Assembly: GCF_000022485.1 (NCBI RefSeq)
Contig: NC_012623.1
Span: forward strand, 434,001-498,000
Direction of reading: 5' to 3'
From: Sulfolobus islandicus Y.N.15.51
GTDB taxonomy: Archaea > Thermoproteota > Thermoprotei_A > Sulfolobales > Sulfolobaceae
DNA: 64,000 bases
Shown here: positions 1 to 64,000 of the stretch, in pieces
Position numbering within the stretch: the first letter of the stretch is position 1
Layout: every line of letters begins with the position of its first letter
Notes under the pieces: model-generated
Told to the model about the DNA's origin: nothing
What the model saw: only the letters and a program-made list of their open reading frames with translations
The model's database searches: none
Translations under genes and position numbers: made by a program

Positions 1-1893
1 AATTTCAGCATTATCGTAACGCTTGAACGAGGTCTCACCGTAAACTATTAACTCGTCACCCTCCAACGGGATTATTGATCCTTCTCTCAAGTAAATTGGC
101 AACTCATGAGTAGACTTAACAACACTCTTACCGTTTATTATCTCGCCATTCCAGTAATTGTACCACTTACCTCTAGGTAATGTTACTAACCTACTCTCCT
201 CTTTACTTACAATTGGAGCGTAAAGCAAATACTTACCAACCATATACTCGTCTTCTATTCTATACATGTCGTCATCATCTTGGAATTCGTAAAATAGAGG
301 TCTAATTACCGGATGTCCCTTCTCACTAGCCTCTAAAGCTAAGGAATAAATATAGGGTAAGAACTTATACCTCAACTCCACGATTTCCTTTACTTTCTCC
401 TTATAGTAATCTGGCAGGAAAACTGGTTCCGTATCTATACCATCAGTTGCCTTGTGTGACCTATAGAAGGGGAAGAACAAGGCTAAAGCATAATATTTGA
501 CTAATAAATCCATAGAGTTGTCAATTTCCGCGAAGTTCCTGCCTTGAAATCCACCTATATCACAACCTACAAATGGTACACCAGAAATCGATAAGCCGAG
601 AACCAATTGTAGTTGAAGCTTCAAATCATCCCATGAAGGGGTATTATCACCAGTCCAGATGAATGCGTATCTTTGTATTCCGGCATAACCGGCTCTACTC
701 AAGATAAATATTTCATTCCTATGGCTTGTCCTAAACCCCTTAAACGTTGCCATAGCCTCATATAAAGGATAAGCATTTCTAACTTTTTCGTGTTTAACCC
801 TCTTTCCCCTCAAGTAGTGAACTACGTTATCTGGAAAAGTGGTAACAAGTCTATCATCTCTGAACTGTACGGGTAACGAAGATAAAACGTCTCTGATCTC
901 AATAGCCCTAGAGAAGTCAGTTGGTTCATTCATGTCTAGCCAAATACCATCAACTCCTTGTGAAAGCCATTCGGAGATTAACCCAGCCCACCATTCTCTA
1001 GTATCCTCCCTGAAGAAGTCTGGATAGACAGTAGTACCAGGCCACATTTTACCTACGAATAGTTCACCACTTTCAATCTCACAGAATTTTCCCATTCCGG
1101 AAAGAAATGGTGAATAATTCTGATCAACCCTTATTCCGTGGTCAACTATTGTAATTAGCTTAACGTTTCTCTTGTGTAATTCGTCAATTAGCTTTTTAGG
1201 TTCTGGGAACCTATAAGGATGCCATGTAAATAACTTATAAGAGTCCATGTAGTGTATATCTAAGAATACTCCAGCTACTCTAAAACCCTCCTTTTGCATT
1301 ATATCTACTAACTCAACAACCTTACCCTGGGGGTAGTAAGAGTAGCGTGATATCATGTAACCGAAAGCCCACATGGGAGGTAGGAAAGGTTTTCCGGTAA
1401 GCTCCGTGTATTTCTCTAGAACGTCCTCAATTCTTGGCCCTTCAATCACGTAAAACTCTACTGAGTCCTCTGGAATTGTAACAATTACTTTATCGTATTC
1501 CTCAAGTCCCACGTCGAAGATCACTTTAGAAGCTGAGTTGAAGAAGTAACCAGTTGCAACGCCGTCTTTCACTGATATAAATAAGGGTATACTAACGTAA
1601 AGTGGATCTTGATATTTCTTATAAGCCCCAGCGTCAACGTTATACATCACATACCTTTTCCTCTTTCTATCCAACTCAAACGCCTTCTCTCCCAATCCTA
1701 TAATGTGCTCTTTCAAATCCAATGATTTCTCGACAATAACCTTGTTACCTTGTTGAACTATTGTTAAACCCAACTCTGATAAAGATTTATTCGATGATAT
1801 CTTTTGCTCAAGTGGGAATTCTATGGGGGGAAATGGTTCTCCTATAACTACTTTGTAAACGCCTTTGTTCTCGTATATTTTTATTGTCTGCAT
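1..1893 (-). CDS. malA: Alpha-glucosidase MalA, GH31 (3' end beyond window)
   Basis: Intracellular GH31 alpha-glucosidase that releases glucose from maltose and malto-oligosaccharides. The window holds residues 1-631 exactly, beginning [11 protein letters not shown]; the family member from S. solfataricus is about 693 residues, so roughly 60 C-terminal residues lie to the left. The nucleophile Asp320 sits in WLDMNE and the acid/base Asp416 in WTGDNTPSW, both placed by counting from this start. The start codon is preceded by a good ribosome-binding site (GGTGAT, seven bases upstream) and a TATA box. The neighbouring sugar-binding protein and permease genes that could feed it are both broken here. 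I recognise the sequence from the published S. solfataricus enzyme; identification is very secure. Confidence 0.97.
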
Positions 1894-1931
1894 CCCTTAT
1901 CACCGTATACAATTCTCTTCAAAATATAAAG
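1894..1931 (-). promoter_or_regulatory. malA promoter and ribosome-binding site
   Basis: Reading on the minus strand, a TATA-like box CTTTATATTTT (1931-1921) lies about 28 bases before the malA ATG, and GGTGATAAGGG (1904-1894) directly precedes the start. This predicts a very short leader. The rest of the roughly 420-base gap between malA and the next gene (to 2313) is AT-rich; I see no gene or repeat in it apart from the TATA box of the esterase near 2274. Confidence 0.6.
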
Positions 1932-2313
1932 CTTTCTTTATCTAGTTTATCTAACAACTAGATTGTTATCCTTTTTTCGGATTATGACAATAACTAACTA
2001 CATAACGTTAAGTTTAAACCAATTAGTATTTATTGGAAAAGCGTTGAATTCGATAATTCCTATGAATACCTACCTTAATATTTGCTATTACTTAAAGATA
2101 AATAATAGATACTAACAATTTTAGTATAAAAACATTATTAGCTCAAACATAATTCTTTTAAAAACTATATAACCCTAGGATTTTACGTAAAATGCTAACC
2201 AATAACATGCATTCGAGACACACTTTTAACTAACTATGCTAATCCTTAATTAAAGAAGGTTTAACAAAATAGATTTATATACTAACCCTATATCATATCA
2301 TAAATGATCTGTC

Positions 2314-2946
2314 TTGCGGTTAAGTAATGGAGACGTTATAGTGTTTGCTGGAGATAGTATAACCGATCGTGAGAAGTCAAACAACGCTCCTTTAGGGTAT
2401 GGGTATGTCAATCTTTTTTATAATCTTATGTTGGCTAAACATCCAGAGACGAAAATTACTGTTATAAATTCTGGTATAAGTGGAAATACTGTAATCGACC
2501 TCATAGATAGATGGGACGATGATGTGCTAAGTTATAAACCTAATTGGATATCGATTTTAATTGGTATAAATGACCTCCATAAGTTTCTAGGTGGCTTAAC
2601 GACATTTAACCCTGAAAACTACTATGAAAACTTGAGACGTCTACTAAAATATACTAGAAAAGTGCTTAACAACGTGAATTTTATTTTAATGACCCCATTT
2701 TATATCAGTAGGAATAAACTTGAGGGTGGATTTAGGGCTAAGGTGCTGGAACTATTACCTCAATATATAGAGAAAGTTAGATTACTATCTAACGAGTTCT
2801 CTGCAACTTATATTGACCTTCACGACACTTTTAAAAAACTAGTTAATATAAGGGAACCTAACGTCTACGCACCAGAACCAGTTCATCCAAATTTCACAGG
2901 GCACATGGTAATTGCCTTAAAGCTGCTTGAGGCATTGGAAATATGA
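2314..2946 (+). CDS. SGNH/GDSL-family hydrolase (esterase)
   Basis: A 210-residue SGNH hydrolase. Block I is VFAGDSIT (residues 10-17, catalytic Ser in GDS), the oxyanion Gly is in GISGN (about residue 51), block III is GIND (about residue 87), and the catalytic His is in VHPNF near residue 191 with the Asp position replaced by a PEP context (EPVHP). No signal peptide, so it should be cytoplasmic; the likely reaction is removal of acyl or acetyl groups from sugars or lipids, which fits its place between malA and fucA, but the substrate cannot be read from sequence. The best start is TTG; an ATG ten bases upstream (2304) is in another frame and stops at once. A TATA box (TTTATATAC, about 2274) lies roughly 30-40 bases upstream. 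Confidence 0.85.
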   Translation: MRLSNGDVIVFAGDSITDREKSNNAPLGYGYVNLFYNLMLAKHPETKITVINSGISGNTVIDLIDRWDDDVLSYKPNWISILIGINDLHKFLGGLTTFNPENYYENLRRLLKYTRKVLNNVNFILMTPFYISRNKLEGGFRAKVLELLPQYIEKVRLLSNEFSATYIDLHDTFKKLVNIREPNVYAPEPVHPNFTGHMVIALKLLEALEI

Positions 2947-3714
2947 TTCATTTATAATACGAATTATATGAGATAAATTATTTTAAATCTCTTCAGTTAT
3001 ATTTGGAAGTTTCATTATAATGAGTTAACTATTAATACTGGCTCTTAAAATAATTTATTAAAAAGATTCTTTGCAATTCCTACACTAGTTTCCTTGTATT
3101 TATATAAATGCAAAAAATAAAATACCTTATATAATAGAGTTTATTATCTTCTTCTTACCACTACATAAGCTACTACTGCTATAATTACAATTATAACAAC
3201 AATTATACCAGCAATAACACCAGTAGATAACCCACTAGATGTTGACACAGTACTAGTTACCGAAGTAGTACTCATAGAGGTTGTAGTAGTGACAGATGTT
3301 GACGCACTCGTTGTAGTAACAGTTGAAGTACTTGTGGAAGTCTGAGTTACTGTTGATGTGGAAGGCTGCAACATAGCTAATAATGATGGTGGTGTTGCAG
3401 TATTGGCCTTGCCGTATATGAATGCAAGTAAATCTTGCCAAGCAGCTTGAGTATAAGCAACCTCTTGTGCGTTAGACATACCAGGAGGTCTAGGAGCAAG
3501 ATTCATTAACATTAATAGATTTCCTCCTATCCAAGGTTCCACATTCCATGTATAGAAGTATTGTGGAGTCGAAAATCCAATATAGTATTGGTCCTCATAT
3601 TCGTATCTTGGATATGCGTCAAAGACCACTGGGATTGCGGGTAAATCCTTTATTAGAATAGCTGCCATTTTATTATATATCTGTTTTAGTAATGTTACAT
3701 TTGTTGTATCTCCA

Positions 3715-4510
3715 GATAGTGTCGTCGTTAAGTTATTTATATTTGTATAACGAGTATTATTTATGGGTAGGAAGCCTGTATTTAGGCAAGACGTTTCTTG
3801 TCCCTCTTGTGGTAGTCATCATGTTGTTAAGTGTGGTAGGCCTTTGGGTAGGCAGAAGTTTTTGTGTAGGGATTGTGGTAAGTACTTCTTGGGTGATGCT
3901 AGTTATCATCATCATTCTAGGAAGTTGAGGGAGGAGGCTTTGAGAATGTATGCTAATGGTATGAGTATGAGGGCTATTTCTAGGGTGCTTAACGTACCTC
4001 TTGGTACTGTTTTCACTTGGATTAAGCGTTATGGTAGGAAAAAGCATGAGAAGTTGGTTGAGTTGTGGGGTAGGGCTAAGGAGCTGGTCAAGGGTAAGGT
4101 TGTTGCTAAGGTTGTTGATGAGATGTGGACTTACTTGTACAAGAATGCTAGGGCTTTTTACAAGTGGGTTTTCACTTGTTACGTGTACACGAAGCTGGGA
4201 GTTTACCTCATTTACTCTGTGGGGGATAGGGATGAGAGTACTTTCCTTGAGGTCAAAAAGTATTTGCCTGACGAGGGTAGATGGGTGAGCGATGATTATA
4301 ACTTGTACTTCTGGTTGAAAGACCACACGGTTGTCTCGCCAGTTAACCCGAACGAGTCCTTTCATTCCTCATTAAGGGATAGGCTAATTAGATTCAAGAG
4401 AGCAACGAAGGCGATAAATAGGAGCATTCGCACCATGATGTACTCCATAGCCCTAGTCTTATGGGAGAGAAGGTTAATCCCAGAATTTGTAGCTTAACGA
4501 CGACACTATC
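3715..4510 (+). mobile_element. ISC796-like insertion sequence (IS1 family)
   Basis: Complete element of 796 bp. The ends are perfect 18-base inverted repeats (GATAGTGTCGTCGTTAAG at 3715-3732 and its complement at 4493-4510). The flanks carry an 8-base target duplication, TATCTCCA, at 3707-3714 and 4511-4518. It contains one transposase gene. Length and family agree with the S. solfataricus element called ISC796. Intact ends, duplication and an undamaged transposase indicate a recent insertion. Confidence 0.93.
3763..4497 (+). CDS. IS1-family transposase
   Basis: A 244-residue DDE transposase. The N-terminus has a zinc ribbon (CPSC near residue 11 and CRDC near residue 35) followed by a helix-turn-helix (MYANGMSMRAISRVLNVP). 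The catalytic acidic residues fall in VDEMWTY, SDDYNLY and NESFHSSLRDR, the last with the basic residues expected after the Glu in IS1 enzymes. It is a single frame, as in archaeal IS1 relatives, with no need for the ribosomal frameshift used by bacterial IS1. It fills nearly the whole element and its stop lies just inside the right terminal repeat. Confidence 0.93.
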   Translation: MGRKPVFRQDVSCPSCGSHHVVKCGRPLGRQKFLCRDCGKYFLGDASYHHHSRKLREEALRMYANGMSMRAISRVLNVPLGTVFTWIKRYGRKKHEKLVELWGRAKELVKGKVVAKVVDEMWTYLYKNARAFYKWVFTCYVYTKLGVYLIYSVGDRDESTFLEVKKYLPDEGRWVSDDYNLYFWLKDHTVVSPVNPNESFHSSLRDRLIRFKRATKAINRSIRTMMYSIALVLWERRLIPEFVA

Positions 4511-5244
4511 TATCTCCAGCCTGTATCCAAAGGTCTATAAATTCCTTAGGAGGGATCCATCTACCAAAATCAGAATATACATATACCCCAATAGTTTCTA
4601 GAGCAGTTACGTTTGGCTGATCAGTACCAGGTATAAGTGGAGGTATGAACGCAGATTCCCACACATAATAAGGACTGTAAGCATTAGTGATCCAGTATAT
4701 TAAATCATACTGACCCCCATCAAGAGCCGGGCCGAACATTTGTGAAGGAGTTTCTGACACAACATTAATCTGTAGTCCTATCTGTGCTAGATCCTCTGCA
4801 ATTAGTTGAGTAGTGGCATAGGTATCAGAGAAACCTTGATAATTTATCATTGTATAAGTTGGTAGTGGTGTACCATTAGGGAAACTTAATTTTCCATTAA
4901 TTATTTTTAGACCGTGCGATTCCAAAATCTGTATAGCTTCAGTGAGATTATACTGATCTACTTGATGGGCTTCCTGTATAATTGTTGAATTTAACCAGAT
5001 TTCTTCCATTGGAGATGGTAAGAAGTCAGCAGGTGTTGGAGGAGCTCCGGTAGGTATCCCATATTGCGAACCTAAAGAAATTTGTGTTCTATTTAAGGCT
5101 AATGACAACGCGTATCTAAACCAGGTCTCGTTCCAAGGCCAATAGTTAAGTGGAGTACTATATGGAATCTTATCACTAATTACTGCAGAATTTTGGGGTG
5201 TATTGCCAACTAACATAAACAATTTAGGAACTATGCTATTCTTT

Positions 5245-5478
5245 ATCTCATCCAACGGAGCTTACCTAAGTAATCAGTGGTGGTGGATATTAGGTGCGAT
5301 AATACCAATTATGGTATTAGGCGCTGGTCTAGGGATATTGAATATAGGAATAGACGAGTTTATTGATCCTAGACTAAAAGAGGTTAAACCTAAGGTAATT
5401 CCGGAAAAGATTGTTATACTTGAGGAACAGGAGATAATAGAAGTACCAATGTTAGGAAATTATAAGAATAGAAAATGA
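5245..5478 (+). pseudogene. C-terminal end of a DppC-class ABC permease
   Basis: Only the last 75 or so residues of a permease survive: a final membrane span (WWWILGAIIPIMVLGAGLGI) followed by GIDEFIDPRLK, the signature that ends DppC/OppC-type permeases, and a short charged tail. The frame is open upstream only as far as the joint with the binding-protein remnant, which lies on the opposite strand. The two genes were therefore probably divergent, and one deletion removed both N-terminal parts with everything between them. Exact joint not resolved; it is within about 5240-5262. Not functional. Confidence 0.7.
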
Positions 5479-6078
5479 TTCTAATGTATTAAGAAGATAT
5501 ATTCAGATTTTTACTATTTTAAAAACTTTTACTAACTTCCTATACATTAAATCAAGTTAGGGATTAGATATATTTAATACTAGCAATTAAGAACATAGAT
5601 AAAAGAAATCACACAAAGATATGTGATACTCATAATTCATTGTACTAAGTAGTATATAATTAAAAGGGAAACTTATCCATATGAAATAACTGAATTTTAA
5701 CTTAAATTAAATTTACCTAGATAAAGAACTCTGTCATATTTAAATTTTACTAGATACTTATATAGGTTAGTACCGCTATTTAAACCCGAAAAATCACATA
5801 AATAAATATTTTAACTTCAGATCCGTAACTATTAACAATAATGTATTTTCACGTGACGATATGCTAATTCTTTTTCATAAGGAAGCGGTATTGTAGACAA
5901 TTTTACAAGCATTATTCAACTTTTATACGAATTCTCTTAACACAATACAATTTGAATACATCCTTTTGAAGTTCCCGTTATAGTATGCACTAGGTATCTG
6001 GGCAAAGAGATTTGAAGCCTATTGAATACTAAGCAATAGTAAATTGTAACCCAATAATATACTACTAAGTAGAGCTAA
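5479..6078. other. 600-base gap without a gene
   Basis: AT-rich sequence with stops in all frames between the permease remnant and the fucosidase. I see no conserved coding stretch, hairpin or repeat. It may be what is left of further transporter genes, but nothing in it supports this directly. Confidence 0.5.
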
Positions 6079-7566
6079 CTATCTATAATCTAGGATAACC
6101 CTTATAACAAGAGGAGCCCTTATAATTTCCTCTATTTTTATCTTTAAACCTTCATCACTTAAACTCCACTCTAACTTACCTTTCCCATCTAATCTGCTTA
6201 CATCTACTATTACAGCTTCTTCTATTAGCTTTAGATTTTTCATAAACGACCTTAACGTAATTTCCTTAGGCTTTCCGAAGAGAATAGCGTAAATATGCCT
6301 TTGTCGCGGATAATAGTCTTTCACAGTGTATCTCACATCTTGATAGCCTAAAGTAATTTTTCTCTCTGTAAAGAATCCCCCTTCATTAATTCCCGAAGGA
6401 CCTTCTCCGTAAACTCTCCACGGTTTTGATCCGAAAATCGCTTCGCCATTTACATTTAGCCAATCCCCAACATCAAGTAGAATTCTCTTAGCCTCTTCTG
6501 GTATCGTACCGTCAGCTTTAGGTCCTATATTCAAGAGAAAAACTCCATTTTTACTAACAACATCACCTAAATGGGATAATATAACACTAGGTAGCTTGTA
6601 TTCAGCATCTTTGATGTAACCCCAGGATTTGTAGTCTATAGAAGTGTCAGCTAACCATGTGGAGGGATATACGTTCTTTATTGTTCCCCTTTCAGCTAAA
6701 TCCGGTATGGCTGTACCTTCCCCAAATGCCCCTTGCTTGTAAATTATTACGGGTTCTATTCCCCATTTATATGACCTATTATAGTAATAGGACGCAAAGG
6801 CCTTCAAATATGGTTGGAAAGAGGGATTGGCAATCCACCAGTCGAAATAGACTAGCCATGGCCTATACTTTTCAACAGCCTCAACAATTCTAAGCAACCA
6901 ATCCATTAGAAACTCATCATTTGGCTGTACATTATCCAGTGAAGGTGGATCTCTAGGATTTAGGGAAGCAGACTGAGCTGGGCCATATAAATCAGGATAT
7001 CTGGGGTCCTTTACATCAGACTCTATTTTCATCCCTTGATCGAAAAACCACCAGTGCTCAGCCCTATGATACGAAATGCCAAATATTAGCCCTTGACCTT
7101 CAACAGCTTCCTTAAGTTCTCTAACAATGTCCCTTTTAGGTCCAATCTTGGTTGCACACCACCTAGTGTAATTTGATTCCCATAGTGCAAATCCATCGTG
7201 ATGTTCTGCAACTAGGACTACGAATTTAGCTCCACTTTTCTTAAAGACCTTAGCCCACTCATATGGATCCCAATTCTCTCCAGTGAACATCGGTATGAAA
7301 TCCTTATATCCGAAATCGGTTACTGGGCCGAATTTTTTTAGGTGATATTGGTGTTCTGGTCTATCTGGCATGTACATGTATCTAGGGTACCATTCATTAC
7401 CAAATGCTGGTACTGAGTATACTCCCCAATGGATAAAAATACCGAATTTAGAGGTGGTAAACCACGATGGGACTATATACTTTTTTAATGAACTCCAAGT
7501 AGGTTTGAAAGGACCATTAGATGGTACTGGAAGTGATTTCAAGATTTTGTAAGAATTTTGTGACAT
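6079..7566 (-). CDS. fucA: Alpha-L-fucosidase, GH29, uninterrupted frame
   Basis: A 495-residue retaining alpha-L-fucosidase. The nucleophile Asp242 (VYFDWW) and Glu58 (FGNEWY) stand at the positions reported for the S. solfataricus enzyme, and the length equals the published full-length protein. In strain P2, from memory, the gene is split and needs a programmed -1 frameshift at an A-AAA-AAT site. Here the same place (residues 76-79, L-K-K-F) reads CTA AAA AAA TTC, with seven A (T run at 7333-7339), and one frame runs through. No signal peptide, so intracellular. Upstream on the minus strand is a half ara-box-like ATGTTAA and a weak Shine-Dalgarno. Expected to free fucose from oligosaccharides. 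Confidence 0.95.
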   Translation of the reverse strand: MSQNSYKILKSLPVPSNGPFKPTWSSLKKYIVPSWFTTSKFGIFIHWGVYSVPAFGNEWYPRYMYMPDRPEHQYHLKKFGPVTDFGYKDFIPMFTGENWDPYEWAKVFKKSGAKFVVLVAEHHDGFALWESNYTRWCATKIGPKRDIVRELKEAVEGQGLIFGISYHRAEHWWFFDQGMKIESDVKDPRYPDLYGPAQSASLNPRDPPSLDNVQPNDEFLMDWLLRIVEAVEKYRPWLVYFDWWIANPSFQPYLKAFASYYYNRSYKWGIEPVIIYKQGAFGEGTAIPDLAERGTIKNVYPSTWLADTSIDYKSWGYIKDAEYKLPSVILSHLGDVVSKNGVFLLNIGPKADGTIPEEAKRILLDVGDWLNVNGEAIFGSKPWRVYGEGPSGINEGGFFTERKITLGYQDVRYTVKDYYPRQRHIYAILFGKPKEITLRSFMKNLKLIEEAVIVDVSRLDGKGKLEWSLSDEGLKIKIEEIIRAPLVIRVILDYR

Positions 7567-7669
7567 TTAACTGACCTACCTATTGATTAAAGGAAGTACA
7601 CTTAAACTTTTCTTAAGTTGATTAACATTTAGTTGATAATGTCTTTCAGGGTAAAGCAGTTTTGGGAAA

Positions 7670-8407
7670 ATGCTTTCATTAACGTATAATTGGAAAGCTT
7701 TTAAACTTTTAAAAAAGTATGAACTTGTGAGCCATAAGTACATTAACGTGATGGTTTCGCATCATGGCTGTTGGTCAGAGCTCACGAGTGTAAATTATAT
7801 TGATACGTTAATTAACATTGAGTAATCTAGTTTTGAGATACTTAAGGCAAGTAGGATTGCTATGATTAGAGGGAGTAAAGAAAATATTAAAGGGCAGATT
7901 AAGAACATTATGACTAAAGATAGGAGTATTATAGACTTTGATATATCAGAGATTGTTAGTGATAATAATAAGTACTCAATCTATTTAATATCAATGTTGC
8001 AAGAGGCTGAGAATACGATGATAAGTAAACTGAGAGCTAAGGGTACTTCTATCATTGGGACTACCATACGAGATGGTAAGGAGATCTACGACGTTATAGT
8101 ACCAAGAGACGTTAAGACTTTAGTTGTAGACGCCATAATGAAGGATGACAGGGTAAAAATTATCAACTTCGTGGAGAAGGACGTTAATGAGGAATTAATA
8201 TTCAAAGTAATAAGTAGGAACTCGTTCGAAATGCTTCTAACTGAAAAGGAGAGAATGCTATTGAGAAAGGCAAGGGAGTTAGGTTATTTTAATGTGCCTA
8301 GAGATAGGAACTCTCAAGAACTAGCTAAACAATTAGGAGTTAGTAAGATGAATATCTCTTTCTCTTTAAGGAAGATACTTAAAAAAATCTCTAACTTGAT
8401 AGATTAA
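7670..8407 (+). pseudogene. HTH_10 transcriptional regulator with in-frame stop
   Basis: The frame starting at ATG 7670 encodes MLSLTYNWKAFKLLKKYE and then the family's N-terminal segment (YINVMVSHHGCWSEL, comparable to YNVVLSHEDW of the intact paralogue at 25643). It hits TAA at 7823-7825 and continues in the same frame to 8407, including the C-terminal bacterio-opsin-activator-type HTH (LLRKARELGYFNVPRD ... ELAKQLGVSKMNISFSLRKIL). The 181-residue frame beginning at 7862 is thus only the downstream part. Probably a pseudogene; an internal restart making a protein without its sensor N-terminus is the alternative. It sits beside fucA and may have controlled it (inference). Confidence 0.75.
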
Positions 8408-8408
8408 C

Positions 8409-9332
8409 TCAATCTGAACTTAAAGTTTTTAGTAAGATTTGGACAAATTTCTCATAATCGATGTCATATACGACTTCGGCGTTAGGTTTATTGTTACCAA
8501 TAATATGTCCAGGGTCTACGTAATCTATTATAGTGACACCTCTAGTCAACCCCTCATTAGTTTCAACATCTACGTGCTCTTTATGAGATTTTTTAATAAT
8601 TTTTGGGTTAATGGCTATAGCTGCTGTAATAACGTCTGGATGTGGATTTCCCCTCATTCTTTGTATCTGCATTGAAAATGTTCTAATGTGAATAAATCTT
8701 AACGTAAAAATTAGAAAGTTTGGTATTAAGGGATTGTATGAAATTTCACATAGGATCAATAGCATTAGCCACTGCAACCTCCCAAGGAACTAATGTTACG
8801 TTGGTGAAACCAGCGTGTAATGCTATCTTTACTGCATCTGGTCTACCCAAAAATTATATTCTGCTATGGGTGTTTCCATAGATTGTGCCACCCATAATGT
8901 ATAGGTGATGTGTAAATTCAGTTAATCTAGGATACTTTAGATATGCTAAGGCTAAATTAGTTAACGGAGAGATAGCTAAAAACTCTAATTCCCCGAAATA
9001 CGTTTCACATAACTCCGTTATAGCATCAACAGCATGCTTAATTTGTGCCTTAAGTCTTATTGGTTTTACAATCTCGTTTTCTACTCCTCCCTTTCCATGA
9101 AAATGTTCTACGGTTTTAAAAGACTTAACTAGTGGTCTTTTTGAACTTGGATATAACTGGAATATCGATATTTAGAAACTCTAAAGCCCATAACATAGTC
9201 TACTTGTTGATCAAAGTTTACATTACCTTCAACAATAGTAATCCCGACAATTTGTATATTGTTTTTAATCAGCATTATCAAACTCATTGTATTATCTTCT
9301 GCAGTGTCACAGTCTATTATGAAGTATCTCAT
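8409..9332 (-). pseudogene. Nucleoside hydrolase (IUNH family) remnant
   Basis: Pieces of one inosine-uridine-type nucleoside hydrolase appear in order but in different frames. The N-terminus (9332-9129) has [14 protein letters not shown], the family's calcium-binding Asp cluster, and GITIVEGNV. The middle (about 9110-8850) reads [10 protein letters not shown] and then a stretch ending [17 protein letters not shown] and IMGGTIYGN, with a stop. The C-terminal part (8777-8409) includes NPHPDVITAAIAINP. At least three frame breaks make it inactive. Together with the permease remnant just upstream it looks like a lost nucleoside uptake and salvage pair. Confidence 0.75.
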
Positions 9333-9334
9333 CT

Positions 9335-9532
9335 ATTTCACTTTTTCCATTAATATAAGTAATATAACAATGCCCCTATGAGCGATCCGATGCTTTAGCC
9401 ATAGCCCAAAATATGAATATTTTTGAAGAATACATATAACCGAAATTCTTGGGTATAGGTCTTACTCCTATTGCCTTAAATCCTTGTACCTTTCATGTAT
9501 ACTTCTTCAGACTTATTTTCTCGCTTACTCAT
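9335..9532 (-). pseudogene. N-terminal scrap of an NCS1 nucleobase/nucleoside permease
   Basis: Reading from ATG at 9532 on the minus strand gives MSKRENKSEEVYMKGT and then, after frame breaks, AIGVRPIPKNFGYM and IFIFWAMAKAS and SIGSLIGALLYY. This resembles the start of NCS1 cytosine/purine/allantoin permeases (xGVxPIPxxxR followed by the first membrane span). The rest of the gene is gone; the fragment abuts the start of the nucleoside hydrolase remnant. Family assignment is by pattern only. Confidence 0.45.
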
Positions 9533-10252
9533 CTGACTTTCTCACCGCCCTGGAAGGGCGATGGTTCCCCTCCCCGGTCGGTAGACCCAAAATCGTATTA
9601 TGAAAAATAATTCTGACAGAATAATATCGATTCATGATAGATAACAGGATTTATATGAGTATTAAGAATTCAATTGAAGAAAGGGTTTAAGGTGAGGGAG
9701 ATGGAGTATTACCACGTGAGTAAGTGAGATGGTAACACCCGGTCTCCCTCACCAAAATAACATTCAACAAATAGGATATAAATTACTTTCCATGTTGAAC
9801 TTCAAGGGAAAGAAAGGGGAAGAGGTGGCGAGAACCCTCATCTCAGCGTGTTTATGGAACGATTCGGTGGAAAGCAAGTCCAGAGCTTATGACGTGTCCC
9901 CACAGACCGTGAGGAATTACGTAGAGAAACAAGGGATGGAAGTGATTGAAAAGCTATTGGAAAGCGCCAGGAAGATATCCTTGAAGGTACTGAAGGGAGT
10001 CAAGGAGATAGATCTTTCAATAGACTGGACAACCAAGACGTGGTATGGGAAACCAGTGAAAGGGCTCGGGAGTTCGGAGGAGGGAAACTCTTGGAACTAC
10101 GCAACTGCGACGACAAAGTTTAATGGGAAAGTGCTCCTACTGGCCTTCGTCACTCAAGTCAAGGGGATGACTAAGGAAGAGATCGTGAAGGCCCTCGTGG
10201 AGCAAGTCGTCGCGATGGGGTTCAAGATAAGGTTGATAACTCTTGACGCTGG

Positions 10253-11578
10253 GGGGCTACTGGGTATAGTTGTGTAAGAAAATATGTAAGCAGAAGGTTA
10301 AAAGTCTTCATCAAGACTCACCTGGAACCTTGAAGCGTGGAGTTGTTTGAGATGATATGAGTAATGCCTTATCACCGACATGGGCCTGAACTTCCAACGC
10401 GAATTACTTTCATGGATCGAAACGTAGAGATAGACCTCCAAGGAGCGAAGAGAGGGAAAGTAACCTCCGAGCTCCTCCTCGAACCTAGCCAGGATCGAGT
10501 TGAAACTCTCCGACGTGTTATTAGTGTAGAGGTAGTGTCTAATCTCCCTGGGGAAGTTGAGAAAGGAACAATACTTGTCAGCAGCGTCAAGAAGCCTCTT
10601 GGCTCGGGCTGGAGAAAAGGGTTGGACAAGTTGGCTGAGGGACAATATAGCCTTCCTTCCCTCCTCCACGTTCCTGGAGGACTTTAGATCCCTAACTCTA
10701 ATCATTAGTTCCTCCTTGTCTGGGAGGACCCTCATGAGGTTCCTAACCATGTGTGTTATACAGAGCTGGTGTTGAGAGGAGGGAAAGAGCGTGGACACGA
10801 CGCGATCAAGTCCAGAGAAGTCATCGCTCACGATTACGTCAACCCTGCTGACTCCCCTGCTTACGAGTCCGCTCAAGAAGGACTTCCAACCGTCAAGGTC
10901 CTCCCTATCCCTAACTTCGTAGTCCAAGACGAACTTATTCCCTTCTAAGTCAACTCCTATGGCAATGTAAATGGCTCTCTCCATGATCGACTCGCTGATT
11001 CTGACCTTTACGATCTTCACATCGATGTAAAGGGCTAGGAGATCGTGAGGTAGTTCGCGGCTCTTGTATTCCTTGAGTTTGTTGGATATTCTCTCGGCAA
11101 CCCGATTCATTACGATCTCACTATACGGTATTCCCTTGGCTGCTAACACGGCCTTGACTTGACTTGGAGTCATGCCTGATAGAACGAGCTGCTGGAGGAA
11201 GTCCTCGTAATCTGGGCTGGTCCTCTCGTACTTCTCCGGAAGGATCTTAGGTCTGAAGCCACCCTTTCTGGTTCTCGGTACTCTGAGTCTTAATACTCCG
11301 TCTCCGGTTCCCAGATATCTGAAGTAGGTCCCGTTCTTGTGGTCGTCCTCAACTTCTAGGTAGGCTTCCCTCTCTTCCATCATGGCCTCTTGCAAGATTA
11401 TCTCCTCTATTTCCCTTAGGCTAACTCCTTCTTTGATTGCCTTTCTTATCTTTTCTCTTATTTCTTCCATTACCTTCATGGTATTACTCTCCCTTATGGT
11501 ATTACCCCTTCCGGGGTTATTTTTACTTTTTGTCATTATTTTTCACCTTTTGCTACCACAACTATAACTGGTAGCCCC
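10253..11578 (-). mobile_element. ISC1332-like insertion sequence (IS256 family), copy 1
   Basis: 1326 bp, with ends GGGGCTACTGGGTATAGTTGTG and, inverted, GGGGCTACCAGTTATAGTTGTG. It is nearly identical to the copy at 40264 but lacks 6 bases in the transposase gene (near 10711), which accounts for the length difference from 1332. The flanking octamers (GACGCTGG and CCGCACGT) are unrelated, so there is no target duplication; this fits an adjacent deletion or recombination between copies. Confidence 0.93.
10298..11536 (-). CDS. IS256-family transposase (copy 1)
   Basis: A 412-residue mutator-type DDE transposase. Catalytic acidic residues are visible in LYIDVKIVKVR, VSDDFSGLDRV and TNNTSESFNS. 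The N-terminus has a helical region (EKIRKAIKEGVSLREIEEII) for end binding. Compared with copy 2 it lacks two residues, Lys-Glu, in VLPDKEELM, and has a few single-residue changes; the frame is otherwise intact, so it may still be active. The gene reads away from the araSTUV side. Confidence 0.93.
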   Translation of the reverse strand: MTKSKNNPGRGNTIRESNTMKVMEEIREKIRKAIKEGVSLREIEEIILQEAMMEEREAYLEVEDDHKNGTYFRYLGTGDGVLRLRVPRTRKGGFRPKILPEKYERTSPDYEDFLQQLVLSGMTPSQVKAVLAAKGIPYSEIVMNRVAERISNKLKEYKSRELPHDLLALYIDVKIVKVRISESIMERAIYIAIGVDLEGNKFVLDYEVRDREDLDGWKSFLSGLVSRGVSRVDVIVSDDFSGLDRVVSTLFPSSQHQLCITHMVRNLMRVLPDKEELMIRVRDLKSSRNVEEGRKAILSLSQLVQPFSPARAKRLLDAADKYCSFLNFPREIRHYLYTNNTSESFNSILARFEEELGGYFPSLRSLEVYLYVSIHESNSRWKFRPMSVIRHYSYHLKQLHASRFQVSLDEDF

Positions 11579-11963
11579 CCGCACGTTGATCTTCGTGCTG
11601 GCCGTGGCCTTCTACTCCCTGTACACCGTGTTCAAGGGGGAGGTGAGGAGGGAGCAGTTCAGGTTACTCCTAATACTCTTGTTTTCTGATGATTTATTCT
11701 ATCTAAAAGATTTTCTATTTAAATCAATAGAACCGCTTATTAATAATATAGATTTATTTTCCAGGAGGTGATTTTGGGTTTACCGCAGAGAGGCGAGGCT
11801 TTTCGCCCCCTTAACCCTATATAGGTTTTATTAGCTCTAGATTCTTTATTTTAGCATCTTTACTAGTAAAGATGCAATAATGCTTAGCTTCATTTAAAAC
11901 CTCTAATTATATTAGAGATGTAAAGGGTTAAGCACTTAATAAGAAAACGTTTAATTATTAATT

Positions 11964-13505
11964 ATGAAGATAAAGGGAAAAGAAGAGTTTTGGGAACCTA
12001 AAACTCAAATTGATACAATTAATGAAAGTGTAAAGTTATTCAAGGATAGGATTGCACTAGACTATTTCGGAAACAAAATTACTTTTGAAGAGCTTCGTCG
12101 TATGGCAAACTCTATTGCTAGCCAGCTATCAGAGTACGTTAAAAAAGGAAATGTTGTAATTATATCTACACAAAACATTCCCCAATTTATTATAGCAGAA
12201 TATGCAATATGGAAATTGGGAGGAGTTGTATTACCAGTTAATCCTTCCTATACTGAATATGAATTAAAATACTTAATACAAGATGCTAATCCAAAAATAG
12301 CTATTGCCTCATGTGAATCTAACGTTAGGAAATTAAGTCACATAATAAAAATAATCACAACTAATCCCAATACTTTCCATGAATTACCATATGAGTATAA
12401 GGAAAAATGGAGAGTCGAAGATTATTGTGAGGAAGAATTGAACCTCAAAAGTAATAAATTTAGAATGGATAACGTAAAGGTAAACGTTGATGATTTAGCC
12501 TTATTAGTATACACTTCGGGTACTACGGGAAAACCTAAAGGCGTTCCAATAACTCACTCTAATATTTACGCCTCCTCGTGGATTTATAAAAATTGGTTCA
12601 AGTATACTGAAAATGACAAGATACTAGGCATAGCTCCATTTTTCCACATAACTGGCCAAATATTTCACATAACAACTTCAATCCTAGCCGGCTCATCAAT
12701 TTATACTTCATTTAGATTTGATCCAGAACTTTCCCTTAGAATTATTGAAGAGAACAAAACTACATTAACAATGGCTGTAGCAACCGTATATAGGGCTATG
12801 CTGAACGTATTAGATAAGCAAGATTTGACAAGCATGAGACTTTGGTCCTCTGGAGGGATGCCCATGCCCAGAGTAATAGAGGAAGAATGGAGGAAGAGAG
12901 TAGGGGATTGGGTTTACATGGCGTGGGGATTAACTGAAACTACTTCGCCTGCAACTTTATGGCCATATCCCTATAACGGTAATTTGCCGGTTGAGCCAGA
13001 ATACGGTATTGTGAGTTCTGGAATTCCAGTATACAATACTGAAATAATGATAGGGGAGGATGGGGAAATATTCGTTAGGGGACCTCAAGTTGTTAAGGGG
13101 TATTGGGGGATGGGTGAGTTTAAGGATGGTTGGTTGCCAACTGGAGACATAGGAAAAATAATAAACAATTGGGTTTACATTATCGATAGAAAGAAGGATA
13201 TAATAAACGCCTCTGGTTTTAAGGTAATGCCTAGAGAGGTTGAGGAAGTAATATATCAACATTATGCCGTAGATGAGGCTGTAGTTGTTGGAGTGCCAGA
13301 TGAGTATAGGGGAGAAAATATTGTGGCTTACGTAAAGCTGAAAAAGGGATATTCGCTTTCAGATGACTTGGCTGCCGATATAATAAATTATTGTAGAATG
13401 CATTTAGCTCCATATAAGGTTCCCAGGCAAGTTAGATTCGTGAATGATATCCCTAAAACCCCATCTGGAAAAATAATGAGGAGAGTATTTAGAGATGAAG
13501 CTTAG
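11964..13505 (+). CDS. AMP-forming acyl-CoA synthetase
   Basis: A 513-residue member of the ANL adenylating superfamily, which activates a carboxylic acid with ATP and joins it to CoA. The phosphate-binding motif LVYTSGTTGKPKGVP lies near residue 180, the A5 motif MAWGLTETTSP near 320, the A7 motif TGDIG near 392, the hinge/A8 region DRKKDIINASGFKVMPREVE near 410, and the A10 lysine in PKTPSGKIMRR near 505. Length is usual for medium/long-chain fatty acyl-CoA ligases; the substrate is not evident. The start is the first ATG, some 23 bases after an AT-rich box. It stands alone between the ISH3 element and the araS promoter. Confidence 0.88.
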   Translation: MKIKGKEEFWEPKTQIDTINESVKLFKDRIALDYFGNKITFEELRRMANSIASQLSEYVKKGNVVIISTQNIPQFIIAEYAIWKLGGVVLPVNPSYTEYELKYLIQDANPKIAIASCESNVRKLSHIIKIITTNPNTFHELPYEYKEKWRVEDYCEEELNLKSNKFRMDNVKVNVDDLALLVYTSGTTGKPKGVPITHSNIYASSWIYKNWFKYTENDKILGIAPFFHITGQIFHITTSILAGSSIYTSFRFDPELSLRIIEENKTTLTMAVATVYRAMLNVLDKQDLTSMRLWSSGGMPMPRVIEEEWRKRVGDWVYMAWGLTETTSPATLWPYPYNGNLPVEPEYGIVSSGIPVYNTEIMIGEDGEIFVRGPQVVKGYWGMGEFKDGWLPTGDIGKIINNWVYIIDRKKDIINASGFKVMPREVEEVIYQHYAVDEAVVVGVPDEYRGENIVAYVKLKKGYSLSDDLAADIINYCRMHLAPYKVPRQVRFVNDIPKTPSGKIMRRVFRDEA

Positions 13506-13663
13506 AAGATCTTAGATAATCTGAGTTTGATCTTTTATGTGCATTGTGGTCATGTTGAATTTTCACGATCATTTAAGGACTCCCATAAACATAAATTATG
13601 TATCAAAACATTAATTGAAATATAGATAATAGTTATATTATAGTTATTTTTAGAAAAACATCC

Positions 13664-13701
13664 AATATGTTAACAAAACGTCTTTTACGGAAATATATAA
13701 A
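13664..13701 (+). promoter_or_regulatory. araS promoter with ara-box-like element
   Basis: AATATGTTAAC (13664-13674) matches the published Sulfolobus ara-box AACATGTTAAA at 9 of 11 positions. About 17 bases further is the TATA box AAATATATAAATG (about 13690-13701), with the araS ATG 60 bases beyond. Box order and spacing agree with the arabinose-inducible araS promoter as I remember it. The rest of the 256-base gap after the acyl-CoA synthetase shows nothing else. Confidence 0.65.
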
Positions 13702-13761
13702 TGTTAAACAAGTTAGGTATACTATTTATAAAATAGTTAGGTCATAAAAGTACCCGAGAAT

Positions 13762-15657
13762 ATGTCTAGGCGTAGATTATACAAGGCGATATCTAGAACA
13801 GCAATAATAATAATTGTAGTAGTAATCATAATTGCAGCAATTGCTGGAGGTCTTGCAGCATATTATAGCTCTAGCAAACCACCCGCTACCAGTACGAGTT
13901 TAACCAGTACGAGTAGCAGTTTATCCGTGACGACTTCTTCTACAACTTCTACCTTATCTTCTATTACGACAACGACGTCAACTGCTTCATCATATGTAGT
14001 AGACTTTATAAATCCGTGGGGTGCTGAAGACCCTGTAGGACTAAAATGGATTGGAGGAAATTTCTCAATTTACTACCCTGGCTATTCAGTGCAATTCACA
14101 TCATTACCAGGAGCTAGTGGTGTAGAGGAGAGGTATGTTGTAATTAACGATATTGAGGCTGGTAAGCTACAGGGTATCTTTTGGGCTCATGGAGGCCCAG
14201 AAGTACTTTCCTATGTGGAACTATTACCTAGCCCCCACGATTTATACAATATGACCCCACTGTTAGCCCAAGAGGGATTATTCCAGAAGGGTGTCACGGA
14301 AGCACTTATGGCTATATCTTATAATGGTACAATATTCGGCTCTCCAACAAACGTGCACAGAGCAGAGGAGTTATACTTCAATCCTCAAATCCTTAAGAAA
14401 TACAATTTACCAATTCCTACCAATTTAAGTTTACTAATCTATGATACTCAACAATTAGAAGCACATGGAATAAATCCGTGGGCAATGTCTGGCGCTGAAG
14501 GTGGATATGAACAATTACATTTGTGGTTCGCAATATTCCTATCTGTAGCTGCGCAATACTATGGAGCTGCAGGAGCTGCTAAATTATCAAATGAGTTAAT
14601 GTATGGAGTGCTTAACTTAAATAACGTAACAGTTCAAAAGATTATTAACGAAACTGATAACGTATTCTTGCAGTTTGTAGGTCAAAGCAGTGTGATTCCG
14701 AGCTGGCAAAGTCAATCTATATGGTCCGCTTTAGCACTAGTAATAAAGGGACAAACTGTATTCGAAGCTGGTGGCAATTGGCTTGCTGAATACGCAGCTA
14801 TATGGTATAATACTACTACTTATCCTGCTACACAACCCTATCTAAACTGGTCCAATATTACACTAATGGCAATGCCATTCCCTGGTACACAAGGTATTTA
14901 CGTTATAGATATGGACTCTGTTGCAATACCTACTGTTAATAATCCACAAGAGCAAGCTGCTATAAATTTTGCAAAATTCTGGGCTTCTTATGAAGGACAG
15001 AAGATATGGACATACTACAAGGGTGTGTCAATATGGGCTAATTCAACAGATTACTATTCTACTCCAATGCAGTGGTATGATTATCAATCTTTACTAAATA
15101 CGCCAGCACAGAACTTTACATGGGCGTTCGCTGATGGGACCCTATTTGATGATGTGTTCTACTTCCTAATAGCGCAAGAGTTGAATCTACAAGAGCAAGG
15201 TTCATCGTATATTCCCACATTTAACGCAGCTCTATTCAAAGCTGAAAATATGACATTCCACGAATGGCAAATAGCTGCGAAAGATGGTTTCGGCTTCGTG
15301 GGACAAAGAGGAAATCCATTTGGTAATTATCTACCACCATGGGTTAATCCAAGCACTTATACATATAATTCAAGTTATACTCCATCATTCTTACTAACAC
15401 CACCTCACTATTTATTGCCATATCTTAAGAAACTTGGACAACAGCAATATGCTAATAAGGTTAATAGTGTAAATTACTATGCTATCAACGGTGTTAATTT
15501 ATTACCATTTCCATTGCTAATCGTATTAATGATATATTTAGATCAAACTAGATATAAATATGTTATAAAGACATTCTTAAATAAGATAAACTTTTTTTCA
15601 AATATATTTTTATCTAAATTTTTAACCTTTAATTTTACTTTATACTTAGGTGTATAA
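13762..15657 (+). CDS. araS: Arabinose-binding protein AraS of the ABC transporter
   Basis: A 631-residue extracytoplasmic sugar-binding protein. The N-terminus (MSRRRLYKAISRTAIIII) is a class III, pilin-like signal that PibD peptidase is expected to cut after KA, leaving the hydrophobic stretch as anchor; a Ser/Thr-rich linker (residues about 45-75) follows and then the CUT1-class binding domain with many Trp/Tyr residues. It begins the araSTUV operon; araT starts three bases after its stop. Oddity: from about residue 572 the tail (LLPFPLLIVLMIY then Lys/Phe/Asn-rich sequence) looks like read-through of AT-rich DNA rather than binding-protein sequence, so the ancestral stop may have been lost. 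Gene name from family, order and recall. Confidence 0.92.
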   Translation: MSRRRLYKAISRTAIIIIVVVIIIAAIAGGLAAYYSSSKPPATSTSLTSTSSSLSVTTSSTTSTLSSITTTTSTASSYVVDFINPWGAEDPVGLKWIGGNFSIYYPGYSVQFTSLPGASGVEERYVVINDIEAGKLQGIFWAHGGPEVLSYVELLPSPHDLYNMTPLLAQEGLFQKGVTEALMAISYNGTIFGSPTNVHRAEELYFNPQILKKYNLPIPTNLSLLIYDTQQLEAHGINPWAMSGAEGGYEQLHLWFAIFLSVAAQYYGAAGAAKLSNELMYGVLNLNNVTVQKIINETDNVFLQFVGQSSVIPSWQSQSIWSALALVIKGQTVFEAGGNWLAEYAAIWYNTTTYPATQPYLNWSNITLMAMPFPGTQGIYVIDMDSVAIPTVNNPQEQAAINFAKFWASYEGQKIWTYYKGVSIWANSTDYYSTPMQWYDYQSLLNTPAQNFTWAFADGTLFDDVFYFLIAQELNLQEQGSSYIPTFNAALFKAENMTFHEWQIAAKDGFGFVGQRGNPFGNYLPPWVNPSTYTYNSSYTPSFLLTPPHYLLPYLKKLGQQQYANKVNSVNYYAINGVNLLPFPLLIVLMIYLDQTRYKYVIKTFLNKINFFSNIFLSKFLTFNFTLYLGV

Positions 15658-15660
15658 GTA

Positions 15661-16518
15661 ATGAGGAAAGGAGCCATCTTAATGTCTATACCGGGATTTA
15701 TATTTGCAGCTTTTTTGATATACTTATTGGCTCTCAATGTTTACTTTTCACTTTTGAATTGGTCATTATTTAATTTACAGCCGAGTTTTGCAGGTTTAGG
15801 CACTTATCAGACTTTATTTTCAGAATACTTTTTTAGTTTAGCCGTTACTCATACAATTGTATATACTATAGCTGCTGTTGCAATAGGTAATATACTTGGA
15901 ATACTGGGAGCTGGAATTTTATATTTTTTAAAGAGTAATACGAGAAGAGCCATTTACTTATCTGTATTTTTATATCCCTTAGCTGTATCTTCTTCTACTT
16001 ACGCCATAACTTGGCAGTGGTTATTTAATCCTCAAACTGGCATTAATTTAGTCTTAAGAATATTCCACTTCCCAAATATAATTTGGCTAACTACACAACC
16101 CACTATTTACGCAGGGATGATAATTATAGAAACATGGGCATATACTGGTTTAGCAGTGCTATTCTTTCTTGCTTTTTTTATGAGCGTGGATAAATCTATT
16201 ATTGAGGCAGCTAAAATAGATGGTGCAAATAATTTTTATTTATTATTTAGGATCATATTACCAAACTCAATGAATGGACTAATAGTATCTACAGCTCTTC
16301 TATTTCTATTCTCATTTAGAATATTTACTGTACCGTTTACTATAGGAGGTCCTACAAACCCAAATATGATGAGCCTAGTAGAATATATTTACATTTTGTT
16401 TAGTACTGAGTATTTCTCTTTATCTTCAGCATTATCATCGTTAGTGACATTAATAGCTGCAGTAGTAATTATTCCTTACGCAATACTAGGTTTAAAAAGA
16501 TGGGTGTTTAGAAGGTGA
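15661..16518 (+). CDS. araT: Arabinose ABC transporter permease AraT
   Basis: A 285-residue inner-membrane permease of the MalF/CUT1 class with six predicted membrane spans. The EAA loop that contacts the ATPase is visible as EAAKIDGANNFYLLFRIILP (near residues 180-199). It lies three bases after araS and six before araU, so the genes are surely cotranscribed. It forms a heterodimer with AraU to carry arabinose, and in S. solfataricus also fructose and xylose by report. Confidence 0.93.
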   Translation: MRKGAILMSIPGFIFAAFLIYLLALNVYFSLLNWSLFNLQPSFAGLGTYQTLFSEYFFSLAVTHTIVYTIAAVAIGNILGILGAGILYFLKSNTRRAIYLSVFLYPLAVSSSTYAITWQWLFNPQTGINLVLRIFHFPNIIWLTTQPTIYAGMIIIETWAYTGLAVLFFLAFFMSVDKSIIEAAKIDGANNFYLLFRIILPNSMNGLIVSTALLFLFSFRIFTVPFTIGGPTNPNMMSLVEYIYILFSTEYFSLSSALSSLVTLIAAVVIIPYAILGLKRWVFRR

Positions 16519-16524
16519 GGTAAA

Positions 16525-17412
16525 ATGGAAAGATCTGTAAGTAAAGGCAGTTATATAACAAGTTCAATTAAGTATGCATTATTGGAAATAATAGCTGCAA
16601 TACTCGTTATCATGTGGTTGGTTCCGTTGTACGCTATGATTTTAGGGGGATTAAAATCCAATTTAGAAGCAGCTAGTACTCCGATACTCCTTCCTCCATC
16701 TAAGCCATCACTAGACGCGTACGCTTTTGCTTGGTTTGGATATGCAACTATTCCCGGATTGGAACCAACACTGTTAAGATATCTCCTTGTAGCCATACCA
16801 TCCGTATTACTATCGGTAGTAATAGGGACGATGACTGCTTATTTCTTCTTTGTACTTAGTGAGAAACATGGAATAATAAGCAATGGCTTATTTTCCATAA
16901 TGGCCTTAGCAACCTTCCTTCCTATAGAAACAGTTACGTTTCCATTGATTGAGTTAGAGACTTCTCTAAACGTTTACAATACTTATATAGGGTTGATATT
17001 TGCTATGCTAATATTCTATGTACCGACTTCTGCGTTACTAATGTCAATATTTCTTCCCGTAGTTCCTAAGTACTTAATAGAATCAGCTAGAATGGATGGA
17101 GCTGGAGACTGGACTATACTGTGGAGAGTAGTATTCCCATTGATATTCCCCGGATTCCTATCAACTTTAATATTCGTTTTCTTACAGATTTGGAATGAGT
17201 TCTTCATACCATTAATACTTACAAATACACCAAACATGTTAATGTTACCGGTAGCAGCTAGATTCTATACTGCTGCCTATGCGTTAATTTATAATAGGTC
17301 GTTTGCAGCTGGAGTTATTTCTTCCTTAATACCGTTAATAATATTTATATTTCTCGGAAGATATTTTATACGTGGATTAGCAGCATTAGGTGGAGGAGCT
17401 AAAGGGGTGTAG
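16525..17412 (+). CDS. araU: Arabinose ABC transporter permease AraU
   Basis: A 295-residue MalG-class permease with six membrane spans. Its EAA loop is ESARMDGAGDWTILWRVVFP (near residues 187-206). The gene has the ribosome-binding sequence GGTGAGG just before its start within the end of araT. Spacing to araV is five bases. Partner of AraT. Confidence 0.93.
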   Translation: MERSVSKGSYITSSIKYALLEIIAAILVIMWLVPLYAMILGGLKSNLEAASTPILLPPSKPSLDAYAFAWFGYATIPGLEPTLLRYLLVAIPSVLLSVVIGTMTAYFFFVLSEKHGIISNGLFSIMALATFLPIETVTFPLIELETSLNVYNTYIGLIFAMLIFYVPTSALLMSIFLPVVPKYLIESARMDGAGDWTILWRVVFPLIFPGFLSTLIFVFLQIWNEFFIPLILTNTPNMLMLPVAARFYTAAYALIYNRSFAAGVISSLIPLIIFIFLGRYFIRGLAALGGGAKGV

Positions 17413-17417
17413 AGATA

Positions 17418-18533
17418 ATGACCACAATTAGAGTAGAAAATCTATCCAAAATATTCAAAAAAGGTAAAACAGAAGTAAAGGCAGTGGATAATGTGTCAAT
17501 AACAATAGACTCGGGAATGGCTTTTGGTGTTTTAGGACCAAGCGGTCACGGAAAGACTACATTTCTAAGGTTGATAGCAGGATTAGAAGAACCTACTAGT
17601 GGTTATATATATTTCGATAATGAGGCAGTATCATCACCACGTAGAGTTATGATGAGTCCGGAGAAAAGAGGCATTGCAATGGTTTTTCAGAATTGGGCCT
17701 TATATCCCAATATGACTGTTTTCGATAATATAGCCTTTCCATTAAAACTGGCCAAGGTACCTAAAGATAAGATAGAAAACAAGGTTAAGGAAGTTTCTGA
17801 AGAATTAGGTTTATCCGATGCTTTAAACAGATACCCTAAGGAACTGTCTGGAGGTCAAATGCAAAGAACAGCAATAGCTAGAGCGTTAGTAAAAGATCCT
17901 AAGGTTCTTCTGTTAGACGAGCCCTTCAGTAATCTGGATGCACAGATTAGGGAAAGCGCAAGGGCTTTAGTAAGGAAGATACAAAGAGAGAGAAAGCTAA
18001 CTACACTAATTGTATCCCATGACCCAGCAGACATATTTGCTATAGCAAATAAAGCTGGAGTTATTGTTAATGGAAAATTCGCCCAAATAGGTACTCCAAC
18101 TGAAATATATGAATATCCTGCGACAGATCTAATAGCTAGGCTAACTGGTGAAATAAACTTGATACAAGCAAAGATAATAGAAAATAATGCGATAATAGCT
18201 AACTTAAAAGTACCCCTAAATAATATGGAATTAAAAGGACAAAGCAATATAGTTATAGGGTTAAGACCAGATGACCTAACTCTTTCTGATACTTTACTAG
18301 ATAAGTATATAGACATGGGTATTGTAAAAGTAAAGTTGGTAAGTTATGGTGCTGGTATATTTAAGATAGTTGTATCTCCAATTACTGACGAAAATATAGA
18401 TATAATAGTTGATGCAGAAGAACCATTAGAGACTGGAATTGAAACTCATCTACTAGCTAAACCAAATAAAGTAAAAATATTCGATCTGAATGGGAGTAAT
18501 TTGATTACTAGTAAAACACAAATTATAAAATAG
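17418..18533 (+). CDS. araV: Arabinose ABC transporter ATPase AraV
   Basis: A 371-residue MalK/CUT1-type ATPase. Walker A is GPSGHGKTT (residues 40-48), the Q-loop lies in VFQNWALYPN (about 89-98), the signature is LSGGQ (143-147) and Walker B is VLLLDEP (163-169). A C-terminal TOBE/regulatory domain follows residue 240. It closes the ara operon and probably energises AraTU; in this genus such ATPases are sometimes shared between transporters. Confidence 0.94.
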   Translation: MTTIRVENLSKIFKKGKTEVKAVDNVSITIDSGMAFGVLGPSGHGKTTFLRLIAGLEEPTSGYIYFDNEAVSSPRRVMMSPEKRGIAMVFQNWALYPNMTVFDNIAFPLKLAKVPKDKIENKVKEVSEELGLSDALNRYPKELSGGQMQRTAIARALVKDPKVLLLDEPFSNLDAQIRESARALVRKIQRERKLTTLIVSHDPADIFAIANKAGVIVNGKFAQIGTPTEIYEYPATDLIARLTGEINLIQAKIIENNAIIANLKVPLNNMELKGQSNIVIGLRPDDLTLSDTLLDKYIDMGIVKVKLVSYGAGIFKIVVSPITDENIDIIVDAEEPLETGIETHLLAKPNKVKIFDLNGSNLITSKTQIIK

Positions 18534-18652
18534 TTGGGGAAGTTTCATATTTATTAAAACATTATACTTAATCTTTTTTATTATGTTACCCTATAGTTTT
18601 GTTAACAGGTTAGCGAAAACGTTATTATAATGACAATAACTTATTTTTCAAT

Positions 18653-19384
18653 ATGATTGAGGAGTTATTCGATCAAATGTCAAAGGGTAACTTATTACTA
18701 ATAGATATGACTTACGACATGTTTAATGGAATGCAGACGTATATCGGAGATCCACCATTTAAACACGAATATTTTAGGAAAGGTAATAAATATGGCGAAG
18801 TTACACTTTCAACAGTATACATGGGGCTACACTCTGGCACTCATATAGACCTCCCTTTACATTTCGTACCTAATGGAGAAAGTGTTGAAAAATTTAACAT
18901 AATACAATTTATAGGTTATGGCAACGTTTTAGACTTAAGTTATAAGAAATTAGGAGAACCAATATCTAGCAATGACCTAAAGAAGTTTGATGACAAGATA
19001 AAAGAGAATTACGTTGTAATGCTCTACACTGGTTTCTCAGCAACAAGGGGTAAAGAGGACTTCCTATACAATTGGCCTTATCTTGATTCTAACGGTGCTG
19101 ATTACTTGGTGAGTAAAAAGATAAGAGCTGTGGGAATAGAAAGCATGAGTATTGCTGGTTGGGCAGGAAAGGAATATCCTCCTAGAACAAACTGGGATGA
19201 GGTAGTTTACGTACATCATAAGTTGCTTAGTAATGACATAATAATATTGGAAAGCGTAAACAATATGAAGAAAGTGTTAGAAGAGTGTAAAAATGGTGAG
19301 GCACTATTCTTCTATGCGCCTCTAAAAATCGTTGGTGCTGAGGGAGGACCAACTAGGTTATTTGCTATTTGTGAGAAAAGATGA
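18653..19384 (+). CDS. Cyclase/kynurenine-formamidase-family metal hydrolase
   Basis: A 243-residue member of the cyclase family (PF04199). The metal-binding motif HSGTHIDLPLHF (about residues 62-73) is of the HxGTHxDxPxH type. Family members hydrolyse formamides, lactones or isatin; some act on sugar acids' lactones, which would suit this neighbourhood, but this is inference. The start lies about 30 bases after an AT-rich TATA-like box, so the message is probably leaderless. Its end overlaps the end of the convergent aldolase gene by 27 bases. Confidence 0.8.
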   Translation: MIEELFDQMSKGNLLLIDMTYDMFNGMQTYIGDPPFKHEYFRKGNKYGEVTLSTVYMGLHSGTHIDLPLHFVPNGESVEKFNIIQFIGYGNVLDLSYKKLGEPISSNDLKKFDDKIKENYVVMLYTGFSATRGKEDFLYNWPYLDSNGADYLVSKKIRAVGIESMSIAGWAGKEYPPRTNWDEVVYVHHKLLSNDIIILESVNNMKKVLEECKNGEALFFYAPLKIVGAEGGPTRLFAICEKR

Positions 19385-20266
19385 AAGATCTTTTATCATC
19401 CCTCGTATTTTACTCTCTTCTTCACATATTGATAAAGGAGGTCTTACTACGTTTTTTATAGGCATATTCAATACCTTAAGCAGTAGTTTAATTGATGCAG
19501 TATACGAGTTACAATAATCGTAAATATCAGTTAGGTTTAATACGTTTCTCCAGTATTTATTAGCGTCAGAAAGATTGCCATTTTTCCAACTTTCGTACAC
19601 TTTCAAATGGAGCTTTGGGATGGCGTTGGCTAGACCCATTACCCCACCATTACCACCCATATATAGAAGTGGTAATAGGTACTCGTCAAACCCCGTAAGT
19701 ATTGAAAAGTCCTTTCTTATTTCTCTTATTTCACTAATTAACTTCTTGAAGAAAATTAGGCTGTCTAGGGTTACTTTAGTTCCAATTATATTGGAGTGTT
19801 GAGATACTAACATCTTGTAAACTGAGATTGGTATGTCGATTCCGGTGAAGAGGGGTATATTGTATATAATGATAGGAAGATCCACTTTCTCAGCTATCAT
19901 TGAAAAGTGATCCAACAACTCTTTTTCTCTTACCTTAAAGAAATATGGAGCCATTACTACTATTGCATCAACTCCCATATCCTTAAAATCCTTAGCTAGC
20001 TTTATGGTTTCCTCTGTAAAGTTAGTAGAAGCTCCCGCGAAAATTAATGTGCTGTAACTTTTTCTGGAATCTAAGGCTATCTTTGTTACTAGTTTCATTT
20101 CGTCTAGAGTTAAGCTTGCGAACTCACCTACGCTTGAATTTACGAATATTCCGTTAACCCCATTTTCACTTAAGTAAGATACTAACCATTTAAGACCTTC
20201 CTTATCTATTGAATAATCCTCTAAAAAGGGTGTGATTAATGGAACTACTACACCTTCTAATCTCAT
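19358..20266 (-). CDS. DapA/N-acetylneuraminate-lyase-family aldolase
   Basis: A 302-residue class I pyruvate aldolase of the dihydrodipicolinate synthase superfamily. The activating Tyr is in LPIIIYNIP and the Schiff-base Lys in NIIGTKVT, both in the usual places (about 135 and 163). The N-terminal FVNSSVGEFASLT replaces the usual GTTGE phosphate/carboxylate loop, so it is not the well-known KDG aldolase of this genus nor a standard DapA. A role in cleaving a 2-keto-3-deoxy sugar acid is possible given the ara genes next door. It runs convergent with the cyclase gene. Confidence 0.82.
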   Translation of the reverse strand: MRLEGVVVPLITPFLEDYSIDKEGLKWLVSYLSENGVNGIFVNSSVGEFASLTLDEMKLVTKIALDSRKSYSTLIFAGASTNFTEETIKLAKDFKDMGVDAIVVMAPYFFKVREKELLDHFSMIAEKVDLPIIIYNIPLFTGIDIPISVYKMLVSQHSNIIGTKVTLDSLIFFKKLISEIREIRKDFSILTGFDEYLLPLLYMGGNGGVMGLANAIPKLHLKVYESWKNGNLSDANKYWRNVLNLTDIYDYCNSYTASIKLLLKVLNMPIKNVVRPPLSICEEESKIRGMIKDLSSFLTNSK

Positions 20267-20303
20267 AAATATAAATAAACGCTACACGGCTTTAATATTT
20301 TAA

Positions 20304-21065
20304 TTAGAAAGTCCCTCCTCCTAATATATCCAGCAATACTTCAAGTCCGTAAGTGGTCGCTATACCTATAAATAGCCATGTCCAGAACCTAGCCTTAAAT
20401 CCACTTAGTAGTGATGCTGCGTTTATGTTAATCCTAATCATCACAAACACTAAGGAAGCTGAGGCCACTACGTTAAGAAATGCTAAGAATATTTCGTTTG
20501 AAATACCAAGATAGTATATTGAAGCTCCTAAGGTAGTAGGTAAACCAGCAAGTAGGGATAGTGGTATTAGAACCTTTAGCCCCATTACTCTTTTTGACAT
20601 TACTGTTGGTGACGATATGGCAAATCCCTCAGTCGCGTTGTGAACAGCGAACCCTATCGTAAAAGCCCAGGCTGCAGCTACTGACCCTGATAATAATGCT
20701 GCGGCTATGGCAAATCCTTCCCCTATATTGTGAAATCCTAGAGCGCTAGCCACAACAACCGGCAATCCTTCACCACTTGGGTTCTTTTCTAAAAGACTTA
20801 AAAGCAACCATGTTCCTATTAGTCCTATTGAAGTTAAGATAAGGGCAACGGTGAAATCTGGGTAATCTTTGACCGCTAAGAAATTGGTAACTATTTCTTC
20901 AGCTTCCGAACCAGTATCCAATGCTAAATATGATAATATTCCTCCAGTAAACGCTCCTAGATATCCAATTGTTGTTTTGTTGAATTTCCCTTTGGATATT
21001 ATTATTGCTCCTATAGCAACCGTACCTCCTGCTATTAGACCTAAAAGGATTTGGAAGTAATTCAT
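20304..21065 (-). CDS. ZIP-family metal transporter
   Basis: A 253-residue membrane protein with about eight spans. Two HNxxEGxAI-type motifs (FHNIGEGFAIA near 110 and VHNATEGFAIS near 145) form the binuclear metal site of ZIP transporters in spans 4 and 5. Expected to bring zinc or another divalent metal into the cytoplasm. It is a single-gene unit; no regulator is adjacent. Confidence 0.85.
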   Translation of the reverse strand: MNYFQILLGLIAGGTVAIGAIIISKGKFNKTTIGYLGAFTGGILSYLALDTGSEAEEIVTNFLAVKDYPDFTVALILTSIGLIGTWLLLSLLEKNPSGEGLPVVVASALGFHNIGEGFAIAAALLSGSVAAAWAFTIGFAVHNATEGFAISSPTVMSKRVMGLKVLIPLSLLAGLPTTLGASIYYLGISNEIFLAFLNVVASASLVFVMIRININAASLLSGFKARFWTWLFIGIATTYGLEVLLDILGGGTF

Positions 21066-21212
21066 TTCTTTTCGCCATGTCGTAATTGGATAAAGAAACT
21101 TATAAGCTTATTTATCATATCAATTATATAGATTAAATAGAGTATTGAATCTCCATATTTTTCTCATAAAGAAATCTTGATTACGTAAATATTATGGACT
21201 AACTGCATAAAA

Positions 21213-21870
21213 TTACTCTATAATCTTCTTAAACCTTATAGATGCTAAGAAGTACATTACTACGTTAAATATTAAAATGGCTAAAACATCACATACTACA
21301 CCATCTGTATTACCAGTTATCATTAGTCTCCTACAAATATCTATAATATAAGTTAATGGATTACCTAAGGCATTAGTTCTATGTGTAAAGTCCATTACTA
21401 GCTAAGAATAAGGGCATAGTTATTACTTGCCCTATTCCCATAAATATCTCCATGGTTTTCATGAAAGAGGCTAGATCGTTTCTGATCTCGTATAATCCTA
21501 ACCTATATAGCTAGAATGTATTCTATTTTTCCTTCCTCTCCGAGGATGGTATACCGTAAATTTTACTGTAAATTAGTAAATTGTCGTATGCAGTGATATC
21601 GGTCCAAACACTTATCTCTTGAGGGACGTATCCTATTATTTTTCTAGCTTTGTTTGCATCATCAGTTACATTATAACCACCAATATAAGCCGAACCTCCA
21701 CTTGGTGGTATTTGAGTTGATAATATCCTGATTAAGGTTGTTTTCCTGCGCCGTTAGGACGTAGAAGGGCAAACGCAGTGCCCCACTCAACTTCTAAGTC
21801 AATTCCATTAAGTGCCTTTACTTTGCCATTATATGTCTTAACAAGCCTTTTACGTAAACAGCAAAGCTAT
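21213..21870 (-). pseudogene. ABC exporter remnants (ATPase N-terminus and ABC-2 permease C-terminus)
   Basis: On the minus strand, 21870-21520 reads as a DrrA-type ATPase: YNGKVKALNGIDLEVEWG, then Walker A RPNGAGK-TTLIRILS broken by loss of one A (A4 run at 21744-21741), then GYVPQEISVWTD (Q-loop) and a stop. No signature or Walker B follows. From about 21480 to 21213 is the end of an ABC-2 permease (ITMPLFLASN, then NPLTYIIDICRRLM). The stretch between is missing. A small upstream frame break also precedes the Walker A. Clearly dead; 21871-22229 shows no gene. Confidence 0.7.
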
Positions 21871-22229
21871 TAAAAAACACAAGATATCGTAACCGAAACG
21901 AATTTTAAAGTTAACTGAGAGATTAAAGAAGAATTACCATCTTTATTTAACAGAGTCAACTAGCTGATAATAATTTACCATCCCTAACTGTTAAATAATG
22001 TCTTTCTAATCAAGAAGTTACTTAAAGTTTCTGTACGTACATTAGCTTCGTTTAAGAACTCACTCCCATTCGCTCTTTCTATAAACTAATTTTAATAACC
22101 TTTCCTCTATTTACTTTCCCTCAACAATGTTCTTCAGCCCTTTCAACACAATCATTGTTTTCCAAAAATAGTTTACCTATAATCTCCCGCTACAGTATAC
22201 TTAAATATCTTACTGATTATTTTCACAAT

Positions 22230-23009
22230 ATGAGGGATAAAATAATTTTATTTTTAGGAGGTGTAGCCTTTGGAACAGCTGCAATATTTGTAAAATTTTG
22301 TACTATAACTCCTCCTTTTATAACTTTTCTAAGATTTTTAATAGCAGGGATTCTTCTTCTCCCATTCGTGTCAAAGAGAAGAAGGAAAATCATCTTAAAA
22401 CGATTTATCTTACCATCTCTGTTTCTTTCTCTTCACATGTTATTCTTTGTTTCTAGTGTATTTCTAACTACAATAGCTTCATCAACCATTCTAGTCTCTA
22501 CTAGCCCGATATTTGCAATGTTATTTAAGAAGAAAATTGATCCTTTCATAATTATGGCAATCCTAGGAATATTTATCATGAATTTTAACACTTCGTTTGG
22601 ATATATTTTTGGCAATGTACTCGCTATACTTTCAGCAATTTCATTTGCAATTTACACATATTTCCTTTCTAGACTAGATTATGATTCTCTTTCAATCATA
22701 CCTATTATTTATCTAATATCCTCTATTTTTATGATCCCAGTCCTTCCATTTTACGGTTTAGGTGATATTAACCCAATATCAATATTAGCTGTACTAGGTT
22801 TAGTGTTAGTTCCAACTCTTATTGGCCATGGCTCAGTCATATATACTGCAAATAAGTTGCCGATCAGTTTAGTTACTTCTGCGGAATTGATTGAACCAGT
22901 TATGGCTACAATATTAGCAATACCTATATTTCACCAAATACCAGATACCCAAGAACTCATAGGAGGAACAATAACCTTGATTTCCATATATTTTGCATTC
23001 AGACGATAA
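22230..23009 (+). CDS. EamA/DMT-family transporter
   Basis: A 259-residue protein with ten predicted membrane spans and the two EamA repeats (first beginning ILFLGGVAFGTAAIF, second FGYIFGNVLAILSAISFAIYTYF). Drug/metabolite transporters of this type export amino acids or other metabolites; the substrate is unknown. An upstream ATG at 22155 keeps the frame open, but a TATA-like box (CTTAAATAT, about 22199-22207) is 23-30 bases before ATG 22230, which fits a leaderless start and the normal N-terminus. A truncated paralogue lies at 23867. Confidence 0.82.
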   Translation: MRDKIILFLGGVAFGTAAIFVKFCTITPPFITFLRFLIAGILLLPFVSKRRRKIILKRFILPSLFLSLHMLFFVSSVFLTTIASSTILVSTSPIFAMLFKKKIDPFIIMAILGIFIMNFNTSFGYIFGNVLAILSAISFAIYTYFLSRLDYDSLSIIPIIYLISSIFMIPVLPFYGLGDINPISILAVLGLVLVPTLIGHGSVIYTANKLPISLVTSAELIEPVMATILAIPIFHQIPDTQELIGGTITLISIYFAFRR

Positions 23010-23441
23010 ACCATTCTATGTTACTATATCAAAAGAGTGCCTTATTATCAACATTAGAGAAGACACTAAGGAAGGGTGTGAAGTATGACGCCCTTATGAA
23101 GGGCATCCCCATTTCTCGGTAATGGTTTTTACTTCTTAGAGAAACGTCGATCCCCCAGCAGAAGAAATTCCGCCGAACGAAACCGTTCTGGAATACCCAG
23201 TACAGAAGATTGATTAGGTAGGGGCGTATATATAGGTTGCACTCCAAAGCTTAAGCTCCCCTAGTCCTAAAGCACTATATGCTCTATGCCTCTTATATAA
23301 AACATATTACTCAGATCTGAGTAATACAGATCTGACTGGGGTGTAGGCCATTACGCCTCTTGGGCTCAAAGCTCGGTTGTTAGCTTGGCTACCTCCCAAT
23401 TCGAACCGGAAGTTGGGCAAAAAGCCCGAATAAGGGTAAAT
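23010..23441 (+). other. Gap with hairpins; likely left end of an IS110 element
   Basis: No protein gene is convincing here. Seen: a hairpin GCCCTTATGAAGGGC (23090-23104); a palindrome TACTCAGATCTGAGTA followed by a second CAGATCTGA, about 23309-23335; and a hairpin TTGGGC-AAAAA-GCCCGAA (23413-23430) just before the transposase homology begins. IS110-group elements keep a structured noncoding segment at the left end that is transcribed as a bridge RNA, so the last 100-150 bases here are a candidate. The left border of the element was not found. Confidence 0.35.
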
Positions 23442-23864
23442 TTGGAGGCCCCAGTTGCAGGAATAGACGTATCAAAAGATAAATTAATCATGTATTTTCA
23501 AGGCAAACTTTACGAGTTTGCTAATGATAGGCAAGGGTTTGAGGAGATAAGGAAGATCTTGCCTAAGGGTTGCAAGATAGGCATAGAAAGTACTGGAATT
23601 TACCACATTAACCTAGCAAAGTACTTGATGGGCGAGTATGATGTTAGGATCATTAATCCCTTCATACTCAAGAAGTTCAAGGATTTTAGGGGTAAGAAGA
23701 GTGATAAGAATGATGCTAGCAGAAATAGTTGTAAGCATGGGTAGTGGGTTTACAACAAGTGAGGCTAGGGAGTTAACTAGCCAATGGGATTTTGTTACTA
23801 GGAGTATTGCTAGGGTTAAGAATATGTTGAGAAGGGATTTGATACTTTTAGGTTATAAGGAATG
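23442..23864 (+). pseudogene. IS110-family transposase fragment
   Basis: N-terminal DEDD (RuvC-like) domain of an IS110 recombinase: Asp in AGIDVSKDKL, Glu in IGIESTGIYH, and the Asp pair in FRGKKSDKNDA. A frameshift follows KNDA; the other frame continues LAEIVVSMG and ends ARVKNMLRRDLILLGYKE. The C-terminal Tnp20 domain with the catalytic Ser is absent, as is most of the coiled coil. I place the start at TTG 23442 (EAPVAGIDVS) rather than the ATG at 23385, because the extra 19 residues overlap a hairpin and have no IS110 counterpart. Similar to ISC1229/ISC1190-type elements; inactive. Confidence 0.7.
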
Positions 23865-23866
23865 AT

Positions 23867-24200
23867 TTCATCTCGATAATTCCTAATATTTACTTTTCAT
23901 CTTCTTTATTTATGATACCAATTTTACCATTTTATGGAATACATGATTTAAATTTGATTTCAATATTTGCAATCTTAGGCTTAGTTTTTATTCTCACATT
24001 GATTGGTCAAGATTCTGTTATATATACAGCAAACAAATTGCCGATAAGTTTAGTGACGTCAGTCGAGTTGATTGAGCCAGTGATTGTAACGTTGCTAGCA
24101 ATACTAATTTATCATCAAATACCTAATTTACAGAAGATATAGGCGGTTTAATAACCCTTATCTCAATTTATTTTATATTAGAAAATGAAAACTTTTAATG
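23867..24200 (+). pseudogene. C-terminal part of a second EamA/DMT transporter
   Basis: Reads DFISIIPNIYFSSSLFMIPILPFYG and continues colinear with the last 95 residues of the transporter at 22230, including SVIYTANKLPISLVTS, differing at many positions, so it is an old paralogue and not a fresh copy. It ends early at a TAG after PNLQKI and the last segment is visible only with stops. The N-terminal two thirds are missing, replaced by the IS110 fragment directly upstream. Confidence 0.75.
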
Positions 24201-24252
24201 GACTATTTTGATCCGTTAAAAACTTATTAAGTATTATTACCATAATTAGTTC

Positions 24253-25524
24253 ATGAGGTATCGTTCTCTAGTTGAAACATCAAGAAGTAAAAGATACGTG
24301 AGACTACTCCCTATGCTCTTTTTCTTATATATAGTAAACTTTCTCGATAGAGTAAATATTTCCTATGCAATAGATGCCGGAATGTTCCAATATCTAGGAG
24401 TTTCTGCTAAGGAAGTTGGTATAATTGCTTCCCTAGCTTCATCATTATTCTTTGTAGGTTATTTTATTCCCCAAATCTTCTCAAATCTCGGTATTAACAG
24501 ATATGGTGTTAGGAAAATATTTCTTATAGCATTTCTAGTGTGGGGCATAATAACTATTGCAACTGGTTTTGTAACCTCAGTTTCGCAAGTATACGTACTA
24601 AGATTTCTACTTGGAATAGCTGAAGGACCATTCTTTGCGGGTGTAATGTTCTATCTGAGTTTGTGGTTCTTGAAACCAGAAAGAGCTACTGCCAATAGTT
24701 TCTTTACTGCTGCAATTCCAATATCTGGAATATTTGGTAGTCTAATTGCTGGAGCAATATTTGCAACTTATGGTAACTATCCAGGATGGCGATATTTGTT
24801 CTGGTATGAAGGAATGTTGGCAATATTTGGTGGGTTACTTGCGTACTTTATTTTAACAGACTTCCCAAGTGATGCCAAGTGGTTAAGCAATGACGAAAGG
24901 AGTGCATTAGAGCAAGCATTTAAGGAGGAGGAGGTGGAGAAGGTTAAGGTTAGTTGGACTAAAGCATTAGCTGACTTAAATGTAATATTACTTGCCATTG
25001 TTTACTTTTTAGGAGTTACAAGTCTTTACGGCTATTCGATCTGGTTACCATCAATTATTAGCTTTATTGGTAAAGTTAATGCTACAATTGCTAGTTTTCT
25101 GTCAATAGTACCATATGTTATTGCCTCGATATCATTAATTCTCATAGCTCGCTATGCTGATAGAAGGCAAAATCATAGATTTGTAACCTTTGCAGTATTT
25201 CTAGTTGCTGGAATTGGTTTAGCATTAAGTGCTGCAACTCAGAGTATATTTATTTTATCATTCATGCTTTTCGCAATAGCTGCTATAGGGATTTACAGCT
25301 TCATTGCAACGTTTTGGGCGGTACCTCAAGGTTATTTATCTGGCGATGCAGCTGCAGCTGCTATAGGTTTGATAAACGCTATTGGAAATCTTGGAGGAAT
25401 TGCCGGTCCTATAGTAGTGGGATTTCTAAAATCATACACTGGATCATTTGTAGATGGAATTTACGTCATGGCGCTATTCTCAATTTTAGCTGGTGTAGTA
25501 ACATTGCTTATCAGGAGGAGTTGA
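24253..25524 (+). CDS. MFS transporter, anion:cation symporter type
   Basis: A 423-residue, 12-span major facilitator. The first span carries LDRVNISYA and the following segment [11 protein letters not shown], typical of the ACS family (phthalate, tartrate, hexuronate, galactonate carriers). The loop after span 6 is charged ([11 protein letters not shown]). It probably brings in an organic or sugar acid with protons, but the substrate is unknown. The start codon follows a TATA-like box by about 25 bases (leaderless). Confidence 0.85.
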
Positions 25525-25642
25525 GCTATTCCATACTTTTTGCTTTTTCTTTGCCAAGTTCATCCTTTTGTTTATAAATTCTACTATTAAGAAATAAATA
25601 GAAACAAAAAGACATTTAACTACAGATTTAGAAGAATATAAT

Positions 25643-26308
25643 GTGATAAGAAGTTATAACGTAGTATTATCGCATGAAGACTGGACTTTACTAACTGATA
25701 AGTATGATGAAGAAGATCTAAGAGTGTTGATGAAAATTCGTACACCATCGTTTGAAAAGATGGAGGAGAATATAATAGCTGAGGCTTATGTCCGAGATCC
25801 TTTAATACTTAATGAATTAATTAATATAATTAAGTCTAATAATAGGGTGACCAGAGTAAAAATTATTGAAAATGTTAGAACAAAGAACGAGTTAAGAGCT
25901 TTAATATTGTTGTCAGCTAAGTTAAGGGGAGGAATTAGCGAACTCTTAATGAATAAGGGGGCATACTACATCTCCGAACGAATTTCAAACGGGTTAGAAA
26001 AATGGTCCTTAGTAATAGATGATAAAATATTCAGAGAAATAATATTACCCACCTTGAAAGAATATACTTACAGTTTAAAGATCATCGAGAAAGATGATGG
26101 AAATTTAGTGTCTGTGAAGAATTTGCTCACAAGTAAGGAGTTTGAAATCATATATAAGGCGTATAAGATGGGATATTTCGATTGGCCTAAAAAGGTGGAT
26201 TTGAAGGAATTATCAGAGGAATTAGGAATAAGTAAAGCAGCCACCCTACAAGCGTTAAGGAGGGCAATGGGGAAGTTAATTAGGAATTATGTAGATAATC
26301 TGGTCTAA
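25643..26308 (+). CDS. HTH_10 (bacterio-opsin-activator-type) regulator
   Basis: A 221-residue regulator beginning at GTG (MIRSYNVVLSHEDW). The N-terminal 150 residues are the variable sensing region; the C-terminus is the HTH_10 domain (KMGYFDWPKKVDLKELSEELGISKAATLQALRRAMGKL, described here in parts around residues 165-215). The gene at 38708 is a clear paralogue with the same N-terminal pattern (SYTIVLSHDDW). It overlaps the convergent membrane protein gene by four bases. Probable target is the neighbouring MFS gene, by position only. Confidence 0.82.
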   Translation: MIRSYNVVLSHEDWTLLTDKYDEEDLRVLMKIRTPSFEKMEENIIAEAYVRDPLILNELINIIKSNNRVTRVKIIENVRTKNELRALILLSAKLRGGISELLMNKGAYYISERISNGLEKWSLVIDDKIFREIILPTLKEYTYSLKIIEKDDGNLVSVKNLLTSKEFEIIYKAYKMGYFDWPKKVDLKELSEELGISKAATLQALRRAMGKLIRNYVDNLV

Positions 26309-26691
26309 AATTGGTGATCTTTTCTTCTCTTAAATCTAATGATCTCTAGCCCAACTCCTACTATTATGAGGAAAATTCCAACTGCAATATATGATTGATT
26401 GTAAAAAATCTTATACCCTTCTAATAGTATACTGGCGTTGCCAACTCCATATAGTATTGAGGCTGGTTTAATAGTGATACTCCCTTTTACTAATAATATG
26501 TACGTATAGTTATGATAAACTATGAGAAAACTTCCACTATTCACACTTACTTTTGCCTTTTCATACCATGGAGGGATTATATACATACTGCTATTGTTGA
26601 CGTTTAATGTAGTGTTTAAAGGAAACGTTATCTCTCCTAGTACTAGTATGAAAATACCTAAAGAGATTAAATATATGCCTACTCTCATCAT
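26305..26691 (-). CDS. Small membrane protein of an ABC exporter operon
   Basis: A 128-residue protein with one membrane span at each end (GIYLISLGIFILVLG and AVGIFLIIVGVGLEIIRF) and an extracytoplasmic middle with several N-glycosylation sites. No family recognised. Its start overlaps the stop of the upstream permease gene by four bases, so it belongs to the ABC operon 28171-26305 and may be an accessory subunit of that exporter. Confidence 0.6.
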   Translation of the reverse strand: MMRVGIYLISLGIFILVLGEITFPLNTTLNVNNSSMYIIPPWYEKAKVSVNSGSFLIVYHNYTYILLVKGSITIKPASILYGVGNASILLEGYKIFYNQSYIAVGIFLIIVGVGLEIIRFKRRKDHQF

Positions 26692-27305
26692 ATCTGCACC
26701 TTCCTAAAGGCATAGTATGCTAGGTGACCCAAAATTAGATCTAGTGGCAAAAGATAATTAAATATAATCATATTTCCAGTTATTTCTATTCCAAGAACGA
26801 GGAAGATTAAGCTTATACTTATGAAGAAGCTTCTAAAGGGTCTTTTAATCAATATTGCAATCAAATAGGAGGAGTTACAGAGGAGTAAGTATTCGGATAT
26901 GAAAATGCTTATCCATGTTATGGGTGGAGTAAATGATGATAGAAGAAATACTAATTCTGCAATCAAGAGAAATAGTCCACCTATTAGCAAAACATCAATG
27001 AAATATGATAGAAGAAATATTGCCCTCCTATTTCTCATTTGTAAAAACGATATTATTGTTCCGTCATATAGATCTTGCCCCATCCCTAGACATATATTCC
27101 TTATAACTAGTGTAGATAATATTATACCTATTGTAAATGTAATTATATTGAATAGGAGCTGATCAACGCTTGCATTTCTAGTCTGGGGATGAAAGAAATT
27201 AAATGATGCCACTATACTAACACTTAAGGCCAACTCTAAGTCAATGTACGAGAGTAATCCATATTCACCATATCGATGCTTGATTAGAAAACTAACTACT
27301 CCCAC
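26688..27305 (-). CDS. ABC-2-type exporter permease
   Basis: A 205-residue protein with about six membrane spans and no binding-protein-type EAA motif. It overlaps the ATPase gene by ten bases and is followed by the small membrane protein with a four-base overlap. Gene order and topology indicate the membrane half of an ABC-2 exporter. Sequence shows no recognisable substrate signature. Confidence 0.65.
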   Translation of the reverse strand: MGVVSFLIKHRYGEYGLLSYIDLELALSVSIVASFNFFHPQTRNASVDQLLFNIITFTIGIILSTLVIRNICLGMGQDLYDGTIISFLQMRNRRAIFLLSYFIDVLLIGGLFLLIAELVFLLSSFTPPITWISIFISEYLLLCNSSYLIAILIKRPFRSFFISISLIFLVLGIEITGNMIIFNYLLPLDLILGHLAYYAFRKVQI

Positions 27306-28171
27306 CCCGTCTCCCCTTTGATACTTTTATCTATTATAGAATTTCTAACGTAAAATATCCTTACCCCAGCATTGGATAAGATTTTAGAAATTTCAGCTAA
27401 GTTTCCAGAAATCCTTATCTGGTTACCTATGACTTCTATCCTCCTATCCTTTAACGCTTCTAGAGCCTTACCTATATTATCAACCACTATGTAAAACTCT
27501 TCGAGAAAATTATTTCTTAATAGCTTATCTACTTTGCCGAAGAACTTCATAATTCCATTGTTTATTGCCAGGACGTGAGTTGAGAACGCTAAAATTTCAG
27601 CTGGTATATGGGATGATATGAGTACAGTTAAGCCCATTTTTTCTCTTAACACTGCAAAAGTGTTGTAAACCTCGTATCGTGATGTTATGTCCAGATTAGC
27701 TGTAGGTTCATCTGCTATAATTATTTCCGGATTTTTTATCAAGGAAAAGACTATTTGTAATTTCTGCTTAGTACCAGCTGAAAGTTCTCTAACTTTATTT
27801 TTCATAAAATGTACTAGATTAAAGTCTTCTAATAACCTTTTAGCGTCGCTGAGAGGATAGCTAAATTCACTGGAGACTTCCTTCACTATGTCAATTACAG
27901 TAAGGTATGGTGGTAAAAATGGCCTATCCAATATTATCCCAACTTTTCTTGGTATTTTATTGCTATTCCAAGGATCCTCTCCTAAAACACTTATATAGCC
28001 TGATGTTCTATTTATTAGCCCGCCAATTATTTTAAGCAGTGTTGATTTCCCAGCACCATTAGGACCTATTACTAAGGTTATACTCTTTTCCTCTATGGAG
28101 AATGTAAGGCCATGGAGTACCTCAATATCGCCATACCTCTTTGTTAAATTGATAGCATCAATCACGCTCAT
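27296..28171 (-). CDS. ABC exporter ATPase
   Basis: A 291-residue ATPase of the ABC-2 (CcmA/NatA) class. Walker A is GPNGAGKST (about 37-45), the signature is a divergent LSAGTKQKL (about 132-140), and Walker B IIIADEPT is followed by the D-loop. The C-terminal 70 residues form the usual regulatory tail of this class. First gene of a three-gene operon; the intergenic region to the DsrE gene upstream is only 34 bases, so it could also be read from the sulfur operon. Confidence 0.88.
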   Translation of the reverse strand: MSVIDAINLTKRYGDIEVLHGLTFSIEEKSITLVIGPNGAGKSTLLKIIGGLINRTSGYISVLGEDPWNSNKIPRKVGIILDRPFLPPYLTVIDIVKEVSSEFSYPLSDAKRLLEDFNLVHFMKNKVRELSAGTKQKLQIVFSLIKNPEIIIADEPTANLDITSRYEVYNTFAVLREKMGLTVLISSHIPAEILAFSTHVLAINNGIMKFFGKVDKLLRNNFLEEFYIVVDNIGKALEALKDRRIEVIGNQIRISGNLAEISKILSNAGVRIFYVRNSIIDKSIKGETGWE

Positions 28172-28205
28172 ATTACGAAATACGTTATTGACACTAAAAA
28201 ACTTT

Positions 28206-28568
28206 TTAAAAGATTAATGTGGCTTTAGCCTCGGAACTCTTTAATGCGAATTCCGAAACACCGCTTATCTTAACCTTATCCAATAGCCTTTCATGATTAA
28301 CGTTCTTAACTTTCATTCCAAATTCACATGCTGTAAGTTCTATATCATCACCTCCTAATTCTATTAGATTTTCATAGTAATAGGATAATGGCTTTACGTT
28401 AGGTAGCTGTATTTTCTCTATTTCCTTTGTTACTCCCCTTAACCCATCCATGGTGAAGAACATGTACACTTTATTTCCAGAAGAGGCGTAGCCTATGGCA
28501 GTTATATAGGCCATATAGAGTTTTTCATCTTCTCCAGATATTACCATTATTGCATATAAATCACTCAT
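28206..28568 (-). CDS. DsrE/F-like sulfur-carrier-family protein
   Basis: A 120-residue protein with the DsrE-fold pattern: first strand YAIMVISGEDEKLYMAYITAIGYASSG, VYMFFTMDGL, and one Cys in ELTACEFGMKV, the place of the sulfur-carrying Cys in DsrE/TusD-like proteins. It is the last gene of the minus-strand sulfur operon, overlapping the small membrane protein gene by four bases. Expected to accept or pass on sulfane sulfur in the cytoplasm. Confidence 0.7.
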   Translation of the reverse strand: MSDLYAIMVISGEDEKLYMAYITAIGYASSGNKVYMFFTMDGLRGVTKEIEKIQLPNVKPLSYYYENLIELGGDDIELTACEFGMKVKNVNHERLLDKVKISGVSEFALKSSEAKATLIF

Positions 28569-28852
28569 TGTTTATTCGCCTCCTCCAATTCTCTAACCGT
28601 CTTAACTAGATTATACCAGAAGAATATGAGTCCCAAATAAACTACTACATAACAAATATATCTGGTTGCCTCTATATATCCTTGCAATTGTGATGGGGAT
28701 ATGTAAGCTGAAAATACGCCGTTTTCTAATGCCACATTATTGTTGGAAACTATGTATTGTACTGAGAATCCATACCAACCTAATGCAAATAAACTTACTA
28801 CTAAGGGTGCTAATAATCTTCTAATAATTGGTAAGGAAATCATTATAGCCAC
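28565..28852 (-). CDS. Small membrane protein of the sulfur operon
   Basis: A 95-residue protein with two membrane spans (PLVVSLFALGWYGFSVQYIV and YICYVVVYLGLIFFWYNLV) and an extracytoplasmic loop between. No family recognised. Overlap of ten bases with the YeeE/YedE gene upstream and four with the DsrE gene downstream ties it to the transporter; possibly a small partner subunit. Confidence 0.6.
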   Translation of the reverse strand: MAIMISLPIIRRLLAPLVVSLFALGWYGFSVQYIVSNNNVALENGVFSAYISPSQLQGYIEATRYICYVVVYLGLIFFWYNLVKTVRELEEANKQ

Positions 28853-30072
28853 CTCTCTTGGACTTTAATCGCTAAATAAACTCCTAATAACATTCCGAAG
28901 AGGAATATAATACCGTCATAACCTAATTGGGCAAAATTAGTCCACATTAATCCTACATTGCATCCAAGGGCCATTCTAACGCCTATACCAACTAACATTC
29001 CTCCTCCGAACCCTATCAGCAGTCTACTCTTATTTCTTGGTATTCGTATTTTGAAGTCACCACTTAGATATGATGCTGAGAAAGCTCCAATACACAACAT
29101 TATTACCATTAGCGTACTTGGGTCGACAATTGGTAGCGAATCGTTAAACCAAGGTGTGTTTAGAAATAACTTGACGTTTCCTAACATTAGCAAGTATTCA
29201 AAGAATCTACCGCCATCAGACGAAGTTATGACTAGGTAATTGAAGGTGTATCCAGCACCAACTATGAAAACTAAAAGTAAATCTAATGCCAATATTATTG
29301 TAGTCAAGTTAGTTCCATATGGTTTTCTTAATAGTATCAAATCTTTAATTTCCTTGGTTAACGATACCTTTTCTTCTCCAGATGTACTTATGTTTTGATT
29401 ATAATACGCTCTAGCTGCAGGTAAATTGATACGTAGACTAGATGAGATTGCCCATTTTCTCTTAGTGTACTGTTGCAAGTATATTCCAATGAATATTAGT
29501 GGTAGGCTAACTACTAACGTGGTTATATAGACTGACATATTTGAAATTGAGTGAAATATAATGTAGGGCAAGTATTCAACATATCCTCCGTTCGTAGTTG
29601 ATAAAATCCCATTAGCCATTGTGTATAGCTGGAAGGGCCATATACCTATTGCAAATACATATGTGCCTATCATCATTCCGAATAGCTCTATCCAATTTTG
29701 AACATACCCACTAGCAGCCCTATAAAGCATTGATAGATTACAACCACCTGCTAATGCTGCACCAAAGCCAAATATTATAGAGCCAACAAGGATATACCAA
29801 CCTGCAAAATAGTTATAATAATACTGATCAAATGCTGGAATAACTCCAAATGCAACTAGTAATCCGCTTCCTAACGCGGACAAACCGAATAGTATTAAAA
29901 GGGCTCCAAATCGCTCATAACTTTTGGCCGTAAATATTGAAGTCATTGCGTTTACAAAACAATAATTACCTCTTTGGGCTGCCCAACCCAAAATAAATCC
30001 AGAAAGAGCGAATAATCCGTAGATTAATGCCCAACTCTCTTGAAGTACTGGCTGTAGTACCATACTTGGCAT
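28843..30072 (-). CDS. YeeE/YedE-family sulfur (thiosulfate) transporter
   Basis: A 409-residue membrane protein with about ten to twelve spans. It has the repeated YeeE motif with conserved Cys residues: AAQRGNYCFVNAM (about 33-45), GGCNLSMLYRAASGY (about 106-120) and, in the second half, ALGCNVGLMW (about 368-377). Bacterial relatives carry thiosulfate and work with a TusA protein encoded next to them, as here (three-base gap to the tusA gene). Likely moves thiosulfate or another sulfur compound across the membrane and hands it to TusA. Confidence 0.85.
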   Translation of the reverse strand: MPSMVLQPVLQESWALIYGLFALSGFILGWAAQRGNYCFVNAMTSIFTAKSYERFGALLILFGLSALGSGLLVAFGVIPAFDQYYYNYFAGWYILVGSIIFGFGAALAGGCNLSMLYRAASGYVQNWIELFGMMIGTYVFAIGIWPFQLYTMANGILSTTNGGYVEYLPYIIFHSISNMSVYITTLVVSLPLIFIGIYLQQYTKRKWAISSSLRINLPAARAYYNQNISTSGEEKVSLTKEIKDLILLRKPYGTNLTTIILALDLLLVFIVGAGYTFNYLVITSSDGGRFFEYLLMLGNVKLFLNTPWFNDSLPIVDPSTLMVIMLCIGAFSASYLSGDFKIRIPRNKSRLLIGFGGGMLVGIGVRMALGCNVGLMWTNFAQLGYDGIIFLFGMLLGVYLAIKVQERWL

Positions 30073-30075
30073 TGA

Positions 30076-30324
30076 TTATTTCACCTTTAGGATTCTCACC
30101 TTGTAAAGTCCGTTATCTCTTATCACTACAAATGGGTACCCTAAGGATTTACATAAAGAAGGTAAAGTAACATGTACTGCGGGTTCGTGATCTGTTAACA
30201 CTTCTAACATTTGTCCTACTTTCATTTTCTTCAATTTTTTGCTCGCGCTCATTTCTGGAACAGGACATTCCTCTCCTCTAACATCAAGAACCTCATCTGG
30301 TTGTCTTAAAGTTAGATCTTCCAC
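30076..30324 (-). CDS. TusA/SirA-like sulfur carrier
   Basis: An 82-residue TusA-family protein. The active CPxP motif is [15 protein letters not shown] (Cys at about 19), the site that carries persulfide sulfur. The start is GTG at 30324; ATG is absent nearby. The promoter, leader and ribosome-binding sequence GAGGGAATC come entirely from a 126-base repeat that ends four bases before the start codon, and the same repeat drives the beta-propeller gene at 32414. First gene of the unit tusA-yeeE-membrane protein-dsrE. Confidence 0.88.
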
Positions 30325-30327
30325 TTT

Positions 30328-30453
30328 GATTCCCTCAAAATATTACGTATTTTTAGGTAATTATAAAAGTTGTGATATTATAAACCCTTATTAAAGTTAA
30401 TATAATTAAATTGTAATAATCATATCTACAGTATCTAATACTTTTGCATAAAA
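30328..30453 (-). repeat. 126-bp perfect inverted repeat, copy A (tusA promoter and dsrE tail)
   Basis: Identical, in inverted orientation, to 32286-32411 over all 126 bases. On the minus strand it holds the last 16 codons of the DsrE-like gene including the stop, the TATA-like boxes TTTATAATATC and TTTTATAATTACC, and the Shine-Dalgarno-like GAGGG. Identity stops four bases short of the tusA start codon on one side and inside the dsrE-like gene on the other. Confidence 0.97.
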
Positions 30454-30741
30454 GTCAGGGAAACAGCCTATCTTTGCTTCCTCTATTAGTTTATCAGCTA
30501 AATTTCTCATGTATACGCATTGATCACAGGCTTGCAAATATATACCCCTTTCCCTACTAAGTTTACCTAATCTTTCGGCTAAGGGATTATCTTTCATTAG
30601 AATATAGACATTATCGTGTATAAAGAACATTCCAATAACTTCAGCGTTGTGTCTGTTTTCCTCTAACTGCGGTACTACCATCTGCCCTAAAATATAAGAA
30701 CCCAAATTGGATTCAACTATATAGGCAATTTTCTTAACCAT
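30406..30741 (-). CDS. DsrE-like protein with CxxC motif
   Basis: A 111-residue protein of the DsrE/DsrF-like fold: KKIAYIVESNLGSYILGQMVVP, VIGMFFIHDNVYIL, and a redox-type QACDQCVYMRN (Cys pair at about 82 and 85), then MIITI at the end. I chose the ATG at 30741, which has GGTG six bases upstream, over one four codons earlier. It overlaps the 133-residue gene upstream by eight bases. Its last 16 codons lie inside the inverted repeat and are duplicated at 32286-32333. Probable cytoplasmic sulfur-transfer protein. Confidence 0.72.
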   Translation of the reverse strand: MVKKIAYIVESNLGSYILGQMVVPQLEENRHNAEVIGMFFIHDNVYILMKDNPLAERLGKLSRERGIYLQACDQCVYMRNLADKLIEEAKIGCFPDFYAKVLDTVDMIITI

Positions 30742-31135
30742 TGCTGACACCATTTATAAATTTCTCAACAACTTCATTCACTATCTGGTTAGTTGTAAAT
30801 CCCTTGATTTGACGTAGTTTTTCCATGGAGTTATCTCTATTTATTTTTCCCTCATTTTCAATATATCTCTCACAAAGTGCTTCTAAGGTTATTATGAGTA
30901 GTGGACATTCAGAACTTTCATAATATATTTTCCCATCTTGAGCCCTATAGAGTGTGAACCACCTAGAATTATCTATTCTAAAATAGCCCAATTTTTTGGC
31001 ATTTATCTTCTTCTTATAGCTAAATAACCTTTTCATTAGAAAGTCTGAAGCGTATTTCCTATTAACTATGCAACCACATTCATCCTTAAGCTCCATAATG
31101 GGAAATACACGCTTAGTCCAAATAAATTTTTGCAA
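30734..31135 (-). CDS. Unknown protein of the sulfur cluster
   Basis: A 133-residue protein I do not recognise. It has an N-terminal DECGCIVN with two Cys, a basic helical stretch (RLFSYKKKINAKKLG), YESSECPLLI with a third Cys, and a helical C-terminus. The start could be TTG 31135 or ATG 31096 (MELKDECGC); neither has a strong ribosome-binding site. It sits four bases after the TusA-domain gene and overlaps the DsrE-like gene, so it is part of the three-gene block between the two repeat copies. Cys content and context suggest a sulfur-handling role. Confidence 0.6.
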   Translation of the reverse strand: MQKFIWTKRVFPIMELKDECGCIVNRKYASDFLMKRLFSYKKKINAKKLGYFRIDNSRWFTLYRAQDGKIYYESSECPLLIITLEALCERYIENEGKINRDNSMEKLRQIKGFTTNQIVNEVVEKFINGVSNG

Positions 31136-31139
31136 ATAG

Positions 31140-32114
31140 TCAATCTAACGATAAATACATGACATTTGTTTCTCCAGCTAACTTCTTTAAACATTCTAAT
31201 GCTTGGTAATCTAATAAGGTTTCATTTTCAGTGTCAATCCTAGCACATACCATTTTGTTACTCTTAATCAGTCCAGTAAATAGCCATCCCCTACCTAAAG
31301 GTGCTGATGAAACTAGGCAAATGTCTTTTTCACAATTAAATCTATAATTCTTAAAATCATTAACTTTTTCAACTTTATGGAATTTCACGAAATATGTATA
31401 TAAAAACGACATGAATTTCTTATCCCTAATTAGTTCTCTAATCCTAGCCTCGTTGAATTCCTTAATGACCTTAACGTATTCATCAGTGTTAATCGTATTA
31501 CTTAAAACTAAAATCCTAAAAGATACGTAGTCTTCATATTTTAGGACCTCATATCTACAGTTAAATAACTTAATTATTTCTGGGATAGTGTGAGCTACTG
31601 CAGCTGGATTATCAGTTAAAGCTTCTATTATTTCTCCCCTATTAGCCTTCATCAATTCTCTCTTTAACGTTATTTCAGGGACTGGGCACTCTTCTCCTCT
31701 AAGATCTACTACTTTATCTGGCTTAAGAGTAGAAATTCTAAGATTATTTTCAACTTTTTGCTTTCCTATTAAATATTTTGAATATTCTTCTAAATTTTTC
31801 CTTATTGAATTTGCTATACTACTTAGGAGTTTTTCGAGAATTCCTCTGTAACTTATTTTTACGTTTATTCTCTCTTCGCTTTCCTTCTGGAACGTTATAT
31901 TTATTATGAATCTTCCATTCTTTTCTATTATATCAAGGCCATCCTTTCTCGGCTTGCATATACATTCTACTTTTAGTCTGAATATGGTGAGGTAACAAAT
32001 ATACCCAAAATCTAGCTTTTTTATATTTGATAATTTATATAACTTATACGAGTTTTCAAGGTCTAACAATGACTTGAAATCTTCAGCGTAAATCAGTGTA
32101 GTTTCCTCTATCAT
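31140..32114 (-). CDS. Large protein with an embedded TusA domain
   Basis: A 324-residue protein. Residues about 127-205 form a TusA domain with [20 protein letters not shown] (sulfur Cys within CPVP), nearly the same as in the small TusA at 30324. The N-terminal 125 residues (with CYLTIFRLKVECICKPRKDG) and C-terminal 115 residues (NEARIRELIRDKKFMSFLYTY; then CEKDICLVSSAPLGRGW, then CARIDTE) match nothing I know. Such a three-part layout is unusual because TusA is normally a stand-alone carrier. It heads the three-gene block; a promoter must lie within 32115-32285. Confidence 0.72.
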   Translation of the reverse strand: MIEETTLIYAEDFKSLLDLENSYKLYKLSNIKKLDFGYICYLTIFRLKVECICKPRKDGLDIIEKNGRFIINITFQKESEERINVKISYRGILEKLLSSIANSIRKNLEEYSKYLIGKQKVENNLRISTLKPDKVVDLRGEECPVPEITLKRELMKANRGEIIEALTDNPAAVAHTIPEIIKLFNCRYEVLKYEDYVSFRILVLSNTINTDEYVKVIKEFNEARIRELIRDKKFMSFLYTYFVKFHKVEKVNDFKNYRFNCEKDICLVSSAPLGRGWLFTGLIKSNKMVCARIDTENETLLDYQALECLKKLAGETNVMYLSLD

Positions 32115-32285
32115 TGTTTAAAATGATGTTAATTCTATTTAAAAAACTTATCTTCAGCCATTTAGCGCATAACTGAATTTAATTTTAAGAATAAAAAGTC
32201 TATTCTTATGATATAACAATAAGAAAAATGTTGATGAAGAATTTTCTTAGTCAACTAATTTATTTTGGTTCAAGGGTTTTCTTAA

Positions 32286-32411
32286 TTTTATGCAAAAGTA
32301 TTAGATACTGTAGATATGATTATTACAATTTAATTATATTAACTTTAATAAGGGTTTATAATATCACAACTTTTATAATTACCTAAAAATACGTAATATT
32401 TTGAGGGAATC
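32286..32411 (+). repeat. 126-bp perfect inverted repeat, copy B (promoter of the plus-strand operon)
   Basis: Same 126 bases as 30328-30453, inverted. Here the 16-codon tail of the DsrE-like gene (32286-32333, reading FYAKVLDTVDMIITI and stop) has no gene in front of it, so copy B is derived from copy A or left by an inversion. It ends two bases before the ATG of the beta-propeller gene and supplies its TATA boxes and GAGGG ribosome-binding site. Confidence 0.97.
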
Positions 32412-32413
32412 GA

Positions 32414-33634
32414 ATGAATAAAAAGCAGTTAATAAAGGCGTTGTCCAGTTATCAATTATGGTTAATAGTAGGACTCATAGTAATTATATTGATAGGAGTA
32501 GGGGCTGCATACATTATGTTAAAGCAGTCTCAATCGTCATCAATACCTAGTTCGACCCAAACTACCAGTAGTTCAGTTTCTACTACTACTTCTCCTCAAT
32601 ACAGTTTCCTAGTATTCACACAGAAAGGAATTGCAGAAATAATAAACCCATCATCCACTACTCCTTTCCAAGGATATACGCATTCCATTAACATCTCTAC
32701 AAACGTACCACAACAAGTATACTGGTGGGTTGAGTATCCATTTGAAAATGCTGCACAATCACGATATTACCTCATACCAGTAAATAATGGTACGGTTTAC
32801 GCAATCGATGCTAATAGTTTAAAGATCGTAAAGGAATTCAATTTTGGAAATAGTATAGGATTTATAGGAGTTGCATACTCACCAAGTCAACAACTAGTCG
32901 CAGTAGCAGATGGTCCAAGCGGTATCTTAGCTCTAATCAACGTTTCATCTCTTAACGTATTATGGGAACAGCATTTCGTCTCTCCAGTTAATGGTAGAAC
33001 GTATTATCCTTGTGACGTTAGATGGAGTCCAGATGGAAACTATTTAATAGTTCCAATGAGATTTAACAACAGCGTTGATCTTATAGCGTTAAACGGTAGC
33101 TTAATTAAGGTTTTACCCACTGCTGCTGGTTCACAACCCTATATGGTAAGCCCTAATATGCAAGGCACAATGGTAGCGGTAGAGTACGTTGGAAATAACT
33201 CAGTTGGGTTTTACTCTTTACCATCATTGAAATTGCTAGGCATCTTACAAATGCCCAACGGTACAATACCACAGAGGGGTGTATTCACTCCAAATGGAGA
33301 TTACTACCTTGAGGCACCTTCAAATACGAATCAAGTGTTTGTGATATCCACATCCACTTTTCAGATAGTCAAAACTATAGACTTGCCATCATTTAGTGTT
33401 AAAGGCTTAGCAGATATAGAACTTATGCCTGGAGGGCAGTACGCATATGTAGTGATTCACGGTAATGTACAATCAGGTGGTATAATAGCTCTAATATCCG
33501 TAAGTAGTTTAACGGTAAGTAGCTATGTACCTTTGTCTACCGCTCCAGCAGTGATAATTCCAGTTCAAAACCAAGTAGCAACTTACCTAGTTGATAACGT
33601 TTTGTTACCTCCAGTTACTGGGCTTCACTGTTAG
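32414..33634 (+). CDS. Membrane-anchored YVTN-type beta-propeller protein
   Basis: A 406-residue protein with one N-terminal membrane span (WLIVGLIVIILIGVGAAYIM, residues 15-34), a Ser/Thr-rich linker (37-62) and an extracytoplasmic beta-propeller made of repeated blades (for example NNGTVYAIDANSLKIVKEF, YSPSQQLVAVADGPSG, WSPDGNYLIVPM, FTPNGDYYLEAP). Relatives bind ligands or electron donors; function unknown. Its promoter and leader are the repeat copy B. It begins a plus-strand operon with a polytopic protein and a DoxX/DoxD-like protein. Confidence 0.75.
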   Translation: MNKKQLIKALSSYQLWLIVGLIVIILIGVGAAYIMLKQSQSSSIPSSTQTTSSSVSTTTSPQYSFLVFTQKGIAEIINPSSTTPFQGYTHSINISTNVPQQVYWWVEYPFENAAQSRYYLIPVNNGTVYAIDANSLKIVKEFNFGNSIGFIGVAYSPSQQLVAVADGPSGILALINVSSLNVLWEQHFVSPVNGRTYYPCDVRWSPDGNYLIVPMRFNNSVDLIALNGSLIKVLPTAAGSQPYMVSPNMQGTMVAVEYVGNNSVGFYSLPSLKLLGILQMPNGTIPQRGVFTPNGDYYLEAPSNTNQVFVISTSTFQIVKTIDLPSFSVKGLADIELMPGGQYAYVVIHGNVQSGGIIALISVSSLTVSSYVPLSTAPAVIIPVQNQVATYLVDNVLLPPVTGLHC

Positions 33635-33644
33635 GGGAATAGGG

Positions 33645-34556
33645 ATGAAAGTCCTACATCCATATTTCTATACTTTTTTGTTTTTTAATTTTACCGTATT
33701 TCTCCCAATTTTAATAAATGGGATTAGGATAGTTAGTTTGTGGTATTCTCCCTTATCTGATACCGGACAACAAACGTTTATACTTCCCTTCTTAATATTC
33801 ACCGTTATATATCTTGCTTGTTCTAGTATATTTGGGTACTTCCTTTATAGACACAAGGAGAACAAATTCATACTAGTGAAAGGAGACTTTACCGTATTAA
33901 ATATTATGAAGAGTCTTCTAAACGATAAGGCGTTTAGAAAAATACTAATTTTCTATTCAGTTTCCTATTTAGTATCCTTCCTAATAGTTAGCGGAGTCAT
34001 CTTGGTCCCGAACATCAACATTAGTCCCTATTTTTTAAAGCTAACAACTATAACATACGATGCATATGGAATTCAAATCTACTTTAATTTCTTCGTTCTT
34101 AACATACCAATGATCATCTTTGCTCTATTAAACACGTTAATACTATCATTTGCGTTCATGCTAAGCTACTATACCATTTCACTAATATATGTGTCATACA
34201 ATTTAATGGAATGGAAAGTACCAAAGACCTTTAGGATAACTGCAACAAACATTGCAGGAGGATTTTTGACAGCCTCTGTCCCATCAATTGGAACAATAGC
34301 GGGAATTTGCTGCTTAACCCCTACTGCAATAAATTCACTATTGTATCTCGCTTCCTCCTCGTTCCCATTAATAAGTAAAAACCTAGTGTGGAAGTACACA
34401 ATCTATATGGGAATGCCCTTACTCTCTACTATCTCCCAATTAATATTACTCTCCTCTCCCGTATTTGCTGGAGTGGTAATTCTCTCTTTATCATTGTACT
34501 CTCTCATACAAATTAGCAAGAAATTAAGAGAGGGATTGTTATGGCAAAGACAATGA
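33645..34556 (+). CDS. Polytopic membrane protein, unknown family
   Basis: A 303-residue protein with about seven membrane spans. An earlier in-frame ATG (33591) would overlap the propeller gene; ATG 33645 follows its stop by ten bases and has GGGGAATAGGG before it, so I use that. A loop-span feature [21 protein letters not shown] with a vicinal Cys pair stands out near residue 235; it could bind metal or form a redox disulfide. No family recognised. The DoxX-like gene downstream overlaps its end by 16 bases. Confidence 0.68.
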
Positions 34557-35077
34557 TCTCCGATAATTTTACATTAATTTTAAGGATATCAACGGCTTCC
34601 ATATGGCTCTATGCGGGTATTTTAGGAAAACTTCTCAATTCAGGATTTCTGAATCCATCTTCCGAACAGTATGTAGGTTTTACAATACAGTACTTAGCCC
34701 AAGGATCTATTATAAGGCAATTTTTATACATAGTCGCAATGCCACATCCGGTTCTAGTTGGAACCTTAGTGATGATAGGAGAGATCTGCTTTGGGATTCT
34801 AATCCTTATAGGACTAATGAGCAGACTATGTGGTGTAGTAGCATTTTACACTAACTTAATTTACTTCTTATCTGCTAGCTGGACTGGAGCTGAGGAATAT
34901 GGGTTAAATCTTCTAATGATGATAATAAACGCGTACATAATAGCCTATGGTTCTGGTAATTTCTCAATAGACTCTTTGGTTTTACGAAAGTTTAACGTTG
35001 TAAATAACAAGATATTATGGATAATAGTAGGTAGTGTGATATACATTGCTGTCATTGTGTATTTAATACTTATCTAG
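34541..35077 (+). CDS. DoxX/DoxD-like membrane protein
   Basis: A 178-residue protein with four to five spans and the DoxX/DoxD pattern ([20 protein letters not shown] at the start, then [28 protein letters not shown]). DoxD is the catalytic-membrane subunit of thiosulfate:quinone oxidoreductase in Acidianus. This is a relative, not certainly the same enzyme; no DoxA-like partner is adjacent. Its place opposite a thiosulfate-type importer and TusA carriers supports a role in sulfur redox chemistry at the membrane. Confidence 0.72.
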
Positions 35078-36057
35078 GAAATTCTCAGTTTTATATATCC
35101 AACTATTAGGAGAAGAGTTGCTAAGAGAGAATATAAGTATCTATCATATATTACTAAATTTACAATATAAAATCCTAATATTACAGAATAATATATCATG
35201 TTCTTACTTCCGAATGGCGCCAAACCGTAAACACCTAAAGAGAAAGAGATTGAAGCTATCATATAAGGTAAAATCAAGGCGATGTCATTACCTATCAAAA
35301 TGAATTCAAACAAATAAAATGACAGACTGGATAACATAATTGTCAAAGGTATCTCAGCTATTAACTTTCCGACATATACTTTAATTGTTCCTACTAACCT
35401 CATAATTTGCCTTAATTCGCCTCTTGGAAAAGAGGATAATAAATAGTAGTCCATCAAATCGATAAAGGAAAAGAAAAATAATAAAAGGATAATGAGAGGT
35501 ATCTTTAGCGTGTTTGAAAAATTATTGTAGGTGAAATTGACATCTAGAGGAAGATTAACATTGTCTGAATTAATCTCAAAAATTGTATAATTTGAATTTT
35601 CTTGTTTAGGATCTACTGCGATGAAAGTTTTACCCTTAACGCTTATTATTGAAAGATTTTGGCTGGAATAATATTTTAAAAAGAGACTTGAAAAAGCGAA
35701 AGTAGTTGAAGAGTTTGGTATAGTTAATGTTAGATTTACGTTCTTTTGAAATGAATTTATTATTACGTTAATCCTAGTATTATTCTGAATATAAGCCACT
35801 GGAAGATACAAGTAAAATGACCCATTATTTGTCTTAACGCTCTCTGTGAAATTGTAGTATGACAACTTTATTTCTGAACTTACACCTTTTCCTTGAAAGT
35901 CAAAGACATAGCCTGATACTTTTATCCCATAAGAAGAGCCCTCAACGATTCCTATAACGCTTATCGATTCGGAAAGAATTTGCGCAGCTATTAGTGACAG
36001 ACTCAGAGCTATAAGAATTAAGAAGACGAATACAATTGATCTTTTAAATTCCTGCAT
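35074..36057 (-). CDS. ABC-2-like permease with large extracytoplasmic domain
   Basis: A protein of 327 residues from ATG 36057 (an ATG 21 bases earlier overlaps the ATPase gene more). One N-terminal span ([17 protein letters not shown]) is followed by about 150 extracytoplasmic residues with many Asn-x-Ser/Thr sites, then five C-terminal spans (from [21 protein letters not shown]). The next gene upstream is an ABC ATPase that overlaps it. It is therefore probably the membrane subunit of an exporter; the substrate is unknown. It converges on the DoxX-like gene with a four-base overlap. Confidence 0.62.
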
Positions 36058-36757
36058 AAAAATATAGGAAAACCTCATCTGGTGTCACTCTAATAACCTC
36101 ATACTTAACTCCACGTTTATCTAAATCAATTTCAATACTATTCTCGTTTTCCCTTTCCCATATCTCACTATTCTTAAATCTTATAACCTTGTACAACAAT
36201 CCACTCTTGGGACCATCGAAAACGACCCTACCCTTAGACATAATTATAACTCTATCTATTAAATCCCATATATCCTTAAGGTTATGGTGAGCAATTATCA
36301 CACCTCCTTTAAATCTCCTTATCAAATCTTTAGTTAGAGAAGAAATTTGGGACATGTCATCGACTATGAGGTGGTTAGGGGAAAAAGGTAATGAAAGAGC
36401 TAAGGACAACCTCTTTTTCTCATCTAAGGATAGATCCTTAACCTTCTTATTTCCATCTAATCCAACAAAATCTAAATAATGATACTCCTTATTAACATAA
36501 GTCATTACGTCTTTAACACTGATAGTGGGTATAAATTTGGGTACCTGAGGTATATAAGCGATCTTCCTCTTATCTTCTAAATACACTTTACCTTTAGTTG
36601 GTTTCACATCTCCAGCTAGCATCTGAAGTAGTACAGTCTTTCCTGAGTTATGAACACCTATAACTCCTACCTTCTCGTTCTCATAAATATCTAGATTAAC
36701 TTCAACTACTGCAGAACTTCCGTGAAAAATTTTACTTACGTTTATTGCCCTTATCAC
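36044..36757 (-). CDS. ABC ATPase, divergent
   Basis: A 237-residue ATPase with Walker A GVHNSGKTVLLQ (about 34-45) in which His and Asn replace the usual residues. The signature is a weak DLSLDEKKRLSLALSL, and Walker B is HLIVDDMS, where the canonical catalytic Glu after the Asp is replaced (DDMS). With that Glu missing, ATP hydrolysis may be slow or absent. It pairs with the permease downstream. Confidence 0.75.
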   Translation of the reverse strand: MIRAINVSKIFHGSSAVVEVNLDIYENEKVGVIGVHNSGKTVLLQMLAGDVKPTKGKVYLEDKRKIAYIPQVPKFIPTISVKDVMTYVNKEYHYLDFVGLDGNKKVKDLSLDEKKRLSLALSLPFSPNHLIVDDMSQISSLTKDLIRRFKGGVIIAHHNLKDIWDLIDRVIIMSKGRVVFDGPKSGLLYKVIRFKNSEIWERENENSIEIDLDKRGVKYEVIRVTPDEVFLYFYAGI

Positions 36758-36852
36758 GTTAAAGTTTACTCGTTTTAAAACCTAATATATTTTCTTGTGA
36801 TTTGATAACAGCAGTTATAGGATTTTCCTTGAATGCCTGAATGTGAAGATAA

Positions 36853-36973
36853 TGCCGTCATTAAGCTATAAATTCTCTCCTTGATATTCCAAACGTATAT
36901 TAATTATATTGGTTTAGCGTCTTCTCTTTATCAAGGTCAGTAAACTTAATTAATTTGTAGTTAAGTGACGGCA
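36853..36973. repeat. 121-bp element with imperfect terminal inverted repeats (MITE-like)
   Basis: TGCCGTCATTAAGCTA at the left is mirrored by TAGTTAAGTGACGGCA at the right; over 28 bases from each end about 22 pair. No coding capacity and no obvious target duplication. Size is close to the small Sulfolobus MITEs (about 80-185 bp). It sits between two divergent genes, where it could affect either promoter. Confidence 0.45.
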
Positions 36974-37049
36974 CTTTCTAAAAAGCCATCAAGAAATGTC
37001 AGTTCCTCTAAAATTTGATATATAAATATGAGAAAAGTAATGTTTAAAT

Positions 37050-38657
37050 GTGAGTGAGAAGCGCGCGTCAAGAGTATTAACGATCATATTAATAGTATTG
37101 ATTTTATCAGAATTTTGTAATGGTATATTGGTTAAGACGAGCACTATGAAAAATATATTCATCAGTTTAATTGTCTTAGAAGGAAAGCCAATAATGGTAA
37201 TCCAGACTTCTAAAGCTGATTTTCTAAATATAACTTTAGAAGATGTTAATAGAAATAGAATAACTTTGCCTACCATTTCTCTTAACGAGTCCAACGTTCT
37301 AACGTACACTTACGATGGATATCTAGTAATTGAGATGCGTGCACAAGGAAGTTTAACAGTCTATGTTATAGACTCCTCGTTAACCTTAATTAGTAATATA
37401 AAGCTAAACTATAATTATTCTGTTCAGTATCCACTCTTAACTGGAGACTATATAGTTCTGATTAGCAAGAAGCTAGTGGGAGTAATAAGTAGAAATATGA
37501 CCACTAATGGTTCACTTTTAGAGGAAAACATTCCCATTTATAATATTTCTATATCAGCAACTAATTTTCTTAATAAATATGAAAAGAATATTAGCATAAG
37601 CGATGTTATCGGATATCCCTTAAATCTTACACTAATTAAAGATCATATTATAACTGGGTCTTTCTTTCCACTAAATGAAGTATTACCCATTTTCACATAT
37701 AAAAACTGGATTTACATAGTTTATCCTATATATTCTAATTCCACAATAGGGGAATATGAAATAGAAGCCGTAAATTTAAATACGGGGTCAATAAGTTCTA
37801 CAGAGATTAAATTTAGGGGGTATATGAGTGGATATATTCCTTCTAACTTAGAGGGTCTGCGATTTCTAGTATTCTACAACGAAAGTAACATCTCGGTTTA
37901 CTCTATTAATGGGAGCTATATGGAAAGCTTAGAGATAAATAATTATACCAAACAACTAGAGAAGCCTTATGCAATATATACACCGCTCTTTCCCTCAGTA
38001 CTGCTTTCAAGTAGCTTAACCCTTGTTAATCCAATTGTTGTCCCACTGTCTATTGAAGTAGGGCCCATTATCAATGTAGTCAATTATTCTGTTAACGTTT
38101 TACCATCGGTTGCGAATCGTATTTCAGATTATTATTTGTTAGCCAACTTCAATCCCTATCTATACTTAGTTCTATTTAATACTACTTATGGACTAAATAT
38201 TCATAACGTATCGAACTTTTATATTTACAATAAATCTGTCTTATTAATACTTTTTTACAATTCGACTATATCATATTATCAAATTGGTAAGAGAGGTTTA
38301 AATAGACTTCCCTCGGGTACAATGATTTCAACTGGTCTTGTTGTGGAGAACAACTCTGTACAGTATTACCATAATCCTATATTCTTCTATCAGAACTTTC
38401 CTTTAATTCAAGGTTCTCCCATAATAATGAAATACAATAACGGTACTTATGAATTAGCTATAAGCTTGCCAAATTCCACCATTTATATACCTAAGGGTAA
38501 ATTGTACTTATCACTGGGAGATAAACTCCATGAGATAAATTTCAGTATTCCTCGGGATAATGATAGCTTTACGAATTATATTATCGTCTATGTTATCATA
38601 TTACTAGTATCAATTGCAATATATATTATAATTCGCGAGAAAGATAGAATTTCATAG
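37050..38657 (+). CDS. Secreted, C-terminally anchored protein of unknown function
   Basis: A 535-residue protein starting at GTG, about 30 bases after the TATA-like GATATATAAATA. It has an N-terminal signal segment (VLTIILIVLILSEFCNGILV), a long extracytoplasmic part rich in Asn-x-Ser/Thr sites and Tyr, with weak repeated strand patterns suggestive of a propeller-like fold, and a C-terminal membrane span (IVYVIILLVSIAIYIIIREKDR). No family recognised. Divergent from the ABC ATPase at 36757, with which it may work as an outside subunit. Confidence 0.65.
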   Translation: MSEKRASRVLTIILIVLILSEFCNGILVKTSTMKNIFISLIVLEGKPIMVIQTSKADFLNITLEDVNRNRITLPTISLNESNVLTYTYDGYLVIEMRAQGSLTVYVIDSSLTLISNIKLNYNYSVQYPLLTGDYIVLISKKLVGVISRNMTTNGSLLEENIPIYNISISATNFLNKYEKNISISDVIGYPLNLTLIKDHIITGSFFPLNEVLPIFTYKNWIYIVYPIYSNSTIGEYEIEAVNLNTGSISSTEIKFRGYMSGYIPSNLEGLRFLVFYNESNISVYSINGSYMESLEINNYTKQLEKPYAIYTPLFPSVLLSSSLTLVNPIVVPLSIEVGPIINVVNYSVNVLPSVANRISDYYLLANFNPYLYLVLFNTTYGLNIHNVSNFYIYNKSVLLILFYNSTISYYQIGKRGLNRLPSGTMISTGLVVENNSVQYYHNPIFFYQNFPLIQGSPIIMKYNNGTYELAISLPNSTIYIPKGKLYLSLGDKLHEINFSIPRDNDSFTNYIIVYVIILLVSIAIYIIIREKDRIS

Positions 38658-38707
38658 TAAGATGAACCATCTAATCCTTTTAAATTCAAACATTACTATA
38701 TTCTATA

Positions 38708-39370
38708 GTGATAAAAAGTTACACCATAGTGCTCTCACACGACGATTGGAGTCGTTACACTGAGAGATTTAACGAAGAGGAATTATATGTAAAGGTTGTA
38801 AGGAGAATTCCATCTTTAGATGGACTCACTGAAAACGTTATGGGTATAATTTACGCTAAGGACAAGGAGTTTTATAGGCAAATAATTAGAATGCTGAGTA
38901 GAAATGAAACAACTATTGATTTCAGAATAATAGATGAGTACAAAAACAAATCTAATATCAGAGCAATATACGCATCGATAGAGAGTCTTAAAGGAAGAAT
39001 AGCTGAAAGATTATTAAAGGATTGTAGAATTTTTAGCATGTCAGAAACTATATATGAAGGAATGGAAAGATGGAACGTAATTGCTGACTCCGAAAACTTC
39101 ATTAAGATCATACCAGAGGTGAAAGAGCTAACTTATGAGTTTAAAATTATTGAGGAATCTTCAAATCCACTCCTTTCAGTAAAGGAAGAGCTAACGCCTA
39201 AGGAATTATCAATTCTGAAGCTAGCCTTTGATAAGGGATACTTCGAAACGCCTAAAAGAATAGGACTAGAGGAGTTAGCAAATGAGTTGGGTATTTCTAA
39301 ACCAGCCATAATGCAAGTTTTAAGAAAGGCTATTGCGAAGTTGACCGAAAAGAGTATAAAAGATTTTTAA
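38708..39370 (+). CDS. HTH_10 regulator, paralogue
   Basis: A 220-residue regulator starting at GTG (MIKSYTIVLSHDDW). The C-terminal HTH_10 domain is DKGYFETPKRIGLEELANELGISKPAIMQVLRKAI, in residues about 163-210. It is related along its full length to the protein at 25643 and has the same convergent four-base overlap with the next gene. Putative regulator of the NicO-like transporter or the secreted protein upstream. Confidence 0.82.
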   Translation: MIKSYTIVLSHDDWSRYTERFNEEELYVKVVRRIPSLDGLTENVMGIIYAKDKEFYRQIIRMLSRNETTIDFRIIDEYKNKSNIRAIYASIESLKGRIAERLLKDCRIFSMSETIYEGMERWNVIADSENFIKIIPEVKELTYEFKIIEESSNPLLSVKEELTPKELSILKLAFDKGYFETPKRIGLEELANELGISKPAIMQVLRKAIAKLTEKSIKDF

Positions 39371-40041
39371 CCGGTTAGAGAGCTTAAAATTCCCAACCCT
39401 ATCATAAAAATTCCTAGAAATAGTAGTGATAGCCTCCCTGCCTTAGCTAGAATTTGGAAATTCGCTTTCACTCCTTTGACCAAACCTTTGTATATTAATA
39501 AAACCACTATGGATTGGGCTATCCATGAACCTATTCCAAATAATAGTCCAATTAAGAAGGTGATATTCCCACTAATAAGTGTACTTAGGGCAATGGTTAA
39601 TAACAATATTACTATAAAATCCCCTCCAAAGGCCGCAGCTAGGCCGTGAATCCAGATTAATTTGTAATCTGGATTATTATCTTTATCCACAACTTTATCC
39701 TTGCCTTTAATAATGAAAATTAAGGCAACTCCTATCATTGTCAGCCCTACTATAACATCTACTATTGGGTCTAAGTTGTAATTCTGAAAGAATGAGAGAA
39801 GTTGTCCAGTCAATGCGCTCAAACTAGCCCAGACGAGTGTTAATGCCACTGCGAAAACGCTTGTAGAAACTATTGCACCTTTCATATTCCTCTGCATTAT
39901 TCCATAGGATACGGTAATTGGCCATGTATGTTCGTCAGGTTTAAGTCCATGAACTATACCTATTATAAAAATTGCTAAAGGCCAATAAATGCCTAAGACT
40001 AATAATATTTTATGTGCTATTGGCTCTAGTATATCTGGCAA
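39367..40041 (-). CDS. NicO/NreB-like metal transporter
   Basis: A 224-residue protein with six spans. The second span has HGLKPDEHTWP, an HX4DxH-like metal motif of nickel/cobalt exporters, and a second His lies in WIHGLAAAFGGDF. The start chosen is TTG (PDILEPI). The frame stays open for another 20 codons upstream (to 40098) with a hydrophobic stretch but has no ATG, GTG or TTG, so a first span may have been lost by mutation of the true start. Likely exports or imports nickel, cobalt or a related ion. Confidence 0.65.
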   Translation of the reverse strand: MPDILEPIAHKILLVLGIYWPLAIFIIGIVHGLKPDEHTWPITVSYGIMQRNMKGAIVSTSVFAVALTLVWASLSALTGQLLSFFQNYNLDPIVDVIVGLTMIGVALIFIIKGKDKVVDKDNNPDYKLIWIHGLAAAFGGDFIVILLLTIALSTLISGNITFLIGLLFGIGSWIAQSIVVLLIYKGLVKGVKANFQILAKAGRLSLLFLGIFMIGLGILSSLTG

Positions 40042-40263
40042 CGATAATATAGCAACTGCAATTCCGAGAGATATGGAAAGCGCAATTATGAGTTCTTCCT
40101 CTCATATGGTATGAGGGTAACCCTAAAGTATATAAATTTTTCTACTAATAACAAAGGAAAAGGACAAAAAACATTTAAAAAAGAATTTTTACCTTCTTCT
40201 AACTAACACCACGGCTATTACTATTATAACTATTAGTACAATTATTCCAATCGCTATATATGT

Positions 40264-41595
40264 GGGGCTACTGGGTATAGTTGTGTGAGAAAATATGTAA
40301 GCAGAAGGTTAAAAGTCTTCATCAAGACTCACCTGGAACCTTGAAGCGTGGAGTTGTTTGAGATGATATGAGTAATGCCTTATCACCGACATGGGCCTGA
40401 ACTTCCAACGCGAATTACTTTCATGGATCGAAACGTAGAGATAGACCTCCAAGGAGCGAAGAGAGGGAAAGTAACCTCCGAGCTCCTCCTCGAACCTAGC
40501 CAGGGTCGAGTTGAAACTCTCCGACGTGTTATTAGTGTAGAGGTAGTGTCTAATCTCCCTGGGGAAGTTGAGAAAGGAACAATACTTGTCAGCAGCGTCA
40601 AGAAGCCTCTTGGCTCGGGCTGGAGAAAAGGGTTGGACAAGTTGGCTGAGGGACAATATAGCCTTCCTTCCCTCCTCCACGTTCCTGGAGGACTTTAGAT
40701 CCCTAACTCTAATCATTAGTTCCTCCTTCTCCTTGTCTGGGAGGACCCTCATGAGGTTCCTAACCATGTGTGTTATACAGAGCTGGTGTTGAGAGGAGGG
40801 AAAGAGCGTGGACACGACGCGATCGAGTCCAGAGAAGTCATCGCTCACGATTACGTCAACCCTGCTGACTCCCCTGCTTACGAGTCCGCTCAAGAAGGAC
40901 TTCCAACCGTCCAAGTCCTCCCTATCCCTAACTTCGTAGTCCAAGACGAACTTATTCCCTTCTAAGTCAACTCCTATGGCAATGTAAATGGCTCTCTCCA
41001 TGATCGACTCGCTGATTCTGACCTTTACGATCTTCACATCGATGTAAAGGGCTAGGAGATCGTGAGGTAGTTCGCGGCTCTTGTATTCCTTGAGTTTGTT
41101 GGATATTCTCTCGGCAACCCGATTCATTACGATCTCACTATACGGTATTCCCTTGGCTGCTAACACGGCCTTGACTTGACTTGGAGTCATGCCTGATAGA
41201 ACGAGCTGCTGGAGGAAGTCCTCGTAATCTGGGCTGGTCCTCTCGTACTTCTCCGGAAGGATCTTGGGTCTGAAGCCACCCTTTCTGGTTCTCGGTACTC
41301 TGAGTCTTAATACTCCGTCTCCGGTTCCCAGATATCTGAAGTAGGTCCCGTTCTTGTGGTCGTCCTCAACTTCTAGGTAGGCTTCCCTCTCTTCCATCAT
41401 GGCCTCTTGCAAGATTATCTCCTCTATTTCCCTTAGGCTAACTCCTTCTTTGATTGCCTTTCTTATCTTTTCTCTTATTTCTTCCATTACCTTCATGGTA
41501 TTACTCTCCCTTATGGTATTACCCCTTCCGGGGTTATTTTTACTTTTTGTCATTATTTTTCACCTTTTGCTACCACAACTATAACTGGTAGCCCC
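40264..41595 (-). mobile_element. ISC1332-like insertion sequence (IS256 family), copy 2
   Basis: Exactly 1332 bp, with the same terminal inverted repeats as copy 1 and in the same orientation. The flanks share ACATAT (gene orientation: ACATATTA before, ACATATAT after), an 8-base target duplication with the last two bases differing. It lies within the last 75 bases of a surface-protein gene. Confidence 0.95.
40309..41553 (-). CDS. IS256-family transposase (copy 2)
   Basis: A 414-residue mutator-type transposase, full length. Catalytic Asp, Asp and Glu are in LYIDVKIVKVR, VSDDFSGLDRV and TNNTSESFNS. It differs from copy 1 by two extra residues (KEKEELM) and a few substitutions. Codon use is more GC-rich than in neighbouring genes, as for the first copy. 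Confidence 0.95.
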   Translation of the reverse strand: MTKSKNNPGRGNTIRESNTMKVMEEIREKIRKAIKEGVSLREIEEIILQEAMMEEREAYLEVEDDHKNGTYFRYLGTGDGVLRLRVPRTRKGGFRPKILPEKYERTSPDYEDFLQQLVLSGMTPSQVKAVLAAKGIPYSEIVMNRVAERISNKLKEYKSRELPHDLLALYIDVKIVKVRISESIMERAIYIAIGVDLEGNKFVLDYEVRDREDLDGWKSFLSGLVSRGVSRVDVIVSDDFSGLDRVVSTLFPSSQHQLCITHMVRNLMRVLPDKEKEELMIRVRDLKSSRNVEEGRKAILSLSQLVQPFSPARAKRLLDAADKYCSFLNFPREIRHYLYTNNTSESFNSTLARFEEELGGYFPSLRSLEVYLYVSIHESNSRWKFRPMSVIRHYSYHLKQLHASRFQVSLDEDF

Positions 41596-43052
41596 TAATA
41601 TGTTGAAGATGGATCGTCAAATATTTCCAGTTTTCCATTTATGATGAAGTAATTGGAAGAGTTTAATTTAACTAATGTATCATTCTCTACCTTATAGACG
41701 CCAATTATGGAACCATTATTAAGCGTCGTAACGTTGAATAGGATGTATTGTGAAGACACGTTGACTACGACCTTCTGTGCCACATGAACGTTACCGTTTA
41801 AATGCACATTGGTAACGTTTACCAATAGCGGAAGTGTTACACTAACATTATGAGTAGTATTGGCTTCTGTTAATACTACGAATTTTGACGTTGAATTTAA
41901 CGTTATTTCCGCTAGCACGCCTTTATGATTATTCACTATGACTAAATGAGAAATGTTAACGATTGCAGTTGACGTTATATTACCTTCATCGTTTCCTACT
42001 ATCATTACTGGGACTCCATTAATGTAAGTGTAACCCATAAAGTTGGCATGTACTTGTTTTACTCCACTTACCGTAACTATCTTAAGTTCAGTAAATGCGA
42101 TGTTATAATTAAGTCCAATCTTAACTGGAATCATCTCTAGATTTCCAACAATACTCGAAATGTGTATATATCCTAGAATTGTACCATTTACTCCATAAAA
42201 TTCTATCGTCTCAAAATCTGCACGTATGTTTCCCTTACCTGACATTACTGGAACTAAGCCTTCTCCTTTCCAAAATAAGGCAGGAGTCAGTGTGCCATTA
42301 AAGTACGCTGTAGTAACCTTATATCCATTAACAGTTGCGTTGCTTTCTGTCCCATTATAGTTAATACTGACCAGTAATGGAGAATATCTCCTTGGTATTT
42401 GCGCTGTAGCAGTTAGCTCTCCACTAACCGATACTTTAGCCTCTACAGATGTTACCGGGAATAAGTATAGGCTTATTTTATTGCTTATACTTACATTTTC
42501 TTTATTAATTGCCAATGTTGCATTAGCTATTGTGGAACCGTTTGCGAATTGAAGCATAACTTCACTTGTTCCATTAATATATGCATAAGCGTTAATATCA
42601 GTAGCATTAAAACCAGCCCATATCAATTCTGTCTCATTTGCACTCATTATCACTATTCTTATTAAATCAGGTAAGTCAGTTTTTATCGTAATGGTGTTAT
42701 TAGTATAAGCTGATACGTTAACATATCCCTCAAATTTTTCTGGAGAAGAAGCAAATAATAAAGTGTAAACTGTTCTATTGTACGTTACCTTAAACGTTTT
42801 GCCGTCACTTAGGGTTGTATTGTATGTAGCTGAACTTACAGTATAAGTTACTGTACTTGCACTTAATGGACCATTAATACCGGAGGCTCTGTATACACTA
42901 TCATATCTTTGATAATACACGTGTATTGTAGGACTTGAACTAGCTGAAATTAGAATTGTTGCGAAAACCGTTAAGAGGGGAAGTAGGAGGACTAGCCATT
43001 TCATGTGAGATAGTAGGACGTTTCCCCTATATAAGGGTTAAATCGTTCCGCT

Positions 43053-43700
43053 TCATGAAACGGGTTGAATTTCAAATAATTTCTTCACTAGATTTATATC
43101 ACGAACTAATATAAACTCATCTGAGTTTTCATTACTGTTGCTGTTAGTGGAGTTTCCTATAAATTTAAAGTAAAGACCTATATCGTTAAGTATTTGTTGT
43201 GGCGTCAAATTCTCATAACTCTTACCATAAATATAAGCAGTTACCTTAACATCATCCTCCTTTATAGTTACATTTACATAGGTTTGGTTAAGATTTAACG
43301 TTACGACTTGACCATCTTCAAAATAGAGAATAACATATAATTGAGAAAACGTTATATTAGGCTTGATACCAACAATGTATATTCCATGTTCTTTAACGTG
43401 TATCTTAAATTCAGCCTTAAATGAAAATGAATAGGTCTGAGGCTGTTTAGTAGTAGTTGAAGATCCAGAATTAGTAGTAGAGGACTGAGTTGTAGTGATA
43501 GTTGAAGTTGCTCCAGATGTCGTGTTAGTTGTGGTTGAACTAGACGGAGAGATAATTTGCACTGTGGAGACATTTATTGGAATTCCACCTACTGGCTGAG
43601 TAGGTCTATTGTGTAGTGTATAATAAAGTTCTACACCTAAAATTACATTTACAATTAAGGTAATAATTACCAAACCTACCAAGAGTGTTTGTCTATCCAC
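43053..43700 (-). CDS. Membrane-anchored protein with Ser/Thr linker, unknown
   Basis: A 215-residue protein from GTG 43700 (MDRQTLLVGLVIITLIVNVI). A TATA box (TTTATATGG) stands about 31 bases before that codon, which argues against an ATG 26 codons further up. After the N-terminal span comes a Ser/Thr-rich linker (about 30-75) and a beta-rich domain (FSFKAEFKIHVKEHGIYIVG ... FSQLYVILYFEDGQVV) ending LFEIQPVS. No family recognised. It precedes the anchored surface protein at 43004 with a 48-base gap that includes that gene's own TATA box. Confidence 0.6.
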   Translation of the reverse strand: MDRQTLLVGLVIITLIVNVILGVELYYTLHNRPTQPVGGIPINVSTVQIISPSSSTTTNTTSGATSTITTTQSSTTNSGSSTTTKQPQTYSFSFKAEFKIHVKEHGIYIVGIKPNITFSQLYVILYFEDGQVVTLNLNQTYVNVTIKEDDVKVTAYIYGKSYENLTPQQILNDIGLYFKFIGNSTNSNSNENSDEFILVRDINLVKKLFEIQPVS

Positions 43701-43778
43701 GATTTGTAATTGGTTGAATATTCCATATAAACCTTGGTTCCATGAAACAGTGAAACAATACACTTTAGAATGACGCAT

Positions 43779-44385
43779 TTACGTCAAAGTATAGCAAATT
43801 AAGTAACCTACACGAGCTACATGAATTACCTAATATCATAAACCTTTTCATAAAACTTGAAGCGAATAGTTAAAAGTAAATTGCATCTTCTGGAGGGGCG
43901 ATTCAGGTCTCTTTTGCGAATTGTAATTCATGAATAAGATGGAGATAACAAAGTAAACTGCTGAGCGTGGATCTCCACCTAGTCAGTGGGGTGGTATTTG
44001 ATTAAATTCATTACGATTCTTTAAATAAACTGAATTCGCAAAGGATGCGTGAACGGACTTTTTGGAGATCAAGTGAGATATAAGGACGTATACCAAATTA
44101 TTATCGCATCAGGATTCTAATTATCTTCAATTATTTTTAGATAATACTATACTAAAAGTCATTTCATTATAGTTATTGCAAAGGATTCATATAGCCATAA
44201 AACTCTTAAAAATATTTTTAAGAGTTTTAATTATAATTGAATTCTAAGGGAGATCTTAGAACCTATGCTTCTTTAATTATAGAAAATAAGATAAAGGCAT
44301 AATTCCTAACGACAAGGAGAAGTTGAACAACCCAATATTTAGAAATCGCTAAGCTAATAAACTGGTTAATATTTAGTTAAGTTTG
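43779..44385. other. Gap of about 600 bases with an inverted-repeat element
   Basis: No gene seen. CTTTTGCGAATT (43911-43922) is mirrored by AATTCGCAAAGG (44033-44044), bounding 134 bases, and a smaller hairpin CCACC-GGTGG lies inside it (about 43976-43994). The size and layout resemble a MITE, but there is no clear target duplication. The rest is AT-rich. Confidence 0.4.
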
Positions 44386-45171
44386 ATGAAGATTTTGCTA
44401 TTATTGCTCTTACCATTGATAACAGTCCCAGTCATTATTTCACACTCTTCAATCTTAAATATTTATTATAACGGTACTGTAGAGGCTGAACTTACTGGTA
44501 ACGTTAATCAATTCGTCCTGATAGGGCATAATATAACGAACCTTAAGATCATTGGAGCCAAATATAACTTGTCCGGAAATACATTATATCTCACTCCCAG
44601 TAATACTACTGTTTTCATTTACTACAATGCCATACTACCTAGAGGAGTTATCCAAATTAATGAGCCATATAACGCTACAATCAATATTTATCTACCTCTT
44701 AACTCCTCTATTAATTACATTTCTCCACAGCCCTACAGCTTTAATGTAATGAGCGATTATTATAATGTTACTTTTGCAAACGTAAATAGCGTCATATTGC
44801 TCTATACGCTTTCTTCCCATGTTACTACAGCACAAAATGAATTGGAGATTCCTATGATAATAGGTGGTTTAATAAGTAGCGATGCAGTACTAGTTTCACT
44901 AATCATATTCTTGCTAAGGAGAGGAAATGTTAGGGTTTTGAAAGAAGAGGAAACAGTAGATTTCGTTCCAGAGGTGTTGGATGAAAGGGATACTATTGTG
45001 TTAGAGGCAATAAAAATGGGTACAAATACATTAGCTGATATTGTGAGACAGACTGGTTTACCTAAATCTACTGCATATAGGAGAGTTAAGAAGTTAGTTA
45101 AGTTGGGATATATAGAGGAGATAAGAGAGGAAGGTAAGATTAGGTACGTGGTAAGGAGCGATAAGAAATAG
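44386..45171 (+). CDS. Membrane-tethered HTH transcriptional regulator
   Basis: A 261-residue protein with a signal-like N-terminus (MKILLLLLLPLITVPVII), an extracytoplasmic beta-rich domain of about 140 residues, one membrane span (GLISSDAVLVSLIIFLLRR, about 167-185) and a cytoplasmic C-terminal winged helix (DIVRQTGLPKSTAYRRVKKLVKLGYIEE). It looks like a one-component system that senses an outside signal and binds DNA at the membrane. ATG 44386 is preferred to TTG 44383. The adjacent secreted proteins are plausible targets. The family resembles other crenarchaeal membrane-bound IclR/MarR-type regulators. Confidence 0.75.
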   Translation: MKILLLLLLPLITVPVIISHSSILNIYYNGTVEAELTGNVNQFVLIGHNITNLKIIGAKYNLSGNTLYLTPSNTTVFIYYNAILPRGVIQINEPYNATINIYLPLNSSINYISPQPYSFNVMSDYYNVTFANVNSVILLYTLSSHVTTAQNELEIPMIIGGLISSDAVLVSLIIFLLRRGNVRVLKEEETVDFVPEVLDERDTIVLEAIKMGTNTLADIVRQTGLPKSTAYRRVKKLVKLGYIEEIREEGKIRYVVRSDKK

Positions 45172-45238
45172 CTGTTTCACTGTTCCGGAACGCCTCCCTT
45201 AAAAGGATGAACTTATAAGAGAATATGTAGGTGAAAAG

Positions 45239-45772
45239 ATGAATAAGCTACTCCTGCTCGGTGTATTATTAAGCACGATATTAGTAGGCGGTGTAGTAAT
45301 TGGAGAGGAAATAAGCGGAAGTTTAGGAACTATAAGTTACAATGTGACCTCACCGACTATACAAACTACCTTAGCCTCATTCAATTTAGGGAATTTAACT
45401 GCGGGACAAAAAGGTACATTAACGGAAAACGCTACTCTTACTGTTTCGGCTAATGGTACTTATACCATAAAATTAAAAGAAGATGTATTAGGAAACGTAT
45501 TCTCTGAATTTAACGTTACAATTCACATTGCTAATTATACCTTTACGTTGTCACTTCACGGAACGGAGCACTATACATTATACCTTAGCAAGGGTACCTA
45601 TACGGTAAACATTAAGATATCTTATGTGGTATCACAAAATCCTGAGGCAAAGTCAGTTAGTAATATTCCATTCTTAATGGTGAAATATGGAGGAGAGCAA
45701 CAAGCACAACAAACCCAGACGGCAGAGCATGGAAAGAAACATCATGATGACGATAACGAACAAGATGACTAA
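45239..45772 (+). CDS. Small secreted protein with His/Asp-rich tail
   Basis: A 177-residue protein with a signal peptide (MNKLLLLGVLLSTILVGGVVIG), a beta-rich body with several N-glycosylation sites, and a Gln-rich then acidic/His C-terminus (EHGKKHHDDDNEQDD) that could bind metal ions. There is GGTGAAAAG directly before the ATG. No family recognised. It follows the tethered regulator by 67 bases on the same strand. Confidence 0.6.
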   Translation: MNKLLLLGVLLSTILVGGVVIGEEISGSLGTISYNVTSPTIQTTLASFNLGNLTAGQKGTLTENATLTVSANGTYTIKLKEDVLGNVFSEFNVTIHIANYTFTLSLHGTEHYTLYLSKGTYTVNIKISYVVSQNPEAKSVSNIPFLMVKYGGEQQAQQTQTAEHGKKHHDDDNEQDD

Positions 45773-45864
45773 AAATAAGATAGACTAAAAAGGGAGATAT
45801 AAGGTAAAAAAATATTTTTGTCAGAAAGGACCCAGTTCTTCACCATTTAGAGAGAGATTTCACA

Positions 45865-47268
45865 TCACGCATTATATTTCTCTCTCATATAATCTAATAG
45901 CCTAGATGGGTTATATGCCTCACCAAATGACCTCATTTGTAACTCCTTTGGTGAATATATTGATCCGTATTTATGAATTCTCTCTCTTAGCCAATTCTTT
46001 ATCCCCTCTATATTACTAATATCGAAACCTCTCTCACTCTTCATGTGGTAGTATACCATACCAGCTATCACATTTCCCAATGTATAAGTAGGGAAGTAAC
46101 CAAAAGAGCCTTGACTCCAATGAACGTCTTGTAATACTCCCTCTCCATCATTCTTAGGCCTTATATTTAGATATTTGTCCATCAAATCATTAAATAGTGA
46201 GGGGAATTCGCTAGCTTCTAAACTACCCTCTATTGCCCTCTTCTCTATCTCGTATCTGATTGCAATATGAAAGTTATAAGTAACTTCATCAGCGTCAACC
46301 CTAATTGGTTGCCTCTTAACGCCATTAACATAGTAATATACATCATCAATGCTATCCTTAACGTTTAGCAAGGGATAAATGGTTTTAATAAAGCCATAAC
46401 TCCTTCCTACTACGTTTTCCCAGAATCTCGATTGCGACTCATGAAGGCCCATGGAAGGAGCATTTGCTAAAGGAGAGTATTCTAGACTCGGATCTATTTG
46501 TAACTCATATATTGCATGCCCGCTCTCGTGCACTAGAGAATAAAGAACTCTCTTGAAATCATATCCTTCATACCTTACTGTTATTCTAACATCATTTCTA
46601 CTCATTGATACTGTGAAAGGATGAGGAGAAACGTCTATTCTAAATCTATCCTTAGGCATCTTTAGTACCTCATAAGCTATTGCCTCTATGGTTTTACTCA
46701 TCTGAAAAACATCATATTTTTCATCCTCAAAATGATATTTTCTAGTAAACTTATCATCGATCTTATTGAGAATCTTAGACAAACCGGGTAATAACTCGTT
46801 GAATACCCTTTCAGCATCGGTGACAGTAAACCCTTCTTCATACCTATCTAAAAGTGCACTATATGGATGATCCTTATACCCTAGCTTATGTGCTATCTCT
46901 CTCTTAATCTCAAGTATTTGCTCTAAATAAGGTTTGAATGCGTTAAAATCGCCTTTAGCTTTAGCGTTTCTCCAAACTACAGTAGCTTCAGATGTTATTC
47001 TATGAAGTTTCATATCCAACTCTTCTGGCACAGCGTCATAGTACTTATATTCTCTATCTAAAACTCTTTTTAAACCCTTTTCAATATCACTTTTTGGCTC
47101 TAACTTTTCTATCTCGCCTCTAATGCCTAACGACAATTTCCTCCTTAAGTTACTTAGCCTGGCTAAAGCCTCTCCCCTAGCCTTAATCCCAGATTGGGGC
47201 ATGTAAGTTTGGATATCCCAATCCAGTAAGCTTATTGCGTGTTCAATTGCCCAAATGTCTTCATACAT
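45865..47268 (-). CDS. Carboxypeptidase Taq-type metallopeptidase (M32)
   Basis: A 467-residue thermostable carboxypeptidase of family M32. The zinc site is HESGH in [13 protein letters not shown] (about residues 242-254), with further family motifs: [12 protein letters not shown] at the start, [12 protein letters not shown], and the IRxEVDE-like region [21 protein letters not shown]. It is about 25 residues shorter at the N-terminus than typical members (about 490-500) but all motifs are present. Cytoplasmic; releases C-terminal residues from peptides. It follows ilvD by 30 bases on the same strand. Confidence 0.92.
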
Positions 47269-47298
47269 AAAGGAGAATTAGAAGAATTAAATAAAAAA

Positions 47299-48975
47299 TT
47301 AAGCTGGTCTAGTCACAGCCCCCATTGACGCCTGGGAGACCAAGGAGGCGTATTTAGCCAATAGACCAGACTTGTATCTTGGAGATGGAGGAGACCATCT
47401 TTTCAGTCTATTCTTTATCTCCTCCTCGGATAGCTTCAAGTCAAGTCTTTCGCTCTCCACATCAATCACTATAGTATCTCCATCTTCAACTATTGCGATA
47501 GGACCACCTACCATTGCCTCTGGAGCTACATGGCCTACCATAGGTCCCCTAGTGGCTCCGGAAAATCTACCATCAGTAACTAAGGCAACGTTATTCAAAC
47601 CCGCACCCATGATTGCCGCTGTAACTCTCAGCATTTCTGGCATACCTGGAGCTCCCTTAGGTCCTTCATATCTTATAATTACAACTTCACCCTCACTAAC
47701 TTCGCCACTTTGAACTCCCTTAAAAGCGTCGTCCTCGGAATTATACACCTTAGCCTTTCCTTCAAATTTAACAACGTTAGTTGCGGCTACCTTAATTACG
47801 GCACCTTCTGGGGCTAACGATCCCTTCAATATAACTATTCCTCCTCTAGGCTTAATCGGATTCTTAACATCCCTAACTATATGACTGTGAGGTACATTAG
47901 GATACTTGTATTGCTCAAGGTTTTGCTTCATAGTCTTTCCAGTAACTGTTAAAACGTCACCATGAAGTAGACCAGCGTCTAGTAGTTTCTTTAAGACTAC
48001 TGGGACACCTCCAACTTCGTCCAAATCAGCCATCACGTAATCTCCACCAGGTTTCATACTTGCAATATATGGTGTTCTTTTAGATATCCTATTGAAATCA
48101 TCTAAGGTTAATTTCACTCCTGCTTCATAGGCTATTGCCAATAGGTGTAATACCGCGTTTGTTGAACCACCCATAGCCATTAGCGTTGTTATTGCGTTCT
48201 CAAAGGCCTCAAAAGTTAATATTTCCCTTGACTTTATTCCGTTTTCAATTAAACTACCTAAAGCTTTTCCAGTCTCCTTCACATACATTACTCTCCTAGA
48301 TGAGGTAGCGGTTGGTGATGCACTACCTGGCAATGCCATTCCTAATGCCTCCGACATTGAGCCCATAGTATTGGCTGTAAATAATCCAGAGCAAGTTCCC
48401 AATGTCGGATGTGCCCTTTTCTCTATTTCGTATAACTCATTTTCTGTTATTCTCTTCGCTAAATATGCGCCTATTGCCTCATGTACATCCTCTATTGTTA
48501 GTCTTTTACCCATAAAGTACCCTGGCTCTGCTGATCCGCCATAAATGTAAATTGAGGGAACGTTTAACCTAGCCATTGCCATTAGTATACCAGGCGTTGT
48601 CTTATCACACCCTCCTATGCCCACTAGTCCATCAAACGCGTGAGCATTAAATTGCGCCTCTACCATATCTGCTATTAAATCCCTGCTAACTAAACTATAC
48701 CTCATTCCTTCAGATCCCATTCCAATGTTATCGTTAACTACCATGGTTGGGAATGCTAATGGGGATAAACCGGCTTCCTTTGTCCCCTCCTTAGCTACTC
48801 TTGCTAAAGCTAATGTGTGGAAGTTACAAGGGCCTGCCTCACTCCATGCTGTGGCTATGGCAACCAATGGTTTACCTATCTCTTCATCCGTTAAACCTAC
48901 AGATCTTAGAAACGCTCTGTGTGGAGCATTATATATGCCATGATATCTCGAGGGACTATTTAATTTTGCTGGCAT
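47299..48975 (-). CDS. ilvD: Dihydroxy-acid dehydratase (also sugar-acid dehydratase)
   Basis: A 558-residue IlvD/Edd-family Fe-S dehydratase. Cluster-binding Cys residues are seen in [16 protein letters not shown] and [12 protein letters not shown]; the C-terminal [13 protein letters not shown] is the family signature. It makes 2-keto acids in branched-chain amino acid synthesis; the S. solfataricus enzyme is reported to act also on D-gluconate and other sugar acids. Start at ATG 48975; it is probably cotranscribed with the carboxypeptidase gene. Confidence 0.95.
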
Positions 48976-49195
48976 ATAGAGAAATCTAAACTGAAACTAA
49001 TAAGTGTTCATGTTTACAAGTTAGGTTTAACAAGGATGATTTTAGTATGTCTTCCCTCCCAGTAGAACCATTTCACCTTATTTTGCAACTAAAAACCTCA
49101 GAAAGAGAAGGGAGTCGTTTAGGAGCGGTACGTAGGAAAATTTATTAATCATGAATAATAAATATGATCATAAGGGTGGGGCGGGAGGGTAAATT

Positions 49196-49471
49196 ATGAT
49201 AGATAATCCTACTGATATAATTATAATCTTAGTGGTTATTGCTGTACTCTTCTTTGGATCATCTAAAATGCCAGAGCTTTTCAGAGCTTTAGGAAGATCA
49301 ATGGGGGAGTTCAAGAAGGGACAACTAGAAGCAGAAATGGAAATGCAACAAATGATGTCTAGCAATGTAGTTGAAAAGGGGGAGAGGAGTGAAAGTGTAG
49401 AAGAACTTGAGAAGAAAATAGTAGAATTACAAAAGCAATTAGAAGCACTAAAGCAAAGTAAGAAGGCCTGA
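49196..49471 (+). CDS. tatA: Twin-arginine translocation protein TatA
   Basis: A 91-residue TatA. One N-terminal membrane span (IIIILVVIAVLFFGSSKMPEL, with the FGxxxxPEL hinge), then an amphipathic helix (FRALGRSMGEFKKGQ) and a long charged coiled coil (to KQSKKA). It has a strong ribosome-binding site GGGAGGGT upstream. tatC follows after ten bases, so the two form an operon. Confidence 0.93.
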   Translation: MIDNPTDIIIILVVIAVLFFGSSKMPELFRALGRSMGEFKKGQLEAEMEMQQMMSSNVVEKGERSESVEELEKKIVELQKQLEALKQSKKA

Positions 49472-49481
49472 GGTATTCCAC

Positions 49482-50351
49482 GTGGAAGAAAAAGCAAAGG
49501 AGAGAGGTAAAGAAGAGAAGAGTTTTTTCGAAGAAAAGCCATTATTAGATCATTTAAGAGAATTAGCAATAAGACTAAGGAGAATTATAGCAGCATTAGC
49601 TATTTCGTTCTTCTTTTACTTCATGACAGGTTATGAATGGATTAATATAGATCCATTACAAATACCATTTCTTGGGATAAGTATCTCAAAAATTCCAATT
49701 CCTTATCCGTCATTTTACGATAGTATTGCAGTACAAGTAACCAAATTCTTTATTTACCATGAACTGCCAGCCAATACTAAGATAATAATAATAAACTTAT
49801 TTGATCCAATATATGCGTCGCTTTATGTTTAACTTTACCTCGCACTATTGACCTCGCTTCCCCTCATAATTAGAGAAACTTGGGCTTTTTTAGCTCCGGG
49901 ACTATATAAACATGAAAAGAAAATCTTTAAGCTAACCATGATTCCAGCATTTCTACTTTTCTTCTCTGGTTCTCTATTTGCGTTTTTGATACTAATCCCC
50001 TTAATGTTTGACATGATATCATTTTATACCGAGTCTTTAGGTCCTGCCGTAGAACCTACCATAAGTTTAAGTTCGTTCATATCTACAACTTTCCTATTAA
50101 TGGGGTCGTTAGGACTAGCATTTGAGATGCCACTGATAATGATTGGTTTAGCTCACCTAAGAATAGTTAAGGCTAGTACTTGGAGGAATTATTGGAGATG
50201 GGGAGTTCTGGTATCCTTTATAATTGCATGGATAATATCACCAGGTACAACTGGTGGCGTTATGAAAACAATAATAGGATTATCACTATCGAGCCTATAC
50301 TTTTTAGGAATGGGAATCTCTTTCTTAGTAGAGAGGAAAAGGGAATCTTAA
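49482..50351 (+). pseudogene. tatC: TatC with a single in-frame TAA stop
   Basis: From GTG 49482 the frame encodes the cytoplasmic start (PLLDHLRELAIRLRRI, the conserved TatC E/HL-ELR-R motif) and goes through the first span and periplasmic loop to DPIYASLYV, where TAA (49830-49832) occurs. The same frame continues with LYLALLTSLPLIIRETWAFLAPGLY, which contains the conserved FxAPGL motif of TatC, and runs to 50351. Nothing is missing: a one-base change (for example TCA to TAA) explains it. Total length with the stop read would be 289 residues, normal for the family. Unless read through, translocase function from this locus is lost. Confidence 0.88.
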
Positions 50352-50401
50352 GTTATAAATAGTAGTTATCTTTATAATCAACACTAAAGATATTTACCAG
50401 T

Positions 50402-51019
50402 GTGGAGAACTCGGAATCGATATTAAACGCTCTAAAGGAGATATTTAACGTGGATCTTAGCAAATACTGGAATGAAGCTGAAGAAATAAACAATGGGATT
50501 AAGCGGGTTTTAGGGAATAGTTTTAGATATGCGCTAAGTGAAACCAAGAGATATGTCCTCTATTCGATAATAAAATACTACAATCCAGATATAGTAATTG
50601 AAACTGGCGTTGGTCCAGGTGTATCAAGTACAATAATCCTCTCTGCCCTGGAGAGAGGTACGCTACACTCCATTGATGTAAGGGAGACTTTAGAGAATGG
50701 AAAACAAGTAGGATTTCTAGTCCCGGAACAGTTAAAGAGTAAATGGAAGCTATACATAGGAAGGAGCAGAGATATCTTACTTGATCTATTAAAGAAGTTA
50801 GGTAAGGTTGATATTTTTCTTCATGATAGTGAGCACACGTTTGAGAACGTAACTTTTGAGCTGAATATTGCTTGGGATTACTTGAGAAATGGTGGAATAT
50901 TGCTTATAGATAACCTAGATTTCACTGAAGCACCTTATTATTTCACTAAACAGAAAGGGGTAAAATTATATGAGCTAACAAATGAGACTGGAGGTCTTGG
51001 GATTATAATTAAGAGTTGA
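50402..51019 (+). CDS. Class I SAM-dependent methyltransferase (family 24-like)
   Basis: A 205-residue protein. Motif I is VIETGVGPGVSS (about residues 62-73), motif II follows in LHSIDV, and an acidic VDIFLHDSEHTFENV stands at motif IV, as in methyltransferase_24 proteins. GTG start at 50402. The substrate is unknown; close relatives act on sugars and phenols. It follows tatC by 50 bases. Confidence 0.78.
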   Translation: MENSESILNALKEIFNVDLSKYWNEAEEINNGIKRVLGNSFRYALSETKRYVLYSIIKYYNPDIVIETGVGPGVSSTIILSALERGTLHSIDVRETLENGKQVGFLVPEQLKSKWKLYIGRSRDILLDLLKKLGKVDIFLHDSEHTFENVTFELNIAWDYLRNGGILLIDNLDFTEAPYYFTKQKGVKLYELTNETGGLGIIIKS

Positions 51020-51062
51020 AAATAGATAAATATTTAAGTTTAATAATGTACAAAAAATACTG

Positions 51063-51587
51063 ATGATGTTAAATAGAACTAAGGTATCTGGTTATCTCAT
51101 ATTAGTGGGTGTATCACAATTTTTACTATTTTTTATAATATCGGAAATCTTATACCCAAATTATTCAGTCAAATATAACTATATTAGTGACTTAGGAGTT
51201 GGAAAAACTGCAATAATATTCAACACATCCATAGTCATAATGGGAATACTAGTCATAATAGCCTCAATACTACTAAGGGCAAACTACTCACCATTAGTCT
51301 TTTTAGTAGGGCTAGGAGCAGCATTAGTAGGTATATTTCCGGAGAATACTGGGCTACCTCATTTGATTGCCTCATTAATAACTTTTCTTTTCGGAGGGAT
51401 AGGTGCATTAGTTACTTCCATTAAGAGGAATTACTTTTGGGGAATACTGGGTATAGCAACATTAGTTTCACTAATTCTATTCATTCTTAAGGATTATGGA
51501 TCTTTAGGGCCAGGTGGTTTGGAGAGGATGATAGTTTATCCAGAAATAATATGGGGAATAAGCTTCGCAACGTATTTAACACGTTAA
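51063..51587 (+). CDS. DUF998-family membrane protein
   Basis: A 174-residue protein with five to six spans and the DUF998 pattern (YNYISDLGVGKTAIIFNTS after span 1, and FPENTGLPHLIAS later). Function unknown. Starts at a pair of ATG codons; either could be used. Confidence 0.78.
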   Translation: MMLNRTKVSGYLILVGVSQFLLFFIISEILYPNYSVKYNYISDLGVGKTAIIFNTSIVIMGILVIIASILLRANYSPLVFLVGLGAALVGIFPENTGLPHLIASLITFLFGGIGALVTSIKRNYFWGILGIATLVSLILFILKDYGSLGPGGLERMIVYPEIIWGISFATYLTR

Positions 51588-51690
51588 TTGTAGGCATAGA
51601 AATTATAATTTAGACGACTATTAATGATATTAATGTAAAAATGTTAACAAGAGAAGCTTTATATTCTCTTATAAGAAATGTAGAAATGAA

Positions 51691-51960
51691 ATGAGTTTCA
51701 AATTTGAGGATATAAAAAACATATTGCAAAATCCTTCAATTAAGAGATTTAAAGTTAGTGTGAGGAAAGCAGTAAATTTTTCTGAGAGCAATACCTTCCA
51801 ATCAATATCGAAGACAACAGTAAAGGAGGGGACTAACTTTGAAGGTATGTGGATTAAGTGCATTAAGGAAAGATTAGAATGCGATGTAGTAACAGAAAAA
51901 GGGGATCTATATATAATTAATTTTAAAGATAAAATAATAATAAAACTTGAATATATTTAA
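51691..51960 (+). CDS. Small unknown protein
   Basis: An 89-residue protein beginning MSFKFEDIKNILQNPS. It mixes charged helices and strands with two Cys (WIKCIKERLECDV) and no membrane span. No family recognised. A TATA-like box (TTTATATTC) lies about 30 bases upstream, so it has its own promoter. Its stop abuts the stop of the DUF35 gene on the other strand. Confidence 0.55.
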   Translation: MSFKFEDIKNILQNPSIKRFKVSVRKAVNFSESNTFQSISKTTVKEGTNFEGMWIKCIKERLECDVVTEKGDLYIINFKDKIIIKLEYI

Positions 51961-52311
51961 CTATAACTTATATGCCAATACTTTATACTTACCATCTTCC
52001 AACGAGTTAATTTTAACCTTAACTTTATCACCTATCTCCACATCACTTGCGAAATTACAATATATCTTAAATCCCTCCTCTAATTCCACGATTCCGTATA
52101 TGGAAGTATCGTTTTTCCTAAATATCTTAGTCCACGAGAAAACCTTACCTATTCCACTACTTCTTAGAACCTCTAAATCTCTTGATCCACATTTAGGACA
52201 CAAATTCCTAACGTAGAAGAAAGTATTCATACACTTCCTGCATCTAATATATGGTAAATATCCACTCTGTACTATTTTATCATAAGTGGAATATATTTCT
52301 TCTAACCTCAT
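51961..52311 (-). CDS. DUF35 OB-fold acyl-CoA-associated protein
   Basis: A 116-residue protein with an N-terminal zinc ribbon (CRKCMNTFFYVRNLCPKCGS, residues about 22-41) and a C-terminal OB fold. DUF35 proteins form complexes with thiolase-like partners and help channel acyl-CoA. The gene overlaps the thiolase gene by four bases, the usual pairing in archaea. Confidence 0.88.
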   Translation of the reverse strand: MRLEEIYSTYDKIVQSGYLPYIRCRKCMNTFFYVRNLCPKCGSRDLEVLRSSGIGKVFSWTKIFRKNDTSIYGIVELEEGFKIYCNFASDVEIGDKVKVKINSLEDGKYKVLAYKL

Positions 52312-53465
52312 TTCTTCTCACCTAATACTAAAGATACCGAATGAGACCTATTCCACCCACCAATTCCATTTAGGAATACAACGTCAGTACCCTTAACCTG
52401 ATGGCCATCTGCCATATCGTTTAATTGAAGTAAAGCTTCTTCTAAAATAACACCACCACTCATGTAAGCGGGTTGACCAGTATTCAAACTACCACCCCCA
52501 GTATTAATGGGAACATCACCCTTGAATGTGGTATCATGATTTTCAAAGAACGAACCTCCCTTACCCTTTTCCGCTAAGCCAATATCCTCAACTTGTAGCA
52601 TAACGGTAATGGTAAATGAATCGTAAAGCTCAAAAGCGTCTATCCTTCCATTTAATAATCCCTTAGAACTCTCAACAGCTGGAGTATATACTATCTCATC
52701 TAGCTCTGTAGGCATAAAAGGCCAATGAGCCTCTCCATATCCCAAGATGTCTATATTTGTAAGGGCTGACTTGCTGCCTCTCTTACTTACCACAAAAACG
52801 TGAAAACCATCTATAGGGTAAACTATCTCAAGAAGATGCAAAGGATAAGATACTAGTGGAGATTTCAAAACTTGCTCTATAGTTAGCGGATCTTTAAACA
52901 TGGCCTTACTGTTTTGCATTGCGTTAAACCTTTGCCTAACTGCTATTAAGGCCCTTTGTTCGTCCGTACTTTTAAAGAGGTACTTATGCCTATTGGCTAC
53001 CAGTGCGTAATCTGATACTGGGTTTAGATCGTTAAGTCCTCTGAAAAGCCTATCAAATGGTGTTAGAGATACGTTAGGGTATGCCTTATCTATTGCATCC
53101 ACGGTAACTCCCTTATTTCTCAGTTCTGTAGCTTTTCCGCCTACTATACATAAGATTGTTTCACCTTCTCCAGCCTTAATTGCCTTATATGCCCTGTGTA
53201 TCATACTTAAGGCTGAAGCTCCTCCATAATCAAAGATTTGAGTGAATTTAGGTCTTATTCCAAGATATTGGGCCACTTGGTTTGTGAAAAAGTGGGAATT
53301 AGCGTAACCGTCGAAGGTTCCTGGCAAATATGTAAGATATATTCCATCTACGTAATTCTTGTCTAAACCTGCCATTTCTAATGCAGAAAATACAGTATCC
53401 GCTAATAATTCAAAGGTTGACCCTTCATACTTTTTGTAGAGACTGCTGGCGAAACCAGTTATCAC
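52308..53465 (-). CDS. SCPx-type thiolase-like protein
   Basis: A 385-residue thiolase-superfamily protein. The glycine-rich C-terminal signature is FLNGIGGWNRSHSVSLVL. At the place of the nucleophilic Cys the sequence reads FDYGGASALSM, so no Cys is present there; archaeal members of the SCPx group often lack it. It may thus act in a complex with the DUF35 protein by another mechanism, or be a non-catalytic or acyl-binding subunit. It overlaps the upstream ketoreductase gene by four bases. Confidence 0.85.
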   Translation of the reverse strand: MITGFASSLYKKYEGSTFELLADTVFSALEMAGLDKNYVDGIYLTYLPGTFDGYANSHFFTNQVAQYLGIRPKFTQIFDYGGASALSMIHRAYKAIKAGEGETILCIVGGKATELRNKGVTVDAIDKAYPNVSLTPFDRLFRGLNDLNPVSDYALVANRHKYLFKSTDEQRALIAVRQRFNAMQNSKAMFKDPLTIEQVLKSPLVSYPLHLLEIVYPIDGFHVFVVSKRGSKSALTNIDILGYGEAHWPFMPTELDEIVYTPAVESSKGLLNGRIDAFELYDSFTITVMLQVEDIGLAEKGKGGSFFENHDTTFKGDVPINTGGGSLNTGQPAYMSGGVILEEALLQLNDMADGHQVKGTDVVFLNGIGGWNRSHSVSLVLGEKK

Positions 53466-54517
53466 AACACCAAACCCCCGGTAACTCCTATTACCTCTCC
53501 CGTTATGTAGGATGCTTCTTCAGAGGATAGGAAAGCTATTAGATTAGCTACCTCTTCTGGACTACCAACTCTACCCATTGGTATTCTCTCTATAATTTTT
53601 TGTCTAACCTTCTCTGGAACTGCCCTCGTCATTGGAGTATCAATGAAACCTGGAGTTATGGCGTTTACGGTGATGTTATATTTAGCCAATTCCCTTGCTA
53701 GAGTTTTCGTGAAGCCTATAACCCCAGCCTTAGCTGCTGAATAATTAGCTTGTCCAATATTCCCCAACCAACTCATTGACGACATATTTATTATTCTTCC
53801 GTAGTTTCTTCTTATCATTCCATCAACAACTTGTTTAGTCATATTGAACATACTATATAGGTCGACTTTCATTACCTCATCCCACTGTTCAAAAGTCATC
53901 TTAACAAATAAGGCGTCCCTATTTATCCCCGCATTGTTTACTAAAATATCTACGTAATCTATTCCTAGGATCTCAGTAGCTTTTTGATAGAACTCCTTAG
54001 CTGAATTGAAATCCCCCACATTTACATAAAGGGGAAGGACTTTAGAACTTGTCTGTTGGGTGATTTCATTCACGACGTTTTTAAGTTCCTCTAATTTCAC
54101 ATCGCCGTTGACAATAGTTTCAGATAAACCGTGAATTTTATGTCATTTGATATCATTTAACATTCCTAGCTCTTCTCATGAAAGTTTATAAATTTTGTAG
54201 TTACATACTAAAATGTAGAAGAGAGCCCTACAGTGAACTCGATGAGCAATGTGAGGGGGAGGATGGGTTCGATGAGGCTCCCCATGTCCTCGAGGGGAGT
54301 GGTTTAACTACCGCTCCCGTAGACGGCATGGGGAGCCGGACAAGGGGAATGAGGACGAGAGGTTGAATACAAATTCATGAAACCTCAATGAAAGTCCGAC
54401 CCCTAAAACTACGGTAGCTCCCAGACTCGCTAATTTGAACGCTATGGCCCTTCCTATTCCACTAGCACCTCCAGTTACAATGGCTATTCTCCCGCTTAAA
54501 TCACAGAATTTACGCAT
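53462..54517 (-). pseudogene. FabG-type short-chain reductase split by an insert
   Basis: The N-terminus (54517 to about 54405) gives MRKFCDLSGRIAIVTGGASGIGR, with the cofactor-binding TGxxxGIG, as far as GATVVLGV. The rest resumes near 54150 (HGLSETIVNGDVKLEELKN) and runs to 53462 with NNAG, the catalytic Ser (NMSSMSWL) and YSAAKAG, and the family's C-terminal TGGLV. About 250 bases of GC-rich DNA unrelated to the family lie between and bring stops. Without the insert the protein would be about 260 residues, a normal size. A truncated protein from GTG 54097 lacking the nucleotide-binding fold is unlikely to work. Confidence 0.82.
54178..54372 (+). mobile_element. GC-rich structured insert, probably an IS-derived or MITE-like element
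   Basis: This segment differs in base composition (about half G+C) from its surroundings and breaks the ketoreductase gene. A long hairpin is built from GGCTCCCCATG (54276-54286) and CATGGGGAGCC (54327-54337), with an inner GGGAG-CTCCC hairpin. A 62-codon frame (54178-54366) reads across it, but this may be accidental. The short direct match TCATGAAA occurs at both edges (near 54176 and 54376). It may be the end of an IS200/IS605-type tnpB element or a separate MITE; family not established. Confidence 0.45.
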
Positions 54518-54932
54518 ATAAGAAGAAAACGTGAGAAAGGTATTAAAACATTAGACTTTACAAATATCGTTTCACTATTTATCCTCGCCATAAGGAGCAA
54601 AACTTTTAGTTATAAATCTTCGTATTGCTATGGATATATGGGAAGGTGCCTTTGAGCCTTCCAACTGTTCCTTAAGTTCCGAATAGATGAGGGAAACCTT
54701 AGCAGTTTGGAGCTAAGAAGACATATTGTAATGTCTGCAAACATAGTTATAGCTCCAAGTTAATTGTTTCCCTTTTAATATACTGCACCAAGCGCTATAT
54801 TCAACGGGTTACTTCAAGGATTACAACATATATTTAAACATTTGTAATTGAGATTAAATGCGACTAGGAAAGTATTAGAAGACCATACCTCATCAAAAAT
54901 TAATTAAAATGACGTTTAAATTTCAGAACAAA
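54518..54932. other. Gap of about 415 bases without a gene
   Basis: AT-rich with scattered stops. The stretch 54690-54760 reads AKKTYCNVCKHSYSS on the plus strand, reminiscent of a transposase zinc ribbon, but is too short and broken to assign. Confidence 0.3.
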
Positions 54933-55616
54933 TTATTGGGAGTTTATAAATAACTGGCTCAAAATTTTCCTCAACCCATTTCTTATATGCCTATCTAAAG
55001 TTACCTTAGTTACTCCAAACATCTCAGCCAATTCTTCTAATCTGACTCTTTTAGGGTATTCGAAGAACCCTAGTCTAATTGCAGTTGTGAGTCTCTCCCT
55101 TTCTGTAGGAGTTAAAGAGTTAATTATAACTAGATCATTTTTATATCATTTACCTTAGTTTTTTCCATATCAATATTTTCTACCTTAACGTCTATTCTCT
55201 TCAGACCGTGCGATATATTTGAGAGAATTTCCTCTTCTCCAAAGAAATACGCATACCATTCCTCTATTCCATTACTTATGGATAAGTTTGTTATGACTGC
55301 GTTATTTTCTATCATGACTTTTGTAACCGAGTTGTCAAAATTTTTAAAATAATACAATAAGGCCACTTTGCTAGATCTTGGTCTATCTATGTTAGCTACT
55401 TTTATATTATTGCCATCTCTTCATATTAATTGTTGATATGAAATCTGAAAGTTCGTTTTTATCATTGGAGTAAATCTCAGCTATTTCGAAAATTGAATTC
55501 TTAGTTATCAGTGGAAAGAGATACATTACCTTGGCCTTTACTTTGAAATCAGACGTCTTATAAGTCCAACACGAACCGTGCTTAATATCAAGCTTGACTT
55601 TATAAACATGCATCAA
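54933..55616 (-). pseudogene. HTH_10 regulator, decayed
   Basis: Three frames in order make one regulator. The N-terminus (55616-55407) is HVYKVKLDIKHGSCWTYKTSDF, the middle (55366-55133) is YFKNFDNSVTKVMIENNAV and onward, and the end (55129-54933) is LTPTERERLTTAIRLGFFEYP then LAEMFGVTKVTLDRHIRNGLRKI, a clear HTH_10 domain. At least two frameshifts. Fourth member of this family in the window and the second that is broken. Confidence 0.75.
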
Positions 55617-55728
55617 GTCTTTATATATCTGCTGACGTAAATATATTTATATTATTATTGTGATAGTATCAATTACTAACTCGCTATTGGATTTTAACGA
55701 AAAACTTCATTAGTATTATAAAAAGGAA

Positions 55729-56640
55729 TCACTTAACCATATTAAGTGAATACACTTGATCGATAAACTCCTTTATAACTTCAAGATACTTATCCTTTTC
55801 CTCCCACATGGCCATATGGGAGCTATTCTCGAAAATGACAAGTCTAGATCCCTTAATATTTTTATGAATAAGCTGAGCTACATTAACAGTTACTTCATCG
55901 TATTTTCCCACGGTTATTAGAGTAGGAACAGTTATTTTATACAATTGCTCAGTAACGTCCCAATCCTTTATTGTTCCAATGATAGTAAACTCGTTCGGAC
56001 CATTCATTATTTCATACGTCCTCCTTTTTTCTATGTACTGGAAAGTCCTTTTAACTGGTTCCGGCATTTCCTTAAGTCTCAATAGATGTTGACTATAGAA
56101 GAAGTTTACGGCATCTAAATATTCTGGGTTTTTGAAATCACCTAAACTTTCATATCTCTTTATAATTGTCTTGTACTTATCTGGTAATTCCTCAATTAAT
56201 CTCCTCATCTCTTTAACGGTATAGGGAACACTTGATAGTCCACTACTTACAATAAGACCTCTTAAAAACTGTTGATACTTAAGTGCATAAGCTATTGCCA
56301 ACGCTCCACCGTAGGAGTGTCCCAATAATACAATCTTATCATTGCCGAAAACTTGCTTTCTAAGTTCCTCTAATTCCTCTAAGCCGTGATCTATGGTATA
56401 ATCAGAAGTATCTTTAGGGTCGTCGGACCTACCGCAACCAAATTGGTCATAAAATAAGACGTTAATTCCGTAATTTGACAAGTCAGCTAAAGGTATTAGG
56501 TAATCATGAGAACCTCCAGGACCGCCATGCAAAGTGACCAAATTCCCATTACTACCCTTTACTCTATACATCTTATAGTATATGTTTATTCCAAAGATTC
56601 TCTTATAACCTTCCTCCACATTTATAGAATAACCTTTCAT
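55729..56640 (-). CDS. Proline iminopeptidase-like alpha/beta hydrolase
   Basis: A protein of 303 residues from ATG 56640 (a TTG seven codons upstream is a poorer choice; the TATA-like TTTTTTATCATC fits a leaderless ATG 56640). It has LHGGPGGSHDY (oxyanion region), the nucleophile elbow GHSYGG (about residue 105), the acid Asp in GKYDEVT and the His in ENSSHMAMWE, as in prolyl aminopeptidases and tricorn-interacting factor F1. Cytoplasmic; cleaves N-terminal residues from short peptides. Stands alone. Confidence 0.87.
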   Translation of the reverse strand: MKGYSINVEEGYKRIFGINIYYKMYRVKGSNGNLVTLHGGPGGSHDYLIPLADLSNYGINVLFYDQFGCGRSDDPKDTSDYTIDHGLEELEELRKQVFGNDKIVLLGHSYGGALAIAYALKYQQFLRGLIVSSGLSSVPYTVKEMRRLIEELPDKYKTIIKRYESLGDFKNPEYLDAVNFFYSQHLLRLKEMPEPVKRTFQYIEKRRTYEIMNGPNEFTIIGTIKDWDVTEQLYKITVPTLITVGKYDEVTVNVAQLIHKNIKGSRLVIFENSSHMAMWEEKDKYLEVIKEFIDQVYSLNMVK

Positions 56641-56721
56641 AGTGATAAAATAGTATGACAAGATGATAAAAAACCTTGACTTGCAACTTTGAATTAAGAT
56701 GATATGAGAAAAAAGAATTAA

Positions 56722-58158
56722 TTACCAGCCTTCGTATACTGTCTTCTCCTTAAGGTAGAACTCTAAAGCATCTTCTCCCATCTCTTTCCACGTAGTGGCT
56801 CCAGAATTCTTAAAACCACCAAATGGTGCTTGCAATTCCAGTCCGACTGTTGGCTTATTAACCTTTATAACTCCTGCCTCTACCCTACTAACGAACTCGT
56901 TAATCGCCTTGATATCGCTTGCGACTATTCCAGCTGTATGTCCATAGTCTACAGCGTTAACTAGCCTTATAGCCTCATCTAAATCTTTTGCCTCAGTGAC
57001 ACTAAGTACTGGACCGAAAATCTCTTCTTTAAATAGCCTCATATCAGATGTGACTCCTTCGAAAATTGTAGGTTCTAGGAAATATCCCTTCCCTGGTATT
57101 ATATTTCCACCATAAATTAGTTTTGCTCCCACATTCTTTCCGTATTCTATATATTCTAAGTCTTTCTTAAATTGACCTTCATCTACAACTGGACCCATAT
57201 CAACATCTTCAGTACCCGGTCCTACTCTCCACTTCTTAACTCTTTCTAGTAGTCTTTGTTTAAATTGAGTATATACATCCTTGTTAATTATTAACCTACT
57301 AGTTGCAGTACATGATTGACCAGTTAGTCCAAATCCTCCTCTTACGGCTAATTCAGCAGCTAACGTTAAGTCAGCGCTCTTATCCACATATAACGCGTTT
57401 TTACCTCCTAGCTCTAGTTGAATTCTTGTCATTCTATTTTTATTTCCTACGAGTTTGTAAATTCTCTTACCTACCTCGGTTGATCCAGTAAATGATACTG
57501 CAGCTATATTATCATCACTTACTATGGTATCTCCGACTTCACTTCCCTTACCAACTACTAAATTCACGACACCCTCTGGCAATCCAGCTTTAGACAATAC
57601 TTCTACCAATTTGGCTACCATTAACGGTGTTTTCGTCGCTGGTTTTATTATTGCAGTGTTACCCGCAGCCAAGGCTGGAGCCAATTTCCATACTGGTATT
57701 GATAATGGGAAATTCCACGGCGTAATTAAAGCTACTACGCCTAAAGGTTCCTTTACTGTAAATATCCTAGTATTAGGATCTGCTGAAGGAAGCGTTTTCC
57801 CAGATATCTTAAATGCTAATGCTCCATAAAATTTCAGTAAATTATAACTTCTTGTCACTTCAAACATACTATCCTTGAGAGTCTTACCCTCCTCTAATGT
57901 CATCAATAGCGCAAACTCTTGGGCTTCTTGTTCCATTAATTCCCCTGCCTTAAGTAATATTGAGCCTCTTTTAGGTGCTGGAGTCCTTGACCATTCGTCG
58001 AATTTGGCTACAGCCTTGTTTATAGCTTCTTTAACGTCATCTTTTGTATATAATCTTATCTTAGCTAATACGTGATCCTTATCAGCCGGATTAATATCAA
58101 GGTATTCTTCCCCACTGCCCTTAATCCACTTGTCAGCCAATCCCTGATACGATTTCAT
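56722..58158 (-). CDS. 2,5-Dioxopentanoate (alpha-ketoglutarate semialdehyde) dehydrogenase
   Basis: A 478-residue aldehyde dehydrogenase with the nucleophile Cys283 (GQSCTATS), general base Glu249 (QLELGGKN), and the cofactor motif FTGSTEVG. It oxidises the semialdehyde made from pentoses (and from hydroxyproline in other organisms) to 2-oxoglutarate, feeding the TCA cycle. It diverges from the ketodeoxyarabinonate dehydratase gene with one shared AACATGTT ara-box between them; an AT-rich TATA box and GGTGAT ribosome site precede its ATG. I identify it by sequence recall and by context with the pentose pathway. Confidence 0.93.
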   Translation of the reverse strand: MKSYQGLADKWIKGSGEEYLDINPADKDHVLAKIRLYTKDDVKEAINKAVAKFDEWSRTPAPKRGSILLKAGELMEQEAQEFALLMTLEEGKTLKDSMFEVTRSYNLLKFYGALAFKISGKTLPSADPNTRIFTVKEPLGVVALITPWNFPLSIPVWKLAPALAAGNTAIIKPATKTPLMVAKLVEVLSKAGLPEGVVNLVVGKGSEVGDTIVSDDNIAAVSFTGSTEVGKRIYKLVGNKNRMTRIQLELGGKNALYVDKSADLTLAAELAVRGGFGLTGQSCTATSRLIINKDVYTQFKQRLLERVKKWRVGPGTEDVDMGPVVDEGQFKKDLEYIEYGKNVGAKLIYGGNIIPGKGYFLEPTIFEGVTSDMRLFKEEIFGPVLSVTEAKDLDEAIRLVNAVDYGHTAGIVASDIKAINEFVSRVEAGVIKVNKPTVGLELQAPFGGFKNSGATTWKEMGEDALEFYLKEKTVYEGW

Positions 58159-58198
58159 ACTAACTATATCACCTTAATGGTTTTTATTTTGGTATGCT

Positions 58199-58206
58199 AA
58201 CATGTT
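58199..58206. promoter_or_regulatory. Ara-box AACATGTT shared by two divergent genes
   Basis: Exact palindrome AACATGTT, the core of the published Sulfolobus arabinose-response element. It lies 41 bases upstream of the dehydrogenase ATG and 39 bases upstream of the dehydratase ATG at 58245, ahead of a TATA box for each (TTTATTATATG at about 58218-58227 for the dehydratase). One symmetric site could therefore serve both promoters. Confidence 0.8.
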
Positions 58207-58244
58207 TACTACCAACTTTATTATATGCTAAATGCATTTTTATC

Positions 58245-59129
58245 ATGATGAAATTATTTAGAGTTGTAAAAAGAGGATATTATATAAGTTATGCAATATT
58301 AGATAATAGTACAATAATAAGGTTAGATGAAGATCCAATTAAAGCTCTGATGAGGTATTCGGAAAATAAGGAAGTCTTAGGAGATAGAGTTACTGGAATA
58401 GATTATCAGTCTCTGCTAAAGAGCTTTCAGATTAACGATATTAGAATAACAAAACCAATTGACCCTCCAGAAGTTTGGGGATCTGGAATATCGTACGAAA
58501 TGGCCAGGGAGAGATATTCTGAAGAGAATGTAGCAAAAATATTAGGTAAGACGATCTATGAAAAAGTGTATGATGCTGTTAGACCAGAGATATTCTTCAA
58601 GGCTACTCCAAATAGATGCGTGGGACATGGTGAGGCAATAGCGGTGAGAAGCGATTCCGAGTGGACACTTCCAGAGCCAGAATTGGCCGTAGTATTAGAC
58701 TCCAATGGTAAAATCTTAGGCTATACCATAATGGACGACGTTTCTGCCAGAGATTTAGAGGCTGAAAATCCTCTCTACTTACCACAGTCTAAGATATACG
58801 CTGGTTGTTGTGCCTTTGGGCCAGTTATTGTTACCTCCGATGAGATTAAGAACCCATATAGTCTTGATATCACTTTGAAAATTGTGAGGGAAGGTAGAGT
58901 GTTTTTTGAGGGATCAGTGAATACAAACAAGATGAGGAGGAAAATTGAGGAGCAAATACAATACTTAATTAGGGATAACCCAATACCGGACGGGACGATT
59001 CTAACTACAGGTACTGCAATCGTTCCAGGAAGAGATAAGGGGCTTAAAGATGAGGACATCGTGGAAATAACTATAAGTAATATTGGGACACTCATAACTC
59101 CAGTTAAAAAAAGAAGAAAAATAACTTAG
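58245..59129 (+). CDS. kdaD: 2-Keto-3-deoxy-D-arabinonate dehydratase
   Basis: A 294-residue protein of the fumarylacetoacetate hydrolase fold. Metal-binding acidic residues appear in PEPELAVVLD and DDVSARDLE, and RPEIFFKATPNRCVG and ILTTGTAIVPGRD are family segments. It removes water from 2-keto-3-deoxy-arabinonate to give 2,5-dioxopentanoate, the substrate of the divergent dehydrogenase. The frame is open up to an ATG at 58194, but that codon lies upstream of the ara-box and TATA box, so I use ATG 58245 (ATG 58248 is equally possible), giving a nearly leaderless message. Confidence 0.93.
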   Translation: MMKLFRVVKRGYYISYAILDNSTIIRLDEDPIKALMRYSENKEVLGDRVTGIDYQSLLKSFQINDIRITKPIDPPEVWGSGISYEMARERYSEENVAKILGKTIYEKVYDAVRPEIFFKATPNRCVGHGEAIAVRSDSEWTLPEPELAVVLDSNGKILGYTIMDDVSARDLEAENPLYLPQSKIYAGCCAFGPVIVTSDEIKNPYSLDITLKIVREGRVFFEGSVNTNKMRRKIEEQIQYLIRDNPIPDGTILTTGTAIVPGRDKGLKDEDIVEITISNIGTLITPVKKRRKIT

Positions 59130-59163
59130 TTTTTATTATTATTAAAATTAACTACTGTACACT

Positions 59164-60576
59164 CTATTGTGGATTCTCTTCTAATTCTTCCACATCTGCT
59201 AATTTGTATGTCCTTGTATCATAACCTATTATTAACCCTACTATTCCTGTTAATACACCATAAATTGCCAAACCTAATGTCAAGGAAACTGGGTTATATG
59301 TGATACCAACAATTCCTATTAGCAATCCTATAAAAGCAGCCAATTTTACCCAGAAATATCCCCATCCCGCAGCAGTACCTCTTTCTTTGGCTCCAAAAAA
59401 TGCATTTATGGATGTCATCCCTTGACTGGCTGGACCTATGACATGGAAGAAGTAAAATAGGAAAGAGAACACTACAAAATATATTAGTGGTAAGTGATAA
59501 ATATACGTAAGTGCAATTAACCCTACTGAAATTCCCTCACCTATTGCTCCTATTACATATTGTGATTTAGTACCAATTTTAGGTGTTAGCCATGCTGTCA
59601 AATAGCCACCTATTACGCCTCCGGCATATAGGAATGCAGAAGCTACTATTGAGGCAAGTGGCCCAGCCAGTTTTAGCGCTACTAATATATAAGGTACATA
59701 AAAACCAAATGTATAGAATATGAATCCTTGTTCAAAGTTACCGTTAAAGGAATAGACCAGCTCCCTCCATTTACTCGCTCTAAATATACTAAAGGCACTC
59801 CTTACTCCTCTAGCTGGTGCCCTTAATTGCAAATCTACGTCTGGGACCTCTGGCAAATCTATTCCGTAGGTCTGTTTCAATATTTTCTTGGCAGTAGCTA
59901 ATCTACCTTGGTATGCTAACCATAATACCGATTCTGGAATCCTACCTCTTAGTAGTAATATTACTAAAGCTAGAACACCTCCAACTATCATAATAATTCT
60001 CCATAATAAGGGAGATGTCAATGAGTGAACTGTAAAGAAGAATGGAACTACCATTAAAGCTATGGTAACCTCGTACATGATATACCATTGTATTTGCCAT
60101 AGATTCGACCAAAATAGTCTCTGTTTTTTCTCTAAATACTCGAATATATAAGCAAAACCTGTTGCAGTATCAGCCCCTAAAGCGAAACCTAATAAGCCTC
60201 TAAAGATTGATAATTCTAAAATGTTAGTAGATAATCCTCCCAAGATTGCCATACCCGTAAATAATATCATGTTAAGTATGAACATGTTCCTCCTACCAAT
60301 ACGATCGTTTAGCCAACCGCCAACCACTGCACCTATAATAGCACCTAATTGTACTGCACCTATAGCCAAGGAAATTAAAACAGATGGTACAGAAGAGAAA
60401 GTGCTCTTAAGGGATGCAGTACCAAAAGTCATACTTGCGAAGTCATAGGCATCTAGCCAGAGACTAGCTAATGCTAAAATTACTATATATCTTGAGGTTA
60501 TATTTTTTGTATTCAAAACCGTATCATATATCTTTTTGATACCCCTATCTATTTCTTCTTTAGAGTATTGTGACAT
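59164..60576 (-). CDS. MFS sugar transporter
   Basis: A 470-residue, 12-span major facilitator from ATG 60576, which has GGAGAG eight bases upstream; a further ATG nine codons earlier lacks that. The RxGRR-type loop (GGWLNDRIGRRNMF) after span 2 and the PESVLWLAYQGR loop after span 6 are sugar-porter features. Located among the arabinose catabolic genes, it is a candidate for pentose or sugar-acid uptake. The gap 60577-61040 upstream shows no gene. Confidence 0.85.
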   Translation of the reverse strand: MSQYSKEEIDRGIKKIYDTVLNTKNITSRYIVILALASLWLDAYDFASMTFGTASLKSTFSSVPSVLISLAIGAVQLGAIIGAVVGGWLNDRIGRRNMFILNMILFTGMAILGGLSTNILELSIFRGLLGFALGADTATGFAYIFEYLEKKQRLFWSNLWQIQWYIMYEVTIALMVVPFFFTVHSLTSPLLWRIIMIVGGVLALVILLLRGRIPESVLWLAYQGRLATAKKILKQTYGIDLPEVPDVDLQLRAPARGVRSAFSIFRASKWRELVYSFNGNFEQGFIFYTFGFYVPYILVALKLAGPLASIVASAFLYAGGVIGGYLTAWLTPKIGTKSQYVIGAIGEGISVGLIALTYIYHLPLIYFVVFSFLFYFFHVIGPASQGMTSINAFFGAKERGTAAGWGYFWVKLAAFIGLLIGIVGITYNPVSLTLGLAIYGVLTGIVGLIIGYDTRTYKLADVEELEENPQ

Positions 60577-61040
60577 ACTCTCTCCATCAGAATAATCATA
60601 CATTAAGTGCTTTGTGGATTAGTTGAATTTTCTTAGATCTTAAGCTAGGAGAAGTAAAATAAATTCTAAATCTTATGTTGAGTTAAAATTTAGCTATACG
60701 TTCCTATTGAGAAAAACTGAAGAATTCCACAAAGCATACATTAAGGAAATATTTAAATAGATAGCTTTACCAGTAAAGATTCTTACTATCCTTTATTTTT
60801 GTAGAAACATAGCTTGATTTTTATGGGGATAGCTTTACTCACTAAATCCTTATTAGTTCCTAGCTGATAAAATATTCTTCCTAGTTAAATCTACTTTATT
60901 TATTATAAATAAATTCTACTAGATCTATACCTTCCTATTTTCAATTATATCTCCAAGAGATTAATTTAAATATATCTTGTATAGTTACATATTTATAGTA
61001 AATAGTAAACTTTATTAATAATGGGAAGAAAGAATTTCTT

Positions 61041-62342
61041 ATGGGAGGAAGGGAAATAAGCACTGGGCAAGTAATTAAGGTAGCTGTAGGTACTTCCCTA
61101 GGTACTACAATAGAGTGGTACGATTTCTTCCTATATGGGTATGCTGCCTCACTAATATTTCCGAAACTGTTCTTCCCACCATCATACAATCCACTAACGG
61201 CTCTGCTAGTATCCCTATCTACCTATGCAGTGGGATTTGTGGCAAGGCCAGTAGGTGCGATGATATTTGGACATTTAGGAGATAAATTAGGTAGAAGAAC
61301 AGGATTGCTGTGGGATTTAATACTAATGGGTATAGGAACTGGGATTATAGGTTTCCTACCAGGATATTCACAAATAGGTTTTCTGGCCTTAACAATAGCT
61401 ACAATCAGTAGAATTCTACAAGGAATTGGTGTTGGTGGTGAATGGGGAGGAGCAACTACCTGGTTAACTGAATACGCTGCGAAATCAAGATGGAGAGCAT
61501 TTTGGGGAAGCTGGGTCCAACAAGGTGTTCCCATAGGATTATTATGGGCTTCCGCGATACTAGGTCTTTTTGCAACATTTCCTAGCAGTTCACCTCTAGC
61601 TTTGTTGAATTACGGATGGAGAATAGCTTTTTGGATTGGAGCCATTGCAGCTGTCATAGGTATAGTTATAAGGCTAGCATTACTGGAGAGTCCATTATTT
61701 GAAAGAGTCATAGAAAAAGGAGAAGTTTCAAAAATACCATCCATAGAAGTTTGGAGGAAATACTGGAGTAAGATACTCTTACTGGCAGCTTCGTGGGCAG
61801 CTCAGAATGCAGGCTTCTACTTATATTCAGTTTATTCAGTAACCTTTCTTGCTGGAATAGGTTTCCCAAAGAGTCTAGGTCTCTTAAGCGTAACGGTCTC
61901 TGCGTTGATAGGCATATTCATAACGGTATTATTTGGAATTTTAAGCGATAAAATAGGGAGAAGATTAGGAATGATGATAGCGTTTGGATTTGGCTTAGCC
62001 TTTAGCTTCCCATACGTTTTACTGCTATTTTCAAAATCATTTTCAATAATATTGTTAGCACAAACACTCATGGTAGTAGCAGTACTAGGATCTTACGCTA
62101 TAATTCCGGCTTTCTTCGCTGAGAATTTCCCTACAAAATATAGGTATTCTGGTACCGGATTGTCTTACCACATGGCAGCGCCATTTGCTGGTGGACTTGC
62201 TCCAATAATAGTTGCCGATCTAGTAGGAGAGAAATATTTAGTAAATTGGTGGGCCTTTGGTGCGGTGTTCGCGGCTTACTTCATTATATCACTAATTGCG
62301 CTAGCTGTACTTAAAGAGACTAAAGGGAAGGAAATGGATTAA
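61041..62342 (+). CDS. MFS transporter, metabolite:H+ symporter (MHS) type
   Basis: A 433-residue, 12-span protein with the MHS signature GTTIEWYDFFLYGYAASLIFP at its start and GHLGDKLGRRTGL after span 2, GVGGEWGGATTW in span 4. MHS members (ShiA, KgtP, ProP, CitA) carry organic acids or osmolytes with protons; here 2-oxoglutarate or a sugar acid would fit the neighbourhood, by inference. A TATA-like stretch (ATATTTATAG, about 61007) lies upstream. Its stop overlaps the stop of the next gene by four bases. Confidence 0.87.
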   Translation: MGGREISTGQVIKVAVGTSLGTTIEWYDFFLYGYAASLIFPKLFFPPSYNPLTALLVSLSTYAVGFVARPVGAMIFGHLGDKLGRRTGLLWDLILMGIGTGIIGFLPGYSQIGFLALTIATISRILQGIGVGGEWGGATTWLTEYAAKSRWRAFWGSWVQQGVPIGLLWASAILGLFATFPSSSPLALLNYGWRIAFWIGAIAAVIGIVIRLALLESPLFERVIEKGEVSKIPSIEVWRKYWSKILLLAASWAAQNAGFYLYSVYSVTFLAGIGFPKSLGLLSVTVSALIGIFITVLFGILSDKIGRRLGMMIAFGFGLAFSFPYVLLLFSKSFSIILLAQTLMVVAVLGSYAIIPAFFAENFPTKYRYSGTGLSYHMAAPFAGGLAPIIVADLVGEKYLVNWWAFGAVFAAYFIISLIALAVLKETKGKEMD

Positions 62343-63673
62343 CACTGTAAAAATCCCTCTTTCAATTCATTATTTTTTGATAACCACTCCAATACAATTT
62401 CCCTATTTTTCTTACTCAAGTAAATGAAGTTTCTGCATAATATTTTACCTAGTTCTGATGTTAACTTATTATTTAAAGAGAGAAGTTTGAACAAGTCAAA
62501 GTCGTTTATCCTTCTCCCAATCTGTTCTATAAATAATTTTAAATATTGTTCACGCTTAATCATTAACTCTAATACCTTCTCTTTATTGTCGAAAAAGAAT
62601 ATTGCATTGAAAGTAGTTAGAAGTCCATTGGCGAAGTTATCGTTAGATAAGGCTAAATCCAAAACCCTATCTTGATCTTCCTTCTTTAATTCATAAGCCT
62701 TACCCCTAATGAAACCAATGAAGCTTCCCAAAGATTCGCTTATACCCTCTCCAAACCCACGTGCGAAATCGGGGTTTCCTTGAGCTATATTAAAGGCAAG
62801 ACTCTTTAAATCCTCAGTCAAATACGCTAAGGAATTTCCGAAATTTCTACCCAAAACTTTAGACAATTCTAAATCACTCTCTCCTATTTTAATTATTATA
62901 TCAAAGAACTCGTCCTCTAGTAATGAAAGATCAATCGATGACAGAAAGCCTTTAGCGAATTCCTTATCTTTTTTCACCTTTTCTATGACCTTCCTCTTCC
63001 AGTGATACGATAAGTTTTGAAAGCCTTTCCCTATACCTACACTAATACTTGAAAAATTGAGTAATTTTTCCTTCATTTTATCATTAACCTCGTAAAGTCT
63101 ATAACCAATTATCTCGTCAATTTCCTTAATTTTGTTCAAAAAATTTTCAATATTATCTACCTTGTTTAGGTTCACTGATTGTAAAAACTCATAGAGAAAC
63201 ATCGAGTTATCCTTAAATATATCTAATATTTGCCTCCTAATCTCAAAAGGTAATTTATCGAATTGCCTTGCAATATTACTCCCCACATTTGGGATATGCT
63301 TTATTTGGGCTACGTTAACAGCCAATATCTTCATGATATCTGGATATTTGTAAAGTTCCAGATTTGCTAATAATTCCATTGCCATTACTGGGCTTAAATT
63401 TCCCAAATAGAGTATCAAATCCCTATCTAATTCAATCCCATCCATTCCTTTTGCTATTCCTCTACATAAGCTTTGATAATAGTCACACGACTTAACGAGT
63501 GCTTTCAGCGTCTCCTTATCAATTCTACTTACAACCTTTCCTATACCTAAACCTAACTGATAGAAGTTAACGTCCCTATCCAGTCTATTCCAATTATCGG
63601 CAGTTAATATTTGAATTAGTGCCTTAGCGTAGTCGGTAGGAAGGTTAGAAAGTAAATCTCCTATTCTCTCCAT
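62339..63673 (-). CDS. Large alpha-helical protein, unknown, repeat-like
   Basis: A 444-residue soluble protein with no membrane span. It seems built of repeated helical units with a recurring FxxGLxxGIGK/GRNFG pattern (LGLGIGKVVSR, VGIGKGFQNL, LGRNFGNSL, FARGFGEGISESLGSF, SNDNFANGLL), suggesting a HEAT- or ARM-like solenoid. No family recognised and no catalytic motif seen. It converges on the MHS gene and lies 35 bases from the arabinonate dehydratase end upstream, so the two may be cotranscribed. Confidence 0.62.
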   Translation of the reverse strand: MERIGDLLSNLPTDYAKALIQILTADNWNRLDRDVNFYQLGLGIGKVVSRIDKETLKALVKSCDYYQSLCRGIAKGMDGIELDRDLILYLGNLSPVMAMELLANLELYKYPDIMKILAVNVAQIKHIPNVGSNIARQFDKLPFEIRRQILDIFKDNSMFLYEFLQSVNLNKVDNIENFLNKIKEIDEIIGYRLYEVNDKMKEKLLNFSSISVGIGKGFQNLSYHWKRKVIEKVKKDKEFAKGFLSSIDLSLLEDEFFDIIIKIGESDLELSKVLGRNFGNSLAYLTEDLKSLAFNIAQGNPDFARGFGEGISESLGSFIGFIRGKAYELKKEDQDRVLDLALSNDNFANGLLTTFNAIFFFDNKEKVLELMIKREQYLKLFIEQIGRRINDFDLFKLLSLNNKLTSELGKILCRNFIYLSKKNREIVLEWLSKNNELKEGFLQC

Positions 63674-63708
63674 AATAGGAAGTTTTAGTTATTGGGATAA
63701 AAAAGAAT

Positions 63709-64000
63709 TCACGACTTGCACTTGTACTCTTCAAACACTCCATCTCTAATTGTATAACCTAATCCCGGTCTATCCGGAACGACTAAGTGGCCATTGTCAA
63801 TTTCAATGCTTTCCTTGAATATTTTGTCTCTTAAGTCATTTTTCCTTAGATGCATCTCTATCCAAGGCGAATTTAACGCCGCAGCTACATGCAAATTGCC
63901 AATAAGCGATATACCCCCTGCAGAATAATGTGGGATTAACGGATATCCCATTACCTTGGCCATATTCCCTATTTTCATCATCTCAGATATTCCTCCTGTC
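63709..64000 (-). CDS. D-Arabinonate dehydratase, C-terminal end (5' part beyond window)
   Basis: About 97 C-terminal residues of an enolase-superfamily sugar-acid dehydratase: GGISEMMKIGNMAKVMG (end of the barrel) followed by PHYSAGGISLIGNLHVAAAL, which contains the His used in catalysis, and PDRPGLGYTIRDGVFEEY. This agrees with the D-arabinonate dehydratase of the Sulfolobus pentose pathway, the enzyme just upstream of the dehydratase at 58245. The start is to the right of the window. Confidence 0.85.
   Translation of the reverse strand, partial: TGGISEMMKIGNMAKVMGYPLIPHYSAGGISLIGNLHVAAALNSPWIEMHLRKNDLRDKIFKESIEIDNGHLVVPDRPGLGYTIRDGVFEEYKCKS

Follow-up and report, generated by a model that had tools for sequence, protein, structure and literature searches.

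Our analysis indicates that tatC2, the second tatC gene of the source genome, is most probably a pseudogene: it would have encoded a dispensable second TatC and lost its function recently. In the window, that is, the whole stretch of 64,000 nucleotides from Sulfolobus islandicus Y.N.15.51 that was analysed, tatC2 carries one in-frame stop; an intact tatC1 is present in the same genome, the orthologues have sense codons at the position of the stop, and relatives bear independent lesions in the gene. From this we infer that the stop is biological and that tatC2 has lost its function. The apparent paradox, in which a needed part of the export machinery seemed to be broken, disappears given that an intact copy exists.

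The interrupted frame and its locus

The features of the locus are the following:
49196-49471 (+): tatA2, intact, 91 aa, first gene of the tatA2-tatC2 pair (Pfam TatA_B_E, 49.2 bits)
49469-49474 (+): ribosome-binding motif TGAGGT of tatC2, located 7 nt before its GTG start and overlapping the TGA stop of tatA2
49482-50351 (+): tatC2, second tatC paralogue with one in-frame stop (translation, Pfam, genome-wide search, orthologue codons)
49830-49832 (+): codon 117, TAA, where the TM2 region begins; Ser in the orthologues, TCA in the two nearest (translation, alignment)
49848-50351 (+): possible internal TTG start giving a 167-aa C-terminal half, without a Shine-Dalgarno-like motif upstream
49908-49910 (+): codon 143, AAA (Lys); Glu in 32 of the 35 other TatCs (alignment)
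50265-50267 (+): codon 262, AAA (Lys), aligning with Q215 of E. coli TatC; Glu in all 33 comparable TatCs

The initial annotation had described a TatC frame at 49482-50351 (+), broken by one stop and otherwise continuous, and both the coordinates and the description are right. Translation gives a TatC-like frame of 289 residues plus the terminal stop, with a single internal stop; when that stop is read as a residue, the Pfam TatC profile (PF00902; cut-off 25.1) is matched with 145.6 bits. A genome-wide search found one TAA at the tatC2 locus (G000:C1), the same stop as in the window. The C-terminal part alone reaches 119.1 bits against PF00902 (cut-off 25.1) and aligns along solved TatC structures; the N-terminal part alone falls below the E-value limit. 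The NCBIfam equivalog cut-offs are missed by tatC2 (TIGR00945, 123.9 bits of the 132.7 required), and since the intact orthologue of G001, another member of the genus, is also under the TIGR00945 cut-off (124.8 bits of 132.7), the shortfall reflects divergence of the paralogue and not damage. A profile match is shared with archaeal TatC (PF00902; TIGR00945; TIGR01912), from which tatC2 differs by the stop at codon 117, so that the frame over all six transmembrane helices is interrupted in the TM2 region. The TAA is a true interruption of a true gene and not a chance occurrence.

The gene is also linked to a tatA, tatA2 (49196-49471), which lies directly upstream, exceeds the NCBIfam tatAE cut-off with 62.1 bits and is unbroken in each of the six genomes in which the locus is present. 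A search for RR-motif signal peptides among the ORFs of the window gave no candidate.

The intact tatC1 and the history of the pair

Two TatC loci were found on searching the source genome: tatC2, with its one TAA, and the stop-free tatC1 at G000:C1:1057493-1058197. The latter is a frame of 296 codons, situated 574 kb from tatC2 and beside a tatA, and it scores slightly better than tatC2 (160 versus 146 bits). A second tatC in the genome was one of four alternatives put forward when the stop was noticed, and it is borne out by this search. The accompanying premise, that losing TatC should be costly, fails for this copy, because an intact second tatC is present in the same genome; relatives have also broken or lost tatC2. 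The intact tatC1 is probably functional and would compensate for the loss of tatC2.

The gene order at the tatC1 locus is tatA, a small TatA-like ORF of 105 aa, tatC. The small ORF (L032 4142-4459 in G000) has no Pfam match, and may act as a TatB-like partner. At this locus, the source genome seems to have retained a complete Tat system. Two TatC, three TatA and only five putative Tat substrates have been reported in Sulfolobus (Saccharolobus) solfataricus (PMC5023256). The complement of the source genome is similar, with two tatC loci, a tatA at each of them and one additional small TatA-like ORF by copy 1, but here one of the two tatC genes is interrupted (compare PMC5023256). Tat goes unmentioned in the main text of a paper on the essential genome of S. 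islandicus.

The comparison covered 60 related genomes, among which seven members of the genus are labelled G000 (the source genome) to G006. Members of the Sulfolobaceae outside the genus have one tatC, and those of the genus mostly have two. In a tree of 36 TatCs, copy 2 forms a single clade (support 100/100), with copy 1 of the genus (93/92) as its sister group; a larger clade (97/98) holds the two. Copy 1 and copy 2 are thus paralogues whose duplication goes back to the base of the genus or earlier.

Within the genus, tatC2 is intact in three members (G001, G002 and G005), broken in three (G000, G004 and G006) and absent from one (G003). Its neighbours in G001, G002, G004 and G006 are ilvD, a methyltransferase gene and a DUF998 gene, and in G005 the methyltransferase gene follows tatC2. 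At the corresponding place in G003, between the ilvD and methyltransferase genes, there are an ATP-cone-like ORF and a thiC-like ORF, both named from reading the sequence. Codon 117 is TCA, TCC or TCG in the orthologues of the genus: TCA or TCC in the intact genes of G001, G002 and G005, and TCA in the two nearest relatives, G001 and G006. In the 35 other TatCs, the same column holds Ser in 30 and Ala in 5. Given TCA in G001 and G006, one C-to-A change accounts for the TAA, and the earlier guess that TCA was the ancestral codon fits these nearest relatives.

The stop at codon 117 occurs in the source genome only, among the relatives of the genus that were compared; the lesions of the others fall at other codons. 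The G004 gene has lost 1 nt near codon 70. In G006, one T has been lost from a T-run near codon 15, and a 264-bp insertion, the remnant of an insertion sequence, lies near codon 208 (L041 4442-4707). Similar copies of the insert are dispersed in G000, G002, G005 and G006. Many times in G000, its two end portions are found as a pair separated by about 1.9 kb, the arrangement to be expected if the insert is a longer mobile element with its interior deleted. Because the insert derives from a dispersed mobile element, the G006 insertion is biological and not a read error. No match was obtained in an Rfam search of the copy-2 loci of G006 and G004, nor in an exact DNA pattern search of viral contigs. 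A scan of genome contigs with the C-terminal half of tatC2 yielded no confirmed relative, in a collection from which close records seem to be missing.

We propose that the duplication would have produced two loci: as copy 1, a tatC accompanied by a tatA and by a small gene resembling tatA, and as copy 2, the tatA2-tatC2 pair beside ilvD. In the source lineage, a single C-to-A change would then have turned a Ser codon into TAA. Translation would end after 116 residues, which comprise the cytoplasmic N-tail, TM1 and the first periplasmic loop, leaving no working translocase core, and Tat export would be carried by the intact copy 1. In four of the seven genome-sampled species of the genus, the spare tatC is broken or lost, with differing lesions, and in the others it is intact and constrained. 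Taken together, our results suggest that the tatC2 system is useful under some conditions only.

Constraint on the interrupted copy

Codon models in which the G000 branch was given its own omega yielded 0.148 for tatC2 on that branch against a background of 0.049 (2dlnL 7.6; omega = 0.05 rejected), and omega = 1 was also rejected (2dlnL 19.8). Being below 1 and above the background, the omega of the G000 branch indicates that the constraint on tatC2 ended only recently; if the background constraint held until the death of the gene, about one tenth of the branch would have been neutral. The value on the intact G001 branch is also raised (0.257), so an elevated value does not single out the broken copies. 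For tatA2, omega on the G000 branch is 0.47 against a background of 0.067 (2dlnL 6.3) and is not distinguishable from 1, which shows that tatA2 has been under relaxed constraint on this branch.

Two replacements affect conserved residues of TatC2. The Lys at codon 143 is a mild change, since the alignment places a Lys at this position in E. coli TatC too. The change at codon 262 concerns a conserved residue of the polar cluster, Q215 in E. coli and Glu in the Sulfolobaceae, where tatC2 has Lys. In E. coli TatC, Q215 is the polar-cluster residue that binds TatA/TatB (PMC5201420); Q215R inactivates the protein, and Q215K has been recovered in an impaired double mutant (PMC10197872). Alignment by eye places an Asp in TatA2 at the partner position of codon 262, with which Lys 262 could pair, and the replacement may be partly tolerated. 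Because of this Asp, Lys 262 is supporting rather than decisive evidence.

What speaks for a pseudogene is, in sum, an intact copy in the genome, a lesion that is absent from the intact orthologues and relaxed constraint on the lineage that bears it. Counting against it, most of the G000 branch was under purifying selection and tatC2 has no second disabling lesion, a combination that would also be explained if the stop were a read error or the product were functional.

Alternative readings of the stop, and other interrupted genes in the window

A sequencing or assembly error, with a sense codon and an intact tatC2 in the living strain, is unlikely, and it is the alternative to which we give most weight. 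The lesion in tatC2 consists of one substitution only, the remaining frame is conserved and omega is well below 1. Moreover, the interrupted gene at 7670-8407 is also broken by a C-to-A change (TAC to TAA); as both nonsense changes are of this type, some room is left for error. There is a precedent as well, in that an interrupted aIF1 gene of S. solfataricus proved to be full-length on resequencing, according to a review of recoding (PMC8211752). The private changes of G000 in the window nevertheless show no clear error-like excess, with a nonsynonymous to synonymous ratio of 0.305 against 0.262 for G006; for private C>A changes, the nonsynonymous to synonymous counts are 29/42 in G000 and 15/32 in G006. 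Also against an error, tatA2 and conserved residues of TatC2 are likewise relaxed on the G000 branch, and two relatives have a broken tatC2 locus while a third lacks it.

It is highly improbable that TatC2 is still made, either by readthrough of UAA or as two assembling halves, and that the second Tat system works at a low, regulated level. Readthrough of the TAA had been offered as one route, and we find nothing in support of a programmed readthrough that would yield a full-length TatC2: none of the 46 tRNAs found in the genome, with introns allowed, has a UUA anticodon, and since the stop is absent from every relative there is no conserved readthrough signal. Sec and Pyl insertion use UGA and UAG. 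In archaea, stop readthrough has been demonstrated for Sec and Pyl insertion only (PMC8211752). Recoding is known in Saccharolobus solfataricus, where fucA1 is expressed through a -1 frameshift, and some interrupted genes of this species have been reported to be functional (PMC8211752). Like tatC2, fucA1 is a conserved ORF of this genus that is interrupted; however, its frameshift takes place at a slippery sequence (PMC8211752), whereas tatC2 bears a nonsense codon in frame, for which no recoding signal was identified, and its lesion is not conserved. Readthrough is given only a very slight probability. The other route, in which the halves are translated separately, with TTG 49848 as the start of the C-terminal one, and then come together into a split TatC, strikes us as similarly far-fetched. 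In its favour, the break falls close to where periplasmic loop 1 passes into TM2, a site that should tolerate a split, and the TTG is 15 nt past the stop. No Shine-Dalgarno-like motif was seen before this TTG or the next ATGs, as opposed to the TGAGGT of the native GTG start, and for want of such a motif the internal start proposed in the initial annotation was judged non-functional. Furthermore, no relative has a conserved split at codon 117, their lesions being elsewhere, and the intact tatC1 makes a split TatC unnecessary. Recent inactivation of a dispensable gene is thus the reading that we retain for tatC2.

Two further interrupted genes and a degraded region were observed, and interrupted genes are therefore not rare in the window, which is in keeping with decay of tatC2. 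The HTH_10 regulator at 7670-8407 (+) is interrupted at 7823-7825 by a TAA in frame, the codon being TAC in G006 and G001, and its annotatable ORF begins only at 7862. A homologous-looking HTH_10-like regulator at about 54936-55616 (-) shows two frameshifts in comparison with G006 and G001, one caused by a base gained near 55419 and the other by a base lost near 55142. The region at about 21200-21851 (-) holds remnants, degraded by stops and frame changes, of ORFs that are full-length in G006 and G001 (253 and 333 aa). The ORF at 6079-7566 (-), of 495 aa and by eye similar to GH29 alpha-L-fucosidases, is continuous; the fucA1 gene of S. solfataricus is split and needs a -1 frameshift (PMC8211752), whereas this fucosidase-like ORF is unbroken.
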